Under the pieces are notes generated by a model. The model worked only from the letters and a program-made list of their open reading frames with translations. It was not told where the DNA came from and did no database searches. Both the position numbers and the translations under genes were made by a program. A stretch of 64,000 bases of DNA from Archangium lipolyticum (lineage in GTDB: Bacteria; Myxococcota; Myxococcia; Myxococcales; Myxococcaceae), in assembly GCF_024623785.1 (NCBI RefSeq), contig NZ_JANKBZ010000006.1, positions 310,001 to 374,000 on the forward strand, in the 5' to 3' direction. Positions 1-64,000 of this stretch are shown one piece after another. Every line of letters starts with the position of its first letter. The first letter of the stretch is position 1.

Positions 1-1522
1 AACGGCCCGAGCGGTCGTTCTTGGCGGAGGCGGCGGCGCGCAGCCGGGTCGACTCGGAGGGCGCGCTCGCCGTGTTCCCCGTGAGGTGGACACGCTCCAG
101 GCGCTCGAAGCCGCGCAGGCGCTCGGGGAAGTGGGCGGACACGAGCCGGCCCACCTCCACGTCGCGCGCCGGGGGGCACGCCTCCGCCAGCGCCTCCGCC
201 ATCTGGAGCGCGTTGACGTAACGGCCCTCCGGCTTCTTCGAGAGCGCCACCTCCATCACCTCCCACACGGGCAGGGCGATGCTGCTGGGACGGCCCAGCG
301 TGTCGTCACAGATGGCGTGCATGGACTCCAGCTCGTCCCCGCGGTCGAACGCGCGCACGCCGGTGAGCGCCTCGAAGAGGATGAGGCCCACGGCGAAGAG
401 GTCGCTGCGCGCGTCCAGGCGGTGGCCCCGCGCCTGCTCCGGTGACATGTAGAGGGGCTTGCCCTTCACGATGCCCGGCAGCGTCACCGTGCGCTGGGCG
501 CGCGCCTTGGCCACGCCGAAGTCCAGCACCTTCACCCGCCCGTCGAAGCCCACCATCAGGTTGTGCGGCGACAAGTCGCGGTGCACCAGGTTCAGCGGCA
601 CCCCGTCCTCCGCCCTGGCGATGTGGGCCGCGTGCAACCCGTGCAGCGCCTGGATGACGACGGCCACCGTCACGGCCGGAGAGGGACGCGTGGTCTTCAG
701 GAGCCGATCGAAGTCCACCCCGCGCACCAGCTCCATCACCAGGAAGTAGGCGCCCTGGGCCTCACCGAAGTCGTAGAAGGTGACGAGGTTGGGGTGTGAC
801 AGCCGCAACCCGATGCGCGCCTCGTCCAGGAACTGCTTCACGATGTCCGGGTCCGAGGCCAGGTGCGGGAGGATGCGCTTGAGCGCCACCAGCCGGCCGA
901 GCCCCTCGGGGCCCCGCGTGCGCGCCACCAGCACCTGTGCCATACCGCCGGTGCCCAGCGGTGTCACCAGCTCGTAGCGGCCGATGCGCCCGCGCGGCCC
1001 CGTCACCGGGTCATCGTCCTGCGGGGCCAGGTCGTCCAGCCGCTCCAGCACGTTGCGCCCGTCGGAGAACGCGAGGAAGGCCACCACCGCGTTGTCCAGC
1101 TGGTCGCCGATGGCGTCCACCAGCTTCATCACCAGCTGGCCGCCGTCGTCGAAGCGCCCCTCCACCACCAACCCCAGGGTGCCCAGCTCCAGCTTGCCGA
1201 GCGCCAGCTGGGAGCAGAAGAGCATCCGCCCGTCCTTCAGGCGGTGCGGGCCCGTCCACTTCGTGGCCTCGAAGACGTCCACCTCCAGCTGGCCCAGCAC
1301 CCGGGTGAGCACCGGGCCCGACGTGCCCCGGAGACAGACGAAGCCGGCGGAGGCGTGCACCAGCCGCGCGCACTGGGTGAGGAACACATCCACCGCCGTG
1401 TCGAGGTCCATGCCTCGCTCCAGGCAGTCCTCGAGGATGTGATCCGCCATCCGCACCACGGCGGTGAGGCCGCGCAGAAAGGCGACTTCTGCTTCGAGCG
1501 AGGGGAATTCCACGGTGCGCAT
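1..1522 (-). CDS. Ser/Thr protein kinase with N-terminal GAF-like region (3' end outside window)
   Basis: Reading leftward from ATG at 1522 gives an open frame to the window edge, so only the first ~507 residues are visible. Residues ~1-175 look like a GAF-type sensory region (my reading, no fixed motif). A Hanks-type kinase domain starts near residue 181: glycine loop LGTGGMAQV, lysine in VALKRIL, catalytic HRDLSPHN (~314), DFGVAK (~334) and the activation segment MSPEQAR. All catalytic residues are present, so it should be active. It lies 45 bp downstream of dnaK on the same strand, with a hairpin between, and may be co-transcribed with grpE-dnaK. Its substrate is unknown. The upstream Shine-Dalgarno is weak. 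Confidence 0.9.
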   Translation of the reverse strand, partial: MRTVEFPSLEAEVAFLRGLTAVVRMADHILEDCLERGMDLDTAVDVFLTQCARLVHASAGFVCLRGTSGPVLTRVLGQLEVDVFEATKWTGPHRLKDGRMLFCSQLALGKLELGTLGLVVEGRFDDGGQLVMKLVDAIGDQLDNAVVAFLAFSDGRNVLERLDDLAPQDDDPVTGPRGRIGRYELVTPLGTGGMAQVLVARTRGPEGLGRLVALKRILPHLASDPDIVKQFLDEARIGLRLSHPNLVTFYDFGEAQGAYFLVMELVRGVDFDRLLKTTRPSPAVTVAVVIQALHGLHAAHIARAEDGVPLNLVHRDLSPHNLMVGFDGRVKVLDFGVAKARAQRTVTLPGIVKGKPLYMSPEQARGHRLDARSDLFAVGLILFEALTGVRAFDRGDELESMHAICDDTLGRPSSIALPVWEVMEVALSKKPEGRYVNALQMAEALAEACPPARDVEVGRLVSAHFPERLRGFERLERVHLTGNTASAPSESTRLRAAASAKNDRSGR

Positions 1523-1536
1523 TGAACACCGGGGAG

Positions 1537-1560
1537 GCGGGCCCCGGGAAGGGGGCCCGC
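1537..1560 (-). terminator. GC hairpin between dnaK and the kinase gene
   Basis: A perfect 9-bp stem (1537-1545 with 1552-1560) and 6-nt loop lie just after the dnaK stop. No T-run follows on the minus strand, so it may be a processing or attenuation hairpin rather than a full terminator. Confidence 0.4.
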
Positions 1561-1567
1561 GCGGGGC

Positions 1568-3400
1568 TCAGGAGCCCGACTTCGACTGGTCCGCGTAGAG
1601 GGCGTCCGCGATGCGGTAGGCGCTGGTCTCCAGTTGCTGGTAGGCCTCCTTGATGGCGGCCGGATCCGAGCCCGTCAGCAGTTCCTTGAGGCGGTCCAGA
1701 TCGGCCTTGATCTCCGTCCGGTCCTTCTCCTGGAGCACATTGCCGTACTCCTCCAGGCTCTTCTCGGTGGTGTAGAGGAGCGAGTCGCAGTTGTTGCGCA
1801 GCTCGGCCAGCTCCTTCTTGAGCTTGTCGTTGGCCTGGTTGGCCTGGGCGTCGGAGATCATCGCCTGGATCTCCGCCTCGGACAGGCCGGAGTTGCCCAC
1901 CACGCGCACCTGCTGGATCTTCCCGGTGCCCAGGTCCTTGGCGCTCACGTGCACGATGCCGTTGGCGTCGATGTCGAAGGACACCTCGATCTGCGGCACG
2001 CCCCGGGGCGCGGGAGGGATGCCCACCAGCTCGAAGCGGGCCAGCGTCTTGTTGTCCACCGCCATCTCGCGCTCACCCTGGAGCACGTGCACGGACACCA
2101 GCGGCTGGTTGTCCACCGCCGTGGAGAACACCTGGCCCTTCTTGCAGGGGATGGTGGTGTTCTTGTCGATGATCTTCGTGAAGACACCGCCGGCCGTCTC
2201 GACACCGAGCGACAGCGGCGTCACGTCCAGCAGGAGGACGTCCTTCACCTCGCCCTTGAGCACGCCGCCCTGGATGGCCGCGCCCACGGCGACGACCTCG
2301 TCCGGGTTGATGCCCTTGTGCGGCTCCTTGCCGAAGAACGCCTTCACCTTCTGCTGCACCGCCGGCATGCGCGTCATGCCGCCCACCAGCAGCACCTGGT
2401 GGATCTGCTGCGCGGTGATGCCCGCGTCCTTGAGCGCGATGCGGCACGGCTCGATGGAGCGCTCCACCAGGTCGGCCACCAGCGCCTCGAAGGTGGCGCG
2501 CTCGACCGTCTCGGTGAGGTGCTTGGGGCCGGTGGCGTCCGCGGTGATGAAGGGGAGGTTGACCTCCGTCTCCGTGGCGCTGGACAGCTCGTGCTTGGCG
2601 CGCTCGGCGGCCTCCTTCAGGCGCTGCAGCGCCATGCGGTCCTTGCGCAGGTCCAGGCCGTTGTTCTGCTCGGCGAAGCGCTTGGCCAGGAAGTCGATGA
2701 GGCGCTGGTCGAAGTCCTCGCCACCCAGGAAGGTGTCGCCGTTGGTGCTCTTGACCTCGAAGACGCCCGAGTTGAGCTCCAGGATGGAGATATCGAACGT
2801 GCCGCCGCCCAGGTCGTACACGGCGATGCGCTCGGCGCCGATGTCACGCACCTTGTCCAGGCCGTAGGCGAGCGCCGCGGCCGTGGGCTCGTTGATGATG
2901 CGCAGCACGTTGAGGCCGGCGATGCGGCCCGCGTCCTTGGTGGCCTGGCGCTGGCTGTCGTTGAAGTAGGCGGGAACGGTGATGACCGCCTCGGTGACGG
3001 GCTCGCCGAGGTAGTCCTCCGCCGTCTGCTTCATCTTCATCAGCACGATGGCGCTGACTTCCGGCGGGCTGTAGCCCTTGCCGCGGATCTCCACCCAGGC
3101 GTCCCCGTTGGGGCTGGGCACCACGCGGAAGGGACTCACGCTGATGGCCTTCTTGGCCTCGGGCGAGTCGAACTTGCGGCCGATGAGCCGCTTGACGGCG
3201 AAGACCGTGTTCTCCGGATTGGTGATGCCCTGACGCTTGGCGATCTGCCCCACCAGGCGCTCACCGGACTCGGTGAAACCCACCATCGACGGCGTGGTGC
3301 GGCTGCCCTCGCTGTTGGGGATGACCACCGGCTCGCCACCCTCCATGACGGCGACGCACGAGTTCGTCGTCCCCAGATCGATTCCAATCACCTTGCCCAT
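1568..3400 (-). CDS. dnaK: Hsp70 chaperone DnaK
   Basis: 610 residues, normal for DnaK. This is an ATP-driven cytoplasmic folding chaperone. Visible signatures are the N-terminal phosphate-1 motif [14 protein letters not shown], phosphate-2 [14 protein letters not shown], adenosine motif [11 protein letters not shown], the linker [15 protein letters not shown] and a substrate-binding beta domain. The C-terminal lid is short and ends in DQSKSGS without the EEVD-like acidic tail of many DnaKs. It starts 6 bp after grpE, so the two form an operon. No DnaJ is adjacent. A grpE-dnaK pair of this type recalls the Myxococcus stk locus, where the DnaK homologue StkA restrains exopolysaccharide production. 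Whether this copy is the housekeeping DnaK or the StkA-type paralogue cannot be settled here. Confidence 0.95.
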
Positions 3401-3406
3401 GACGTC

Positions 3407-4357
3407 CTACTGGCTCCCCGAGGGAGTGGTTCCGGGCTTCGCGGTGGTGGTCCCCCCCGTGGGCTCACCCTCCGGCGTTGCGCTTGAAGAAGTCGGCTCG
3501 GGCGCGGGCGGCGCGTTCTCCGGCGCGCGCGCCACCACGACCAGCGCGGGCCGCATCAACCGCTCATTGAGCATGTAGCCGCGCACGGCCTCGTAGAGGA
3601 CGTGGCCCGAGGGCACCGCGGCGCTCTCCACCTGCTGCATGGCCTCGTGCAGGCGCGGGTCGAACGGCTGGCCGACGGCGGAGAAGCCCTTCACGCCATG
3701 CTTGCCGAACGCGCTGTCGAAGAGCTTGCGCGTCATCTCCACGCCCGTGCGGAGGCTCTCGAAATCAGAGGACTTCTGGGCCGCCTCCAGCGCGCGGTCC
3801 AGGTTGTCCACCACCGGGAGGAAGTCCTTGAGCAGGCGCTCGGAGCCGAACTTCTGGACCTCCTCCTTCTCCTTCTGGGCGCGCTTCTTGTAGTTCTCCA
3901 GGTCGGCCGTGGCGCGCAGGCCGCGCTCGTGGCTGTCCTTGAGGCGCTCCATCATCTCGCGGCCCTTGGACTGGCTGAACTCGAGCTGCTGGCGCGTCTC
4001 CCCCAGCTCGCGCTGGGACTGCTCCAGCTGCTGGCGCGCCTCCGCCAGCTCGCGCCGGGTCTGCTCCAGCGCGGTCGCCAGCGCGAAGGTGTCGTCGGAG
4101 CGGGTGGAGGGCTCCTCGAAGACGGACGGCGGCATGTCCACCTCCAGGGTCATCCCCCCTTCGGGAAGCTCCACATCCAGCGTCCGTCCACCCTCGGGGA
4201 ATTCCACCTCTTGCGTCCTCCCGCCCAGGGACGCCTCGTCCTCCTCCGGAGGGGGAGTCTCGGCGCGACGCTCCACGCTCTTCAGCGCGGCGTCGATGAC
4301 GTCTTGAGAGATGTGGGTCTGGAAGCTGCCCTTCTCGTCGCGGTTCGAGTCGGCCAC
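3407..4357 (-). CDS. grpE: GrpE nucleotide-exchange factor with long N-terminal extension
   Basis: 316 residues, against roughly 170-210 for ordinary GrpE. The C-terminal part (from ~150 to 290) is a standard Grp[15 protein letters not shown] coiled coil, [11 protein letters not shown], and the head with [12 protein letters not shown] and PALVVVA. It should release ADP from DnaK. The extra N-terminus holds an 11-residue unit repeated three times (residues 45-77, pattern GGxTxxVExPE), then heptads rich in [11 protein letters not shown] that extend the coiled coil. The C-terminal tail is Pro/Thr/Ser-rich. It is the first gene of the grpE-dnaK pair. The role of the extension is unknown. Confidence 0.93.
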
Positions 4358-4400
4358 GCGCGCACTATGTCATGGGGCCGGGGTCGATCCAACCGCCCTG

Positions 4401-4425
4401 GGGGCGGCCGGAGGTTGGCCGCCCC
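4401..4425. terminator. Strong hairpin between grpE and the H1-like gene
   Basis: A perfect 9-bp stem GGGGCGGCC/GGCCGCCCC (4401-4409, 4417-4425) with a 7-nt loop lies directly downstream of the stop of the H1-like gene. No clear U-tract is present on the minus strand, and only TTT on the plus. It probably ends transcription of the upstream minus gene before grpE. Confidence 0.45.
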
Positions 4426-4443
4426 TTTCCCGCCTCCCAGACG

Positions 4444-4944
4444 TCAGGTCGCCGGGCGGGAGGGCTTCTTGCGGCCGATGGACTTCTGGGGGCCCTTCCT
4501 GGCCGCGGCCTTCTTGGCGGCGGTCTTCTGGGCGGGAGCCTTGGCGGCCGTCTTCTTGCGGCCGATGGACTTGGTGCCCGCCTTCTTCGCGGCCTGGGGA
4601 CGGGGCGCCGGTTCGGAGCGGGGACTCGACTCCTGCCGGGGGCCGGGCTCCGGGCTCGGCTGGGGAGCCGGCGCGGAGGCCGCCTGCTCCTTGAAAGCAC
4701 CCTCGACGGTGTCCTCGACGTGGCGCACGGCCGACTCGAGCCGCTCCGCCGCCTGCTTGCCCGTGGCCACCGCCCAGGTGCGCAGGTTCTCCAGCCCCTC
4801 CCTCACCTTGGCCTGCTTGGCGGGGTCCTTCACCTCCACCATCAGCCGCTGCGCCTCGGTCTTGAGCTCCTCGCCGGTGCGCTTGAGCTCCTCACCGGAG
4901 CGCTTGAGGAAGTCCATCAGCTGCTTGTCCCATTTCTCGGCCAT
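4444..4944 (-). CDS. Histone-H1-like basic-tailed protein
   Basis: 166 residues from ATG 4944, chosen because GGAGGAGAG precedes it. The N-terminal ~85 residues are a charged amphipathic helical region (KRSGEELKRTGEELKTEAQRL). The C-terminal half is Pro/Ser-rich and then Lys/Ala-rich, with KTAAKKAAARKG and two copies of KSIGRKK, the style of bacterial H1-like DNA-binding tails. It is divergent from the DUF4476 gene across 150 bp. It may bind DNA or another polyanion; the partner is unknown. Confidence 0.75.
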   Translation of the reverse strand: MAEKWDKQLMDFLKRSGEELKRTGEELKTEAQRLMVEVKDPAKQAKVREGLENLRTWAVATGKQAAERLESAVRHVEDTVEGAFKEQAASAPAPQPSPEPGPRQESSPRSEPAPRPQAAKKAGTKSIGRKKTAAKAPAQKTAAKKAAARKGPQKSIGRKKPSRPAT

Positions 4945-5094
4945 CAGTCTCTCTCCTCCATCACGGGCGGTGCGAGCCGCTGGGCCCGGAGCCGGGCAGG
5001 CTATACTGATTCGCCAGTCGGGCGAGCGCGGGAACATCCATCAGACTGCACACCTGTCCGGCGTACAAAACAATCCTCACCCCTGGAGAGACGG

Positions 5095-5787
5095 ATGAGA
5101 GCGGTACTGATTGCCGTGGCGACCCTGCTGGCCGTCCCGGCCCTGGCCCAGAACAAGAGCACGGAGAAGAGCACGGAGGCCAAATCCGCCCCCCAGACCG
5201 CGCCGGTCCGGCCGCCTCCGCCCAACGGCAACCCGGGCACCACGGGCTTCCCGGACACGGCGGGCAACCCGGTGGTGGTGGAGCGTGACGCGCTCATCCT
5301 TCAGCTCGCGAGCATCAACGAGAAGCTCGCCACCGCCGCGGGCCGGGCGAAGAAGGACCGGCAGCTCCAGCAGCTGATCGACAGCGCCCGCGCGGACCTC
5401 AAGGAGGTGGGCCGGCAGGTGACGAACGCCCCACCGGCGCAGCGCCCGGAGCCCTCGCGTCCGCCGCCTCCTTTGCCGCAGCCGCACCCGCCCACGGCGC
5501 AGCCCATCACCGATGCCATGCTGCGCTCGCTGGTGGCGGCCATCCGCAACGAGCCCTTCGCGGATGATCAGCTCGCCGTGCTGGAGCAGGCGGCCTCCTC
5601 CCAGTACTTCCTGGTGGCCCAGACGCAGGACATCCTCCGCCACATCAACTTCTCCAAGGACAAGCTGAAGGCCCTGCGCCTGATGCGCCCGCACCTGCTG
5701 GACATGGAGAACAGCTTCAAGCTGTACGAGTCCTTCCAGTACTCCAACGACAAGGACGAGCTGCGCCGCATCCTGGCGGCTCAGTAG
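5095..5787 (+). CDS. Secreted DUF4476 protein
   Basis: 230 residues. The ATG at 5095 follows GGAGAGACGG. A signal peptide (MRAVLIAVATLLAVPALAQ) precedes a low-complexity Lys/Glu then Pro-rich stretch, a short helical region, a second Pro-rich linker (~115-140) and a C-terminal helical repeat domain of the DUF4476 type (from DAMLRSLVAAIRNEPF to the end, with alternating FADDQLAVLE and NFSKDKLKALRLM units). The function of DUF4476 is unknown. The next gene begins 3 bp after the stop, so they form an operon. A TATACT sequence at 5002-5007 is a possible -10 element, but no matching -35 is visible. Confidence 0.85.
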   Translation: MRAVLIAVATLLAVPALAQNKSTEKSTEAKSAPQTAPVRPPPPNGNPGTTGFPDTAGNPVVVERDALILQLASINEKLATAAGRAKKDRQLQQLIDSARADLKEVGRQVTNAPPAQRPEPSRPPPPLPQPHPPTAQPITDAMLRSLVAAIRNEPFADDQLAVLEQAASSQYFLVAQTQDILRHINFSKDKLKALRLMRPHLLDMENSFKLYESFQYSNDKDELRRILAAQ

Positions 5788-5790
5788 GCC

Positions 5791-6807
5791 ATGCCACGCC
5801 CCCTTCCGCTCATCCGCCTGCTGGGAACGCTCGCCGTTCTCACCCTCCTTTGCGCCTGCCAGAGGCCCTCCGAGCAGGACGACCCGCTCCACGATGCCGG
5901 GACGAGAGCGGACGCGGGCCTTCCCGGTGGTGATGCCGGAACGGCCGGGGATGCGGGCACGTCTTCCCTGGCGTTCAGCGCGGGCAACTGGAACCTCGAG
6001 TGGTTCGGGTCCACGGCCGACGGTCCGGCCGACGAGCAGCTCCAGCTCGACAACGCGCGGAAGATCATCTCCACGGCCGGAGCGGACTTCTGGGGCCTGG
6101 CGGAGCTCGTCGATGCCACGCACTTCGCGGCACTGAAGCAGCAGCTGCCCGGCTACGACGGCTTCATGGCCAGTGACCCGCGCATCCCCTCCGGCTCGTA
6201 CTACTACTCGGACTCCGAGCAGAAGGTGGGCATCCTCTACCGGCCGGACGTGGTCACCGTGCGGGACGCGAAGCTCATCCTGACCTCGAGCAACTACGAC
6301 TTCGGCACGCGGCCTCCGCTGCGCGTGGACCTGCGCATCACCCGCAACGGGGTGAGCGTGGACCTGGTGGCCATCGTGCTGCACATGAAGGCGCTCTCCG
6401 ACGTGGAGTCCTATGACCGCCGCCAGCGGGCGGCGCTGGCGCTCCAGGACTATCTGGACACGAACCTGCCGGATGCGCGCGTCCTCGTGCTCGGAGACTG
6501 GAACGACGACGTGGACGTCTCCATCACCCGCGACCCCAACGTCGTCAACGGCTACATGCCCACGCCGTACAGGAACTTCCTCGACGCTCCGGCGGAGTAC
6601 AGCTTCCTCACCCGGCCCCTGTCCCTCGCGGGCCAGCGAAGCACGGTGAACAACACCCAGTTCATCGACCACCAGCTCGTCAGCAACGAGCTGCTCTCGA
6701 ATTACGTGAGCGGCTCGGCCCAGCGCGTGATGCCGGGCAGCGACATCCCCCAGTACGGCACCACCACGTCGGACCACTACCCGGTGCTCAGCCGCTTCGC
6801 GTTCTAG
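5791..6807 (+). CDS. Endonuclease/exonuclease/phosphatase-family lipoprotein
   Basis: 338 residues. The N-terminal lipoprotein signal ends in LLCAC, so Cys should be lipidated. A Gly/Ala/Asp-rich linker leads to an EEP-fold hydrolase: GNWNLEWF at the start (Asn/Glu metal site), LVLGDWNDDV in the middle (catalytic Asp-x-Asn) and TTSDHYPV near the end (Asp-His pair). The fold covers DNases and phosphoesterases, so a secreted, membrane-anchored nuclease is likely, but the substrate is not fixed. It starts 3 bp after the DUF4476 gene. Confidence 0.87.
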   Translation: MPRPLPLIRLLGTLAVLTLLCACQRPSEQDDPLHDAGTRADAGLPGGDAGTAGDAGTSSLAFSAGNWNLEWFGSTADGPADEQLQLDNARKIISTAGADFWGLAELVDATHFAALKQQLPGYDGFMASDPRIPSGSYYYSDSEQKVGILYRPDVVTVRDAKLILTSSNYDFGTRPPLRVDLRITRNGVSVDLVAIVLHMKALSDVESYDRRQRAALALQDYLDTNLPDARVLVLGDWNDDVDVSITRDPNVVNGYMPTPYRNFLDAPAEYSFLTRPLSLAGQRSTVNNTQFIDHQLVSNELLSNYVSGSAQRVMPGSDIPQYGTTTSDHYPVLSRFAF

Positions 6808-6903
6808 CCCGTCCGCTCGGAGACCATACGGCCTTCCGAGCGCCCTCCCTGGCACGCCGCCGCGTGTGCCTACCTTTGGAAACGCCAGAGGACGGGAGGG
6901 ACG

Positions 6904-7773
6904 ATGGCGAACGAGATTGGCCGGAAGGCCTCGGAGCTGAAGCGGCAGGGAGACCACCTCGGGACCCAGGCGATGCACAACCCCTGGACGGAGCGGCTTG
7001 CCCGCCTGGGCTACCTGGCCAAGGGCGTGGTGTACGCGGTCATCGGGGTGCTCGCGCTGCAGGTGGCCTTCGGCCAGGGCGGCGAGACGACCGATACCCA
7101 TGGCGCACTGACCACGCTGTCCCAGCAGACCGGGGGCACGGTGCTGCTCGCGGTCGTGGCCGTGGGCATGGTGGGTTACGTCCTCTGGCGCGTGGTGCAG
7201 GCCTGGATGGATCCGGATGGCAAGGGCACCGGCGCGAAGGGGCTCGTCACGCGAGCGGGCTATCTCGTGAGCGCGGGCGTCTACACCTTCCTCGCGGTGT
7301 CGGCCTTCCGCCTGGTGCTGGGCAGCGGAGGCGGCGGCGGGCATGGAGACCAGAGCGCCCAGACGTGGACGGCCCGGTTGATGTCGCAGCCCTTCGGACA
7401 GGCCCTGGTGGCCGTGGTGGGCCTCGTCATCGCCGGAGTCGGCATCTGGCAGGCCTACAAGGCGTGGAAGGAGAAGTTCCGCGACAAGCTGCGGCTGGAC
7501 GGGATGCGGCCGCACCAGGCCGAGTGGGCGGTGCGCATCTCCAAGCTGGGCATCCTCGCGCGAGGCCTGGTGTTCGTGATGATGGGCGTGTTCCTCGTCC
7601 AGGCGGCGCTCACCGCCAACCCGCGGCGGGCCCATGGACTGGACGGCGCCCTGGCGACGCTCGCGGCCCAACCCTACGGGGCGGTGCTGCTGGCCCTGGC
7701 CGCGGCGGGCCTCGTGGCCTATGCCGTCTACATGGCGCTCGAGGCCCGGTACCGCCGCTTCCTGGGGGCCTAG
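6904..7773 (+). CDS. DUF1206 integral membrane protein
   Basis: 289 residues, with GGAGGGACG just before ATG 6904. After a ~30-residue charged N-terminus come three similar two-helix units, each starting with a WTxRLARLGYLAKGVVYxxIG-like pattern (near residues 33, 115 and 200, the later ones as VTRAGYLVSAGVY and ISKLGILARGLVF). This internal threefold repeat is typical of DUF1206, giving about six membrane segments. The function is unknown. Confidence 0.85.
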   Translation: MANEIGRKASELKRQGDHLGTQAMHNPWTERLARLGYLAKGVVYAVIGVLALQVAFGQGGETTDTHGALTTLSQQTGGTVLLAVVAVGMVGYVLWRVVQAWMDPDGKGTGAKGLVTRAGYLVSAGVYTFLAVSAFRLVLGSGGGGGHGDQSAQTWTARLMSQPFGQALVAVVGLVIAGVGIWQAYKAWKEKFRDKLRLDGMRPHQAEWAVRISKLGILARGLVFVMMGVFLVQAALTANPRRAHGLDGALATLAAQPYGAVLLALAAAGLVAYAVYMALEARYRRFLGA

Positions 7774-7846
7774 CCGCCCCTCGTGCGCTCCATCCGGCGG
7801 CGGTAGCTTTCCCGGTGTGCCCGGCGTATGAGTCACCCGCGCCGCC

Positions 7847-8713
7847 ATGCTCCGCTCCCGCCTCTACCTCCTCGCCGCCGCCGTGCTCTGGTCCACGGCC
7901 GGCGCCGCCGTGAAGCTGTCCACCCTTTCGGGCTGGCAGATCGCCTCCGGGCGCTCCCTCGTCGCCGCGCTGGTGCTCGCGCTCGCCATCCCCGCCGGCC
8001 GCCGGCGTCTGTCCTGGCGAGGCATCGCCGCGGCGGTGGCCTACGCGGGCACGGTGGTGCTCTTCATCCTCGCCAACAAGCTCACCACCTCGGCCAACGC
8101 CATCTTCCTGCAGGACACCGCGCCGCTCTACGTGTTGCTCCTGTCGCCGCTCCTGCTGCGCGAGCGCCCCTCCCGCGGCGAGCTGGCCGCCGTCCCCGTG
8201 TTCCTGCTCGGCCTGAGCCTCTTCTTCCTCGACCAGCTCGACCCCGGGCAGCTCCTGGGCAACGTGCTGGCCCTGGCCTCGGGCCTCGCCTTCGCCCTGT
8301 GCATCCTCGGGCTGCGCGCGGTGGGCGAGGAGGGCTCCGCGGTGCTCGTGTGGGGCAACCTCATCGCCGGCGCCAGCGTACTGTTGCCCGCGCTCGGAGG
8401 ACCCGCGCCCACGGCGCTGGACCTCGGGCTGCTCGTCTTCCTCGGCGTGTTCCAGCTCGGCATGGCCTACGCCCTCTTCCAGCGTGGTCTGCGCGAGACG
8501 CCCGCGGTGGAGGCCTCGCTGCTCATCCTGCTGGAGCCGGTGCTCAACCCGGTGTGGACCTTCCTCTTCGCGGGCGAGAGGCCCGGGAAGTGGGCGCTCG
8601 TGGGCGGCACCATCATCCTGCTCGCCACCGCGTGGCGCACACTGCTGGGCTCCCGGGGCGGCAATGCGTCCCCGGCCAAGGAGACTCCGGCGCACGAGGG
8701 TGCCGGGAGCTGA
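7847..8713 (+). CDS. EamA/DMT-superfamily transporter
   Basis: 288 residues with about ten hydrophobic helices in two EamA repeats. The first opens with LAAAVLWSTAGAAVKL and includes RSLVAALVLALAIP. The second begins near LGNVLALASGLAFALCIL and ends with EPVLNPVWTFLFAGERPG, a hallmark of the family. It probably exports small metabolites across the inner membrane; the substrate cannot be read from sequence. The C-terminus is a short charged tail. ATG is preceded by a GC-rich sequence without a clear Shine-Dalgarno. Confidence 0.88.
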   Translation: MLRSRLYLLAAAVLWSTAGAAVKLSTLSGWQIASGRSLVAALVLALAIPAGRRRLSWRGIAAAVAYAGTVVLFILANKLTTSANAIFLQDTAPLYVLLLSPLLLRERPSRGELAAVPVFLLGLSLFFLDQLDPGQLLGNVLALASGLAFALCILGLRAVGEEGSAVLVWGNLIAGASVLLPALGGPAPTALDLGLLVFLGVFQLGMAYALFQRGLRETPAVEASLLILLEPVLNPVWTFLFAGERPGKWALVGGTIILLATAWRTLLGSRGGNASPAKETPAHEGAGS

Positions 8714-8734
8714 GCGGACCCGGCCCCGGAGTGC

Positions 8735-8974
8735 TCAGTCGTACTTTCCGGAGTCGGCGAAGCGGAGCGCGCACCGGAAGCACACGAACAGGCACAGGAG
8801 GGTCGCGAACGCCCAGGAGCCCGCCCCCCGCAGCACCAGGGCGTCCTCGTACCGCAAGAAGCCCAGCGCGTGCCCCAGCCAGTGAAAGGCGCAGAACAAC
8901 GCCCCCGCCAACGCGGCGAGGGCGGCCAGGAGCCAGAGAGCGATGCGCGTCCTGCGCGCGGCCATCGGGGACAT
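8735..8974 (-). CDS. Small two-helix membrane protein
   Basis: 79 residues from ATG 8974 (an ATG three codons later is an alternative). Two hydrophobic segments, ALWLLAALAALAGALFCAF and GSWAFATLLCLFVCFRCAL, are separated by a short loop. It lies 32 bp after the FAD monooxygenase on the same strand. I do not recognise the family. Confidence 0.6.
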   Translation of the reverse strand: MSPMAARRTRIALWLLAALAALAGALFCAFHWLGHALGFLRYEDALVLRGAGSWAFATLLCLFVCFRCALRFADSGKYD

Positions 8975-9006
8975 GCCGCCCCATGTTACCAGGGCGACCC
9001 GACCCC

Positions 9007-10683
<1,677 letters not shown>

Positions 10684-10758
10684 GCGGTGTCTCCCCCTGC
10701 CGGCCTTCACGGCCGGTGCGTGTCACCTTGACACAGGAGACCCACGGCGCCCAGCGGC

Positions 10759-11838
10759 TCAGCCCAGGTCGACCCCGTGGCCAGCCTGGACATGACCGAT
10801 GTCCACGCGCCCATCCTGCATCCGCAGACCGCCCTGGAAGGAGTGCTCGCGGATGAAGAGGTGCGTGTCCAGGTCCGCGTAGTCGAAGCCGCCCAGGCCG
10901 GCGGCGAAGTGCGCCGCGAAGCTCATGGCCAGGGTGCTCTCCACCATGCCGCCCATCATCAACTCCATGCCGGAGGCACGCGCCAGGTTCCACATGGCCA
11001 GGGACTCCACCACGCCGCTCTTCATCAGCTTGAGGTTGATGCCGTGCGCACCGCCCTCGCGCGCCAGACGCAGCACGTCCTTCGCCGTACGGGCCGACTC
11101 GTCCGCGCAGATGGGCACCCGGGACGAGCGCGTCAGCTCGGCCATGCCCTCCCAGTCCTCGCGAGGCACGGGCTGCTCGAAGAGCGCCAGGGGGATGCCC
11201 GCGGCCTCCAGCCCCTCGAGGAACGTCCGCGCCTGCGCCACGGTGTAACCGCCGTTGGCGTCCGCGAACAGCCGCGCGCCGGGGGCCTCGCGCCGGATGA
11301 CCACCATGCGCCGCACGTCCTCCTCGGCGGACAGCGCGCCCACCTTCACCTTGAGGGTGCGGATGCCCCTGGCGACGATGGCCCGGGCCGAGGACGCCGC
11401 GTGCGCCTCGTCACCGGCCGTCACCGTCATGTCGATGTCCAGCCCGGTGCCCGCCCCGCCGAAGAAGGCGAACAGCGGCATCCGGTAGTGCCGGCCCAGC
11501 GCATCCAGCAGCGCCAGCTCGATGCCACAGCGCGCGGAGGGAGCCCCCGGAAGGGCCTCGGCGAGCCACGCGCCGATGGGCCGCCAGCCGCGTGCGTCCC
11601 GCCCGAGCAGCGCCTCGCGCACGGAGGCGATGGCAGAGATCGTGCTGGCCTGCGTCTCGCCGGACACCGCCGTGAGGGGCGCCGACTCACCCAGGCCCAC
11701 CGTCCCGTCCGCCAGCTTCAGACGCACGAGCACGTTGTTCGCCATGTCCGGCGCGCCCGTGGCGATGGCGAAGGGCTCGGTGAGGGCGAGATCCAACGGC
11801 TCGAAGTGCAGTTCGGTGATGGTGGTCGGGAGGAGCAT
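10759..11838 (-). CDS. Enolase-superfamily epimerase (L-Ala-D/L-Glu / dipeptide epimerase-like)
   Basis: 359 residues. Active-site pattern of the muconate-lactonising subgroup: LKVKVG (acid/base lysine of KxK), metal ligands FADANGGY (Asp), ALFEQPV (Glu) and CADESA (Asp), and the second lysine in NLKLMKSG. The DxD-like C-terminus (ADLDTHLFI) fits dipeptide epimerases that act on murein-derived L-Ala-Glu, but o-succinylbenzoate synthase or N-acyl amino-acid racemase cannot be excluded. It may serve peptidoglycan recycling, useful in a bacterial predator (inference). ATG 11838 follows AGGAG-like sequence poorly; spacing is uncertain. Confidence 0.85.
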   Translation of the reverse strand: MLLPTTITELHFEPLDLALTEPFAIATGAPDMANNVLVRLKLADGTVGLGESAPLTAVSGETQASTISAIASVREALLGRDARGWRPIGAWLAEALPGAPSARCGIELALLDALGRHYRMPLFAFFGGAGTGLDIDMTVTAGDEAHAASSARAIVARGIRTLKVKVGALSAEEDVRRMVVIRREAPGARLFADANGGYTVAQARTFLEGLEAAGIPLALFEQPVPREDWEGMAELTRSSRVPICADESARTAKDVLRLAREGGAHGINLKLMKSGVVESLAMWNLARASGMELMMGGMVESTLAMSFAAHFAAGLGGFDYADLDTHLFIREHSFQGGLRMQDGRVDIGHVQAGHGVDLG

Positions 11839-11891
11839 GGGGAGCCGGTCATAGAACGATCCCGGCCATGCCGGCCACCCCCGACGACGGC

Positions 11892-12644
11892 TCAGCGCAG
11901 CAGCCGCTCGAAGGTGATGACCCTCAACGCCACGAAGGTGGCCACCGCCGCGCCCACGGTGAACAGCGCGGAGAGCAGCAGCGCGGTGAGGGTGGGGCCC
12001 GGTACCGCCACCATGGCGAGGAAGCAGACGAGGATGATGGGGCCGATGAACAGCCCATTGATGTTGTTGGCCGTGCGGAAATCGCGCGCCAGCAGGCTGA
12101 CGAGCAGCGCACTGGTGGTGGAGAAGGCCAGCGACGTCAGCAGCTCCAGCAGGAGCGCCAGCACGAAGCCGGGCGAGCCCACGCGCAGCCCGAGGATGAG
12201 CGCCGCGTCGACGGTGAAGAGGACCAGGGTGACGGCCGAGGCCAGCGCGAGCAGGGCCAGCAGCTTGGCGAGGAGGATCTGCCCCACGCGCACCGGGAGC
12301 GCCACCAGCAGCTCGAGCGTGCGCGACTCGCGCTCGGTGATGAGGATGTAGCTGGCCGTCGCCGAGGGCACGATGAGCCCGCCGAGCGCGATGAACGGAA
12401 CCAGCATGGCCCGCATCATGGCCACGGGGTCCTCCGCGAGCTCACGGAGACCCGGGGGCAGCTCCACGCCGGGCGGAAGGTTCACCGGCTTCATGGCTCC
12501 ACTCTTCAGCCCGAGCATCTGCACGCCTGGGATGATGACCAGCAGCAGCACGGGCAGCAGCAGCGCCGTCAGCATGGCGCCCCGGCTGCGCAACAACTGA
12601 CACCACTCCTTGCCGAAGAGGATCCGCACCTCACGCGCGAACAT
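11892..12644 (-). CDS. ABC-2-type transporter permease
   Basis: 250 residues from ATG 12644, which has GTGGGGGCC in front; an ATG 18 bp upstream is possible. There are about six transmembrane helices, the first near SRGAMLTALLLPVLLLVIIP and the last near TVGAAVATFVALRVI. After a periplasmic loop, a conserved ITERESRTLELLVALPV segment is typical of ABC-2 exporters such as NatB. It overlaps the ATPase gene by 14 bp, so the two subunits are translationally coupled. The exported substrate is unknown. Confidence 0.87.
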   Translation of the reverse strand: MFAREVRILFGKEWCQLLRSRGAMLTALLLPVLLLVIIPGVQMLGLKSGAMKPVNLPPGVELPPGLRELAEDPVAMMRAMLVPFIALGGLIVPSATASYILITERESRTLELLVALPVRVGQILLAKLLALLALASAVTLVLFTVDAALILGLRVGSPGFVLALLLELLTSLAFSTTSALLVSLLARDFRTANNINGLFIGPIILVCFLAMVAVPGPTLTALLLSALFTVGAAVATFVALRVITFERLLR

Positions 12645-13587
12645 CGTTGGCCCCCACGACATCCAGGAAGAGGTCCTCGAGGCTCGGCGTCACCACCCGG
12701 CACTCGTAGACATCGATACCCTCGGCGAGCAGCCCGCGCAGCAGCTCGGGCGCCTGGGCCACCGCGTCCGCCACGTGCACGCGCACGGCGTCCTCCTCGC
12801 GAGTGGGCGAGTTGCCCCGGGCGGAGAGAGCCTGGAACAACCGCTCGGGGCCCTGGGCGGCGCGCAGCACGAGCACGGGCTGGATGCGCTGACGCAGGGT
12901 GGCGATGCGCTCGTGCAGCAGCACCCGGCCCTGGCGGAGGATGACGGCGCTCTCACAGAGGGCCTCGGCCTCGGCGAGGTTGTGCGTGCACAGCAGCACC
13001 GTGCGGCCGGGCATCACCTTGCGCAGGAAGGTGTGCACCTCGCGTGTGGCGACGGGATCCAACCCCACCGTGGGCTCGTCCAGCAGCAGCACCTCCGGCG
13101 AGGAGACGAGCGCGGCGGCCATGGACAACCGGCGCTGCATGCCCCCAGACAACTCCGCCATCCGCCGCGAGCGGAAGGAGGCCAGACCAAAAGCCTCCAC
13201 CACCTCGGCGATGTTCCCGCTGCCGTACAGGTCGCGCACCAGCTGGAGGTAGTCATCCACCGTGAGGTCCCGGTACATGCCCGGGGACTGGGGGACGATG
13301 CCCACACGCCGCTTGGCCTGGAGGAAGTCGGGGTCCTCGACGCCGAGACCAAAGAGACTCACCCGTCCGGACGAGGGCCGGAGGGCGCCGGTGAGCAGGC
13401 GGATGAGGGTCGTCTTCCCCGCGCCATTGGGACCGAGCAGACAGGCCCGCTCGCCGAGGGCGATCCTGAAGCTGACCTGATCGAGCGCCTGAATGCCTCC
13501 GGGATACACCTTGGTGACCTCGGAGACCTCCAGGGGAACGTGAACCTTCTCCGTCAAGCGGCCGACCTCCCCTCGGGGGGCGGACAT
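12631..13587 (-). CDS. ABC transporter ATP-binding protein (ABC-2 exporter)
   Basis: 318 residues from ATG 13587. Walker A GPNGAGKT, Q-loop VGIVPQSPGMY, signature ELSGGMQRRL, Walker B VLLLDEPTVGLDP, and the His switch in LLCTHNLAEA. The ~90 residues after the cassette form the small C-terminal domain found in drug/sodium exporter ATPases (NatA/CcmA/DrrA group). It pairs with the overlapping permease. A REP-like palindrome and about 117 bp separate it from the divergent CULT gene. Confidence 0.92.
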   Translation of the reverse strand: MSAPRGEVGRLTEKVHVPLEVSEVTKVYPGGIQALDQVSFRIALGERACLLGPNGAGKTTLIRLLTGALRPSSGRVSLFGLGVEDPDFLQAKRRVGIVPQSPGMYRDLTVDDYLQLVRDLYGSGNIAEVVEAFGLASFRSRRMAELSGGMQRRLSMAAALVSSPEVLLLDEPTVGLDPVATREVHTFLRKVMPGRTVLLCTHNLAEAEALCESAVILRQGRVLLHERIATLRQRIQPVLVLRAAQGPERLFQALSARGNSPTREEDAVRVHVADAVAQAPELLRGLLAEGIDVYECRVVTPSLEDLFLDVVGANDVRA

Positions 13588-13646
13588 ACCACGCGAGCCC
13601 GGGCTTGCATCCGGCCACGCGCATGGGCAAGAGCAGTCGAGAAGAG

Positions 13647-13681
13647 TCCCCTCTCCCTCTGGGAGAGGGACAGGGTGAGGG
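13647..13681 (-). repeat. REP-like palindromic element, copy 1
   Basis: On the minus strand it reads CCCTCACCCTGTCCCTCTCCC followed by a GGGAGAG arm that pairs with CTCTCCC. It lies in the gap between the divergent ABC ATPase and CULT genes. Confidence 0.75.
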
Positions 13682-13704
13682 TCTACCTTCCGTTCATCCG
13701 AGCC

Positions 13705-14133
13705 ATGAATCCGTCCCGCTGGCCAAGGCAGTCCCCTGAAACACGGCGGCTCAAGGGAACGCCGACCGTTCCCACCGGGAACACGCCCGCCAGCCAGGCG
13801 AAGGAAGACACCGAGTCCCGGGCCCCGGAAACACCGCTGTGCTGCGCGCGCTGCGGCCACGTCATCACTCGCGAGCGGGACCGCACCACCGTCAACGGCC
13901 GGCACACGCACACGCGCGTGAACCCATCCGGGTTCGTCTTCCACTTCGGCTGCTTCGCGAGGGCCGAGGGCTGCCTCGTCATCGGCCCGCCCACCGCGGA
14001 GGCGAGCTGGTTCCCGGGCTTCGTCTGGGAGTACGCCAGGTGCGCCGCCTGCAAGACGCACCTGGGCTGGGCCTTCCACGGCGAGAGCGACTTCCTCGCC
14101 CTCATCCTGGACAAGCTCACCGCGCCGAGCTGA
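13705..14133 (+). CDS. Single-domain CULT (cereblon thalidomide-binding-like) protein
   Basis: 142 residues. After ~44 disordered residues comes a near-perfect CULT domain. Zinc ligands are C47/C50 (CARCG) and C113/C116 (CAAC). The tri-tryptophan cage is W102, W108 and W122 in SWFPGFVW...HLGWAF, with exactly the spacing of human cereblon W380/W386/W400. NPSGFVFHFGCF matches the central strand of the fold. In eukaryotes this pocket binds thalidomide and C-terminal cyclic imides on degradation substrates. The bacterial role is unknown; recognition of a uracil- or imide-like ligand or damaged protein C-termini is possible. No Lon-like domain or signal peptide is present. The Shine-Dalgarno is weak, and a later start before C47 cannot be excluded. 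Confidence 0.9.
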   Translation: MNPSRWPRQSPETRRLKGTPTVPTGNTPASQAKEDTESRAPETPLCCARCGHVITRERDRTTVNGRHTHTRVNPSGFVFHFGCFARAEGCLVIGPPTAEASWFPGFVWEYARCAACKTHLGWAFHGESDFLALILDKLTAPS

Positions 14134-14142
14134 GCGCCGCCA

Positions 14143-15315
14143 TCACCTCGCCGATGCCTCCTCCAGACCCCGCTGCCGCAACCGCCGCAGGCGAGTGAGC
14201 ATCTCCTCTGGGAGCGCATCCCGGAGCACGCCTCGGGCCGTGCGCTCCAGCGCCTGGGCACGCACGACCCAGTCGCCGAGACTCGCCGGCCGGGTGATAC
14301 GCAGGCGCACCGTCGTCCGGAGTCCCCGAGTCCAATCCGACTTGTACGCCTCGACGCCGCGCAGGAAGTCGTACTCGGAGAACCCCTCGGCCAGCGCATC
14401 GCGGAACGTCTCGCCCACGAGGACGAGCCCCACGCTCCGCGCCTTCCACTCGGGGTCGTATCCCGCGTTGTAATAACTGAAGGTGCGCCCGTGCAGCAGG
14501 GCGTAGACCGACGCCACCGCCCTGCCCTCCACGGACAGGAGGTAGATGCGGACCTTTCCCTCCGCCGACAGGAGCGGCACCACCGCGCGGTGGAACTCCT
14601 GGACGTCCGGCGCATCGAGCGAGCTGCGCCCTCCCCACCGCAGGGCGTGCAACCGGAAGAACTCGGGCAGCGCGAGGGCGAGCGCCTCGGGGTCCTCCGC
14701 CTTCGTGATGGCGAAGCCCTTCTGCCGCTCGAGCCACTTGCGGCGGCGCAGGAAGTTGTCGGCCCGGGCGACGCGCGCCAGCAGGGAGTCGAAGCTCTCA
14801 CCCACCTCGAAGGCCTCGTACGGACAGCGGTTCCGCCCGGTGCTCTCGAGCTGCCACCCCTGGGCCCCGCAGAGCGCGCGCAGGAGCGCCACGGTGGGGG
14901 ACGTCTCCTCCATGTCAGCCAGCTCCAGGATGTCCCACTCGCGCCAGGTCCTCGCGAGCGCATCCACCAACGCCTCGGTCAGGGCCGCCTCGTCCCCGGG
15001 CCGGAGGATGGCATCGAGGTAGTCGCTCCCCACGCCCTCATCCCCCAGGAACCGGAGCCACCGGAGGCGGGCGCCGCCCCACCGCTGCTCCTCGATGGAG
15101 AGCGGCAGCACTCCAGCGAGCCCGCCCGCCTCGTCCCGCGCCGTGAGGATGAAGAGCCTCCGCTCCCGCCCGAAGTGGAGATGCCAGCCGAAGAGCCACT
15201 CCCAGGTATTGAAGACGCGCGCCCGGCCGGACCCGCACAAGCGCCGCCACTCGTCCCGGAGCGCCAGGAAGCCCCGCGTGTCCCGCACGATGTCCACCGT
15301 CCAGCGGCCGTTCAT
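14143..15315 (-). CDS. FemAB/BioF2-like GNAT acyltransferase
   Basis: 390 residues. ATG 15315 overlaps the stop of the upstream DegT-like gene (ATGA). The order MNGRWTVDIVRD, FNTWEWLFGWHLHFG, LRWLRFLGDEGVGSDYLD, then the acyl-CoA-type core IYLLSVEGRAVASVYALLHG and YNAGYDPEWKARSVGLVL fits the CelD/BcsL-FemAB group of GNAT enzymes found in exopolysaccharide clusters. It likely transfers an acyl or aminoacyl group to a sugar precursor. It is the last gene of the three-gene polysaccharide set. Confidence 0.8.
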   Translation of the reverse strand: MNGRWTVDIVRDTRGFLALRDEWRRLCGSGRARVFNTWEWLFGWHLHFGRERRLFILTARDEAGGLAGVLPLSIEEQRWGGARLRWLRFLGDEGVGSDYLDAILRPGDEAALTEALVDALARTWREWDILELADMEETSPTVALLRALCGAQGWQLESTGRNRCPYEAFEVGESFDSLLARVARADNFLRRRKWLERQKGFAITKAEDPEALALALPEFFRLHALRWGGRSSLDAPDVQEFHRAVVPLLSAEGKVRIYLLSVEGRAVASVYALLHGRTFSYYNAGYDPEWKARSVGLVLVGETFRDALAEGFSEYDFLRGVEAYKSDWTRGLRTTVRLRITRPASLGDWVVRAQALERTARGVLRDALPEEMLTRLRRLRQRGLEEASAR

Positions 15316-16448
15316 GCCTTCAGCGCCTCCCGCGCCACCTTCGCCACATGCTCGAGCTCCTCGGGGCCGAGCGCCTGATGACAGGGAAGCTCCACCACCC
15401 GCTGGCGCAGTGCCTCCACCTCGGGGAAGCGCTCGCCCGAGGCCGCGGGATGACCGGACCTCCAGAAGTCGACCGCCTGGATGCCGCGAGACCACAGCAG
15501 GCGCAGGGCGCGAGCCTTGTCATCCACCTCCAGGGCATAGAAGAGCGGACACACCCCTGGCGGCAGCGAGGACCACGTCGCCCGCTCGGGCCTGCCGATC
15601 CGCTCGTGCAGGAGGAGCCAGTTGGCGCGGCGGCGGCGCACCACCTGCTCCGCGTCCACGGACGCGAGCGCCCGGGCAACGACGGGGCTCATCCCGAGAT
15701 GAACCGCTTCCGGCTCGAAAGCCTGGGTCCCCACCGGAATGTCCTCGAGCCGGGCCCGGGCCCGGACATGCCCGGTGAAGGTCTTCGTCACCGCGCGCAG
15801 CCACCTGCCCGGACGCAGGAACCGGCGCTCGGCGCCCACCAACACCGAGCCCGCCATGTGCGAGAGCGCCGGCAGGAGCGGAGGAGGCACCGGGTCCGGG
15901 AGCCGGTCCGTGTGAGCCTCCCGCAGGAGCAGACCTCCGCCATGAGGCACGGGGAGCGTCTTGTAGAAGCAGAAGATGGCGGCATCGCCCCGGCTTCCCA
16001 GTGGGTACACGCCCTCGCGGGAGAAGAGGGACAGCGCACAATCCTCGATCAGGAAGGCGCCACATCCGCGGGCGATCTCCAGCAGCGCATCGAGAGGCTG
16101 GGGGAAACCCGCGTAATGGATGACATAGATGGCGCGCGTGCGAGGCCCCACGCGCGAGCGGACATCGTCCGGGTCCAGCCTCCCCGAGGCATCCACGCGC
16201 GCGAACCGGAGCCGCGCTCCCGCGTGGAGCAGGGCCGAGACTTCCACGCCATGGTGGTACGCCGGGACGATGACCTCCCACCCCTCGAGCCCCAGCATCC
16301 TGGCCGCCCGCCAGACAGCGTTGCGGCCGAGGTAGGTCAGCTCGAGCCCATGCCTGTTGAAGGGAAAGAGGATCCTGCCGCCCCGGCGCGGCAGCAGCTG
16401 CGCCGGGCTGAAGTCTGGCAGCGACGGAATGGCCATCAACGTTTCCAT
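15312..16448 (-). CDS. DegT/DnrJ-like PLP-dependent sugar aminotransferase family protein
   Basis: 378 residues. ATG 16448 sits 2 bp after GGAGGTGGG. The fold-type I core is visible: VIVPAYHHGVEVSALLHAG, AIYVIHYAGFP, LIEDCALSLFS (Asp to the PLP pyridine nitrogen) and FCFYKTLPVPHGGGLL, where the lysine should form the Schiff base. This group transaminates or dehydrates keto-sugars for surface glycans. The region before the Lys is somewhat divergent from typical DegT, so the exact reaction is open. It overlaps the acyltransferase by 4 bp and follows the deacetylase by 28 bp, forming one operon. Confidence 0.8.
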   Translation of the reverse strand: METLMAIPSLPDFSPAQLLPRRGGRILFPFNRHGLELTYLGRNAVWRAARMLGLEGWEVIVPAYHHGVEVSALLHAGARLRFARVDASGRLDPDDVRSRVGPRTRAIYVIHYAGFPQPLDALLEIARGCGAFLIEDCALSLFSREGVYPLGSRGDAAIFCFYKTLPVPHGGGLLLREAHTDRLPDPVPPPLLPALSHMAGSVLVGAERRFLRPGRWLRAVTKTFTGHVRARARLEDIPVGTQAFEPEAVHLGMSPVVARALASVDAEQVVRRRRANWLLLHERIGRPERATWSSLPPGVCPLFYALEVDDKARALRLLWSRGIQAVDFWRSGHPAASGERFPEVEALRQRVVELPCHQALGPEELEHVAKVAREALKA

Positions 16449-16476
16449 CCACCCACCTCCCGAATCCATCGCATCA

Positions 16477-17601
16477 CTACCGGTCCAGCACGGGCCTCGC
16501 CACCTCTGGCCGCAAGGCATTCCAGGTCAGCTCGAAGGCCAGCTCCGACACGGAAACGGGCGCCCCGATGCGCGGAAGCTCGAGGAGCCCACTCGCCCGC
16601 GAGCAGATTCCCGACCGCGTGGTGACCGCCGCCTCGAAGTAGCGGCCCACGAGCTCCGTCACCCCGGGGTCCGTGGCCCCATTGGGATAGGAGAAGAGCG
16701 TCGGACGCACGCCCAGCTTCTCCTCGAGGGTGTCGCGACAGGCCACGAGCTCCCGCTCCACCTCGGCGAGCGGAAGCCGCGTGAGGATGGGGTGTTTCTC
16801 CGTGTGGGCGCCAATCTCGAACCCCTGGCGCGACAGCTCCCGCACCTCGTCCCAGGAGAGGAAACGGTTCTCATCGTTCACCGGGACGGGGAACGCCGCG
16901 CGCACCCGCTCCACGATGCCGAGCATCATCGCGTGCGGCAGCTCCTTGAGGTACTCGACGCACGCCATCATCAGGACGCGCGGACTCAAGCCGAGCGAGC
17001 CGAGCCGCAGGATGGCCGGGTCTCCACTCGCGCGGCACACCTGGTCGGCCGGGTAGCGGGAGAAGAGCTCCTCCAGCTCATAGGCCCACATCCAGCCCGA
17101 GGTGCCGATCAGCCCCGTGGTGACGAAGACGGTGGCTGGGATTCCGTGGCGCGCGAGGATGGGCGCGACGAGGTAGAGGTTGTTGCGGTAGCCATCATCG
17201 AAGGTCAGCGCCAGGGCCCTGCGGGGCAACCTCGCCCGTCCCGCGAGCCCCGCGACGAGCTCGGACAGGGGCACCGGCTGGTACTCGCGCGCCAGGAAGA
17301 GCGCATGGCGCTCGAACTCCCGGACGTCGAGCACCGGCTCGCCCCAGACCCCCACCGGCCGCCTCTGGACCTTGTGGTAGAAGAGGATGAGCGCCTCGCC
17401 CTCTCCCAACGGCCTGGAGACGGAGAAGCCTCCATAGAACGAGAGCGTCTTCACGCCCCTGGCCAGCCAGGATGTCCAGCGCTGCTCGATGCCACTGCGT
17501 GCGCGCAACACCAGCCGCTCCAGATCGACCTGGTTCCTGGGTCTCTCCAGGGCGACCTGATTCCGTCTGACCAACGGGATCACTGTATTGGCCTGCTTCA
17601 T
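16477..17601 (-). CDS. Polysaccharide deacetylase (NodB/CE4)
   Basis: 374 residues. NodB motifs: TFDDGY (catalytic base and metal Asp), GAHTEKHPI (two metal His) and the SYPNG stretch (R/YPxG-like). It should remove N-acetyl groups from a glycan, and belongs to the group seen with exopolysaccharide export loci. There is no signal peptide; the N-terminus contains a tandem nine-residue duplication (RNQVALERP/RNQVDLERL, residues 13-30). It is the first gene of the deacetylase-DegT-FemAB operon. No sugar transporter or glycosyltransferase is adjacent. Confidence 0.88.
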   Translation of the reverse strand: MKQANTVIPLVRRNQVALERPRNQVDLERLVLRARSGIEQRWTSWLARGVKTLSFYGGFSVSRPLGEGEALILFYHKVQRRPVGVWGEPVLDVREFERHALFLAREYQPVPLSELVAGLAGRARLPRRALALTFDDGYRNNLYLVAPILARHGIPATVFVTTGLIGTSGWMWAYELEELFSRYPADQVCRASGDPAILRLGSLGLSPRVLMMACVEYLKELPHAMMLGIVERVRAAFPVPVNDENRFLSWDEVRELSRQGFEIGAHTEKHPILTRLPLAEVERELVACRDTLEEKLGVRPTLFSYPNGATDPGVTELVGRYFEAAVTTRSGICSRASGLLELPRIGAPVSVSELAFELTWNALRPEVARPVLDR

Positions 17602-17851
17602 TCATTTCCCCCGTGCGGATGCATTGCAACCACCGCTCCAGAGAGGAAACCCCGGAAAGGCCAGCGACACGCGCCCACACTGGGCAAAGCATTCCCGAGC
17701 GTTCCCCCAGCACTGCCCGGAGAGGAACGCGCGAGGCACTCGCGACAGCACGCCATCCGATGATGGGGCCGCACTCCAGGGCAGGCCGCCCGGAGCGCAC
17801 GCCCGGATGTCGGGGCCGGAGCACGAAGCTGCCCCGAGGGACGAGAAATCC

Positions 17852-18883
17852 TCAGCCCTTGCCGAGGAATCCCTCCAGCACTCCAGTGACATTCGTGCCG
17901 ATGTCCTCGACGGCATAGCCGCCTTCCTGCACGAACACCGTCGGCACCTTCAGCGCGGCCAGGCGCTGGCCCATCAGCGGGTAGTGGTGGGTGGAGAGCT
18001 TGAAGGCGCTGATCGGATCGCCCTCATAGGTATCGACGCCGAGCGACACCACCAGAGCATCGGGCGAGAACCCGCCGAGGACATCCATCGCCGCTCCCAG
18101 CGCGGAGCTGTACTCCGTCCAGGTGGTGCCGCGCGGCAGCGGAAAGTTGCGGGTGTAGCCCTCGCCTGCCCCGCCCCCGCGCTCGTCGGCATAGCCGAGG
18201 AAGTACGGGTACTCGGTCTCCGGGGTGCCGTGGATGGACACGAACAACACGTCCGAGCGCTCCCAGAAGATGTCCTGGGTGCCATTGCCGTGGTGGTAGT
18301 CCACGTCCAGCACCGCCACCCGGGCGAACCCCTTGTCGCGCAGGTGCTGCGCCGCCAGGGCGGCGTTGTTGAGGAAGCAGTAGCCGCCGTAGACGGAGTA
18401 CCCGGCGTGGTGTCCGGGCGGACGGCACAGGGCGTAGGCGCTCTTGTCGCCCTCGGCGACCCACGCGGCGGCGGTCAGGGCGCACCGGGCGGCGGCGAAG
18501 GCGGCCTCCCAGGTGCCCTCGACGATGGGCGTGCTGGCGTCGAAGGCGTAGTAGCCCATCTTGCCGTTGATGCCGGACGGGATGTGGTCACGGCGCAGGG
18601 CGCGGGCCGGAAAGCCGCTCGGCAGCATGAAGCCTTCCTTGCCAGCCGCCCGCCACTCGTCATGGGCGGTGCGCAGGAACTCGACGAACCCGGCGTCATG
18701 GACTCGCAGGAGCGACTCCGGTGCGAAGGGGCGCGGCTCGTGTACCTCGAACCCCACGCGCTCCACCGCCTTCAGGATGTAGTCCACGCGCACCGGCATC
18801 TCGAAGCACGGCACCAGCTCGCCGCGGTGCAGTTCCTTGCCACCATCGTGGCGAGCGTGCAGCGGGGAATGGACGACTTTCAC
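17852..18883 (-). CDS. Histone deacetylase / acetylpolyamine amidohydrolase family protein
   Basis: 343 residues from GTG 18883, chosen because GGAGGTTCCCCG precedes it. Zinc-hydrolase signatures: RPPGHHA (active-site His pair), YCFLNNAALAAQ, DVDYHHGNGTQ (zinc Asp and His), LGVDTYEGDP (third zinc Asp) and QEGGY (catalytic-position Tyr). The MPVRVDYIL and HEPRPFAPESLLRVHD opening resembles bacterial acetylpolyamine deacetylases more than eukaryotic HDACs. It is likely cytoplasmic. It lies 97 bp after larC on the same strand, with no obvious functional link. Confidence 0.9.
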   Translation of the reverse strand: MKVVHSPLHARHDGGKELHRGELVPCFEMPVRVDYILKAVERVGFEVHEPRPFAPESLLRVHDAGFVEFLRTAHDEWRAAGKEGFMLPSGFPARALRRDHIPSGINGKMGYYAFDASTPIVEGTWEAAFAAARCALTAAAWVAEGDKSAYALCRPPGHHAGYSVYGGYCFLNNAALAAQHLRDKGFARVAVLDVDYHHGNGTQDIFWERSDVLFVSIHGTPETEYPYFLGYADERGGGAGEGYTRNFPLPRGTTWTEYSSALGAAMDVLGGFSPDALVVSLGVDTYEGDPISAFKLSTHHYPLMGQRLAALKVPTVFVQEGGYAVEDIGTNVTGVLEGFLGKG

Positions 18884-18980
18884 CGGGGAACCTCCACTGG
18901 CCGAAGACCGACGGGCTCGCGCGAACTCTGACAAGCACACCGTGGGGAGCGCAAGACCGGACGCCCCCGGAGGCGGCTGC

Positions 18981-20156
18981 TCACCGCCCCGAGCCGAGCG
19001 CCGCCAGCGCGGCCGCCATCACCTGCTTGAGCGGCACTCCAGCCGCCTCGGCCAGCTTGCGGCAGTCCTCGAACTCGGGGTGGGCGTTGAGCACCTCGCC
19101 GTTGCGCAGGCCGCGCTTCACGCGCACCTGGCCCCACGGCGTCTCCACCTCCACCCAATCCCGCTCCAGCGCCCTCCGCTCCACCGGGTAGGAGCGCACC
19201 CCGAGTGTGGTGGACTCGCGCATCAGCGTGTCCACGACCGTCTCCTTCGCGCCCCCGTCCACCAGCACGCTCAGCACGTGCCCCGGCCGCGCCTTCTTCA
19301 TCGTCGCGGGCACCACCCAGGCGTCCAGCGCTCCCTTGCCCAGCAGGTGCTCGAGGAGATAGCCGAGCAGCTGCGGCGTGCTGTCGTCCAGGTTCGCCTC
19401 CAGCACCCAGAGTCCCTCGGTCCGCGCCTCGGCCCGCCCCATGGACGCGCGCAGCACGTTGGGCCGGTCCCGGAAGTCCTTCGTCCCCACGCCGTAGCCG
19501 ATGCGCTCCACGATGAAGTCCGTCGGCAGCGGCTGGCCGATCCGCGCCAGCACCTTCAGCAGCGCCGCGCCCGTGGGCGTCGTCAGCTCGCCCACGCCCT
19601 CGAAGCGCACCGGCACGTCCTTGAGTAGCTCCAGCGTGGCCGGCACGGGGATGGGCATGTTTCCGTGCGCCACCCGGATGGTGCCGCTCCCCAGCGGCGG
19701 AGGCGCCGCGTACACCTCCGGGTCTCCCAACAGGTCCAGCACCACCGCCGCACCGCAGATGTCCACGATGGAATCCACCGCCCCCACCTCGTGGAAGTGG
19801 ATGGCGTCGATGGACACCCCGTGCACCTTCGCCTCCGCTTCCCCGATGGCGCGGAACACCGCGAGGGCCCGCTCCTTCGCCTTGGGAGAGAGGGTGGGTG
19901 CCGCCTCGATGAGCTGGCGGATGTCCGAGTACGCCCGGTGCGGGTGGGCCTCGCGCTCGTCCAGCACCACGTCCAGGTGCGTGCCGCTGATGGCGTGCCG
20001 CACCGCCCGGCTCACCGACAGCTTCCAGCCCGGCACCTTCAGCCCGCTCAGCGCCTGCGCGATGGCCTCCGGCGTCACGCCCAGGTCCACGCCCGCCGCC
20101 AGGAACATGTCCCCGGCGATGCCGCCCACCGGCTCCAGGTAGAGAATCTTGCGCAC
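18981..20156 (-). CDS. larC: Nickel-pincer cofactor biosynthesis protein LarC
   Basis: 391 residues from GTG 20156 (GGGAGAACCAACC upstream). LarC/DUF111 marks: LYLEPVGGIAGDMFLAA at the N-terminus, IHFHEVGAVDSIVDI, and EANLDDSTPQLLGYLLE in the C-terminal half. LarC inserts nickel into the pyridinium-dithio mononucleotide made by LarB and LarE, finishing the lactate racemase (LarA) cofactor. The coding frame is continuous, unlike the programmed-frameshift LarC of Lactobacillus. It lies 70 bp after larB, with a REP-like element between. larE and larA are not in the window. Confidence 0.92.
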   Translation of the reverse strand: MRKILYLEPVGGIAGDMFLAAGVDLGVTPEAIAQALSGLKVPGWKLSVSRAVRHAISGTHLDVVLDEREAHPHRAYSDIRQLIEAAPTLSPKAKERALAVFRAIGEAEAKVHGVSIDAIHFHEVGAVDSIVDICGAAVVLDLLGDPEVYAAPPPLGSGTIRVAHGNMPIPVPATLELLKDVPVRFEGVGELTTPTGAALLKVLARIGQPLPTDFIVERIGYGVGTKDFRDRPNVLRASMGRAEARTEGLWVLEANLDDSTPQLLGYLLEHLLGKGALDAWVVPATMKKARPGHVLSVLVDGGAKETVVDTLMRESTTLGVRSYPVERRALERDWVEVETPWGQVRVKRGLRNGEVLNAHPEFEDCRKLAEAAGVPLKQVMAAALAALGSGR

Positions 20157-20182
20157 GGTTGGTTCTCCCACGGGGACGGATA

Positions 20183-20216
20183 CCCTCACCCCGTCCCTCT
20201 CCCGGAGGGAGAGGGG
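20183..20216 (+). repeat. REP-like palindromic element, copy 2
   Basis: CCCTCACCCCGTCCCTCTCC followed by CGGAGGGAGAGGGG, a hairpin-forming copy in the larB-larC gap. It is transcribed through in the minus operon. Confidence 0.75.
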
Positions 20217-20226
20217 TTGTAGTGGC

Positions 20227-20979
20227 TCAGCGCCGGCCCTTGGTCCGCGAGATGAGTGCCGCGTAGAAGCCACCGCCGAAGCCGTTGTCGATGTTCATCG
20301 TGGCCACGTTGGACGCGCACGAGTTGATCATCGCCAGCAGCGCGGACACGCCTCCGAAGTTGGCCCCATACCCCACCGACGTCGGCACCGCCACCACCGG
20401 GATGCCCACCAGCCCGCCCAACGCGCTCGCCAGCGCCCCCTCCATTCCCGCCACCACCACCGCCGCGTGCGCGTCTTGAATCTCCTCGCGCCTGCGCAGC
20501 AACCGATGGATGCCCGCCACGCCCACGTCGTACACGCGCTTCACCGTGGCCCCCATGGCCTCCGCCGTGACGGCTGCCTCTTCCGCCACGGGGATGTCAC
20601 TGGTGCCCGCCGTCACCACCGCCACCGTGCCCGCCTTCGGCTTGCCCTGCCTCAGATGGAAGATGCGCGCCACGTCGTGGTACTGGCCCTTGGGGAAGGC
20701 CGCCAGCAACGCCTCGGCCTTCTCCGGCTGCAACCGCGTCACCAGCACCGTCTGCTTGCGCTCCACCAGCTTGCCCACGATGCCCAGCACCTGCTCCGCT
20801 GTCTTCGGCTCACCCAGGACCACCTCCGGGAAGCCGAAGCGCAGGCTGCGGTGGGTGTCCAGGGTGGCATAGCCAAGCTCGGCGAAGGGCAGGTCCTTGA
20901 GCCGTCCCACGGCATCATCCACGGAGACCTTGCCGCCCTTCACCTGCTCGAGCAGTCGGGTGAGCGTCTTCTCGTCCAT
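20227..20979 (-). CDS. larB: Nickel-pincer cofactor carboxylase/hydrolase LarB
   Basis: 250 residues. The C-terminal half is PurE-like as in LarB: VAVVTAGTSDIPVAEEA, RVYDVGVAGIHRLL, VVVAGMEGALASALGGLV and VAVPTSVGYGANFGG, ending with NIDNGFGGGFYAA. LarB carboxylates nicotinic acid adenine dinucleotide and hydrolyses its phosphoanhydride in the first step of nickel-pincer synthesis. It is the upstream gene of the larBC pair. ATG 20979 is preceded by GAGGAGCGTGC. Confidence 0.92.
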   Translation of the reverse strand: MDEKTLTRLLEQVKGGKVSVDDAVGRLKDLPFAELGYATLDTHRSLRFGFPEVVLGEPKTAEQVLGIVGKLVERKQTVLVTRLQPEKAEALLAAFPKGQYHDVARIFHLRQGKPKAGTVAVVTAGTSDIPVAEEAAVTAEAMGATVKRVYDVGVAGIHRLLRRREEIQDAHAAVVVAGMEGALASALGGLVGIPVVAVPTSVGYGANFGGVSALLAMINSCASNVATMNIDNGFGGGFYAALISRTKGRR

Positions 20980-21080
20980 GCACGCTCCTCTACCCCACTG
21001 CGCGGACCGGAGGAACGAGGAGCGTGCGGAACGTGCACCCGAGGACCCACCCGGCCGGTCCGCGGCTGCCTCGACCGGAA

Positions 21081-21113
21081 GGTCCCCCCTCTCGGAGGAG
21101 GGGGAACCCTCAC
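21081..21113. repeat. Diverged REP-like hairpin
   Basis: CCCCCCTCTCGG/AGGAGGGGG hairpin next to AACCCTCAC, lying between pullulanase and larB. It shares the CCCTCAC and CTCTC/GGAG parts of the REP-like family, but in another arrangement, so membership is uncertain. It could also help end the larB-side or pullulanase transcript. Confidence 0.35.
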
Positions 21114-21123
21114 GGAAGAACGA

Positions 21124-24570
<3,447 letters not shown>

Positions 24571-24899
24571 TCAACACACCTTCCTGGGTGCACGGTCCGC
24601 CCCCCTCCTGGAGACGAGCCAGCCCGCGAACCCTTCGAGTCATGAGGAAGCTCCCCCCGTCCGTCACCAAGTCACGGCCCGTGGGAGCGCGGTGGAGACT
24701 AGCAGAGCCTCGGATCCTGCACCCGTCATCCGTCCCCGTCCGCGGACGCCGTACACCCACCGGGACAGTTTCCCGGTGGGCGAAACACCCAAGCACGTGA
24801 ACCGACAGGGGGACTCGGCTGGCCCGCGAATTGCGAAGGCCGGCACGGCCAATCGCAGGCCACCCCCCAAACCGATCCATTCAAGAAAAGGACACAGCC
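24571..24899. other. Divergent intergenic region, pullulanase / Ig-repeat lipoprotein
   Basis: 329 bp with no convincing ORF. It contains the two Shine-Dalgarno sites (AGGAAGG for pullulanase, AAAAGGACACAGCC for the lipoprotein) and a perfect hairpin at 24756-24780. Divergent promoters must lie here, but no clear -35/-10 pair stands out. Confidence 0.6.
24756..24780. promoter_or_regulatory. Perfect inverted repeat, possible operator
   Basis: 10-bp arms CCCACCGGGA (24756-24765) and TCCCGGTGGG (24771-24780) around a 5-nt spacer, in the shared promoter region of two glucan genes. The ACCGGGA/TCCCGGT core recurs upstream of the barrel gene at 31893-31915. It could be a regulator site or an RNA hairpin; no T-run follows. 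Confidence 0.4.
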
Positions 24900-26834
24900 A
24901 TGAACTCCAGGCTCTGGGCAACGAGCGCCGCGCTCCTCTGCGCACTGTCCCTGCCCGCATGCATCGAACTTCCAGAAGTGGAGGAGCCAGTCCCCGAGAA
25001 CCCGACGGACCTGACCCGCCCGCTGCTCAGCGGCACGGTACCGGGCGACGCCACCACCGCCCCCGTGGACACGCGCATCGAGATCACCTTCTCCGAGCCC
25101 ATGGATCCGGCCTCGGTGACGGTGAGCGCCATGCCAGCCATGACACTGGGAATGCCGGCCTGGAACACCGAGCGGACCCAGGTCACCTTCCAGCCGGCGA
25201 CCGCCCTCTCCAACGACACCACGTACACCCTGACGGTGTCCGGCAGGGATACCGCGGGCAACACCCTGGATGGGCAGAGCACCCTCACCTTCACCGCCAC
25301 CCTGGAGCAGGTCCCCCCGGCACTCGCGTCGAGCTCGCCGGCCCACGGCGCCACCTATGTGGCGGTGAACACGCAGGTGGTGCTCACCTTTTCCGAGCCG
25401 ATGGACCCAACCCGAGTCAAGGTCGCGCTCAGCCCCGCGCACTCCAACCTGGGCACCCCGTCCTGGAGCGGTGACAAGCGGACGGTGAAGTTCACGCCGA
25501 CGCCCATCCTGAAGTACGGCACCCCGTATACGTTGAGCATCCAGGGCACGGACGAGGCGGGCAACGCACTGGCCGCCACGACGGTGGGCTTCGAGACCCA
25601 GAGCCTGCCGGACACGACGCCGCCCACGGTGGCGAGCACCGCGCCCGGCGGCAACTCGACTGACGCGGACATCAACACGAACGTGTCGCTCCACTTCTCC
25701 GAGGCGATGGACACCGAGTCCGCCACGTCCGCGTTCTCCATCCACCCCACCGTTCCCGGCATCCTGACGTGGGACCCGAGCCGGAAGCTGCTGACCTTCG
25801 ACCCGACGGCCTCACTGGCCTACAGCACCGTCTACACGGTGACCCTGGGCACGGGTGCGATGGACGCAACGGGCAACGCGCTGGCCGCGCCCTTCAGCTT
25901 CAAGTTCACCACCAGCAACGCTCCGGACCTGACACGGCCGCAGCTCACCGGATACAGCCCGAGCCACACGCAGACTGGCCTGAGCCGCTCCACGAGCATC
26001 AGCGTGTCGTTCTCCGAGCCCATGGACAAGGCCAACACCCAGGCGGCCTTCGCCATCGCGAGCCCCAGCGGTGTGGCTGGCGATTTCACCTGGAGTGCCG
26101 ATGGCAGGACGATGACCTTCACCCCCGCGTCCGGGCTCGCCTATGGCACGGACATCAACTGGAGCCTCGACGCCTCGGCCAGGGATCTCGCGGGCAACAC
26201 GCTGGGGACGGGAATCAACGCCAGCTTCAGGATCATCCGGCAGCTGACTGCGGATCTGCCAGTGGTCGCGGGCAACGACGGTTATGCCATCTTCGACATC
26301 AGCCGTAAGACCTACCGCGTCAATATCCCTTCGACAACCTACAGGCTCGGCCTGGACTTCGACTTCGAGGGAGGAACCGCCACCACCTTCTATCCCCTGG
26401 CGGACATGATCTTCCTGACGTTCGATCTGGGTCAACTTCCCGCTGACCTCTCGAGCATCAAGGATGCCTCCCTGAACGTCTATATCAGCACCTTCGACAG
26501 CGATCCTTTCACCCGGTTTGGAGACATGAACGTGTCGAGCGTGAATTACGGTGCCACACTTGAGGCAAGCGACTACACGAGCGCCATCGTCTATCACGTC
26601 ACCACATGGCATCCGACCGGCCGCGGCTGGAGTTCTGCCCCTGTCCTGGCTGCAGTCGATGGCGACTGGCGCAATCAGGGAACCCGCGGCAAGCGCACCC
26701 AGCTCAGACTGCACTTCAATGTCCCCGACAATCTCACCCCAACCTACTACAGCGGGGATGGTGCACTGCTCATTCTGGACTCCAGGAGTGGAACCAACAA
26801 GCCCTACTTGAGGGTCACCTACGAGACCCCATGA
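24900..26834 (+). CDS. Lipoprotein with four SbsA-type Ig-like repeats
   Basis: 644 residues; ATG follows AAAAGGACACAGCC. The lipobox is LPACIE. Four Big_5/SbsA-type Ig-like repeats of ~100 residues follow, each with the (I/V)xFSEPMD signature (ITFSEPMDP, LTFSEPMDP, LHFSEAMDT, VSFSEPMDK) and ending in DxxGN-type turns. From ~460 an unfamiliar ~185-residue domain begins (VVAGNDGYAIFD to YLRVTYETP) that looks like a beta-sandwich of the DNRLRE type. Its coding DNA is visibly less GC-rich than the rest of the window. It is probably a surface adhesin or carbohydrate-binding protein; its setting suggests alpha-glucan, but no catalytic motif is seen. Confidence 0.85.
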   Translation: MNSRLWATSAALLCALSLPACIELPEVEEPVPENPTDLTRPLLSGTVPGDATTAPVDTRIEITFSEPMDPASVTVSAMPAMTLGMPAWNTERTQVTFQPATALSNDTTYTLTVSGRDTAGNTLDGQSTLTFTATLEQVPPALASSSPAHGATYVAVNTQVVLTFSEPMDPTRVKVALSPAHSNLGTPSWSGDKRTVKFTPTPILKYGTPYTLSIQGTDEAGNALAATTVGFETQSLPDTTPPTVASTAPGGNSTDADINTNVSLHFSEAMDTESATSAFSIHPTVPGILTWDPSRKLLTFDPTASLAYSTVYTVTLGTGAMDATGNALAAPFSFKFTTSNAPDLTRPQLTGYSPSHTQTGLSRSTSISVSFSEPMDKANTQAAFAIASPSGVAGDFTWSADGRTMTFTPASGLAYGTDINWSLDASARDLAGNTLGTGINASFRIIRQLTADLPVVAGNDGYAIFDISRKTYRVNIPSTTYRLGLDFDFEGGTATTFYPLADMIFLTFDLGQLPADLSSIKDASLNVYISTFDSDPFTRFGDMNVSSVNYGATLEASDYTSAIVYHVTTWHPTGRGWSSAPVLAAVDGDWRNQGTRGKRTQLRLHFNVPDNLTPTYYSGDGALLILDSRSGTNKPYLRVTYETP

Positions 26835-26958
26835 ACCCAGAGATGGAGAGCCGCATGGGGCTCGCACCGAACTGATCTGAAGCACAGGGAGAGAAGCGCT
26901 GAGCCTTTACCTGCGGCGGCTGGCATGGATTTCGAGGCGCTGTTAAAGCCTTGCCCCC

Positions 26959-28629
26959 ATGCCGCGCTCCCGCTGCTTGCACCTCCTCCCCCTTCTCACC
27001 TTGACGGCCTGCATCTCGGGTCCAACCACGCCCACGGGGCAGGTTCCGCCGACTTCGACTCCGGTGGAGATTGCCCCGCCTGCGGGCACTGAGTGGTACC
27101 GGCATGCCGTCTTCTACGAGGTCTTCGTCCGCAGCTTCCAGGACTCCAACGGTGACGGCAAAGGCGACCTGCCCGGCCTCATCTCACGCCTGGACTATCT
27201 CAACGATGGCGATCCGAGCACCACCACGGATCTCGGGGTGGACGCGCTGTGGCTGATGCCCATTTTCGACTCGCCCAGCTACCACGGATATGACGTGGTG
27301 GACTACGAGCGCATCGACCCGGACTACGGCACCCAGCAGGACTTCGAGCGCTTGTGCGCCGAGGCCCACCGCCGGGGCATGCGCGTCATCCTGGACCTGG
27401 TCATCAACCACACCAGTTCCCAACACCCGTGGTTCGTGGAGTCCTCGTCCTCGAGCACCTCCTCGAAGCGGGACTGGTACCAGTGGAGGGACAACAACCC
27501 GGGTTGGAAACGGCCCTGGGACCTGTACTCCACCAGCGGCGCCACCTGGCACTCGCTCAATGGTGCCTACTACTACGGCGTCTTCTGGGGCGGCATGCCG
27601 GACCTCAATCTGAAGACCCCCGCGGTACGCGAGGAGGTCAAGCGCATCGCCTCGTTCTGGCTGGAGAAGGGCGCGGACGGCTTCCGGCTGGACGCGGCGC
27701 GCTACCTCATCGAGACCGGGCCTGGAAATGGTCAGGCCGACACGCCGGAGACCCATGCATTCTGGAAGGAGTTCGCCGCCTACGTGCGACAGGTGAAGCC
27801 GGACGCGGTGCTCGTAGGGGAGAACTGGAGTTCCACGTCCAGTATCGCCACCTACTACGGCTCTACGGAAAAGACGCCCGGTGGTGACGAGCTGCCGCTC
27901 AATTTCAACTTCCCTCTCGCCGAGCAGATGATCTCGGGCATCCCGCAGGGAAATGCCACCGTCATCGCCGCCAAGCTGGCGGAGATGGCGCGCGTCTACC
28001 CCGAGGGCGTTGCGGATGCGCCCTTCCTGACCAATCACGACAACGTGCGCATCGCCACCCAACTTGGTGGCGGTTCGGGCCGACTGGCCAATGCGGCTTC
28101 CGTGCTCCTCACCCTGCCGGGCTCGCCGTTCCTGTACTACGGCGAGGAGGTGGGACTGTCCAACGGCACCACGAACAACGATGAAGCCAAGCGCACGCCC
28201 ATGCCGTGGGATGCGAGCGCGAATGGGGGCTTCTCCACCACGACGCCCTGGTTCCCCTTCGCCCCTGGCCGAGAGAGCACCAACGTGGCCGCGCAGACGA
28301 GCACCGCCAGTTCGCTGCTCTCGCGCTACCGGAACCTCATCCATGTCCGCCGCAACACCCAGGCACTGGACCGCGGAGGACTCCTTCTCCTCTCCCCCAC
28401 CTCAGGCGCCTCGACCACGCTCGCCTTCCAGCGCATGCTGGATGATGAACGAGTACTGGTCGTGCACAATCTGTCCGATGCATCCACGATCGCCGGACCC
28501 TTCGATGTCGCGGGTGAGACGGCCGAGCCTCTCTTCACCGACTCCGGCGTGGGCTACCCCTCAAGGACGTCAGGGGCCTGGCGTGTCACCCTGCCCGCCC
28601 GGAGCACCGGCATCTGGCGCCTGCGGTAA
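26959..28629 (+). CDS. GH13 alpha-amylase-family lipoprotein
   Basis: 556 residues. The lipobox is LTACIS. The GH13 barrel begins with WYRHAVFYEVFVRSFQDSNG and GKGDLPGL. Catalytic regions are VILDLVINHTSS, GFRLDAARYL (nucleophile Asp), VLVGENW (acid Glu) and FLTNHDNVR (third Asp), so the enzyme should be active. The N-terminal asparagine/calcium-like NGDGKGD and the QPDLN-like MPDLNLKTP fit the GH13 subfamily with neopullulanase/oligo-1,6-glucosidase mixed features. It should cut maltodextrins at the cell envelope. Its 3' end overlaps the convergent lipoprotein gene by 60 bp. Confidence 0.92.
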   Translation: MPRSRCLHLLPLLTLTACISGPTTPTGQVPPTSTPVEIAPPAGTEWYRHAVFYEVFVRSFQDSNGDGKGDLPGLISRLDYLNDGDPSTTTDLGVDALWLMPIFDSPSYHGYDVVDYERIDPDYGTQQDFERLCAEAHRRGMRVILDLVINHTSSQHPWFVESSSSSTSSKRDWYQWRDNNPGWKRPWDLYSTSGATWHSLNGAYYYGVFWGGMPDLNLKTPAVREEVKRIASFWLEKGADGFRLDAARYLIETGPGNGQADTPETHAFWKEFAAYVRQVKPDAVLVGENWSSTSSIATYYGSTEKTPGGDELPLNFNFPLAEQMISGIPQGNATVIAAKLAEMARVYPEGVADAPFLTNHDNVRIATQLGGGSGRLANAASVLLTLPGSPFLYYGEEVGLSNGTTNNDEAKRTPMPWDASANGGFSTTTPWFPFAPGRESTNVAAQTSTASSLLSRYRNLIHVRRNTQALDRGGLLLLSPTSGASTTLAFQRMLDDERVLVVHNLSDASTIAGPFDVAGETAEPLFTDSGVGYPSRTSGAWRVTLPARSTGIWRLR

Positions 28630-29592
28630 CACGGACGAGGCCGGCGTCACCGCGGGCCAGGCCGGCCCCTTCGGCCCGAGCACCTCCTCCTGCCGGATTC
28701 CCTCGGGCACCATCAGGTCCACGATCGGCGACTGGTTCGGATCTCCCAGTCGCCCTCCTCCCAAGCGCTCGCGCGACACGCCCGGACCGATGCCGAGCGC
28801 CGACACGCTCTGCTCGCTCGGAGCGGTGACACTCCCGAAGGCGGAGGGCAGGTCCACCCGGCGATCGAGCGTGGCGCCCGTCACCGCCACAGCGTAGCCC
28901 CATGAGGACCGTGCCAGCCCACCGAGGAAGCTGTCCGGAACGAAGAAGGACACCGTGTTGCCGAAGACACGGATACGGGTGGGAAAGAAAACACGCTCCT
29001 CCAATTGGCGTTCCACCTGCGCATCCAGAGTCCGCACGGTCGACTCGCTCACCGCGCCCTGACGCCCGGCCTCCTCGCGCGCATCCCGCGCCCACAGAGT
29101 GCGCAGCAAGTCGCGTGACTCGTACGGGCGAGGAGAGAGGAGGATGACCTTCTCCCAGGCACTGCCCGACGCGAGCGTGAGGTTGCGGCCAGGCAAGGTG
29201 TCCGTGCGACCCGAGCCCTCTACCCGGTCCGTGTCCACGTAGATGTCCAGGTTGAAGGTGTAGAAGCCGAAGCGGGCCATGTCCGTCATCGTGGTTCCCG
29301 CAGCGTCGATGGTGCGTCCCCGCTGGGGCTTGACGATCGGGCGCGCGAAGGTGGCCTCGAAGCGCGTCCCGCCGCTCTCGGCATGGGCCGCCAGGGACAC
29401 CAGGTCCAGTGAGCCGGGCTCGAAGTCCTGGCGGAGAGGGTAGCGCAGCTCTCCATCACCGTGGTCGTCTCCGCGAGGATCCTCCAGGGAGAAGAGCAAC
29501 GCTTCGCCGCGCGAGCCGCGGGCGTGGCAGGCACCGGCCAGTACGGCCAGCAACAGGGACGGGAAGAGGTGGCGAAAAGGCGCCATGGACAT
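28570..29592 (-). CDS. Glucodextranase-C/DOMON-like lipoprotein
   Basis: 340 residues; ATG 29592 follows GAGGATTC. The lipobox is LAGACHA. The core is a glucodextranase C-terminal-type (DOMON-like) sugar-binding module: LLFSLEDPRGDDHGDG, YPLRQDFEPGSLDLVSL, ATFARPI, FNLDIYVDTDRVEGSG, TLPGRNLTLA, WEKVILLSP. The same pattern recurs in the gene at 31983-32825, so they are paralogues. It has a Pro/Gly-rich tail. It is the last gene of the minus maltodextrin series, after the barrel protein and its terminator, so it may have its own promoter. A role in binding alpha-glucan at the envelope is inferred. Confidence 0.82.
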   Translation of the reverse strand: MSMAPFRHLFPSLLLAVLAGACHARGSRGEALLFSLEDPRGDDHGDGELRYPLRQDFEPGSLDLVSLAAHAESGGTRFEATFARPIVKPQRGRTIDAAGTTMTDMARFGFYTFNLDIYVDTDRVEGSGRTDTLPGRNLTLASGSAWEKVILLSPRPYESRDLLRTLWARDAREEAGRQGAVSESTVRTLDAQVERQLEERVFFPTRIRVFGNTVSFFVPDSFLGGLARSSWGYAVAVTGATLDRRVDLPSAFGSVTAPSEQSVSALGIGPGVSRERLGGGRLGDPNQSPIVDLMVPEGIRQEEVLGPKGPAWPAVTPASSVLPQAPDAGAPGGQGDTPGP

Positions 29593-29606
29593 GAATCCTC
29601 GGGTGC

Positions 29607-29653
29607 GGAAAAGCGAGGGGCCCGGCAGGCGTCTCCGCGCACCGGGCCCCTCG
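29607..29653 (-). terminator. Rho-independent terminator of the outer-membrane barrel gene
   Basis: A perfect 12-bp stem CGAGGGGCCCGG (29614-29625) with CCGGGCCCCTCG (29642-29653), loop 16 nt. On the minus strand it is followed by CTTTTCC. It lies 18 bp after the stop of the barrel gene. Confidence 0.8.
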
Positions 29654-29670
29654 AACGACAGGAAGGAAGA

Positions 29671-31866
29671 CTAGAACTGCGCCTTCATGAACACCTTGAG
29701 GCGCATCTGCTGGAACTTGCGGTCCTCCAGGTTGAACCAATCACCATGCTCCTGATTGGTGTTGAAGCCGAGCGAGTCCGCCGGGATGTGGCGCTTACTG
29801 GCGATGTCCGCGCTGGCGCGCTGCGGCAGGAACCCCGAGCCGTACTCCGGATTGAAGGTACCGAAGGCGTACCCGGCCTCCGCGCCGAACTCCACGCCGG
29901 CCAGGATGTACTTGGCCCGGAGCGAGAGCTGGTTCTTGTCGTGCTTGCCAGAGGCCATCTGGTGGCTGCCGTAGGCGCGGAATGCGGTGGTGCCATCCTT
30001 CAGGTCCGCCAGGTACTTGGCGTAGCTCAGCGACATGTAGAGGTCATCGGTGAGCTGGTAGCCGGTCCCCAGGCTGAAGGTGGTGTACTTCAGCTCGCGG
30101 TCATCGTCGCTGATGTCGTCGAACGGCTTGAAGGCGTAGCCCTGCTGACCATCCACGGTGACCACGTGGGGATTGGAGTACAGGGTCGACGTGCTGTTGC
30201 CCGGGCTGTACTCGTTGATCTTGGTGTTGTCGCACGCGGCGAAGGAACCATCCGCCTGCTGACCCGCGCACGCACCCGCCTGGTACGGCAGGTACTTCGC
30301 GTTGTTCATGCGCTTGTCGTTCTCGTAGATGTACTTCACCTTGCCGAACACGTCGATGCCGCGGCCGATGTCGAGAACGTAGCGGCCCTTGGCCACCAGG
30401 ATATGGCTCAGCTTGTCCTGGAAGGGCTGGTAGGCGCTGCGGTAACCGTGACCCACGCCGACATCGCCATCCATCATCGGGTAGCGGTTGTCGATGGGCT
30501 TGGAATCATCCCCGTAAGCCTGCCAGTTGGTGTTGTAGGTGATGTACGAGTACTCGCCAGCGAGTTCGAGCGCGCCCGCGCTGAAGACGGGGTTGAAGGT
30601 GGCGCCCTTCCAGCCGATGACCGTCTCGGCGAACGGCTCGTCGAAGTCCGTGAACTCGTTGTCCACGTTGACGGTGGCCACCTGCTGGGTCTCACCCGTC
30701 CAGCCGCCATAGCCGATGTAGTTGGGATCACCCCACTGGCCGGAACGATCGTTCGCGGGACCAGGACCGCCGAAGGCACCATCGTGACCCTCTGTGAGGA
30801 GCACGTCGGACTCGCGGCGGGACGCCATCACGGACACGTAGTTGGCGCCGATGCTGAAGGCCTGCATGTTCAGCGACAGACCGATGTCGAGCGGATCGTT
30901 GAACGACACATCCAGCATCATGGTGTTGTCCATGAGCCGGCCGCCCGGAATCGGGGAGAAGCGGTCGATGAGACCCTTGGCCGGGTCCGCGTCCACGTTG
31001 GAATACGAGCGGTAGAACGCTCCCTTCACGTCCACCTTGGAGTCGAGGTGGAAGCCGGCCTTGAGGCCGCCCACGCCGTTGCGGAAACGCGGCATGAGAT
31101 CACGGCCGTCATCGTAGTTGACGTCCGTGGGGTTCACCTCCGAGTCGTTCGTGTACTGGAAGATGGCTCCCAGGTCGAACATGTCATTGAAGGTGTACTT
31201 CGACTGGGCGACGTAGGTGGCGTCCGTGGCGTGGAAGGCACCGGTGCTGAAGCGCGGGCCGGCCCACAGGCGCGGCAGCGAGATGCCGGCGACATCCCAC
31301 GTCAGCTTCCGCTCGAGCGCCGAGCCCTGGACGAGCACGCCGTAGACGTTGTCGCGGTCGATGTAGCGGATGCGGCCCACGACGAGCGGATCGAACTGAC
31401 CGAAGTCGTTGGCACCGATGGTCGCGGAGTCGATGAGATAGCCGGGCGTCAGGGTGACAGCCATGCCGCGCAGCTTGATGTACTGGCTGGAACGGTTGTC
31501 GAACTCACCGCAGTTGCCCGAGGTGCAGTTGTTGTCCGTCTTCCCCCAGCCACCGCCGTTGGTCCAGAAGTTCTGGCTGAAGCGGCTGTGGATGCGGCCA
31601 CGAACCTCGACCGCGCTGGACAGCTTCGCGTTGAGCAACAGCTCGAGCTCTGTACCGATACCGTTGTCACCCGCGCTCTCGCCGGGGATGGTGGTGTAGT
31701 TGTAGAGCGAGCCCTGCTCACGGGAGCTGCCATACAGCCACTTCGTGTAGGTGGTACCACCAATCTGCAGCTTGGGGGCCTCCTGGGCGAGCGAGGGTGC
31801 GGCGGGCAGCAGGGTGGCGGCGGCGGTCAGGGCGGCTGCGCCCTTCCGCATGGACTTCATCTTCAT
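29671..31866 (-). CDS. Large outer-membrane beta-barrel protein of the alpha-glucan locus
   Basis: 731 residues from ATG 31866 (GAGAGGGG upstream). A signal peptide (ending AAPSLAQ) is followed by many alternating beta-strands with aromatic girdles (GGTTYTKWLYG, ELLLNAKLSSAVEVRGRIHS, ELAGEYSYITYNTNWQ, LSLRAKYILAGVEFGAEAGY) and a terminal phenylalanine (VFMKAQF), the outer-membrane insertion signal. No TonB plug or SusC features are seen. Such a barrel between glucan-binding proteins and a MalEFGK importer is most simply a maltodextrin porin-like channel, but size and sequence differ from LamB. It carries few cysteines. Function is inferred from context. Confidence 0.8.
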   Translation of the reverse strand: MKMKSMRKGAAALTAAATLLPAAPSLAQEAPKLQIGGTTYTKWLYGSSREQGSLYNYTTIPGESAGDNGIGTELELLLNAKLSSAVEVRGRIHSRFSQNFWTNGGGWGKTDNNCTSGNCGEFDNRSSQYIKLRGMAVTLTPGYLIDSATIGANDFGQFDPLVVGRIRYIDRDNVYGVLVQGSALERKLTWDVAGISLPRLWAGPRFSTGAFHATDATYVAQSKYTFNDMFDLGAIFQYTNDSEVNPTDVNYDDGRDLMPRFRNGVGGLKAGFHLDSKVDVKGAFYRSYSNVDADPAKGLIDRFSPIPGGRLMDNTMMLDVSFNDPLDIGLSLNMQAFSIGANYVSVMASRRESDVLLTEGHDGAFGGPGPANDRSGQWGDPNYIGYGGWTGETQQVATVNVDNEFTDFDEPFAETVIGWKGATFNPVFSAGALELAGEYSYITYNTNWQAYGDDSKPIDNRYPMMDGDVGVGHGYRSAYQPFQDKLSHILVAKGRYVLDIGRGIDVFGKVKYIYENDKRMNNAKYLPYQAGACAGQQADGSFAACDNTKINEYSPGNSTSTLYSNPHVVTVDGQQGYAFKPFDDISDDDRELKYTTFSLGTGYQLTDDLYMSLSYAKYLADLKDGTTAFRAYGSHQMASGKHDKNQLSLRAKYILAGVEFGAEAGYAFGTFNPEYGSGFLPQRASADIASKRHIPADSLGFNTNQEHGDWFNLEDRKFQQMRLKVFMKAQF

Positions 31867-31891
31867 GGGTGATTCCCCTCTCTTTTGGTCG

Positions 31892-31916
31892 AACCGGGAA
31901 GGGGGACTTCCCGGTT
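31892..31916 (-). promoter_or_regulatory. Perfect hairpin upstream of the barrel gene
   Basis: 10-bp arms AACCGGGAAG (31892-31901) and CTTCCCGGTT (31907-31916), 5-nt loop, about 25 nt before the Shine-Dalgarno of the barrel gene. It may set differential expression in the operon. Its ACCGGGA/TCCCGGT core matches the pullulanase-side repeat. Confidence 0.4.
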
Positions 31917-31982
31917 GCCGGCGCGGACAGCTCGACACCGCCCGCGCGACCCCCGGCAGAATCTCGAATCAAAGACTGACGA

Positions 31983-32825
31983 CTACTTCTGCTCCTGGGC
32001 CGCCGGAGCAGCCTTCACGCCGCCTACCATGGTGAGCGTCGCCGGCTTCTTGGCCGTGCCGTCCTCAGCGCACTCGTAGCTCAGCATCTCGTGCTGCGCC
32101 TTCACCTCGGAGGCATCGCCCTTGCCCTCGCCCGCGAGCAGATCCATCACGTGCGGATCACACTCGCCGTCGTTGCCACCACCGAAGCGGTGCTGGCCCT
32201 CGTACTCGTTCACCTTGCGGGTCAGCAGATCACTGCCCGCGGGGAAGCCCTCGTTGGACTGCACCAGCACCTGGAAGCGCCACTGCGAGGGATCTCCCTC
32301 GAGGCCCCCCAGGTCGACCGTGGCGTTCACCTTGCGGCCCGAGCCCTTGATGCGGTTGGGAACCAGCACGTTGTCCTTGGCCGCGCCCGCCTTGTTGCCT
32401 ACCTCGGCCTTCACGCGCGCGGAGCCCTGCGGCGAGATGACGATGACCTTCTCCCAGCCAAACTCCGGGGCGAACTTCACGTTGAGGCCCGGCAGGGAGT
32501 CGGTGGAGCCGCTGCCCGCCTTGCCATCCGTGTCGATGAAGATGAAGGCCATCTGCACGGAGAAGCCGGCGCCCGTCTTCCACGCGTCCTCCAGGCTGGT
32601 GTTGAAGCCCAGGGAGACGTCGGCCTTGGCGCCCTTCTTCTCGAAGGTGAAGTCCGTCAGGTCGAACGAGCCGCGCTTGTACACGGTGTCGGTCGGGTAC
32701 TTGTAGGCACCGGGACCGTTGTCGTCACCGGTCGGGTCCTTGAAGGACACCTTGTCAGCGGCCAGAGCGGGGGCGCCCAGGAGCGCCGCGGCCAGCGTGA
32801 ACACAGCGAAACGCGAGGTCTTCAT
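31983..32825 (-). CDS. Periplasmic glucodextranase-C/DOMON-like protein
   Basis: 280 residues from ATG 32825 (AAGGAGAAG upstream). A Sec signal peptide ends at ALAADKV. The mature part is a single module: SFKDPTGDDNGPGAYKYP, GSFDLTDFTFEKKGAKADV, AFIFIDTDGKAGSG, SLPGLNVKFAPEFGWEKVIV. It is a paralogue of the lipoprotein at 28570-29592, but soluble. It ends with two cysteine-containing stretches (NDGECDPHVMD, EMLSYECAED) that could form a disulfide. It lies 32 bp after malG, in operon with the ABC genes. Binding of glucan and delivery to the importer is inferred. Confidence 0.82.
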   Translation of the reverse strand: MKTSRFAVFTLAAALLGAPALAADKVSFKDPTGDDNGPGAYKYPTDTVYKRGSFDLTDFTFEKKGAKADVSLGFNTSLEDAWKTGAGFSVQMAFIFIDTDGKAGSGSTDSLPGLNVKFAPEFGWEKVIVISPQGSARVKAEVGNKAGAAKDNVLVPNRIKGSGRKVNATVDLGGLEGDPSQWRFQVLVQSNEGFPAGSDLLTRKVNEYEGQHRFGGGNDGECDPHVMDLLAGEGKGDASEVKAQHEMLSYECAEDGTAKKPATLTMVGGVKAAPAAQEQK

Positions 32826-32857
32826 GTGCAACTTCTCCTTGCTGGGATGACTGCGGA

Positions 32858-33736
32858 CTAACCCTTGACGCTGCCGGCGGTCAGGCCGGAGACGAGGTAC
32901 TTCTGGAGGAACAGGAACAGGATCACCACCGGCACCGAGACGATGATGGAGCCAGCGGCGAAGTAGCCCCACTGCTGGGAGAAGCCACCCACGAAGAAGC
33001 GCAGTCCCACCGGCGCCGTGTACATCGTCTCCTGGTCCATGAAGGTGGCCGCGAGGATGAATTCGTTCCACGACGTCATGAACGAGAAGAGCGCCGTCAC
33101 CGCCACCGCCGGCTTGGCCAGCGGCAGGATGATGGTCCAGAAGATCTTCCCCACCGACGCGCCCTCGATGAGCGCGGCCTCCTCCAGATCCTTCGGGATG
33201 GTATCGAAGTAGCCCTTGAGCATCCACACGCTGAAGGGAATGGAGGTGGTGGCGTAGACGATCATCAGGCCGAAGCGCGAGCTGCCCAGGCCCAGCCACT
33301 GCACCAGGATGATGTAGAGGGGAATCAACATCAGCGTGCCCGGGAACATCTGGGACACGAGGAAGGCCATCATGCCCGCGCGCTGGCCGGCGAACTTGAA
33401 GCGGCTGAAGGCATAGGCCGCGGTGCACGCGAGGAACACGCCCACCACCGTGGTGCCCAGCGCGATGATGGCGCTGTTGAGCATCCACTGCCCGAAGGGC
33501 TGATCCCTCATCACCGACACGAAGTTGGAGAGCGACCACGTCTCCGGCCAGGGCGTGACGGCGCGCACCCGGTCCAGGAACGAGGGCGCCTCGGGCAGCG
33601 TGGCGATCGCCAGGCTCTGCTTGCCCGAGAAGGCGATCGTGATGACCCAGAGGATGGGATAGAGGGTGAAGAGGGTGAAGCCCGCCAGCAGCACGTGCAG
33701 CGGCCAGTGGGGCACCCCATCTCGACGCGAGAACAT
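32858..33736 (-). CDS. malG: Maltodextrin ABC transporter permease MalG
   Basis: 292 residues. Six membrane helices; the EAA loop is clear (LEEAALIEGASVGKIFWTII). FTLYPILWVITIAFS at the start and FFVGGFSQQWGYFAAGSIIV near the end are typical of MalG. It forms the channel with MalF; MalK powers it. Its ATG shares one base with the TGA of malF (TGATG), so they are translationally coupled. Confidence 0.92.
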   Translation of the reverse strand: MFSRRDGVPHWPLHVLLAGFTLFTLYPILWVITIAFSGKQSLAIATLPEAPSFLDRVRAVTPWPETWSLSNFVSVMRDQPFGQWMLNSAIIALGTTVVGVFLACTAAYAFSRFKFAGQRAGMMAFLVSQMFPGTLMLIPLYIILVQWLGLGSSRFGLMIVYATTSIPFSVWMLKGYFDTIPKDLEEAALIEGASVGKIFWTIILPLAKPAVAVTALFSFMTSWNEFILAATFMDQETMYTAPVGLRFFVGGFSQQWGYFAAGSIIVSVPVVILFLFLQKYLVSGLTAGSVKG

Positions 33737-35793
33737 CAGGCGGCCTCCGTGGCGCGCGACATGCGGTTCTGCACCACGCTGTAGAGCAGCAGGATGCCGA
33801 AGATGACCGTCGAGTACGCCGCCGCGTACCCGTAGCGGTAGCGCTGGAAGGCGAACTTGTACGCCTGGGTCACGAGGATTTCCGTCGAGTTGCCCGGCTC
33901 ACCCTCGGTCACCAGGAAGATGATGTTGAACATGTTGAAGGTCCAGACGACCGACAGGATGACGGCCGGGACCAGTGCGGGCTTGAGCGAGGGCAGTGTA
34001 ATCGACTTGAACTGCTGCCAGCGAGAGGCCCCATCCACGCGCGCGGCCTCGTAGAGCTCGTTGGGGATGGACGTCAGCGCGCCCAGCGACACCACCATCA
34101 TGAAGGGGAAGCTCAACCAGCCGTTGGTGGCGAGCGCCGTGAGGAACGACGTCGTCGGCGTGTCGTACCAGGCGAGCCCCTGTCCACCGAACATCCGGAT
34201 GACGTGGTTCACCACGCCGAACTGCTGGTGGAACATGCCCTTCCAGATGAGGGCGGTGATGTAGTTGGGCATGGCCCACGGCAGGATGAGCAGCACGCGG
34301 TACACCGGCCGCAGCGCCAGCCCCTGCACGTTGAGGATGAGCGCCAGCGCCAGGCCCACCGTCACGCCGATGGTCACGTTGGTGACCGTCCACACCACCG
34401 TGAAGAAGAGCGTGTAGTAGAAGTTGAGGTAGTTGAAGACGAGCGAGCCGTCCTGCGCGCGCCGGGCGATGTTGAAGTCGCCCAGGATCTCCACGTAGTT
34501 GCGCAGGCCCACCCAGATGTCCGATAGCGCCTGCCCCGTGTTGTAGAGGTTGGAGTCGGTGAAGGACAGGGTGATGCCGTAGAAGAACGGGAAGAAGACG
34601 AGCACCACCATGCCCACCATCGCCGGGGCGATGTAGAGGTAGGCCGTCCGGTACTCCACCACCGTCTCCACCGTGCGGGCCAGGCCACCCATGCCGATGA
34701 AGAGCAGCACGGCCAGGGCCAGTGCCCCCAGCCCGCCCAGCGCGCGGCCCGCGCCCGAGCGCAGCTCGCCCACGCGCGCGGACACCACCGCCTCGTTCAC
34801 CTCACCCGCCGGTGTCACGAGCCCGAGCGGACGGCGGAACTGATCCGCGTCCCAGTTGCCCGGCTGCAGCGCCGGCTCGGCCGCGAGCTGCCGCTCGGCC
34901 ATCACCGCCTGGGCCCGCTGCGCCATCGCTTGCAGTTGTGTGGCCACGAGCGTCTGCGTCCCACGCACCTCGGCGCCCAGCGTGCCCAGGGAATAGGACA
35001 CGTAGCCACCCAGGCCCGCCGCGAGCAACACCACCGACACGGCCACGAGCAGGCCCTGGCGGCGCACCACGAAGGCCGCGGCACCACACACCGCCAGCGG
35101 CACCAGGAAGAAGGCGAGCGTCGCCAACATGCCCGGCTTCAACGGAGCCGCCAGGGGCGCCGTGGCCAGCTCCACCATGCCCACCACCGAGCCGTCCACC
35201 TCCACCGGCGCGCTCAGCAGGCGCCGGCCATCCGGCAGCGCCTCCGTCTCCACCTCCACCTTGCGCGCGGAGCCCTCCTCCCGGTTGGTCTCCACCGCGG
35301 CCCGCAGCCGCTGCCCGCGGTCATAGAGGGGCTTCTCCTCACGCGACAGCCGGCGCGGCGCCGCGCGTTCCCCCTGGTCCTCGGGGAAGGTGGAGGCCTC
35401 GAGCTGGATGCCCGAGAAGGCAATCACGCGCACCGCGCTGCCCGCGGGAAGCTGCTCCTTCCACGTGGACACCACGGCTCGCACGGCGTCACCCGAGCCC
35501 CCCGCGCGCTGGACGAGGTCCTCCAGCGCACGCAGGGACACGAGGGACTGGCGATCCGCGCGCTCGGTGGACATCTTCTCCAGCGCCCCGGCCAGCAGGC
35601 CGTAGGCGATCGCCAGGGACAGACCGAGCGCGAGGGAGAGCCCCACGAACACCCGCCCGCGGTGCAGAGCACCAGGGCCCGGCGAGCCGCCCGAGGGATC
35701 GCCCCCGGTCCTATGGAGGGCTTGGGATCGACCGCGCTCATCGCCCGGGTGGGCGGAGGCATCGCCGGTACGCTGTGGGGCCATGTTGCTCAC
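33736..35793 (-). CDS. malF: MalF permease with extra N-terminal sensor-like membrane module
   Basis: 685 residues, about 200-300 longer than most MalF-type permeases. The C-terminal ~300 residues are a normal MalF with FFPFFYGITLSF, VYRVLLILPWAMPNYITALIW and the EAA loop NELYEAARVDGASRWQQF. Before it are ~380 residues with a basic Pro/Gly-rich lead, a helix (VFVGLSLALGLSLAIAYGLL), a ~150-residue extracytoplasmic stretch with ALPDGRRLLSAPVEVDGSVV as in Cache-type sensors, two further helices, and a second extracytoplasmic stretch. No kinase or HAMP motif is seen. The fusion suggests substrate sensing by the permease. GTG 35793 is 3 nt from AGGAG; ATG 35784 is possible. Confidence 0.88.
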   Translation of the reverse strand: MSNMAPQRTGDASAHPGDERGRSQALHRTGGDPSGGSPGPGALHRGRVFVGLSLALGLSLAIAYGLLAGALEKMSTERADRQSLVSLRALEDLVQRAGGSGDAVRAVVSTWKEQLPAGSAVRVIAFSGIQLEASTFPEDQGERAAPRRLSREEKPLYDRGQRLRAAVETNREEGSARKVEVETEALPDGRRLLSAPVEVDGSVVGMVELATAPLAAPLKPGMLATLAFFLVPLAVCGAAAFVVRRQGLLVAVSVVLLAAGLGGYVSYSLGTLGAEVRGTQTLVATQLQAMAQRAQAVMAERQLAAEPALQPGNWDADQFRRPLGLVTPAGEVNEAVVSARVGELRSGAGRALGGLGALALAVLLFIGMGGLARTVETVVEYRTAYLYIAPAMVGMVVLVFFPFFYGITLSFTDSNLYNTGQALSDIWVGLRNYVEILGDFNIARRAQDGSLVFNYLNFYYTLFFTVVWTVTNVTIGVTVGLALALILNVQGLALRPVYRVLLILPWAMPNYITALIWKGMFHQQFGVVNHVIRMFGGQGLAWYDTPTTSFLTALATNGWLSFPFMMVVSLGALTSIPNELYEAARVDGASRWQQFKSITLPSLKPALVPAVILSVVWTFNMFNIIFLVTEGEPGNSTEILVTQAYKFAFQRYRYGYAAAYSTVIFGILLLYSVVQNRMSRATEAA

Positions 35794-35800
35794 TCGCTCC

Positions 35801-37033
35801 TCACTTCTTGCGCAGGCCGGCCACGTCCTTGGCCACGGCCTTCTGGGCTACGTCGAGGGCGGCCTTGGGAGTGGCGGCCTTCTTGAGGATGGAGTTCATC
35901 GCCGAGGTGGCCGGCGACCAGACCATCGTCATCTCCGGCACGTTGGGCATCGGCACCGCCGTGTCGACCTGGTCGCGGAACGCCTTGAGCTGCGCGTCCG
36001 CCTGGACCTTCGGATCGGAGTACACCGCCGAGTTGGCGGGGTTCTGCCGGCCCTCCAGCGCGAGCACCTTGGCGGCCTCGTCGCTGGTGAGGAACTTCGC
36101 CACCTCGAAGGCCGCGTCCGTGTTCTTCGACGGAGCGGAGATGTACACGCCCTCCACCGTCATCCACGGGCGCATCGGCTTGCCACCGGCCTCGTCCAGC
36201 GTGGGCAGCGGCGCCAGGCCGTAGTCCACGCCCTTGGCGATTTCGCCCAGGAACCAGGGGCCGGAGAACACCATGGCCGCCTTGCCCTCGTTGAAGAGCG
36301 AGGTGATGAGCGCCGAGGAGGGCTCGGCGGGCAGGATGCCGTCCTTCTCCACCCACTTCATCACCTGCTCCACCGACTTCACGTTCTGCGGCGAGTTGAG
36401 GGTGGGCGTGGTGCCCTGGCCGAACACGCCGCCGCCGAAGCCGTTCATCAGGGCCGCGTGGAAGTAGAAGTCACCGTAGGAGTACGCCAGACCGAAGCGG
36501 CCGGCCTTCTTGTCGGTGAGCTTCTTGGCGATCGTCACCAGCTCGCCGCTCGTCTTCGGCGGGGTGGGCACGAGCTTCTTGTTGTAGATGAGCGTGATGA
36601 CCTTGTAGTTCAGCGGCAGGCCGTACACGGTGCCGCGGTAGGTCATCGCCTCCATCGTGCCGGGGATGAAGCGCTTGCGGAGGGCGTCATCCACGAAGAA
36701 GTCGATGGGCGCCACCGTGTTGCCCGCTTCGATCCATCCACCCAGGCGGTCCTGGGCGAAGATGAAGATGTCCGGCCCCTTGCCGCGCGGCACGGTGGCG
36801 GAGATCTTGTCCGCGTAGGCGTCATACGGCACTGCCAGCGTCGTCACCTTGATGCCCTTGGAGGCATTGGCGGCGTTGAACTGGGCGATCACCTTCTCCA
36901 GCGCCGTCTTCTCCTCGGCGCGGTAGGCGTGCCACAAGACGATCTCCTTCGTCTCGGCGGCGGCGGCGGGCCTTGCAATCAGGCCGAGCGCGCACAGGCA
37001 CACGGCCGCGATCATCAGTCGCAGGTTCTTCAT
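35801..37033 (-). CDS. malE: Maltodextrin-binding protein MalE
   Basis: 410 residues. A Sec signal peptide ends at ARPAAAAE; no lipobox. It is a type-I-ABC sugar-binding protein: IVLWHAYRAEEKTALEKVI, GPDIFIFAQDRLGGWIEAG, YGLPLNYKVITLIYNKKLV, AMVFSGPWFLGEI, YISAPSKNTDAAFEVAKFL. The pattern matches MBP (WxxY, GPWF). It binds maltodextrin in the periplasm and presents it to MalFG. It is 30 bp after malK and 7 bp before malF, one operon. Shine-Dalgarno GAGGAGCTCC precedes ATG. Confidence 0.92.
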   Translation of the reverse strand: MKNLRLMIAAVCLCALGLIARPAAAAETKEIVLWHAYRAEEKTALEKVIAQFNAANASKGIKVTTLAVPYDAYADKISATVPRGKGPDIFIFAQDRLGGWIEAGNTVAPIDFFVDDALRKRFIPGTMEAMTYRGTVYGLPLNYKVITLIYNKKLVPTPPKTSGELVTIAKKLTDKKAGRFGLAYSYGDFYFHAALMNGFGGGVFGQGTTPTLNSPQNVKSVEQVMKWVEKDGILPAEPSSALITSLFNEGKAAMVFSGPWFLGEIAKGVDYGLAPLPTLDEAGGKPMRPWMTVEGVYISAPSKNTDAAFEVAKFLTSDEAAKVLALEGRQNPANSAVYSDPKVQADAQLKAFRDQVDTAVPMPNVPEMTMVWSPATSAMNSILKKAATPKAALDVAQKAVAKDVAGLRKK

Positions 37034-37062
37034 GTCGTGGAGCTCCTCTGGAGGGGACTCGA

Positions 37063-38157
37063 CTAGGCGGACAGACGTTGCTCGGTTTCAGCGTCGAACA
37101 GGTGCAGCGCTTCCAGCTCGACCACCACCTGCATCTTCGCGCCCGTCTCGGGCGTGTGCTGGGGCGGCAGCCGGAAGACGATCGAATGCTCGGCGAGGCG
37201 GGAGTGGACGATGACCTCGTTGCCGAGCGGCTCGACGAGATCCACCTTCACCTCCAGCGGCGCCGTCTCACCGCGGGCGGTAACCGTGGGCGCGATGATG
37301 TTGTCAGGACGGATGCCGACCTTCAACTTGCGGCCCCCCTTGCCCGCCGTCACCGCGCGCAGGCTCTGGGGGACCGGCAGCTTGAAGCCATCACCCTCGA
37401 TGGACTCGCCATTGGCCGAGAGCGTGGCGGTGGCGAAGCTCATGGGCGGGGAGCCGATGAACTGGGCCACGAAGACGTTGGCCGGGCGCTCGTACACCTC
37501 CAGCGGGGTGCCGAGCTGCTGCAGCTTGCCCTCCTTCATCACCGCAATGCGGTGACCCATCGTCATGGCCTCGATCTGATCGTGCGTCACGTAGACCGAG
37601 GTGACGCCCAGACGCTGCTGGAGCTTCTTGATCTCCGAGCGCATCTGCACGCGCAGCTTGGCGTCGAGGTTGGACAGCGGCTCGTCGAAGAGGAACACCG
37701 CCGGCTTGCGCACGATGGCGCGGCCGAGCGCCACGCGCTGGCGCTGACCACCGGACAGCTGCTTGGGCTTGCGGTCCAGCAGGTGCGTGATGCCGAGAAT
37801 CTCGGCGGCATCGTTCACCAGCTTGTCCATCTCCGGCTTGGGCGTCTTGCGGATCTTCAGACCGAACTCGAGGTTCTCCCGGATGGTCATATGCGGATAG
37901 AGCGCATAGTTCTGGAAGACCATCGCGACGTCGCGATCCTTGGGCGGCAGCTCGTTCACCACGCGGTCGCCAATGGACAGGCTCCCGCCGGAGATCTCCT
38001 CGAGGCCGGCGATCATCCGCAGCGCCGTGGACTTGCCACAGCCCGTCGGGCCCACCAGCACCATGAACTCATGGTCACGGATATCGAGGTTCAATCCCTC
38101 GATGACCGAGACGTCGCCATACCGCTTGGCCACATTCTTGAAAACCACACCGGCCAT
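37063..38157 (-). CDS. malK: Maltodextrin ABC transporter ATPase MalK
   Basis: 364 residues. Walker A GPTGCGKST, Q-loop MVFQNYALYPHM, signature QLSGGQRQRVALG, Walker B VFLFDEPLSNLD and switch HDQIEAMTMG. The ~130-residue C-terminal regulatory OB region (LGTPLEVYERPANVFVAQF, KLKVGIRPDNI) is that of MalK/UgpC. It energises the MalFG importer. It follows the amylase by 73 bp and precedes malE by 30 bp. Confidence 0.95.
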   Translation of the reverse strand: MAGVVFKNVAKRYGDVSVIEGLNLDIRDHEFMVLVGPTGCGKSTALRMIAGLEEISGGSLSIGDRVVNELPPKDRDVAMVFQNYALYPHMTIRENLEFGLKIRKTPKPEMDKLVNDAAEILGITHLLDRKPKQLSGGQRQRVALGRAIVRKPAVFLFDEPLSNLDAKLRVQMRSEIKKLQQRLGVTSVYVTHDQIEAMTMGHRIAVMKEGKLQQLGTPLEVYERPANVFVAQFIGSPPMSFATATLSANGESIEGDGFKLPVPQSLRAVTAGKGGRKLKVGIRPDNIIAPTVTARGETAPLEVKVDLVEPLGNEVIVHSRLAEHSIVFRLPPQHTPETGAKMQVVVELEALHLFDAETEQRLSA

Positions 38158-38230
38158 TCAGGCTCTCCCCACCACGCGGGCACACCCCGGCTCACCCGGG
38201 TGCCTGTTTCCAGTTGGACTACTTTCGCAT

Positions 38231-39844
38231 CTAACGAGACCGCCCCAGGATGCGGACGGACAGAGGCTCGACGGTCACTTCTACCGTAGGACCGGCCTTC
38301 AGGGACTTCCCATCGAGCAGGTCTTCCGCGTCCGCACCGCTCCAGGCCTCGGGCCAGGGAAACGACACGGCCGCCTTCTTGTCACCGCGGTTCACCGCGA
38401 CCACTACCGCATCGCCCGACTCCGGCTCGTGCCGGAGGAAGGCGTAGACGTCACCATCCGTGGCGAGCCCCTTGTGCGTACCACGCGCCAGCGCCGGGTG
38501 TGCACGGCGAATGGCGATGAGCTTCTGGTAGAACTGGCGAAGCGACTCGTCGCGCGGCAGGCCCACGCCGGGCTGCACCGCGCGCTCGCCCCAGGGCATG
38601 TCGCTCCGGTTGGCCGGCCAGTCCCCCCCGGCGCGGCCCACTTCCTCGCCGTAGTAGATGACGGGCATGCCGGAGGTGGTGAGCTGCAACGCCGCCGCGA
38701 GCCGGAAGCGCGCCTTGTCGCCCCCCAACTGGAAGAGCGCGCCGGGCACGTCGTGCGAGGACAGGAAGTGAGACAGCAGGTAGCCCTTGCGCACCTTGCC
38801 GCGCGAGCGGAGGTAGGCATCGAAGGCGACGGTGCGCCCGCGGCCCTGCACCCAGGCGAGCGCGCTGCCCTGGAAGCCGAAGTCGAAGCCGGCATCCATC
38901 TCGTCATTGACGAACCACGCGTCGAGCGACTCGCGATCCCCGCCCCACACCTCGCCAATCAGGAAGAAGTCCTTCCCCAGCTCCTCGCGCGTGCGGCGGC
39001 GGTGCTCCTGCCAGAAGGGGTGGTCGACGTGCTTCACCGTGTCCAGCCGGAAGCCGTCCACTCCTGAACGCTTGCCCCAGGAAATCTGCGCGTCGAGCAG
39101 GTACTTCGCCACCTCGGGCAGCTCCGTCTTGAAGTCCGGCAGGCCGGACACGCAGGAGGTCAGGTCATCCTGCCCGCAGGTGCCCTTCTCCTCCGAGCGC
39201 AGCCAGCCACGCGTCTCGGGGGCCGACAGGTAGCGCGAGTTGTAGCCAGGGTGGTTGTAGACCACGTCCAGCAGCACGCGGATGCCCCGCTGGTGACACG
39301 CGTCCACCAGCGCCTTCAGCTCCTGCTCACCGCCGAAGCGGGGGTCGAGCTGATGGAAGTCGTCCGCCCAGTAGCCGTGGTAGCCCCAGTCCGGGAAGCC
39401 GGCGCCGGTGACGAAGCCCTCGATGTTCTTCACCACCGGGGTGATCCAGATCGCCGTCACGCCCAGCGAGGACAGCTCGTCGAGCTGCTCGCGCAAACCC
39501 TTGAAGTCCCCCCCGTGGAACGCGCCGGGGGCCTTCTTGTCCACCTGGATGTCGTTGGCCGGATCGCCGTTGGCGAAGCGGTCCAACACGACGAAGTAGA
39601 GCACCTCGTCGGACCAACGACGCGCGGGAGCCGCCACCGTCGCGGGCGCCGGAGCCTCCGGGGCAACGGGGGCGGGCGCCTGAACGGACGCGGGCGTGCC
39701 GACCTCCGAGGTTGCGTTCCCAGAGGGCGGTTGCGAGTGAACGCAGCCGGTGACCGCCAGGGGAAAAAGCAACAGGGAAATCGCAGCGGGGTGAAGAATG
39801 TTCGCGCGTCTGGCCGGGGGGCGACGAGGCGACGAATCAACCAT
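38231..39844 (-). CDS. GH13 alpha-amylase/cyclomaltodextrinase-type lipoprotein
   Basis: 537 residues from ATG 39844; a GTG 18 bp upstream (39862) is also possible. The lipobox is LAVTGCVHS, after a long basic n-region. A Pro/Ala-rich linker leads to the GH13 barrel: VLYFVVLDRFANGDPAND, GGDFKGLREQLDEL, VLLDVVYNHPGYNS, GFRLDTVKHV (nucleophile), FLIGEVWGG (acid) and FLSSHDVPGAL. The catalytic residues are intact. It is the first gene of the malK-malE-malF-malG operon, feeding it maltodextrins. The gap to MalK is 73 bp. Confidence 0.92.
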   Translation of the reverse strand: MVDSSPRRPPARRANILHPAAISLLLFPLAVTGCVHSQPPSGNATSEVGTPASVQAPAPVAPEAPAPATVAAPARRWSDEVLYFVVLDRFANGDPANDIQVDKKAPGAFHGGDFKGLREQLDELSSLGVTAIWITPVVKNIEGFVTGAGFPDWGYHGYWADDFHQLDPRFGGEQELKALVDACHQRGIRVLLDVVYNHPGYNSRYLSAPETRGWLRSEEKGTCGQDDLTSCVSGLPDFKTELPEVAKYLLDAQISWGKRSGVDGFRLDTVKHVDHPFWQEHRRRTREELGKDFFLIGEVWGGDRESLDAWFVNDEMDAGFDFGFQGSALAWVQGRGRTVAFDAYLRSRGKVRKGYLLSHFLSSHDVPGALFQLGGDKARFRLAAALQLTTSGMPVIYYGEEVGRAGGDWPANRSDMPWGERAVQPGVGLPRDESLRQFYQKLIAIRRAHPALARGTHKGLATDGDVYAFLRHEPESGDAVVVAVNRGDKKAAVSFPWPEAWSGADAEDLLDGKSLKAGPTVEVTVEPLSVRILGRSR

Positions 39845-39999
39845 TGGGCGGGACTTTTCCACACCCGCTCTAGAAAGTGAACCCTGGCACTTCGGATGTC
39901 ATGAAACGGCAGTAAATCCAGGCCCTTGAATTGTCTCTTTCACATCCGGCGCATGGAGCGTACACGCCCCGTCAAGTCACGTTCGAGGAATGCAAAGAA

Positions 40000-40027
40000 T
40001 GACACACCGCGCTAGCGCACCGTGTCA
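40000..40027. promoter_or_regulatory. 28-bp dyad upstream of the amylase/mal operon
   Basis: Outer arms TGACAC (40000-40005) and GTGTCA (40022-40027) flank the perfect palindrome GCGCTAGCGC (40009-40018). It sits ~156 bp upstream of the amylase start and ~36 bp downstream of the small lipoprotein stop. It could be an operator of the mal operon or a weak terminator; no T-run is present. Confidence 0.45.
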
Positions 40028-40062
40028 AAGCCTCACGTCTCCAAGACAGCGTGCCTGTCCGG

Positions 40063-40476
40063 TCAGGGAAGGGTGTTCGCCCTGTCCGGCACGTCATGGG
40101 GGTCCGCCTTGCCCACGTCCTCCACGACGATGATTTCGCGCGCGACCATCTCCAGGTCGTTGCTGGCGAACGAGGCGCGCACGGTGGAGCCGGGAGCGAG
40201 GAACTCGCGGCCAATCAGCTTGCCGTCCTGGTAGTAGCGCGTCTGCGGGGTGATGCGCAGGTAGCGCGCCTTGCCCCACTTGTCCTCGATGACGAGCATG
40301 TCCGAGTACTCGCCGGAGACGGTGCCCTTCATCATGAAGCCCCGCTCGAGCGAATGGGGGTTCTTCGCGATGGAGCCCTCGCTGCCCGAGGACTGGCGCA
40401 TGGCCACCGTGCCATCCGTCCGACAACCCGCGAGCACCAACGCCCCCAGCACCGCTCCCCAGATGACACCCCGCAT
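40063..40476 (-). CDS. Small lipoprotein of unknown function
   Basis: 137 residues from ATG 40476, preceded by GGGGGAAGCGGGC. The lipobox is LVLAGCRT. A short beta-rich mature domain follows (VSGEYSDMLVIEDKWGKARYL, FLAPGSTVRASFASNDLEMV). It is likely outer-membrane anchored. It is 117 bp after cheC on the same strand. I do not recognise the family. Confidence 0.75.
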   Translation of the reverse strand: MRGVIWGAVLGALVLAGCRTDGTVAMRQSSGSEGSIAKNPHSLERGFMMKGTVSGEYSDMLVIEDKWGKARYLRITPQTRYYQDGKLIGREFLAPGSTVRASFASNDLEMVAREIIVVEDVGKADPHDVPDRANTLP

Positions 40477-40593
40477 GCCCGCTTCCCCCATGGGACGCGG
40501 AGACGCCGCGCCCCACGATGGGTCAAGTTGGGATGGGTGTCCGGGGGCCGCAAGCAGCACCTCGGGCCACGGCTGGTTGCCCGGCCCTCCCGG

Positions 40594-41190
40594 TCAGACG
40601 CCGAGACGGGCGAGCAGGGCCCTGGAGCTCTCGCGCTCCAGCAACAGCAGCACCTGGCCAGACACCGCGGGCGCTCCCACCGCCGAGAAGCGCGTCTCCA
40701 GCACCACCACGCGGCTGTTGCCCTCGGCCTCCTTCATCGCCCCCGCCACCACCGCGTCCGCCGTGCCCCGCACCAGCGCCGGCACCGTCGGCAGCAGCCG
40801 CCAGCCCGTCAGCGTGCCGATGGCAGACAGGCACGCGCTCGCCACGATGTTGGCCGTCTCCGACAGCGCGCTCTCCCGATCCTCCAGCGGCGCGTCCCGG
40901 CGCCGCAGCAGCAGCGCCTCCAGCGCCTCGCTGTCCTCCGTGGGCATCACCAGCAACAGCACGCCCCGGAGCTGCCCCTCCATGCCCAGCTTCGCCGCCA
41001 CCACGGAGGTCTCGCCACCCCCCAGCAGCTGCGCCACCTCCGAGGTCGCCGCCAGCATCGCGCGCGGCACGGACAGGTTCACCGTGCGGCCACCCACCAG
41101 CCGCGCGAGCGCGCTCACCGCGTGCCCGCAGCCGATGTTGGCCACCTCACGAAGGGCGTCCAGCTGAATGTCGCTCGGGTGGGGGCTCAC
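40594..41190 (-). CDS. cheC: CheC-family response-regulator phosphatase
   Basis: 198 residues from GTG 41190, overlapping the cheA stop (GTGA). Both CheC catalytic patterns are present: ALREVANIGCGHAVSALARL and ALSETANIVASACLSAI, each with the Glu-x3-Asn pair that removes phosphate from CheY. It should reset signal output of the adjacent CheY. In Myxococcus the matching gene is difG. No CheD is adjacent. Confidence 0.9.
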   Translation of the reverse strand: MSPHPSDIQLDALREVANIGCGHAVSALARLVGGRTVNLSVPRAMLAATSEVAQLLGGGETSVVAAKLGMEGQLRGVLLLVMPTEDSEALEALLLRRRDAPLEDRESALSETANIVASACLSAIGTLTGWRLLPTVPALVRGTADAVVAGAMKEAEGNSRVVVLETRFSAVGAPAVSGQVLLLLERESSRALLARLGV

Positions 41191-43328
41191 GCGGACAGTA
41201 ACCTCGGCACGTCCAGGATGAACACCGGGCGGCCACTTCCCAGGATGGTCACTCCCGAGAGGCCCGGCAGCAAGTCCAGGGGCCGGGACAGCGGCTTGAG
41301 CACCGCCTCCTCCTGCCCCACCAATCTGTCGACCGCGAGAGCGACCCGTCCCGCGTCTCCTTCCATCACCACGAACGGCCGCATGCCCTTGCGCGGCGGG
41401 GCATCGACGCCCACCAGCGCATCCAACCCGTACACGGGTAACAGCCCGTGGCCGTGGGGCAGCATCGGTGTCTCGCGGCTGCGGTCGAGCTTCTCGCCGT
41501 CCGCCTCCGTCGCGCCCACCACCTTGGCGATGGGCAGGCCGAACACCTCCTCGCCCACCGCCACCAGCAGCAGGTGCACCACCGCCACCGTCAGCGGCAG
41601 CCGCAGCGTGAAGCGTGTGCCGCGGCCCAGCTCGCTCTCGATCTCCAGCGTCCCGCCCACGTTCTCCACCACGCGCTTCACCGCGTCCATGCCCACGCCG
41701 CGGCCCGAGATTTCCGAGACGTCCTTCGCGGTGGACACGCCCGGCAGGCACGCGAGCAGGAAGGCCTCGCGGTCCGTCATCCGCGCCGCCGCCTCCGCGC
41801 TGATGGCGCCACGAGCCACCGCCGCCGCCTTCAGATTCGCGGCGTTCATGCCCCGGCCGTCGTCCTCCATCTCCACCACCACCCGGTCGCGCGCGCGCCG
41901 CACGGACACCAGCACGCGTCCTCGCGCGCCCTTGCCCGCCGCCACCCGCTCCTCCGGTGACTCCAGGCCGTGGTCGATGCAGTTGCGCAGCAGGTGCAGC
42001 AGGGGGTCGGCCAGCTCGTCGAGGATGGCCCGGTCGAGCTCGATCTCCGCGCCGGTGATGACCAGGTCGACCTCGCGCTCCTTGCGCCGGGCGATGTCGC
42101 GTGCCGCGCGGGGCAGCCGGTCCGTGATGAGCGACAGCGGCGTCATGCGCGCGCTCATCACCTTGTCGTGCAGGTCCTTCACCAGCGTCTGCAGCCGGTA
42201 GACGCCCTCCTCGATGGGCGGGCGCGAGCCCTCCGGCAGCACCTTGCCCAGCTCGCGCAGGCGCGCGGTGGCCAGCAGCAGCTCGCCCACCGTGTCCAGG
42301 AAGTAATCCAGCAGCTCCGTGCGCACGCGCACCGTGCGCGTCGCCGAGTCCCCTCCCACCGTCCGGGCGGACTCCGCCAGCGACTGCGCCGCCTGCGAGA
42401 CGGGCGCGGGCGGTGGTGCGGCGACCGCGAGCGCCAGCGAGACGAGCTCCACCTCCGCCACGTTGCGCAGCGCCTTGCGGATGCCCTCCTCGCCCTCGGC
42501 CGTCTCCAGCTCGAGCTGGATGTTCCCATCCGGGATGCGGCCGGCCTTGAGGTCCTCCAGCGTGGGAAACAGGTCGTGCAGCGTCCCCAGGCCCGTGAGC
42601 CGCTTGTGCACCAGGAAGGCCCGCACGCCCGGCGTCTGGCAGGTGGGCGCGATGCGCAGCCGCACCGCCCAGCGCTTCATCGTCTTCGGAGGGGCCTCTG
42701 GCTTCGCCTCCCCTTCCATCGTGAAGGGGGTCACCACCGCCATGGACACCGAGGCGGCCAGCTGGGCCGTCGCGGCCACCGGAGCCTCGGGAGCGGGCGC
42801 GGCGACGGGAGCAGCCGGAGCGGCGGCCTCGGCAGGAGGAGCAACGGGAGCGGCAGGGGCAGGCGTGGCGGCCGGAACGGGCGCGACACTGGCAACGGAG
42901 CCGGAGGTCCGGCCCAGCACCCGCGTGGCGCCCGGCGCGCGACCCGTGAGAGCACTCACCCGTTCGGCCAGCTGGCCCAACAGCGCGGAGGCGTCATCCG
43001 GCGGCTTGTTGTCCGCCACGGAGCGCACCTGGGCCAGCATGATGTCGGTGGCCGCCAGGAGCAGGTCCACCAGGGTGCGCTCCAGCCTGCTCGGATCCTG
43101 CCGGATGGCGTCGACCAGGTCCTCCACCCGGTGGGCCAGCACGGCGATGGCCTCGAATCCCATCGAGGACGCCATGCCCTTGACCGAGTGGGCGTGGCGG
43201 AACATGGAGTCCACCACCGCGGGTGCCCCCTCGCGCTCCAGCTGCACGAGGTCCCGCCCCAACCCTTCCAGGTGCTCGCTTGCCTCGGTGAGGAACAGGC
43301 CGAGGTAGCGGGACATGTCCATCGTCAT
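41187..43328 (-). CDS. cheA: Chemotaxis-type histidine kinase CheA
   Basis: 713 residues. Hpt domain with phospho-His in [10 protein letters not shown] (~47), a long Ala/Pro-rich linker (~150-215), a P2-like region, P3 dimerisation helices, an ATPase with [11 protein letters not shown] (N box), [11 protein letters not shown] and GRGVGMDAV (G boxes), and a C-terminal CheW-like domain. It receives input from the MCP through CheW and phosphorylates CheY. It is coupled to cheC by a 4-bp overlap. In gene order it matches difE. The alternative ATGs within the first five codons are equally possible. Confidence 0.95.
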
Positions 43329-43384
43329 GTCCAGCCTCGGAGGCGCACGACGGTCATCCGCACGCCTGCATCAGGACGGGGGCC

Positions 43385-43753
43385 TCAGCCCTCGCCCAAT
43401 ACCTTCTTGACGACCGCCAGCACGTCCTCCGCTCGGAACGGCTTGACGATGAAGTCCGAGGCTCCCGCCTCGATGGCCTCCATCACCAGGCTCTCCTGTC
43501 CCAGCGCCGAGCACATGATGACCACCGCGTTGGCGTCGTACTTGATGATCTCCCGCGTGGCCTCGATGCCGCTCTTGAACGGCATGACGATGTCCATCGT
43601 CGTCAGATCCGGCTTCAACTCCTTGTACTTCTCCACGGCCTCCAGTCCGTTGGCCGCCTCGCCGACGACCTCGAAGCCACCGGACGCGAAGATGTCCTTG
43701 ATCATGTTGCGCATGAAGATGGCATCGTCGACGACCAGCACCCGCTTAGCCAT
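43385..43753 (-). CDS. cheY: CheY-type single-domain response regulator
   Basis: 122 residues. [14 protein letters not shown] acid pocket, phospho-Asp ~54 in TTMDIVMP, Ser in MCSALGQ and Lys in IVKPFRA. No output domain. It receives phosphate from CheA and CheC removes it. It sits between cheW and cheA, as difD does. Confidence 0.94.
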
Positions 43754-43825
43754 TTGAAGCTCCGCCTCCGCTCAAGGCCCCGAGAGGGCCGCGGACACTA
43801 CCATCCGCCCATTTCAGGCGGCTAC

Positions 43826-44254
43826 TCACTTCTGTTGAGCCGCGGTGAAGAGTCCAACCACCGCGGAATCCAGCCCCTCTGGATCCAACACCGTCACGGC
43901 CAATCCCCTCAACCTCGCTACTCCTCGTACCGCGGGCACCGCCTTGCCCGGCGCCGTACTCACCCGCTCCACCGCCTCGATTCCGTCCACATCCGTCACC
44001 AGCAGGCCCAGATCCCTCCGGCCCCGGTCCAGCAGCACCACCCGGCCCGGCGGCGTGGGCCCATCCGGCAGCCCCAACAACTGGCGCAGCTCCACCACCG
44101 TCACCACCCGTCCCCGCAGGTTCATCACCCCCGTCACCGCCGCCGGCGCCCGAGGGACCCGGGTGAAGCGTTCCGGAGGCACCACCACCTCCTTCACCGC
44201 CGCCAGCGGCAGGCCGTAGCGCTCCTTCTCCACCCGGATGATGACGTGCCGCAC
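43826..44254 (-). CDS. cheW: CheW-type coupling protein
   Basis: 142 residues, one CheW domain: [40 protein letters not shown] and [17 protein letters not shown]. It links the MCP to CheA. It is 119 bp after the MCP gene and 72 bp before cheY. It corresponds to difC. Confidence 0.9.
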
Positions 44255-44373
44255 GCAGACGACTTTCTATCAGCAGGGCTCGGGTTCTGGGAAATCCGCG
44301 AGAGCAGACAACCGAACAACCCGCGTCCCGACCCACCCTGGAGGGAGGGGGAGGGCGGGAGCCGGCCAGGTGC

Positions 44374-45627
44374 TCAGGCGTTCAGCCGGAAGCTGCGCAC
44401 CACGCTCTGCAGCTCGATGGAGAGGTTGGTCAGCTCGCTGGCCAGCGACGTCATCCGCACCATGGCGTCCGTCTGCTCCTGGATGACGGCCTGGATGGCC
44501 TCGGTGGAGGCCGAGTTGTTCCGGGCCACCAGGGAGATCTCCTCGGTGGCCTTCACCATCTCCTCGCTGCCCTTGAGCTGCTCGCGGGCGCTGTCGGAGA
44601 TGAGGTGCACCTTCTCGGCCACCTTGCGCACGGTGTCGGTGATGGCGCCCATGGAGCGCACGATGCCGGTGAGGTCCTCGCGGCCCTCCGCCAGCTCCTC
44701 GATGCCCTCCTTCATCGCGCTCACCACCGCCGTCGACTGGCCGGAGATGTCGCGCGCCAGCCGGGAGATCTGCTCCGCCGAGCGGCCCGCGCTCTCGGCC
44801 AGCTTGCGCACCTCGTCGGCCACCACCGCGAAGCCGCGGCCGTACTCGCCCGCGCGCGCCGCCTCGATGGTCGCGTTGAGCGCCAGCAGGTTCGTCTGCT
44901 GCGCCACCTGGGTGATGGCGTCGACAATCTTCGAAATCTCCTGCGTCTTCTCGCCGAAGGCGAACACCTGCTGGCTCGCCGCCTCGATCCGGTTGAAGAC
45001 CTTCTTCACCTTCTCGCCGGCCAGCAGCGCCGCCTTGCTGCCGTTCTCGGCCGCGCTGCTCGTCTCCGCCGCCGTGCGCGCCGCGTCCTCCGCGCTCGCC
45101 GCCGTACGCTGGATGCTGCCGGCCATCTCCGTAATCACCTTCGACGTGCGGCCCACCAGCTGCGACTGCGTCTCCGCGCCCTGGGCGATCTTGTCCATCG
45201 ACAAGCCCACCTCCTCGTTGGTCGCGTTGACGTTCTCCGCCGAGCCCTGAAGGTCCTTCGCCGTGTCCGCCACGCTCTTGGCGGTGTCTTGAATCTTGCC
45301 CACCAGCTCGCGCAGGTTCTCCTGCATCTTGCTGATCGCCAGCGCCAGCTCGTCGATCTCGTCCCGGCGCAGCGCGCGCGGAGGCTCGACCACCAGCGGC
45401 TTGGACAGGTCACCCTGGGAGATCTCGAACGCCGAGCGCGACAGCACCCGCACGCGCGTCACTCGCGCCAGGTAGCGCGGCAGCATCAGCGAGAGCCCCA
45501 ACGTCAGGCTCAGCGCCATGCCGATGCGCCACCAGAAGCCCAGCAGCGTCTCCGAGATGAGCAGGGCCGCGGTCAACACGCACCCCAGCATCACGTAGCC
45601 GGTGAGGATCTTCAGCTGCAGGGACAC
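44374..45627 (-). CDS. Methyl-accepting chemotaxis protein without periplasmic sensor
   Basis: 417 residues from GTG 45627 (GGGGGGCCACGAA upstream; a GTG further upstream at 45735 would add 36 residues). Two closely spaced membrane helices (about 7-27 and 33-52) leave almost no extracytoplasmic loop. HAMP-like region, then the signalling domain with hairpin [20 protein letters not shown] and [20 protein letters not shown]. It cannot bind an external ligand directly and is likely to take its signal from another protein, as DifA of Myxococcus does. It is first in the MCP-cheW-cheY-cheA-cheC series. Confidence 0.9.
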
Positions 45628-45782
45628 TTCGTGGCCCCCCGTATCGCTCTGTTCCACGGAACGCAGCAACCGCTGCACCGGAACGCGGCGGGGAGAGAGG
45701 CCGGGGGAGGAATCGTCGCGGAGAGGGCGGCGCACGGTTTCGCTTTTTCGGGAGACGGCGACAGCAGGGTGTCGGTTTAGCC

Positions 45783-46781
45783 CTACCGTCTGGAACGGTC
45801 AATCCGCCCGCCCCCTCGGAAGTGGTCGTAGCCGGCGGGCAAGCGCAAGGTCCGGCCCATCGCGTCATGTATATGTCCCGGTTGACCCGGGGTGAGTTGC
45901 CCGATGCGCGTCACGGGCTCCTCCGCTCGGAGACACGCTCGCTCGAAGACCGACATGCGCGCGGGCGGGACCGCCAGGAGCAACTCGTAGTCCTCGCCTC
46001 CCGCCAACGCTCCCTCCACACCCAGGGAGGCATGCACCGCTCGGGAGACAGGCAGGCGCTCGAGCTCCAGCTGTGCTCCCACGCCCGAGGCCACGCACAG
46101 ATGCCCGAGATCCTGCGCGAGCCCATCGGACAGATCCAGCCCCGCCGAGGCGAAGCGCACCGCGATCCGGCCCAGTTCGACTCTCGGCTCCGGGCGCTTC
46201 TGGCGGAGGATCGCCGCCGACCGCCTCTGGCCCGACAGGAGTTGCTGGAGGCCCAGCCTCGCTTCACCCAGCGTGCCCGAGACGTACAGCAGGTCTCCTG
46301 GACGGCCTCCGGCTCGCGTGATGGGTGCGGTGCCCGGCGGGAGCTCTCCCGCCGCCGTGACGGTGATGGAGAGCTCGCGCGCGGAGGTGAAGTTGCCTCC
46401 GATCAGCGTGATTCCGTGCTCTCGCGCCAGCGCGCTCATGCCCCTCGCGATGCCGAGGAGCTCGCCGCGCGGGAAGTCTCGCGGCAGCGCGAGCGCACAG
46501 ACGAACCAGCGCGGCACCGCTCCCATCGACGCGAGGTCCGACAGGTTCACCGCCAGCGCCTTGTGGCCGATCTCCTCCGGTGTGAACCAGTCCCTCTTGA
46601 AGTGCACGTCCTCCACCACCGCATCCGTGGTGATGCACTGCGCCCCCTTCGCTGGCGCGAGGACCGCGCAGTCGTCTCCCGGTCCCACGGGAACTCGCGC
46701 CCGTGGGAACTGGGACAGGAAGAGATCGATGAGGGCGAATTCTCCCGCTGGCTTCGGCTTCGGCTTCGGCTTCTCTCTCAC
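45783..46781 (-). CDS. thiL: Thiamine-monophosphate kinase
   Basis: 332 residues. ThiL motifs: GPGDDCAVL (ATP/Mg), [45 protein letters not shown] and [11 protein letters not shown]. It makes thiamine diphosphate from thiamine monophosphate. The N-terminus begins [11 protein letters not shown], encoded by four GGCTTC units on the plus strand. Position upstream of the chemosensory cluster is probably incidental. A REP pair lies just upstream. Confidence 0.92.
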
Positions 46782-46796
46782 GGAACCCAGGGTAGA

Positions 46797-46832
46797 CCCT
46801 CACCCCAGCCCTCTCCCAGACCGAGCCGGGGC
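46797..46832 (+). repeat. REP-like palindromic element, degenerate copy 3
   Basis: CCCTCACCCCAGCCCTCTCC followed by a decayed right arm. Upstream of thiL, 33 bp before copy 4. Confidence 0.6.
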
Positions 46833-46864
46833 ACATGCGCGGATCCAACCTGGGGTTTCCTATA

Positions 46865-46899
46865 CCCTCACCCCGCCCCTCTCCCAGAGGGAGAGGGGG
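46865..46899 (+). repeat. REP-like palindromic element, copy 4
   Basis: CCCTCACCCCGCCCCTCTCC followed by CAGAGGGAGAGGGGG, hairpin complete. Lies between the histidine kinase stop and thiL. Confidence 0.75.
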
Positions 46900-46917
46900 A
46901 AGATGGGGGTGGGTGGG

Positions 46918-48408
46918 TCAGAAACGCTCGGGTTCCGTGTCCACCGGCGGCGGAATGTAGGCCGGCCCCTGCCCCGATAGCGGCGGCTCCTGCGGCATCA
47001 CCACCCGGAAGCACGAACCCCTCCCTACCTCGCTCGTCACCGACACCTGTCCCCCGTGCCCCTCCACGTAGCTCTTCACGATCGCCAGCCCCAGCCCCGC
47101 TCCCCCGTACTCCCGCGTCGGACTGTCGTCCACCTGGTAGAAGCTCTGGAAGATGCGGTCCCTCTGGTCCGCCGGGATTCCCACCCCCGTGTCCTCCACC
47201 TCGATGTGGTAGCCCGATCCCCCCAGCTCCGCCTGCGGCCCCAGCTCCGACAGCCTCACGTCCACCCGCCCACCCGTCGGCGTGAACTTCACCGCGTTCG
47301 CCAGCAGGTTCACCACCACCTGTCTCAGCTTCTCCCGGTCCGCCACCACCCGCGCCTGCACCACCGCCGGCAGCTGCGTCTTCAGCACCAGCCCCTTGCG
47401 CTGTGCCTGCGGCGCCACGCTCGTCAGCGCGCTCTCCACCAGTTCCCGCACGTCCACCCACTCGAACGCCAGCCGCACCTTCCCCGCTTCGATCTGGCTC
47501 ATGTCCAGGATGGAGGAGATGAGCTTGAGCAGCGTGTTGCCCTTGTCGATGATCGTCCGCACGAACTGCGTCTGCTCCGCGTTCAGCCCCCCCACCAGCC
47601 CCTCGGACAACATCTCCGAGTAGCCGATGATGGACGCCAGCGGCGTGCGCAGCTCGTGGCTCACCGTCCCCAGGAAGCTCGACTTGATGCGGTCCGCCTC
47701 CTTCAGCCGCTGGTTGAGCCGCAGCAGCTGCGCGTTCTGCGCCTCCAGCTCGCGCTGCGTCTCCAGCATCGCCTCCAGGTGCAGCTGCCCCGTCAGGTAG
47801 GCCTTCTGCCCGGCCGCCAGCAGCGCCGCCATCACCTGGGCGAAGTTCACCACCATCCTCGACACCTTGTGCTCGGACATGTGCCGCACATTCGCCACCA
47901 GCTCGCACGCCCGCGCCAGGTCCAGCCCCGCCAGCTCCGTCAGCGAGGCGGGCAGCTCCTTCAGCTCCTCCGGCGCGAAGGGCCCGAAGAGGACGCGCCC
48001 CAGCAGATCGCCCTCCCACACCACCGGCATCGTCAGGTAGCGCAGGCCGGTGAAGCAGGGCTGGGAGAGCAGCTCTCCCCCCAGGGGACCCGTCCCCGGC
48101 AGCACCTGCGCGCCCTGCGTGGACGTCAGCGGCCCCTCGTTCATGCGCGCCACCTGGGCGCCACAGCGCGAGCGGCCCTCGCCACTCGCGGTGACGAAGC
48201 CGCAGAAGTCCCCGTTGCTGCCCTTGGCGTCCGCCAGCGTGCGGCCCTGGGCATCCAGCACCCGGATGCCCACCCGGTACAGCTCCCCGAGGCTCTCCAC
48301 CACGTCCCCGAAGGTGACCGGGTCCAGCATGTCCACCAGCGACAGCTTGCGCTGGAGCACCGACCCGACGTGCTCGCTCCCCGGGGAGCCCGGTTTGTCG
48401 GCGCTCAT
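46918..48408 (-). CDS. PocR-domain sensor histidine kinase
   Basis: 496 residues, cytosolic. N-terminal PocR-like ligand domain with conserved cysteines (FCGFVTASGEGRSRCGAQV and QPCFTGLRYLTMPV) that may bind a small ligand or metal, a coiled coil, HisKA phosphoacceptor SSFLGTVSHELRTPLASI, and an HATPase with VVNLLANAVKF, VEDTGVGIPAD and GGAGLGLAIVKSY. No transmembrane helices and no receiver. ATG overlaps the GTPase stop (ATGA), so the two are co-expressed. No partner regulator is adjacent. Confidence 0.9.
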   Translation of the reverse strand: MSADKPGSPGSEHVGSVLQRKLSLVDMLDPVTFGDVVESLGELYRVGIRVLDAQGRTLADAKGSNGDFCGFVTASGEGRSRCGAQVARMNEGPLTSTQGAQVLPGTGPLGGELLSQPCFTGLRYLTMPVVWEGDLLGRVLFGPFAPEELKELPASLTELAGLDLARACELVANVRHMSEHKVSRMVVNFAQVMAALLAAGQKAYLTGQLHLEAMLETQRELEAQNAQLLRLNQRLKEADRIKSSFLGTVSHELRTPLASIIGYSEMLSEGLVGGLNAEQTQFVRTIIDKGNTLLKLISSILDMSQIEAGKVRLAFEWVDVRELVESALTSVAPQAQRKGLVLKTQLPAVVQARVVADREKLRQVVVNLLANAVKFTPTGGRVDVRLSELGPQAELGGSGYHIEVEDTGVGIPADQRDRIFQSFYQVDDSPTREYGGAGLGLAIVKSYVEGHGGQVSVTSEVGRGSCFRVVMPQEPPLSGQGPAYIPPPVDTEPERF

Positions 48409-49109
48409 CGCGTCTTCCCTCCCGATGGCGGATAGACGGGCTCGAGCGCCGTGCCCGTCAGGTCCATCTGCTGGAAGATGTGCGTGAGGAACTCCTTCTC
48501 CGTCAGCCCGATGTTGCGCGCCAGCCGCGTACGCTCGTCCAGATTGCGCCAGGCCACCTGCAGGAGCGCATGCAACGTCTCCATCACTCCCTCGCCGCGC
48601 AGGGCCACCGCCCCCACCACCGGCTCGGAGCCGCGCTTGCGCGCCGCCTCCAGCTCCTCGTCGGTCTGGGCGTCCGGCAGATCGCGCTTGTTGAACTGGA
48701 TGACCACGGGCACTTGTGAGGCGTCCAGGCCGTTCTCCCTCATGTTCGCCCGGAGCATCCGCCAGTAGGCGTTGTTCTCCGCCGAGGCGCTGCGGCGGCT
48801 GTCGGCGATGAAGGCCACCGCATCCGCGTTCTGCAGCACCACGCGCCGGGTGGCGTCATGCACCACCTGCCCGGGCACGGTGAAGAGCTTGAGCTTCACC
48901 TTGAAGCCCGAGCTGCTGGTGAAGAAGACCGGAAGAAGATCGAAGAAGAGCGTACGATCCTCGTGCGTCTCCACGCTGAGCAACCGGCCGCGTGCCTCCG
49001 GCCGTGCCCGAGCGTGGATGGCGCGCAGGTTCGTCGTCTTCCCACTCAGCCCAGGGCCGTAGTAGACGATCTTCAATGTGAGTTCGCGCTGGGCGTGGTT
49101 GAGTTGCAC
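48405..49109 (-). CDS. MglA-family small GTPase
   Basis: 234 residues, longer than MglA (~195). P-loop YYGPGLSGKTTNL, DRTLFFDLLP, switch region LFTVPGQVVHDATRRVVL, and NKRDLP base motif. It has the MglA-specific VPGQ in place of the DTAGQ of eukaryotic Ras, so it is a prokaryotic Ras-like GTPase. The C-terminal ~40 residues (RNIGLTEKEFLTHIFQQMDL) are extra. It may control polarity, motility or the coupled kinase; function is inferred. An MglB-like roadblock partner is not adjacent. Candidate promoter at 49176-49204. Confidence 0.9.
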   Translation of the reverse strand: MQLNHAQRELTLKIVYYGPGLSGKTTNLRAIHARARPEARGRLLSVETHEDRTLFFDLLPVFFTSSSGFKVKLKLFTVPGQVVHDATRRVVLQNADAVAFIADSRRSASAENNAYWRMLRANMRENGLDASQVPVVIQFNKRDLPDAQTDEELEAARKRGSEPVVGAVALRGEGVMETLHALLQVAWRNLDERTRLARNIGLTEKEFLTHIFQQMDLTGTALEPVYPPSGGKTR

Positions 49110-49175
49110 GTGCGGAGCTCAGGCTGCCGAGAGGGAGGGGGAAGGTTCGGCCAACCCGCTCCAGGCGGACGGTTT

Positions 49176-49204
49176 TTTATAGTGAAAGGTGTTCATCATT
49201 GAAA
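49176..49204 (-). promoter_or_regulatory. Candidate sigma-70 promoter for the GTPase gene
   Basis: On the minus strand TTTCAA (49199-49204), 17-bp spacer, TATAAA (49176-49181), 67 bp before the GTPase start in an otherwise GC-rich region. Not a perfect match; the opposite strand could also promote the GNAT gene. Confidence 0.35.
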
Positions 49205-49399
49205 GCCGCCCCCCGCTTTAACTGGTGTGGGAGCCCGGAAGAGGCGGGAGCGGGCGGCCTTGGAATGCTGGCCCCGCGTGAGCAGTTTGGCAGAATCCCG
49301 CTCCCTCCCACACCGTGGGGGGAAATGTACGCCGAACCCAGGGCGTGCATGAGCACCGGGGAAACGGTTAGGATCTGGAGCGCAATGGAGGAGCAAGGC

Positions 49400-49936
49400 A
49401 TGACGATGAAGCGGGTGGACCCGGGCGTGGAGGTGGGAGCGATGCCAGTGCCGGACATGGCCAACCTGCCCAACGACCTGGCGCCGGCGGTGAAGTTCTC
49501 CTCGCCGACCGACGAGGACATGGCGTCCGTGGCCGCCCTGAGGGCCAACTCGGATCCGTGGAAGAGCCGGGGTGAGACCCTGGAGGACAGCCTCAAGTCC
49601 CTGACGGCCCTGCGCCCCTTCGTGCACGTGGCCAAGGTGCAGAACCAGGTGGTCGGCTACGTCACCATCGAGCGGGATGGTCCCGTTCCGGGCGCGGCCT
49701 ACATGCGCAACATCGTCGTCAAGCCGGAGCTGCGCCGCCGCGGCGTCGGCATGGCGGTGCTCAACCACGCCCTCCAGACGGCGCGGGACATGTACCGCAA
49801 GACGATCGCCCTGCGCGTGGACCCGGCCAACGCCCCCGCGGTGAGCTTCTACCGCAACGCGGGCTTCACCACCGTGGCCACCGTGGTGTCCAAGAAGTCC
49901 GGCAAGCTCCGCCTCCTGATGTCGCGCGAGCTCTGA
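49400..49936 (+). CDS. GNAT-family N-acetyltransferase
   Basis: 178 residues from ATG 49400, six bases after GGAGGAGC. The GNAT fold is present: FVHVAKVQNQVVGYVTIERD, AAYMRNIVVKPELRRRGVGM (acetyl-CoA loop Q/RxxGxG/A) and VDPANAPAVSFYRNAGF. It acetylates a small molecule or a protein amino group. Followed by a strong terminator. The 290 bp upstream holds only the divergent promoter region. Confidence 0.87.
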   Translation: MTMKRVDPGVEVGAMPVPDMANLPNDLAPAVKFSSPTDEDMASVAALRANSDPWKSRGETLEDSLKSLTALRPFVHVAKVQNQVVGYVTIERDGPVPGAAYMRNIVVKPELRRRGVGMAVLNHALQTARDMYRKTIALRVDPANAPAVSFYRNAGFTTVATVVSKKSGKLRLLMSREL

Positions 49937-49992
49937 GCCCGGGCCGGGAGGCGCGGTCTCGTCCTCCAAGGCCGTCGCATCCCGCCCCGCCT

Positions 49993-50040
49993 GACGCCCG
50001 GTCTGGCCCTCGATTCGAGCGGCCTCGCCGGGCGTCTTCT
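49993..50040 (+). terminator. Rho-independent terminator of the GNAT gene
   Basis: Stem GACGCCCGG (49993-50001) with CCGGGCGTC (50028-50036), nested inner CTCGA/TCGAG hairpin, then TTCTTTTGC. Confidence 0.8.
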
Positions 50041-50185
50041 TTTGCAGGCCTCATGACACACCGCGCCATTGCGGATGCGCCCCCTTCTTCAGCACCTTTC
50101 CAGGATTCATGGCAAATCCCAGCTATGCTGCAGGGCCGCTCCCGGAGGCGGTGCGCCCCGGGACTCAGGAAGGCTGGGGTCGAGC

Positions 50186-51961
50186 ATGAAGACCATCGCG
50201 GAGTTGCTGCGCCACCTGGCCCGCCCGGGCGTGCTGGAGCTCGCGCTCATCAGCGGGCGCACGCCCATGGTGAAGATGGGCGGCGGCTTCGAGGTGGTGG
50301 ATGACGGCATCCTCACGACGGAGGGGCTGAACACGGCGCTCCAGGTGCTGGTGGGAGAGAGCCGTGCGGCCCACATCTCCGAGAAGCCCAGCCAGTGGGC
50401 CCTGCGCATCGAGGGGCTGGGCCCCGTCGTCGTCGGCGCGCTGCGGCGCGGCGACGTGCTCAACGTGCGCGTCGTGCGCAACGAGCAGCAGACGGCCGGA
50501 GCGCCCACGCCTCCTCCCACCCCGCGTATCACCGCGGCCCCCCCGGCCGCCCCCCCCAGCACCCCGGCGCCTCCCGCACCGCGCCCCGGTCCGGCGAGCA
50601 CTCCGCCGACCCCACCTCCCGCCTCTCGCCCGGCTCCCCCGATGGGCGGCCTGTCCACCCGGTCCCCCAGGACCTCCGGGGTGCAGATCCTCCCGCCGAA
50701 GAGCGACACGCCCGAGCCCCCGCCGGAGCCCCAACCCCCGCCTCCCGCCGAGCCCGTGGCCGAAGCGCCGCCCCCGGGGCCGCGCATCGTCGTGCGGCCG
50801 GGGTCCGCGCGCGATCTCTCGATGCTGTTGGAGGACGCGCGCACCGTGGGCGCGAGCGATCTGCACGTCGTGGCCGGCCGCCCTCCCCTCTTCCGCATCG
50901 TCGGCGAGTTGCTGGCCCACGGCGAGCCCCTCCCCCCCGACGTGGTGGAGACGCTGCTGCTGCCGCACGTGCCGGCGCGGCTGCGCCCCGTGCTCGACCG
51001 GGACGGGAGCTGTGACTTCTCGCTCGACCTGCGCCACGCCGGCCGCTTCCGCGTCAACGTCTGCCGCCAGCGCACCGGCTACAAGGGCACCTTCCGCCTC
51101 ATCCCGCGCGAGATTCCCACCCTCGAGTCGCTCGGCCTGCCCGCGGACATCGCCAAGGCCACCCACCACCACCAGGGCCTCATCGTCGTCACCGGCCCAT
51201 CGGGCCACGGCAAGACGAGCACGCTCGCGGCCATCGTGGACATCATCAACCGCGAGACGTCGCACCACGTGCTCACCGTGGAGGACCCGGTGGAGTACCT
51301 CCACCCGCGCAAGAAGGCGCTGCTGAGTCAGCGCGAGGTGGGCACCCATACGAAGACCTTCGCCAGCGCCCTCAAGGGCAGCTTGCGCGAGGATCCGGAC
51401 GTCATCCTGGTGGGCGAGCTGCGCGACACCGAGACGGTGCGCATGGCGCTGGCCGCCAGCGAGACGGGCCACCTGCTCATCAGCACGATGAACACGCCCA
51501 GCGCGGCGAAGACGATCGACCGGCTCATCGACCTCTTCCCGCCAGGGGACCAGGCGCAGGTGCGCATGACGCTCGCCAGCAGCCTGCGCCTCATCGTCAG
51601 CCAGCGGCTGATGCCGAGCGCGGACGGCCAGTCCCTGGTGGCCGCCGCCGAGCTGCTCCCGGGCTCCGTGGCCCTGGGCAACCTCATCCGCGACGGGAAG
51701 ACGTACCAGATTCCCTCCCTGCAACAGCGCGGCAAGGGGCTGGGCATCGTGCGCTTCGACGACTCGCTGGCCGACCTGGTGCGCGCCGGGAAGACGACGC
51801 TGGAGATCGCCCGGAGCTACGCCGAGAGCCCGGACGAGGTGGAGGCCATGGTGACGGGCAAGCGGCCCGGCGCGCCTCCGGAGCCTCCTCCCCCGGGTGA
51901 TGGCGCCCGGCTGCTGTCCAAGATGGGCAACCTCCTCAACCGCAAGGGGGCCACCCCGTGA
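50186..51961 (+). CDS. PilT-like ATPase with duplicated N-terminal domain
   Basis: 591 residues, ATG 50186. The first ~100 residues resemble the N-terminal PAS-like domain of PilT (ELALISGRTPMVKMGGG), a Pro-rich linker (~108-210) follows, and then a full PilT/GspE-type ATPase with its own N-domain (SDLHVVAGRPPLFRIVG). Walker A GPSGHGKTST, Asp box LTVEDPVEYLHP, Walker B VILVGELRDTETV. The His box reads STMNTPSAAKTIDRLID, with Asn in place of the invariant His of TLHT. ATPase activity may be altered. The next gene overlaps its stop by 4 bp. Confidence 0.9.
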   Translation: MKTIAELLRHLARPGVLELALISGRTPMVKMGGGFEVVDDGILTTEGLNTALQVLVGESRAAHISEKPSQWALRIEGLGPVVVGALRRGDVLNVRVVRNEQQTAGAPTPPPTPRITAAPPAAPPSTPAPPAPRPGPASTPPTPPPASRPAPPMGGLSTRSPRTSGVQILPPKSDTPEPPPEPQPPPPAEPVAEAPPPGPRIVVRPGSARDLSMLLEDARTVGASDLHVVAGRPPLFRIVGELLAHGEPLPPDVVETLLLPHVPARLRPVLDRDGSCDFSLDLRHAGRFRVNVCRQRTGYKGTFRLIPREIPTLESLGLPADIAKATHHHQGLIVVTGPSGHGKTSTLAAIVDIINRETSHHVLTVEDPVEYLHPRKKALLSQREVGTHTKTFASALKGSLREDPDVILVGELRDTETVRMALAASETGHLLISTMNTPSAAKTIDRLIDLFPPGDQAQVRMTLASSLRLIVSQRLMPSADGQSLVAAAELLPGSVALGNLIRDGKTYQIPSLQQRGKGLGIVRFDDSLADLVRAGKTTLEIARSYAESPDEVEAMVTGKRPGAPPEPPPPGDGARLLSKMGNLLNRKGATP

Positions 51962-53079
51962 GCACCTCGCCGCGCATCTCCGCCCTCTTCGACAAGCTCC
52001 TCGAGCAGAAGGGGAGCGACCTGCACCTGAGCATCGGCCACCCGCCGCTGGGCCGCATCCGGGGCGAGCTCACGCCCCTGCGCGAGCAGCTCCTCACCCA
52101 GGCCGAGCTGGAGGAGATGCTCTTCGAGCTCACCTCCCCCGAGCAGAAGCGGCACATCACCGAGGAGCTCGACCTCGACTTCGCCTACGGCTACGGGACG
52201 AAGGCGCGCTTCCGCGCCAACTACTTCTACAAGACGACGGGTCTGGCGGCCGTCTTCCGCACCATTCCCAGCAAGGTGCTGTCGCTCACGGAGCTCAACA
52301 CCCCCGAGGTGGTGCGCAAGCTGGCCGAGCGCCGCAGCGGCCTGGTGCTCGTCACCGGCCCCACCGGCAGCGGCAAGTCCACCACGCTGGCGGGGATGAT
52401 CCACCACATCAACCACACGCGCCCGGCGCACATCCTCACCATCGAGGATCCGGTGGAGTTCGTGCACGAGTCGGTGAAGTCCCAGGTGACGCACCGCGAG
52501 GTGGGCCTGCACGCCTCCAGCTTCACCGCCGCCATCCGCTCGGCGGGCCGGGAGGACCCCAACGTCATCCTCATCGGCGAGCTGCGCACCAACGAGACGA
52601 TGAAGCTGGCGCTGCAGCTGGCGAGCTTCGGGGTGCTCGTCTTCGCCACGGTGCACACCAACAGCGCGCCGGCCACCATCGACCGCATCATCAACTCCTT
52701 CCCCGCCGACGAGCAGCCCCAGGTGCGCGGCATGCTCGCCGAGGGCCTCGCCGGCATCATCGCCCAGCAGCTCATCCGCACCGCGGACGGCAAGGGCCGC
52801 GTGGCCGCGCTGGAGATCCTCATCGGCTCGAGCGCCATCTCCTCCATGATTCGCGAGGGGAAGGTGTTTCAAATCGCGAGCAAGATGCAGGCGAGCCAGT
52901 CGCTGGGCATGCAGACGCTGGACATGCACCTGGAGCGGCTGGTGACCGCGGGTACCATCACCCCCGAGGCCGCCCTGGAGAAGGCCCAGGACAAGGAGTC
53001 CTTCGGCAAGGTGCTCCAGCGGCTCAAGCCCGGCTTCCAGGTGCCCGAGTTCGACACCGCGATGCCCGGCGGCCACTAG
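51958..53079 (+). CDS. PilT-family pilus-retraction-type ATPase
   Basis: 373 residues from GTG 51958 (GTGA overlap). PAS-like N-domain (SDLHLSIGHPPLGRIRGEL), Walker A GPTGSGKST, Asp box LTIEDPVEFVHE, Walker B VILIGELRTNETM and His box VFATVHTNSAPATIDRI. It should be an active hexameric ATPase, and may work with the paralogue just upstream as a pair. Type IV pilus or gliding-motor retraction is a plausible role. No other pil genes are adjacent. It ends 2 bp before the convergent helicase. Confidence 0.92.
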   Translation: MSTSPRISALFDKLLEQKGSDLHLSIGHPPLGRIRGELTPLREQLLTQAELEEMLFELTSPEQKRHITEELDLDFAYGYGTKARFRANYFYKTTGLAAVFRTIPSKVLSLTELNTPEVVRKLAERRSGLVLVTGPTGSGKSTTLAGMIHHINHTRPAHILTIEDPVEFVHESVKSQVTHREVGLHASSFTAAIRSAGREDPNVILIGELRTNETMKLALQLASFGVLVFATVHTNSAPATIDRIINSFPADEQPQVRGMLAEGLAGIIAQQLIRTADGKGRVAALEILIGSSAISSMIREGKVFQIASKMQASQSLGMQTLDMHLERLVTAGTITPEAALEKAQDKESFGKVLQRLKPGFQVPEFDTAMPGGH

Positions 53080-53081
53080 CG

Positions 53082-55082
53082 TCAGAAGTCGATGTCGTCC
53101 TCGCGCTCGAGCACGGGCGTCCCGTGGAACCAGCCCTCCAGCGCATCGAGCCGGTCGATGCGCCGGGCCGGCGGGAGGCTCGTGAGGAAGGCGCGTCCGT
53201 AGGCCTTGGTGACGATGCGCCGGTCCAGCATCGCCACGATGCCCCGGTCCGCCCGGGTGCGGATGAGCCGGCCGAAGCCCTGCCGCAGCGCCAGCGCCGC
53301 CTGCGGCAACTGGTAGCCGCTGAAGGGCTCCTCGCCTCGCGCCTCCAGCTGGCGGATGCGCGCCCCCACCACCGGGTCCCCCGGCGAGGCGAAGGGCAGC
53401 CGGTCGATGATGACCAGGCTCAGCGCGTCCCCGGGCACGTCCACGCCCTCCCAGAAGCTGTGCGCCGCGAACAGCACGCTGGGGTGCTCGCGGAAGGCCT
53501 CCAGCAACTGCTGCTTGGGGCGCTCGCCCTGCAACAGCACCTGGTAGGGCAGCCGGTTGCGCGCGAGCGCGTGCGCCCGCTCCATGTTGCGCAGGCTGGT
53601 GAAGAGCACGAAGGCCCGGCCTCCCGTCACCTCGCACAGCCGGATGATCTCCTCCGCCGCCGCCTCGATGAAGCCGGGGGCCGCCGGGTCCGGCAGGTGC
53701 GTGGGCAGGTACAACGCCGACTGCTCCTCGAAGTCGAAGGGGCTGGGCACCGAGACGGTGCGCACGCTCGCCACCGGCACGCCCTCCTCGTCGTACAGCC
53801 CCATGCGCCGCGCGAAGAAGTCGAAGCGGCCCTCCGCCGCCAGCGTCGCCGAGGTGAACACCACCGTGTCCACCCCTCCGTAGAGGCGCTCCTGCAGCTC
53901 CCTGGCGATCTCGATGGGGCTCGCGCGCAGGAAGACGCCCCGCCCGCGCGCCTCCGCCCAGTACACGTGGTCGTTCGACTCGACCTTCTCCAGGAAGGAC
54001 AGGTCCGCCACCAGCTCCGCGCACCGGCGGGTGAGCAGCGTCAGCTCCGGCTCGCGCTCCGTCGTGGTGAAGGCAGAGAGCGCCGAGAGCGCCTCCTTCA
54101 CCTGCTCGATGGAACCCGACAGCTGCGCCAGCCGGTCCGGCTTCAGCGCCACCGCGCCCTCGTTGTCGTTGAGGCCCAGCACCCGCGGCGCCTGGGAGAA
54201 GAGGGCTTCCGAGTGCGTGCGCAGGCGCACCACCAGCGAGGACAGCATCCCGAAGCGCGAGTCACTCGTCGGCAGCACGGCCAGCGCGTCCCGCACCAGG
54301 TCCTCCAGCCGGAAGCTGGACACCGAGTGCCCGAAGTGGCTGCCCGCCGCGTCCTCCAGCGCGTGCGCCTCGTCGAAGATGACGGCATCGTACTGCGGCA
54401 GCACGCCCTCGCCCCGCTGGCCCCGGCCCCTGAGCGCCAGGTCCGCGAAGAAGAGGTGGTGGTTCACCACCAGCAGGTCCGCCGACTCCGCCGCCCGCCG
54501 CACCCGCGTCACGTGGCAGCTCTCGTACACCGGGCACTTCGAACCCAGGCACGTGTCCGACGTGGTCGACAGCCGGGCCCAGGCGCTGAAGGACTCGGGC
54601 AGCTCCAGCTCGCTCCGGTCCCCCGTCTCCGTGCGGCTCGCCCACGCCTGCAGGTGCTTCCAGTATCGGCCCTCTTCACGCGTGGTGAACTGCGGATCCT
54701 TGCTGAACTTGTCGTAGCGGTGCAGGCACAGGTAGTTGCTGCGCCCCTTGAGGTACGCCGCGTCGAAGGACAGCCCCATGCGCTCGCGCAGCAGCGGCAG
54801 GTCCTTGAAGAAGATCTGCTCCTGCAGCGTCTTCGTCGCCGTGGACACCACCACGCGCCGGCCCGACAGCAGCGCCGGCACCAGGTAGGCCAGCGTCTTG
54901 CCCGTGCCCGTGCCCGCCTCGGCCAGCAGGTAACCCCGCTCGTTGAAGGCCTTCTCCACCGAGCGCGCCATCTGCAGCTGCTCCGGACGGTACTCGTAGT
55001 TCTCCAGCGCGGCCTGGAGCGCGCCACCGGGGCCGAGCAGCGTGTCGACGGAGGGGCGAAGCGAGGGAGCGGGCAGGGACAT
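53082..55082 (-). CDS. DinG/XPD-type ATP-dependent helicase
   Basis: 666 residues from ATG 55082 (a GTG 30 bp upstream is possible). Walker A AEAGTGTGKTLAYL, DEAH box VIFDEAHAL, motif VI GRLIRTRADRGIVAMLD. Four cysteines (NYLC, then TCLGSKCPVYESC) fit an XPD-like iron-sulfur cluster. It likely unwinds G4, R-loop or damaged DNA with 5'-3' polarity. Convergent with pilT, 2 bp between stops. Confidence 0.9.
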   Translation of the reverse strand: MSLPAPSLRPSVDTLLGPGGALQAALENYEYRPEQLQMARSVEKAFNERGYLLAEAGTGTGKTLAYLVPALLSGRRVVVSTATKTLQEQIFFKDLPLLRERMGLSFDAAYLKGRSNYLCLHRYDKFSKDPQFTTREEGRYWKHLQAWASRTETGDRSELELPESFSAWARLSTTSDTCLGSKCPVYESCHVTRVRRAAESADLLVVNHHLFFADLALRGRGQRGEGVLPQYDAVIFDEAHALEDAAGSHFGHSVSSFRLEDLVRDALAVLPTSDSRFGMLSSLVVRLRTHSEALFSQAPRVLGLNDNEGAVALKPDRLAQLSGSIEQVKEALSALSAFTTTEREPELTLLTRRCAELVADLSFLEKVESNDHVYWAEARGRGVFLRASPIEIARELQERLYGGVDTVVFTSATLAAEGRFDFFARRMGLYDEEGVPVASVRTVSVPSPFDFEEQSALYLPTHLPDPAAPGFIEAAAEEIIRLCEVTGGRAFVLFTSLRNMERAHALARNRLPYQVLLQGERPKQQLLEAFREHPSVLFAAHSFWEGVDVPGDALSLVIIDRLPFASPGDPVVGARIRQLEARGEEPFSGYQLPQAALALRQGFGRLIRTRADRGIVAMLDRRIVTKAYGRAFLTSLPPARRIDRLDALEGWFHGTPVLEREDDIDF

Positions 55083-55196
55083 TCCGGACGGGTGCGCGTG
55101 AGGGGGAGGCACAGCAGGATAACAGTGCGCCGCCCGCTCGTCGGGTTTTGTGCCCGATTGGCCTGTCTCCCTGCCTGGGGGGTATGTTCCGGCCCC

Positions 55197-56480
55197 ATGT
55201 CCTTCAAGACCAGTTACAAGGTCGGGCTCGTCCTGCTGCTCTGCTACCTCGTGGCCTGGCTGGACCGGATGGCCATCAACATGACCATCCCCTTCATGGC
55301 CCGGGAGTTCGAGATCGGCCCGGACAAGGTGGGGTGGATCCTCAGCGCCTTCTTCCTCGGGTACGCCCTGTCCCAGATTCCCGGCGGGATGATGGCCGAC
55401 CGGATCGGCCCCCGGAAGGTCATCCTCGTCGCGCTCGTCTGGTGGTCCTTCTTCACCGCGATGACCGGTGTGGCCGGAGGCCTCGCCAGCATGCTGGTGG
55501 TGCGCTTCCTCTTCGGCATCGGCGAGGGCATCTTCCCGGCGGCCGTCTGGAAGGTCATCGGCAACTGGTACTCGAAGAAGAACCGCGGCACCGCCAACGC
55601 GCTCATCCTCTCGTCCATCGCCTTCGGACCGGCCATCTCCTCGCTGCTGCTCGCCTGGTTCCTGCCCATGCTGGGCTGGCGGGTGAGCTTCTACGTCCTC
55701 GGCGGCGCCGGAGTCGTCTGCGTGCTGGCCGCCGCCCTCTACATCACCAACTCCATCCGCGAGAACCCGCGCGTCTCTGCCGAGGAGCTCGAGGAGTTCG
55801 AGCGCGACAGCCGTTCCCAGGCCGCCAACGCGGAGCAGACGCTGGAGAAGGCCAGCTTCGGCCAGCTGCTCGGCTCGCCCCCCATCTGGGTGCTCTTCTT
55901 CGTGGCCCTCATCTACAACCTCACCATGTACGGCTGGCTCAACTGGCTGCCCACGTACCTGCTCGAGGTGAAGAAGCTCTCCCTGCAGAGGACCGGCTTC
56001 GTCGGCGCGCTCCCGTTCCTCTGTGGCGGCATCGGCTGCATGCTCGCCGGCTACGTGTCGGATCGCTGGTTCCGCGGCCGGCGCAAGTACCTGGTGTTCG
56101 GCTGTCAGGCGATCGGCGGCATCTGCCTCTATCTGTTCACGCAGATCAACGACCCCGTGCAGTACATGGTCGCCCAGTGCATCGCCGGCTTCCTGCTCTT
56201 CATGGCCGCGGGCGCCATCTGGACCCTACCCATGATTCTCGTGCCCCCCCGGCTCATGGGCTCGGGCGCGGGCTTCATCAACACCGGTGGGCAGATTGGC
56301 GGATTCCTCACCAACATCCTCATCGGCTACGTCATCAAGGCCAATGACAACGACGCCGCTGCGGGCTTCCAGGTGATGCTCGGCGCGCTCGTGGTGGCCG
56401 CGCTCCTGGTGCTGGTGGGCATTCGCGAGCAGCCCGCGCCCGCCCCTGCCAGACTGGCCACGGACACGGCCTCGTCCTGA
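55197..56480 (+). CDS. MFS transporter, anion:cation symporter type
   Basis: 427 residues with twelve hydrophobic helices. MFS signatures: YLVAWLDRMAINMTIPFM, ADRIGPRKVILVAL (loop 2-3), FLFGIGEGIFPAAVWKVI, and WLPTYLLEV in the second half. These match the ACS (phthalate/sugar-acid/tartrate) branch. Substrate unknown. Ends 12 bp before the convergent RegA-like gene. Confidence 0.9.
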   Translation: MSFKTSYKVGLVLLLCYLVAWLDRMAINMTIPFMAREFEIGPDKVGWILSAFFLGYALSQIPGGMMADRIGPRKVILVALVWWSFFTAMTGVAGGLASMLVVRFLFGIGEGIFPAAVWKVIGNWYSKKNRGTANALILSSIAFGPAISSLLLAWFLPMLGWRVSFYVLGGAGVVCVLAAALYITNSIRENPRVSAEELEEFERDSRSQAANAEQTLEKASFGQLLGSPPIWVLFFVALIYNLTMYGWLNWLPTYLLEVKKLSLQRTGFVGALPFLCGGIGCMLAGYVSDRWFRGRRKYLVFGCQAIGGICLYLFTQINDPVQYMVAQCIAGFLLFMAAGAIWTLPMILVPPRLMGSGAGFINTGGQIGGFLTNILIGYVIKANDNDAAAGFQVMLGALVVAALLVLVGIREQPAPAPARLATDTASS

Positions 56481-56492
56481 GGCAATCCGCCG

Positions 56493-57047
56493 CTACTGCG
56501 CGGGCGGGTACTTCTGCAGCTTCCGTTGCAGCGAGCGGCGGTGCAGTCCCAACCGCCGCGCCGCCTCGGAGATGTTGCCGCCGCAGTCGGTGAGCACGCG
56601 CTGGATGTGCTCCCACTCGGCGCGTGCCAGGGACGGAGGCTGGAAGTCCTCCGTCACCTGCGTGCTCTCCCCCGGGCCTCGCGAGAAGGCCAGCATCAGG
56701 TCGTCCACGTCCGCCGGCTTGGGCAGGTAGTTGAACGCCCCCAGCTTCACCGCCTCCACCGCCGTGGCGATGCTGCCGTAGCCGGTGAGGACGATGATGC
56801 GGGTGGACGCATCCAGCGCGTGCAGGCCCCGCACCAGCTCCAACCCGCTCCGCCCCGGCATCCGCAGGTCCACCACCGCCAGCTCGGGGGACTCCCGCGA
56901 GGCCAGCGCGAGCGCCTCGTCGTAGGAGCCGGCGGTGCTCACCTCGAAGCCGCGCTCGCGGAAGGCGCGCGCCAGCCGCTCACGGAACACCGCCTCGTCG
57001 TCCACCAGCAGCAGCGTGGGGGCATGGTCGGGCCTGGGGCTCGTCAT
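56493..57047 (-). CDS. RegA/ActR/PrrA-type redox response regulator
   Basis: 184 residues. Receiver with VDDEAVFRERL, phospho-Asp in VVDLRMPGRSG and KP in LPKPADVDD, then a Pro-rich linker and a Fis-type HTH (WEHIQRVLTDCGGNISEAARRLGL, HRRSLQRKL). The arrangement is that of RegA/PrrA/ActR. ATG overlaps the RegB-like stop (ATGA). Confidence 0.9.
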   Translation of the reverse strand: MTSPRPDHAPTLLLVDDEAVFRERLARAFRERGFEVSTAGSYDEALALASRESPELAVVDLRMPGRSGLELVRGLHALDASTRIIVLTGYGSIATAVEAVKLGAFNYLPKPADVDDLMLAFSRGPGESTQVTEDFQPPSLARAEWEHIQRVLTDCGGNISEAARRLGLHRRSLQRKLQKYPPAQ

Positions 57048-58369
57048 GGGCCTAACTGCACCCGGGACGCCTCCGAAGACAACGCGGCGGATTGTCGCAG
57101 CCCCCCCGCCGGCCACGACAGCCTCACCGTCGTCCCCTCGCCGGGTGTGGAGCCCATCACCAGCCGCCCTCCCAGCTGGTCCAGCACCGCGCGCGTGAGG
57201 AAGAGCCCCAGTCCCATGCCCTCCCCCGGCGCCTTGGTGGTGAAGAAGGGCTCGCCCGCCCTCGCGAGCACCTCCGCCGACATGCCCTGGCCCGAGTCAT
57301 CCACCGTGAGCCGCCAGCCCTCCACCTCCCGCGACAGCGAGAGCCGCACCTCGGCTCCCGGCGCCGAGGCCTGGAGGGCGTTCTTCACCACGCCCCGGAT
57401 GGCCCGGGCGAAGGCGTGCGCGGGGACGAGCTCCCGCTCCTCGCGCGCCCGGGCGTCCACCTCGACACGCACGCGCTCGCGGCCCGGCAGCCCCTCCAGC
57501 GCCTCCTCCACCAGCGCCGCGGGCGCCAGCGCCACCATGGACTCGCCCCGGCTCGCCCCGGCGTCCGTGGCCATCTGCGTGAGGATGTCCCGGCAGCGCG
57601 CCACCTGCTGGCGGATGAGCTGCACGTCCTCGAGCGAGGAGGCCGCCGCCCCGGTGCGCGTCAGGTGGCGCTCCAGCTCCCGGGCCACCACCGCGATGGT
57701 GGACAGCGGCGTGGACAGCTCGTGCGCGGCGCCCGCGGCGAGCGTGGCCAGCGCCGTCAGCTTCTCGTGGCGCGCCGAGTCCGCCCGGGCCGCCACCAGT
57801 TCCGCCTCACGCGCGGCCAGCGCCCGCGTCACCCGCTGGACGAAATAGACGATGAAGCCCGCCGCCAGCGCGAAGGCCACCCACATGCCCTCCAGGTGCA
57901 TCCGCACGTCGTGGATGTGGTGGTGCGCCGCCGCCGACTCGCCCCCTCCCCGGGGGAACCAGAGGTGGTTCACGAAGAGCACGCCGAAGCAGGAGATGGC
58001 CAGCCCCGTCAGTGCCCACGTCCACCCCGCGCGCAGCACCACCGCCGACAGCGCGATGTGCACCAGGTACAGCGCGCTGAAGGGGTTGAAGGGGCCACCG
58101 CTCAGGTCCAACAGCACCGTGAGCAGCACCACGTCCAGCGCCATCACCGCCCACGGCAGCCACTGGCGGATGGGGCGCTCGCGCCGGGCCCACAGCCCCA
58201 GGGCCACGTTGCTGGCCACCGCCACGGCGATGGTGGCGAACAGCGGCCCCAGCCGCTGCGGCATGCCCAGCCCGAAGTGCACCCCGAGGATGAGCGCCAC
58301 CTGCCCGACGATGGCGCCCCAGCGCAGGCGCAGCAGCCACGAGAGGTTGATGGCGAGCGCGTCGCGCAC
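57044..58369 (-). CDS. RegB/PrrB-type redox sensor histidine kinase
   Basis: 441 residues from GTG 58369, sharing one base with the upstream stop. Six N-terminal membrane helices with the quinone-binding motif GGPFNPF (91-97), phospho-His 216 in AAGAAHELSTPLS, and Cys259 in QQVARCRDIL, placed like the redox-active Cys of RegB. HATPase with VVKNALQAS and DSGQGMSAE. It should sense the quinone-pool or redox state and phosphorylate the RegA-like partner. The tight coupling with M50 protease and zinc-ribbon genes is unusual. Confidence 0.92.
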   Translation of the reverse strand: MRDALAINLSWLLRLRWGAIVGQVALILGVHFGLGMPQRLGPLFATIAVAVASNVALGLWARRERPIRQWLPWAVMALDVVLLTVLLDLSGGPFNPFSALYLVHIALSAVVLRAGWTWALTGLAISCFGVLFVNHLWFPRGGGESAAAHHHIHDVRMHLEGMWVAFALAAGFIVYFVQRVTRALAAREAELVAARADSARHEKLTALATLAAGAAHELSTPLSTIAVVARELERHLTRTGAAASSLEDVQLIRQQVARCRDILTQMATDAGASRGESMVALAPAALVEEALEGLPGRERVRVEVDARAREERELVPAHAFARAIRGVVKNALQASAPGAEVRLSLSREVEGWRLTVDDSGQGMSAEVLARAGEPFFTTKAPGEGMGLGLFLTRAVLDQLGGRLVMGSTPGEGTTVRLSWPAGGLRQSAALSSEASRVQLGP

Positions 58370-59484
58370 TACGGCCCGCCCGCCAGCATGCGGCGGGTCT
58401 GGTAGATGATGAGCACGGCCGCCATCACCAGGATGAAGAACAGCAGTCCCAGCGCGGCCGTCTTCACCTTCGCGCGCTTGTCCGGCGGCGACGAGGGCAT
58501 GAGGGTCGAGCTGGCCGTGGCCAGGCGGAGCACCTCCTCGCGCCCGCGCTTCGCCATGGCATCGTCCGGATTGCGGGCCAGCCGGATGCGGTAGAGCCGG
58601 CCCAGCCCGGCGAGCTCACCCTTCTCCGAGGCCAGCGCCAGAATCTTGTCGTGCGCGCCCTTGCTCTCCCACAGCTCCTGCACTCCCAGCCACGTGGAGG
58701 CGACGGCCGGCGAGGGACGAAACTCGTCGGTCCGGAAGCGCGCGTACTCGAGCCCGCAGAAGGGGCACACGACCGAGCCATCCTTGCGAGGCCCGATGCA
58801 CTTGGGGCAGTAGCCCGGCGGCGGCATGAAGGGATCGTCCGCCGAGGACTCCGACACCGCGCGCACGGCGATGGACGGCCGCGCCGGTGCCGCCTCCGCC
58901 ACGGTCCTGGACTCCACCGGCTTGGACTCCGCCGGCCTGGGCTCCGCCGCCGGCTTGGACTCCGGCGAGCGCCCGTGCACATCCGTGAGCCGCAGCACCA
59001 CCAGGTTCGAGGCCGCGGCCTCCGACATCGGGAACTTCGGCGCCGGAGTCCTCGCCGGAGGCAGCTCCGACAGCACTTCCTTGGCCACCACGGGCTCGGC
59101 CGCCGCAGCCTTCGCCGCCGCCACGAACTCCAACGCGGAGATCTTCACCTCCGCCACGGGCGCGGGCGCGGAGGACTCCTTCTTGCGGCGATTCTCCCGG
59201 GCCTCCGACTCGATGGCCGCGAGCACGGACGCGGGCACCGCCACACGCCGGGTGGGCTCGTTCTCGATGGGGTCGGGCTCCGCGTCGCCCACGCCCAGCA
59301 TGATGACCGGCGCGTCGATCGTCTTGGGAGGAGCGGCGGGCGCTGGCGCGGGCGCCTCGTCCACGTCCGGCCCGCAGCGCATCTCCACCTTGCAGCGGGA
59401 GCACTTGAGCACGAGCAGACCGAACTCCAACCGGTACGACGCCGGAGGAACGAGCCGCTCGCAAGCCTCACAGAAGTACTTCAC
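58369..59484 (-). CDS. Tail-anchored zinc-ribbon protein
   Basis: 371 residues from GTG 59484 (GGTGATCTG upstream; GTGA overlap with the protease). N-terminal zinc ribbon FCEACERLV...LKCSRCKVEM, long Ala/Pro/Glu-rich linker, second Cys cluster YCPKCIG...VVCPFCGLEYA, helical part, and a C-terminal membrane helix (AALGLLFFILVMAAVLIIY). Likely cytoplasmic face of the membrane. It could be a regulator or substrate of the M50 protease; function unknown. Confidence 0.85.
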   Translation of the reverse strand: MKYFCEACERLVPPASYRLEFGLLVLKCSRCKVEMRCGPDVDEAPAPAPAAPPKTIDAPVIMLGVGDAEPDPIENEPTRRVAVPASVLAAIESEARENRRKKESSAPAPVAEVKISALEFVAAAKAAAAEPVVAKEVLSELPPARTPAPKFPMSEAAASNLVVLRLTDVHGRSPESKPAAEPRPAESKPVESRTVAEAAPARPSIAVRAVSESSADDPFMPPPGYCPKCIGPRKDGSVVCPFCGLEYARFRTDEFRPSPAVASTWLGVQELWESKGAHDKILALASEKGELAGLGRLYRIRLARNPDDAMAKRGREEVLRLATASSTLMPSSPPDKRAKVKTAALGLLFFILVMAAVLIIYQTRRMLAGGP

Positions 59485-60461
59485 CAGATCACCATTCGGA
59501 TGGGCACGGGCATCGCACACCCCGCCAGGGCGAGGAAGCATACCGCGCAGACCAGCTTCCGCCCGAGCCCCAAAGGCTCGGCTGGCTGAATCACCTCCGG
59601 GTGACCGAAGCCCACCAGCCTGGTGGCCACCAGGAGCCAGACACCCCAGGTGACCGTGTAGAAGAGGGTGAGGAAAAGCAGTACCAGCGCCATGGCCTTG
59701 CCCACCCACCGAGCATGCCTGCCCCACAGGGCGAAGGCCAGATGCCCTCCGTCGAACTGGCCGACGGGGATGAGGTTGAGCAGGGTCACCAGCAGACCGA
59801 ACCAGCCGGCGATGACCACCGGGTGGACCATCACGTCCTTGCCCTCGGGCAGCGGCCCCAGCACCAGCCACTGCAGGCCCTTCATCAGCAGGCCGTCACT
59901 GAAGACCCACTGCATGTGCCCGGTGAAGGGCGGCTCGGAGGGCGGGGGCAGGTGGCCCAGCTTCACCTGGACCCACAACAAGAGGTCCTTCCCCAGGCTC
60001 CAGAGCGACTCCTCCCCCGGGAAGGACGAGGACACCGGTGGCGAGTCCACCACCGTCGAGTGGGCGAGCCCCCAGGCGATGATGGGCAGCGCCACCGCCA
60101 GCCCCGCCAGCGGCCCCGCCGCCCCGATGTCCACCAGGGCGTTCTTGTCGGGGATGCGGCCGCGAATGCGGATGACCGCCCCCAGCGTACCCACCCCCAG
60201 GTAGGGCACCGGGATGAAGTACGGCAGCGACGCGTCCACCCCGTGCAGGCGCGCCAGCACGTAGTGGCCCATCTCGTGCGAGCCGAGGATGGCGAGCAGC
60301 GCGGCGCTGAAGGCCAGCGCTCCCGACAGACGCTCGTCCCAGGGGAGCGCCGTGCCGAGGAACGCATGGTCAAAGGTGAACGAAGTCGTCCCGGCGGTCA
60401 GCACGAAGAGCAGCAGGTGCAGCCAGAGACGGTTCGCGGGGCGGACTTGGGCGCTCTCCAT
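59481..60461 (-). CDS. Site-2-type M50 membrane zinc protease
   Basis: 326 residues with several hydrophobic helices. Zinc motif SHEMGHYVLA (62-66) with catalytic Glu, and NLIPVGQFDGGHL (D237) as third ligand. No PDZ domain is seen. Such proteases cut transmembrane anchors of regulators. It is first in the operon protease - zinc ribbon - RegB - RegA, with overlaps of 1-4 bp throughout. Confidence 0.9.
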   Translation of the reverse strand: MESAQVRPANRLWLHLLLFVLTAGTTSFTFDHAFLGTALPWDERLSGALAFSAALLAILGSHEMGHYVLARLHGVDASLPYFIPVPYLGVGTLGAVIRIRGRIPDKNALVDIGAAGPLAGLAVALPIIAWGLAHSTVVDSPPVSSSFPGEESLWSLGKDLLLWVQVKLGHLPPPSEPPFTGHMQWVFSDGLLMKGLQWLVLGPLPEGKDVMVHPVVIAGWFGLLVTLLNLIPVGQFDGGHLAFALWGRHARWVGKAMALVLLFLTLFYTVTWGVWLLVATRLVGFGHPEVIQPAEPLGLGRKLVCAVCFLALAGCAMPVPIRMVIW

Positions 60462-60550
60462 GGGTCTGCTGGGGGTAGCAACGCCCGGCCATCATTTCAA
60501 CGCGGGGCCGCGACCATTGGGCATCTCCCGATATTGGCAGGATCCATTGC

Positions 60551-60578
60551 TTGACTTGAGAGGCGCCTTTGCTACGAC
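60551..60578 (+). promoter_or_regulatory. Candidate sigma-70 promoter for the small lipoprotein
   Basis: TTGACT (60551-60556), 16-bp spacer, TACGAC (60573-60578), 95 bp before ATG 60673, in the 211-bp gap after the divergent protease gene. The -10 is weak. Confidence 0.4.
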
Positions 60579-60672
60579 ACCGTGGCAGCTTGAGGACCCA
60601 TCGACCCGCCAGGGGCCAGGACGGCTGACTGGCAAGGGTACCAAAGGCATTGACTCGAGAGGGGACACACAG

Positions 60673-61023
60673 ATGAAGAAGGCCATTGTTTCGGCGGTTG
60701 TGGCGAGCAGCCTCGTGGCGTGCACCAGCGTGGAGACCGCCGTGGTCTCTGGCAACGAGATCCACGTGCAGGGCGCCGAGCCCATCGCCGTCATCCAGGG
60801 CACCGCGCTCGGCCTGACCGCCATCTTCCACGTCATCGACCTGGTGCAGAGCGACCTGGACACCGTGGTGAACAAGCTCCTGGTGGCCGAGGCCAAGGCC
60901 ATGGGCGGCAACCGGGTGCACCTGCTCACCGCCGGTACCACCCCGCGTCACGGCATCTTCGCCCTGGGCGGTCTCATCATCGGCTTCCCCGTGTCGGGCG
61001 CCGTGGGCGTGGCGGTGAAGTAG
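60673..61023 (+). CDS. Small lipoprotein of unknown function
   Basis: 116 residues, ATG 60673. The lipobox is LVACTS. The mature domain has VVSGNEIHVQG and a C-terminal Gly-rich hydrophobic segment (GGLIIGFPVSGAVGVAVK). A compact alpha-beta region in the middle contains KLLVAEAKAMGGNRVHLL, resembling YajI/DUF4156-type heavy-metal or stress lipoproteins, weakly. A strong terminator follows. Confidence 0.75.
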   Translation: MKKAIVSAVVASSLVACTSVETAVVSGNEIHVQGAEPIAVIQGTALGLTAIFHVIDLVQSDLDTVVNKLLVAEAKAMGGNRVHLLTAGTTPRHGIFALGGLIIGFPVSGAVGVAVK

Positions 61024-61052
61024 TCAGCATCCGCCGTTTGCACGTAGTGTGC

Positions 61053-61090
61053 GAAGGCCTCCCCGGCGACGGGGGGGCCTTCTTCATTTT
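61053..61090 (+). terminator. Rho-independent terminator after the small lipoprotein
   Basis: Stem GAAGGCCTCCCC (61053-61064) with GGGGGGGCCTTC (61071-61082), including one G-T pair, 6-nt loop, then TTCATTTT. Clear signal. Confidence 0.85.
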
Positions 61091-61099
61091 CCGGACTCC

Positions 61100-61867
61100 A
61101 TGCGCGCTCGTCTCCTGCCCCTCGTCCTGCTCGTCCTCGCCGGCTGCCGCCGCCCGGACGGCACGTCCGCCCTGCTCTCCGACGCCAAACAGCGTCTGGG
61201 CGTCCGCGACGGCAAGCTCACCAGCTACGTGCTGGCGGGCACCGCCCAGGAAGGTCCCCAGACGATGGAGTTCTCCTTCGCCTACCGCGCGCCGCAGAAG
61301 ATGATGGGGACGCTGGGCGCGCCCGCCTCGCGCACCTACGCCTGGGATGGAGAGCACTTCTTCGAGCGCGACGACGCGGCCAGACGGTTCTTCCACTACA
61401 AGGACGAGCTGGCCCCGGAGCAGCGCGTGGGCGCGCTCACGCAGATCTTCGCGCCCTTCGCCCCCGAGGGCTTCCGTGCCCCGCTGCTACCGAGCCAGGG
61501 AGTAAGCGCCCAGCGCGTCCCCCACCCTCGCGGCCCCGAAGCCGTGGAGCTGACGGTGAAGCCCGCGGGCAGCGACGTGGAGGTGACGTACGTGCTGCGC
61601 TGGCCCGCCATGGACTTCCTCGGCAAGCGCATCCGCAGTGGTGGTGATACCTCGGAAATCCGGGTGGAGGAGGAGCACTGCGACCAGGCCCTGGCCGTGT
61701 GCGTGCCCAAGCGGCTGACCCAGTGGGCGGGCGCCCAGAAGGTCGCGGAGACCACCCTCACGCGTGTGGAGCTCAACCCCACCCTGCCCTCGGAGACCTT
61801 CGCGCTCACCGCCCCCGAGGGATACGCCGTTCAGACCAAGACGTTCGCGGTGGCGGGCGCACAGTAG
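61100..61867 (+). CDS. LolA/LolB-like lipoprotein of unknown function
   Basis: 255 residues from ATG 61100. The lipobox is LVLAGCRR. The mature protein has an N-terminal helix and beta-rich strands (MEFSFAYRAPQKMMGTLG, TYAWDGEHFFERDD, EVTYVLRWPAMDFLGKRI, VELNPTLPSETFALTAPEG) in the layout of outer-membrane lipoprotein-sorting folds; homology is not certain. There are two cysteines near the C-terminus (HCDQALAVCVPK). It precedes the HAD gene by 68 bp. Confidence 0.7.
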   Translation: MRARLLPLVLLVLAGCRRPDGTSALLSDAKQRLGVRDGKLTSYVLAGTAQEGPQTMEFSFAYRAPQKMMGTLGAPASRTYAWDGEHFFERDDAARRFFHYKDELAPEQRVGALTQIFAPFAPEGFRAPLLPSQGVSAQRVPHPRGPEAVELTVKPAGSDVEVTYVLRWPAMDFLGKRIRSGGDTSEIRVEEEHCDQALAVCVPKRLTQWAGAQKVAETTLTRVELNPTLPSETFALTAPEGYAVQTKTFAVAGAQ

Positions 61868-61935
61868 GAGCGCCGCTGGGGTTGAAGCCCACCAGGGGCG
61901 TTCCCACCTTCCCTACCTGGAAGGAGTGCGACGGA

Positions 61936-62655
61936 ATGGCCCTGGTGCGAAGCGTCATCTTCGATGTGGATGGCACGCTGGTGGACTCGGTGGACGAGCA
62001 TGCCGAGGCATGGAGGCGCGCCTTCCTGGAGTTCGGTCGGGACGTGCCCTTCGCGCACGTGCGCAGTCAGATTGGCAAGGGCTCGGACCAGCTGATGCCC
62101 GTCTTCTTCACCGAGGACGAGCTGGAGAAGTTCGGCCAGGAGCTGAGCGACTACCGCTCCGCGCTCTTCAAGCGGGAGTTCATGCCCAAGCTGCGCCCCT
62201 TCCCCAAGGTGCGAGAGCTGGTCCAGCGGCTGCGCCAGGACGGCCTGCGCATCGCGCTCGCCTCCAGCGCCAAGGGGGACGAGTTGGAGCACTACGTCCA
62301 GCTGTGCGGCCTCGAGGGGCTGACGGACACGGAGACCTCCAAGGCCGACGCGGAGAAGTCCAAGCCGCACCCGGACATCTTCGAGGCGGCGCTGGAGAAG
62401 CTCGGCCGGCCGGAGCCACACAGCGTGGTGGTGATCGGAGACACGCCCTACGACGCGCTGGCCGCGAGCAAGCTGAGCGTGCCCACGGTGGGCGTGCTGT
62501 GCGGCGGCTTCCCCGAGGAGGATCTGCGCACGGCGGGCTGCCGCGCCATCTACAAGGACCCGGCGGACCTGCTGGCCCACTATGAGTCCTCGCGCGACAC
62601 CTGGCCGTGGGCCGCGGACGCGGTGGCCGCCGCCAAGGACGAGGAGTCGCGCTGA
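61936..62655 (+). CDS. HAD-superfamily hydrolase (beta-phosphoglucomutase/phosphatase-like)
   Basis: 239 residues; AAGGAG lies 9 nt before ATG. HAD motifs: I VIFDVDGTLVDS, II ALASSAKGDE, III KPHPDIFEAAL and IV VVIGDTPYDALAA. The cap is helical, subfamily I. A phosphatase acting on a small phosphosugar is likely; the name cannot be fixed. Confidence 0.88.
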   Translation: MALVRSVIFDVDGTLVDSVDEHAEAWRRAFLEFGRDVPFAHVRSQIGKGSDQLMPVFFTEDELEKFGQELSDYRSALFKREFMPKLRPFPKVRELVQRLRQDGLRIALASSAKGDELEHYVQLCGLEGLTDTETSKADAEKSKPHPDIFEAALEKLGRPEPHSVVVIGDTPYDALAASKLSVPTVGVLCGGFPEEDLRTAGCRAIYKDPADLLAHYESSRDTWPWAADAVAAAKDEESR

Positions 62656-62658
62656 CGT

Positions 62659-63264
62659 CTACGCGAAGCCGAGCTCCTGAAGGAGGGGCTCCAGCGCCGC
62701 GCCGAGCCCGTGGCGGTTGCATACGTCACGCAGCTCGGCGAGTTCCAGGTGGTCACGGTTGCGCTCGAGCAGTTCGATGACGTCGTTCGTTGACTTCCTG
62801 CCCCCCGCGTAGAGCTTCAACGCGATGAGGTAGGGCAAACCGACGACTCGCAACGGACTCTCCGGGCTGAGCGGTATGCTGGCCTCACGCAAAGCTTCCC
62901 TCGCCAGCACGGTGCAATCACGAGCCCCCGGCCATGGGTTCTGGAAGTTCACGACCTCTATCGGCTCGAAATCATCGCCCATCACGCGCAGGACACCTCC
63001 GAGCGCATCATCGGCGTCAGGAGCATCGAACCGCGCCTCGAAGCCCTCCCGCAAGAGGGCCTCTTCGACACGGCGGAGCGTGGGGAAGGGATTCGTGTTG
63101 ATCGCCAGATCGAAGTCTTCGGTGTAGCGAGGGTAGAGGTGGACAGCGAGTGCTACCGCACCAATGACCGCGGATGGGACCGCGTGCTGCGCCAGAACCT
63201 CCGCCACCCTCTCGGCCACTTCGATCGTACGTTCCTGACGGTTGCCGGTCCCAGGGTCACTCAC
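62659..63264 (-). CDS. Nucleotidyltransferase-fold protein (AbiEii/DUF6036-like)
   Basis: 201 residues from GTG 63264. The motif AVIGAVALAVHLYPRYTEDF with DFDLAI resembles the minimal nucleotidyltransferase family (GxxxxxxGxxRxTxDxDL); the third acidic position appears as IEVVNF. The C-terminus is helical (DVIELLERNRDHLELAELRD). Its start overlaps the stop of a small gene (GTGA), a layout common in toxin-antitoxin pairs. Toxin or enzyme role is inferred. Confidence 0.75.
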   Translation of the reverse strand: MSDPGTGNRQERTIEVAERVAEVLAQHAVPSAVIGAVALAVHLYPRYTEDFDLAINTNPFPTLRRVEEALLREGFEARFDAPDADDALGGVLRVMGDDFEPIEVVNFQNPWPGARDCTVLAREALREASIPLSPESPLRVVGLPYLIALKLYAGGRKSTNDVIELLERNRDHLELAELRDVCNRHGLGAALEPLLQELGFA

Positions 63265-63485
63265 TTGCGCTCCGCCTCCCCATTCCGTAGGCGTTCGGCC
63301 CCCCCAATGAGGCGCATACGCTCCTTGAGCGAGAGCGCAAGCAACACACGTTGCCGAGGAGTCATCGCGGCGATCCGCTCGAACTCACGCCGCCGCGCGG
63401 TGTCCGCACTCTTGCTCGGCCTTTGGCCGTAGAGGCTTCGGTTTGCTGGAACGTCACTCAAGGAGCAACTCCCTTGCATCGCCAT
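63261..63485 (-). CDS. Small partner protein of the nucleotidyltransferase
   Basis: 74 residues from ATG 63485 (AGGGGAG upstream; GTG 63506 or ATG 63479 also possible). The C-terminal half is helical and basic: REFERIAAMTPRQRVLLAL, KERMRLIGG. Overlap with the next gene and lower local GC suggest an acquired antitoxin-toxin-like pair. No DNA-binding motif is certain. Confidence 0.6.
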   Translation of the reverse strand: MAMQGSCSLSDVPANRSLYGQRPSKSADTARRREFERIAAMTPRQRVLLALSLKERMRLIGGAERLRNGEAERK

Positions 63486-63680
63486 CCGCGCGGCACTCCC
63501 CTGCACGACCCATGCAATGAAGTACGATACCGCGCAATCTAGTGAAGTAGGACATGCGGCGCCAATCGATGTGACAAGCCCTCGCCCTCCTGATGGTCCT
63601 AGCGAAGAACCGAGGGAGCCGACCGGGCGTCCTGGGCCATCCCTGGCCTCCCTGCCCGCCCGTGCGCATCTTCGACGACG

Positions 63681-64000
63681 ATGGCCGTCGACGCTCTTCC
63701 AGATGCCGCACTCACCGCACCGCCCAAGCGTGGCGCCCCCGATGAAGGGCCCGCGCTGCTGATCGTGAACAAGAAGTGCCGCATGGGAAGCGAGGCCTTC
63801 CCGGCCACGCTCGCGGCGCTCGAGTCACGCGGGATTCCCGTCGCCACCTGCTACCGGCTCTCCCGGCCCAAGCGCATGGAGCAGGTGCTGCGCGAGGCCC
63901 TGGACAGCGGTGTGCGGCGCGTCCTCATCGGCGGCGGGGATGGCACGCTGAACCACGCCGTACGCCTGTTGCTCGGACGCAACGTGACGCTGGGCGTGCT
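63681..64000 (+). CDS. Diacylglycerol/lipid kinase-fold protein (3' end outside window)
   Basis: The frame is open from ATG 63681 to the edge, so 106 residues are seen. LLIVNKKCRMGSEAF and VLIGGGDGTLNHAVRLL are the ATP-binding GGGDGTxN signature of DAGK/YegS/sphingosine-kinase-like proteins. It probably phosphorylates a lipid. An upstream ATG within the preceding frame is not apparent; Shine-Dalgarno is weak. Confidence 0.8.
   Translation, partial: MAVDALPDAALTAPPKRGAPDEGPALLIVNKKCRMGSEAFPATLAALESRGIPVATCYRLSRPKRMEQVLREALDSGVRRVLIGGGDGTLNHAVRLLLGRNVTLGV

What the first reader, a model, noticed from the sequence alone, without database searches (positions are those of the whole stretch)
13705..14133. 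A bacterial stand-alone cereblon CULT domain with a complete drug-binding cage
The 142-residue protein keeps all three cage tryptophans (W102, W108, W122) at the exact spacing of human cereblon W380/W386/W400, plus the zinc ligands C47/C50/C113/C116. There is no Lon domain and no ubiquitin system. CULT proteins are known in some bacteria but have no assigned role. A neighbour link to the ABC exporter is not obvious.
Basis: partly seen in the sequence, partly recalled or inferred. Interest (0 to 1): 0.82.

Follow-up and report, generated by a model that had tools for sequence, protein, structure and literature searches.

The report
Myxobacterial stand-alone cereblon-type CULT protein
The gene encodes a genuine bacterial version of the thalidomide-binding part of human cereblon, a kind of protein already known in bacteria but without a known job; its relatives give two modest new clues, a conserved tail motif and, in distant cousins, a neighbouring protease gene.

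Summary
Window 13705-14133 (+) encodes a 142-residue stand-alone CULT domain. Its best solved relative is the Magnetospirillum cereblon-like protein MsCI4 (E 6e-22), and human cereblon is found at about 1e-12. W102/W108/W122, C47/C50/C113/C116, N73 and E99 match cereblon exactly. The reading frame is under purifying selection.

It is a new member of a kind described in 2014-2015. That work already named delta-proteobacteria and Haliangium, and MsCI4 has been crystallised with thalidomide, deoxyuridine and a cyclic-imide degron peptide.

It is single-copy where found, in 44 of 190 Myxococcota genomes. The gene tree mostly follows taxonomy, suggesting vertical descent with repeated loss. In Archangium it is a lone gene back-to-back with an ABC exporter; neighbours differ elsewhere, so that link is local synteny.

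Two new clues. (1) The N-terminal tail holds a fixed L-K pair 29-32 residues before the zinc site in 19 of 19 related sequences. (2) In one deep clade, CULT lies 0-2 genes from clpA, convergent, in four genera; they are the only families shared by all four neighbourhoods. A damage-reader/protease-adaptor role becomes testable, but is not shown. Predicted structures were too weak to test cage geometry.

The parts
13705..14133 (+). CULT-domain gene, 142 aa, single copy in the genome
13705..13833 (+). N-terminal tail (residues 1-43), proline- and charge-rich, judged disordered; holds the conserved L16-K17 pair
13750..13755 (+). codons of the conserved L16-K17 tail motif
13834..14130 (+). CULT domain proper (residues 44-142)
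13843..13854 (+). first zinc-ligand pair C47-x2-C50
14008..14070 (+). cage segment W102 ... W108 ... C113-x2-C116 ... W122
13588..13704 (.). 117-bp region between the divergent ABC-ATPase gene and CULT; contains a palindromic repeat at 13649-13669 found at two other places in the window
12631..13587 (-). ABC exporter ATPase (DrrA-like), divergent neighbour; not judged functionally linked
14143..15312 (-). GNAT/FemAB-like acetyltransferase, convergent neighbour; not judged functionally linked

Best explanation
A cytoplasmic, zinc-pinned beta-tent (CULT) domain whose three-tryptophan cage binds five- or six-membered cyclic imides and imide-like rings. Established for the family, inferred for this protein: the ligand imide hydrogen-bonds to the backbone at positions 100 and 102, with F124 at the cage base as in human cereblon. 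Inferred: the physiological ligand is a C-terminal cyclic imide left on proteins by chemical damage at Asn or Gln, so the protein is a damage reader. More speculative: its tail tethers it to a partner, plausibly an AAA+ protease such as ClpAP, so that the marked protein is degraded, a ubiquitin-free counterpart of cereblon. The domain identity is near certain (about 0.98), the cyclic-imide reader role about 0.4, and the ClpAP hand-over about 0.15.
For: Homology to MsCI4 (E 6e-22) and human cereblon. Cage and zinc residues in 44 of 44 Myxococcota hits found by profile. E99 (MsCI4 Glu76, human Glu377), N73 and F124 also match (numbering). MsCI4 is solved with an aminoglutarimide degron peptide, 8bc7. 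No signal-like hydrophobic segment is seen in the tail. The tail has an L-K pair in 19 of 19 sequences at a spacing of 29-32, against 2.1 expected in shuffles, with the surrounding tail variable. In four genera of a deep Myxococcota clade CULT lies 0-2 genes from clpA; clpS was called beside clpA in two of the four. CULT and ClpA are the only families common to all four neighbourhoods. The genome here has a ClpA above its curated cut-off.
Against: No ligand binding was or could be measured here. The ClpA link is confined to one clade; elsewhere, Archangium included, CULT lies by unrelated genes. The pair is convergent, so not an operon. The four genomes share ancestry, so their linkage is not four independent events. 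ClpA is common in genomes that lack CULT, so CULT is at most an accessory. The tail motif is conserved among relatives within one family.
Confidence: 0.4

Rival explanations
1. A binder or sensor of a small metabolite: uracil, uridine, dihydrouracil, hydantoin or another imide-like ring, acting in pyrimidine salvage or signalling rather than on damaged proteins.
For: MsCI4 binds uracil and uridine and is solved with deoxyuridine and hydantoin. An adenosine-deaminase-family neighbour occurs in one relative, L094.
Against: No recurrent pyrimidine-metabolism neighbour was seen among the neighbours scanned. No fused effector or DNA-binding domain; the domain stands alone.
Confidence: 0.25
2. A scavenger or self-protection protein for imide-containing natural products (glutarimide antibiotics or aspartimide peptides) made or met by myxobacteria; the divergent ABC exporter would fit.
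For: Divergent ABC exporter next door in Archangium; within the family the gene tends to occur in the larger genomes.
Against: The exporter link exists only in Archangium and one near relative; no biosynthetic partner gene was seen to recur near CULT.
Confidence: 0.1
3. An enzyme of the beta-tent superfamily (as MsrB or GFA are) that processes an imide or a small electrophile.
For: Shared fold with MsrB and GFA (PMC4287342); a weak MsrB match.
Against: Conserved residues are mainly the cage and the structural zinc ligands; no turnover is known to me for any CULT protein.
Confidence: 0.07

Closest known systems
MsCI4 (MGR_0879), Magnetospirillum gryphiswaldense cereblon isoform 4
   Same: Stand-alone bacterial CULT domain of similar length; 40% identical over the core; same cage and zinc ligands
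   Different: Base of the cage is F124 here, as in human cereblon, where MsCI4 has Tyr101; the tail here carries the L-K motif of its family
Human cereblon CULT (thalidomide-binding) domain
   Same: Cage spacing, zinc ligands and the equivalents of N351, E377, H397 and F402; 34-36% identity
   Different: No Lon domain or DDB1-binding region, so no ubiquitin ligase link; small insertions in the human loops
Haliangium ochraceum and other delta-proteobacterial CULT proteins (Lupas et al. 2015, PMC4287342)
   Same: Same group: single-domain bacterial CULT proteins, mainly delta-proteobacteria
   Different: No genomic-context analysis was found in that paper (no hit for 'operon' or 'genomic context')
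ClpS adaptor
   Same: Works like (hypothesis only): small degron-binding domain with a disordered N-terminal tail; neighbour of clpA in the linked clade
   Different: Unrelated fold and a different degron (N-terminal residues)

Membership tests
CULT domain (bacterial stand-alone group) | Three cage tryptophans with spacing 6 and 14 | tested here: met
CULT domain (bacterial stand-alone group) | Two CxxC zinc-ligand pairs | tested here: met
   (sequence only; zinc not measured)
CULT domain (bacterial stand-alone group) | Significant sequence similarity to known CULT domains | tested here: met
   6e-22 to MsCI4, about 1e-12 to cereblon
CULT domain (bacterial stand-alone group) | Protein consists of the CULT domain alone | tested here: met
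   only a 43-residue tail outside the domain
CULT domain (bacterial stand-alone group) | Beta-tent fold with formed cage geometry | tested here: inconclusive
   AlphaFold2 models have mean pLDDT 54 and 60; best PDB matches are cereblon (E 3e-6), but VIA Z is 4.8 at 3.8 A over 61 residues, too poor to judge cage geometry
CULT domain (bacterial stand-alone group) | Binds thalidomide, uridine or cyclic imides | not testable with these tools
   needs purified protein
Cereblon (E3 ligase substrate receptor) | Lon domain | tested here: not met
   142-aa protein with no Lon match
Cereblon (E3 ligase substrate receptor) | DDB1 binding, ubiquitin pathway | not tested
   no such region in the protein; ubiquitin genes not searched for
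Clp protease adaptor (works-like hypothesis) | Binds an AAA+ unfoldase and delivers substrate | not testable with these tools
   only gene-neighbour evidence in one clade
Yippee/Mis18 (PF03226) | Pfam gathering score | tested here: not met
   19.6 bits against cut-off 26.6; expected for a CULT relative

The most novel reading that the evidence does not exclude
Bacterial CULT proteins are ubiquitin-free adaptors: the cage reads C-terminal cyclic imides on damaged proteins, and the conserved tail hands them to ClpAP or a related AAA+ protease, so cereblon's degron-reading role would predate its ubiquitin role.
Probability: 0.15. Interest if true: 0.9.

Novelty: new member of a known kind. Interest (0 to 1): 0.42.

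Why it matters
The role of bacterial CULT proteins has been open since 2014, although one is a workhorse for cereblon drug design. If they read C-terminal cyclic imides for a bacterial protease, it would tell what cereblon's pocket evolved for and offer a bacterial route for imide-based targeted degradation. The clpA neighbour and the tail motif make that directly testable; neither came up in the papers searched (open-access library only).

Tried and rejected
No relatives in phage, plasmid or viral-contig collections, so not a mobile or phage gene as far as searched. ABC exporter as partner: rejected, since the pair is present only in Archangium and one near relative. Other clade-specific neighbours (T2SS-type ATPase-FHA-CULT-GNAT; zinc ribbon; PHP domain; NADAR; CorA; SUFU; peptidase S46) show no common theme. 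The Hyalangium-group AAA gene that first clustered with ClpA is not ClpA (287 bits against a 993-bit cut-off) and is not counted. Reaching other phyla failed: 'of' does not accept a named E. coli locus, and the three phyla tried through handles held 1, 7 and 3 genomes without a match. The predicted structures were too weak for a geometric overlay. The single genome-contig scan returned only near relatives.

Full report
CHECK OF THE OBSERVATION. The ORF at 13705-14133 (+) is as described: 142 residues, with W102, W108, W122 and C47, C50, C113, C116. phmmer against PDB sequences gives MsCI4 (4v32) at 6e-22 and human or mouse cereblon at about 1e-10 to 1e-13. Using the numbering in PMC8900816, W102/W108/W122 are Trp79/85/99 of MsCI4 and Trp380/386/400 of human, and E99 is Glu76/Glu377. 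F124 is the human-type residue where wild-type MsCI4 has Tyr101.

The frame is coding. Over the domain dN/dS against nine orthologues is 0.10-0.39, and each antisense frame would change more residues than the sense frame. The ATG at 13705 is shared by the closest orthologues. An in-frame GTG at 13675 lies just beyond a palindromic repeat that occurs at two other places in the window. That region folds no better than shuffles (z -0.44), so no RNA element is claimed.

DISTRIBUTION. The window lies in a 12.6-Mb genome, with one copy of the gene. The nearest named relatives are Archangium lansinium (85%) and A. violaceum (80%). In the same family 27 of 96 genomes have the gene, and in the phylum 44 of 190, one copy each. 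It is absent from many complete relatives. The gene tree mostly groups copies by taxonomic family, which favours vertical descent with repeated loss over recent transfer. No copy was found in phage, plasmid or viral-contig collections. A wider search that also took in genomes of other phyla (handles later shown as 'same domain') gave no hit outside Myxococcota. Whether it sampled the alpha- and gamma-proteobacteria or the spirochaete in which CULT is published could not be told, so prevalence outside the phylum was not measured.

CONSERVATION. All 44 loci found by profile keep both CxxC pairs and the three tryptophans. The regular expression used to cut out the cores demands them, but no profile hit failed it. 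Across 45 bacterial sequences N73 is 98%, P74 98%, H119 98%, G121 100%, and position 124 is Phe in 40 and Tyr in 4. PMC4287342 reports that the well-conserved CULT residues group around the ligand site, apart from the zinc cysteines.

TAIL. Residues 1-43 are rich in Pro, Thr and charged residues and have low predicted confidence. An L-K dipeptide occurs in the tails of all 19 Myxococcaceae sequences compared, always 29-32 residues before the zinc site; shuffled tails average 2.1 and never exceed 8. The flanking columns vary. The 19 were chosen by eye, leaving out five family members (L082, L083, L084, L088 and the L089-L092 group) whose tails lack the exact pair; some of those and some distant copies show similar pairs (L-L, F-K, L-D, L-R). 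The sequences are related, so descent explains part of this, but two fixed residues in a variable tail suggest a binding motif or a lid. PMC4449219 notes that the N-terminal extension of full-length cereblon folds along the binding site. PMC9663308 reports that the disordered ClpS tail engages ClpA (abstract).

NEIGHBOURS. In Archangium and one near relative the gene is flanked by an ABC exporter (divergent) and in most of them, on the other side, by a GNAT/FemAB-like gene (convergent). In the Pyxidicoccus-containing genus it lies in a same-strand row after a T2SS-type ATPase and an FHA protein and before a GNAT enzyme. Other clades differ again. No neighbour is shared across the family, so the exporter is not a conserved partner. 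Genes were called with a home-made codon-bias caller, so small genes and starts are approximate.

CLPA LINK. In four genera of a deep clade (G130, G132, G134 of family f11, and G141 of f14) CULT lies 0-2 genes from clpA and points towards it. Three of the ClpA proteins exceed the NCBIfam ClpA cut-off; the fourth is cut by a contig end. Genes matching ClpS lie beside clpA in two of the four. A blast of all genes in the four neighbourhoods finds only CULT and ClpA common to all four; one other family is clearly shared by two of them. A fifth CULT-bearing genome, G137, cannot be judged because its contigs end. G136 has clpA without CULT. The class of G134 held only f11 genomes, so f14 appears to belong to another class, yet its ClpA groups with those of f11 at full support; common descent, transfer or a binning error are all possible. 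CULT-bearing genomes of these outlying families have ClpA in 10 of 11 (the exception is 75% complete), but so do 8 of 11 without CULT, which is weak evidence. The Archangium genome has ClpA on another contig.

STRUCTURE. The models have mean pLDDT 54 (full length) and 60 (domain). Foldseek still ranks cereblon structures first (E 3e-6), and VIA gives Z 4.8 at 3.8 A over 61 residues.

FUNCTION. Solved MsCI4 complexes include thalidomide, deoxyuridine, hydantoin and an aminoglutarimide degron peptide. Human cereblon's natural degron is the C-terminal cyclic imide (PMC13001092). The most likely role is therefore reading cyclic imides on damaged proteins, with uracil-type metabolites as the main rival. 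The hand-over to ClpAP is a hypothesis resting on one clade's gene order and a tail motif.

VERDICT. Real, correctly described, and a new member of a known kind. Interest comes from the open question of bacterial CULT function and from two leads that make it testable.

Noticed in passing
window 13649-13669, 20195-20215, 46877-46897: A palindromic repeat (CCCTCTCCCTCTGGGAGAGGG and near copies) occurs at three places, far above chance; it looks like a dispersed intergenic repeat.
   Followed up: partly
L109:4595-6521 (+): A NADAR-domain gene overlaps the start of a divergent-sequence CULT gene by 4 bases, with a HAD-like hydrolase 41 bases after it; possibly an operon in that lineage.
   Followed up: no
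L068:5784-10586 (+) and six related loci: Same-strand row of T2SS-type ATPase, FHA protein, CULT and a GNAT enzyme, conserved in seven genomes of one genus.
   Followed up: partly
G151:C105:27903-28181 (in L105): The CULT match carries one in-frame TAG inside the matched stretch: decay, a sequencing error or an edge effect.
   Followed up: no
window 17852-18940 (-): Histone-deacetylase-family protein (PF00850) close to a polysaccharide deacetylase and a nickel-insertion protein.
   Followed up: no
G131, G133, G139: Three Myxococcota genomes at least 96% complete have no ClpA match at E 1e-200, and none of them has CULT.
   Followed up: no
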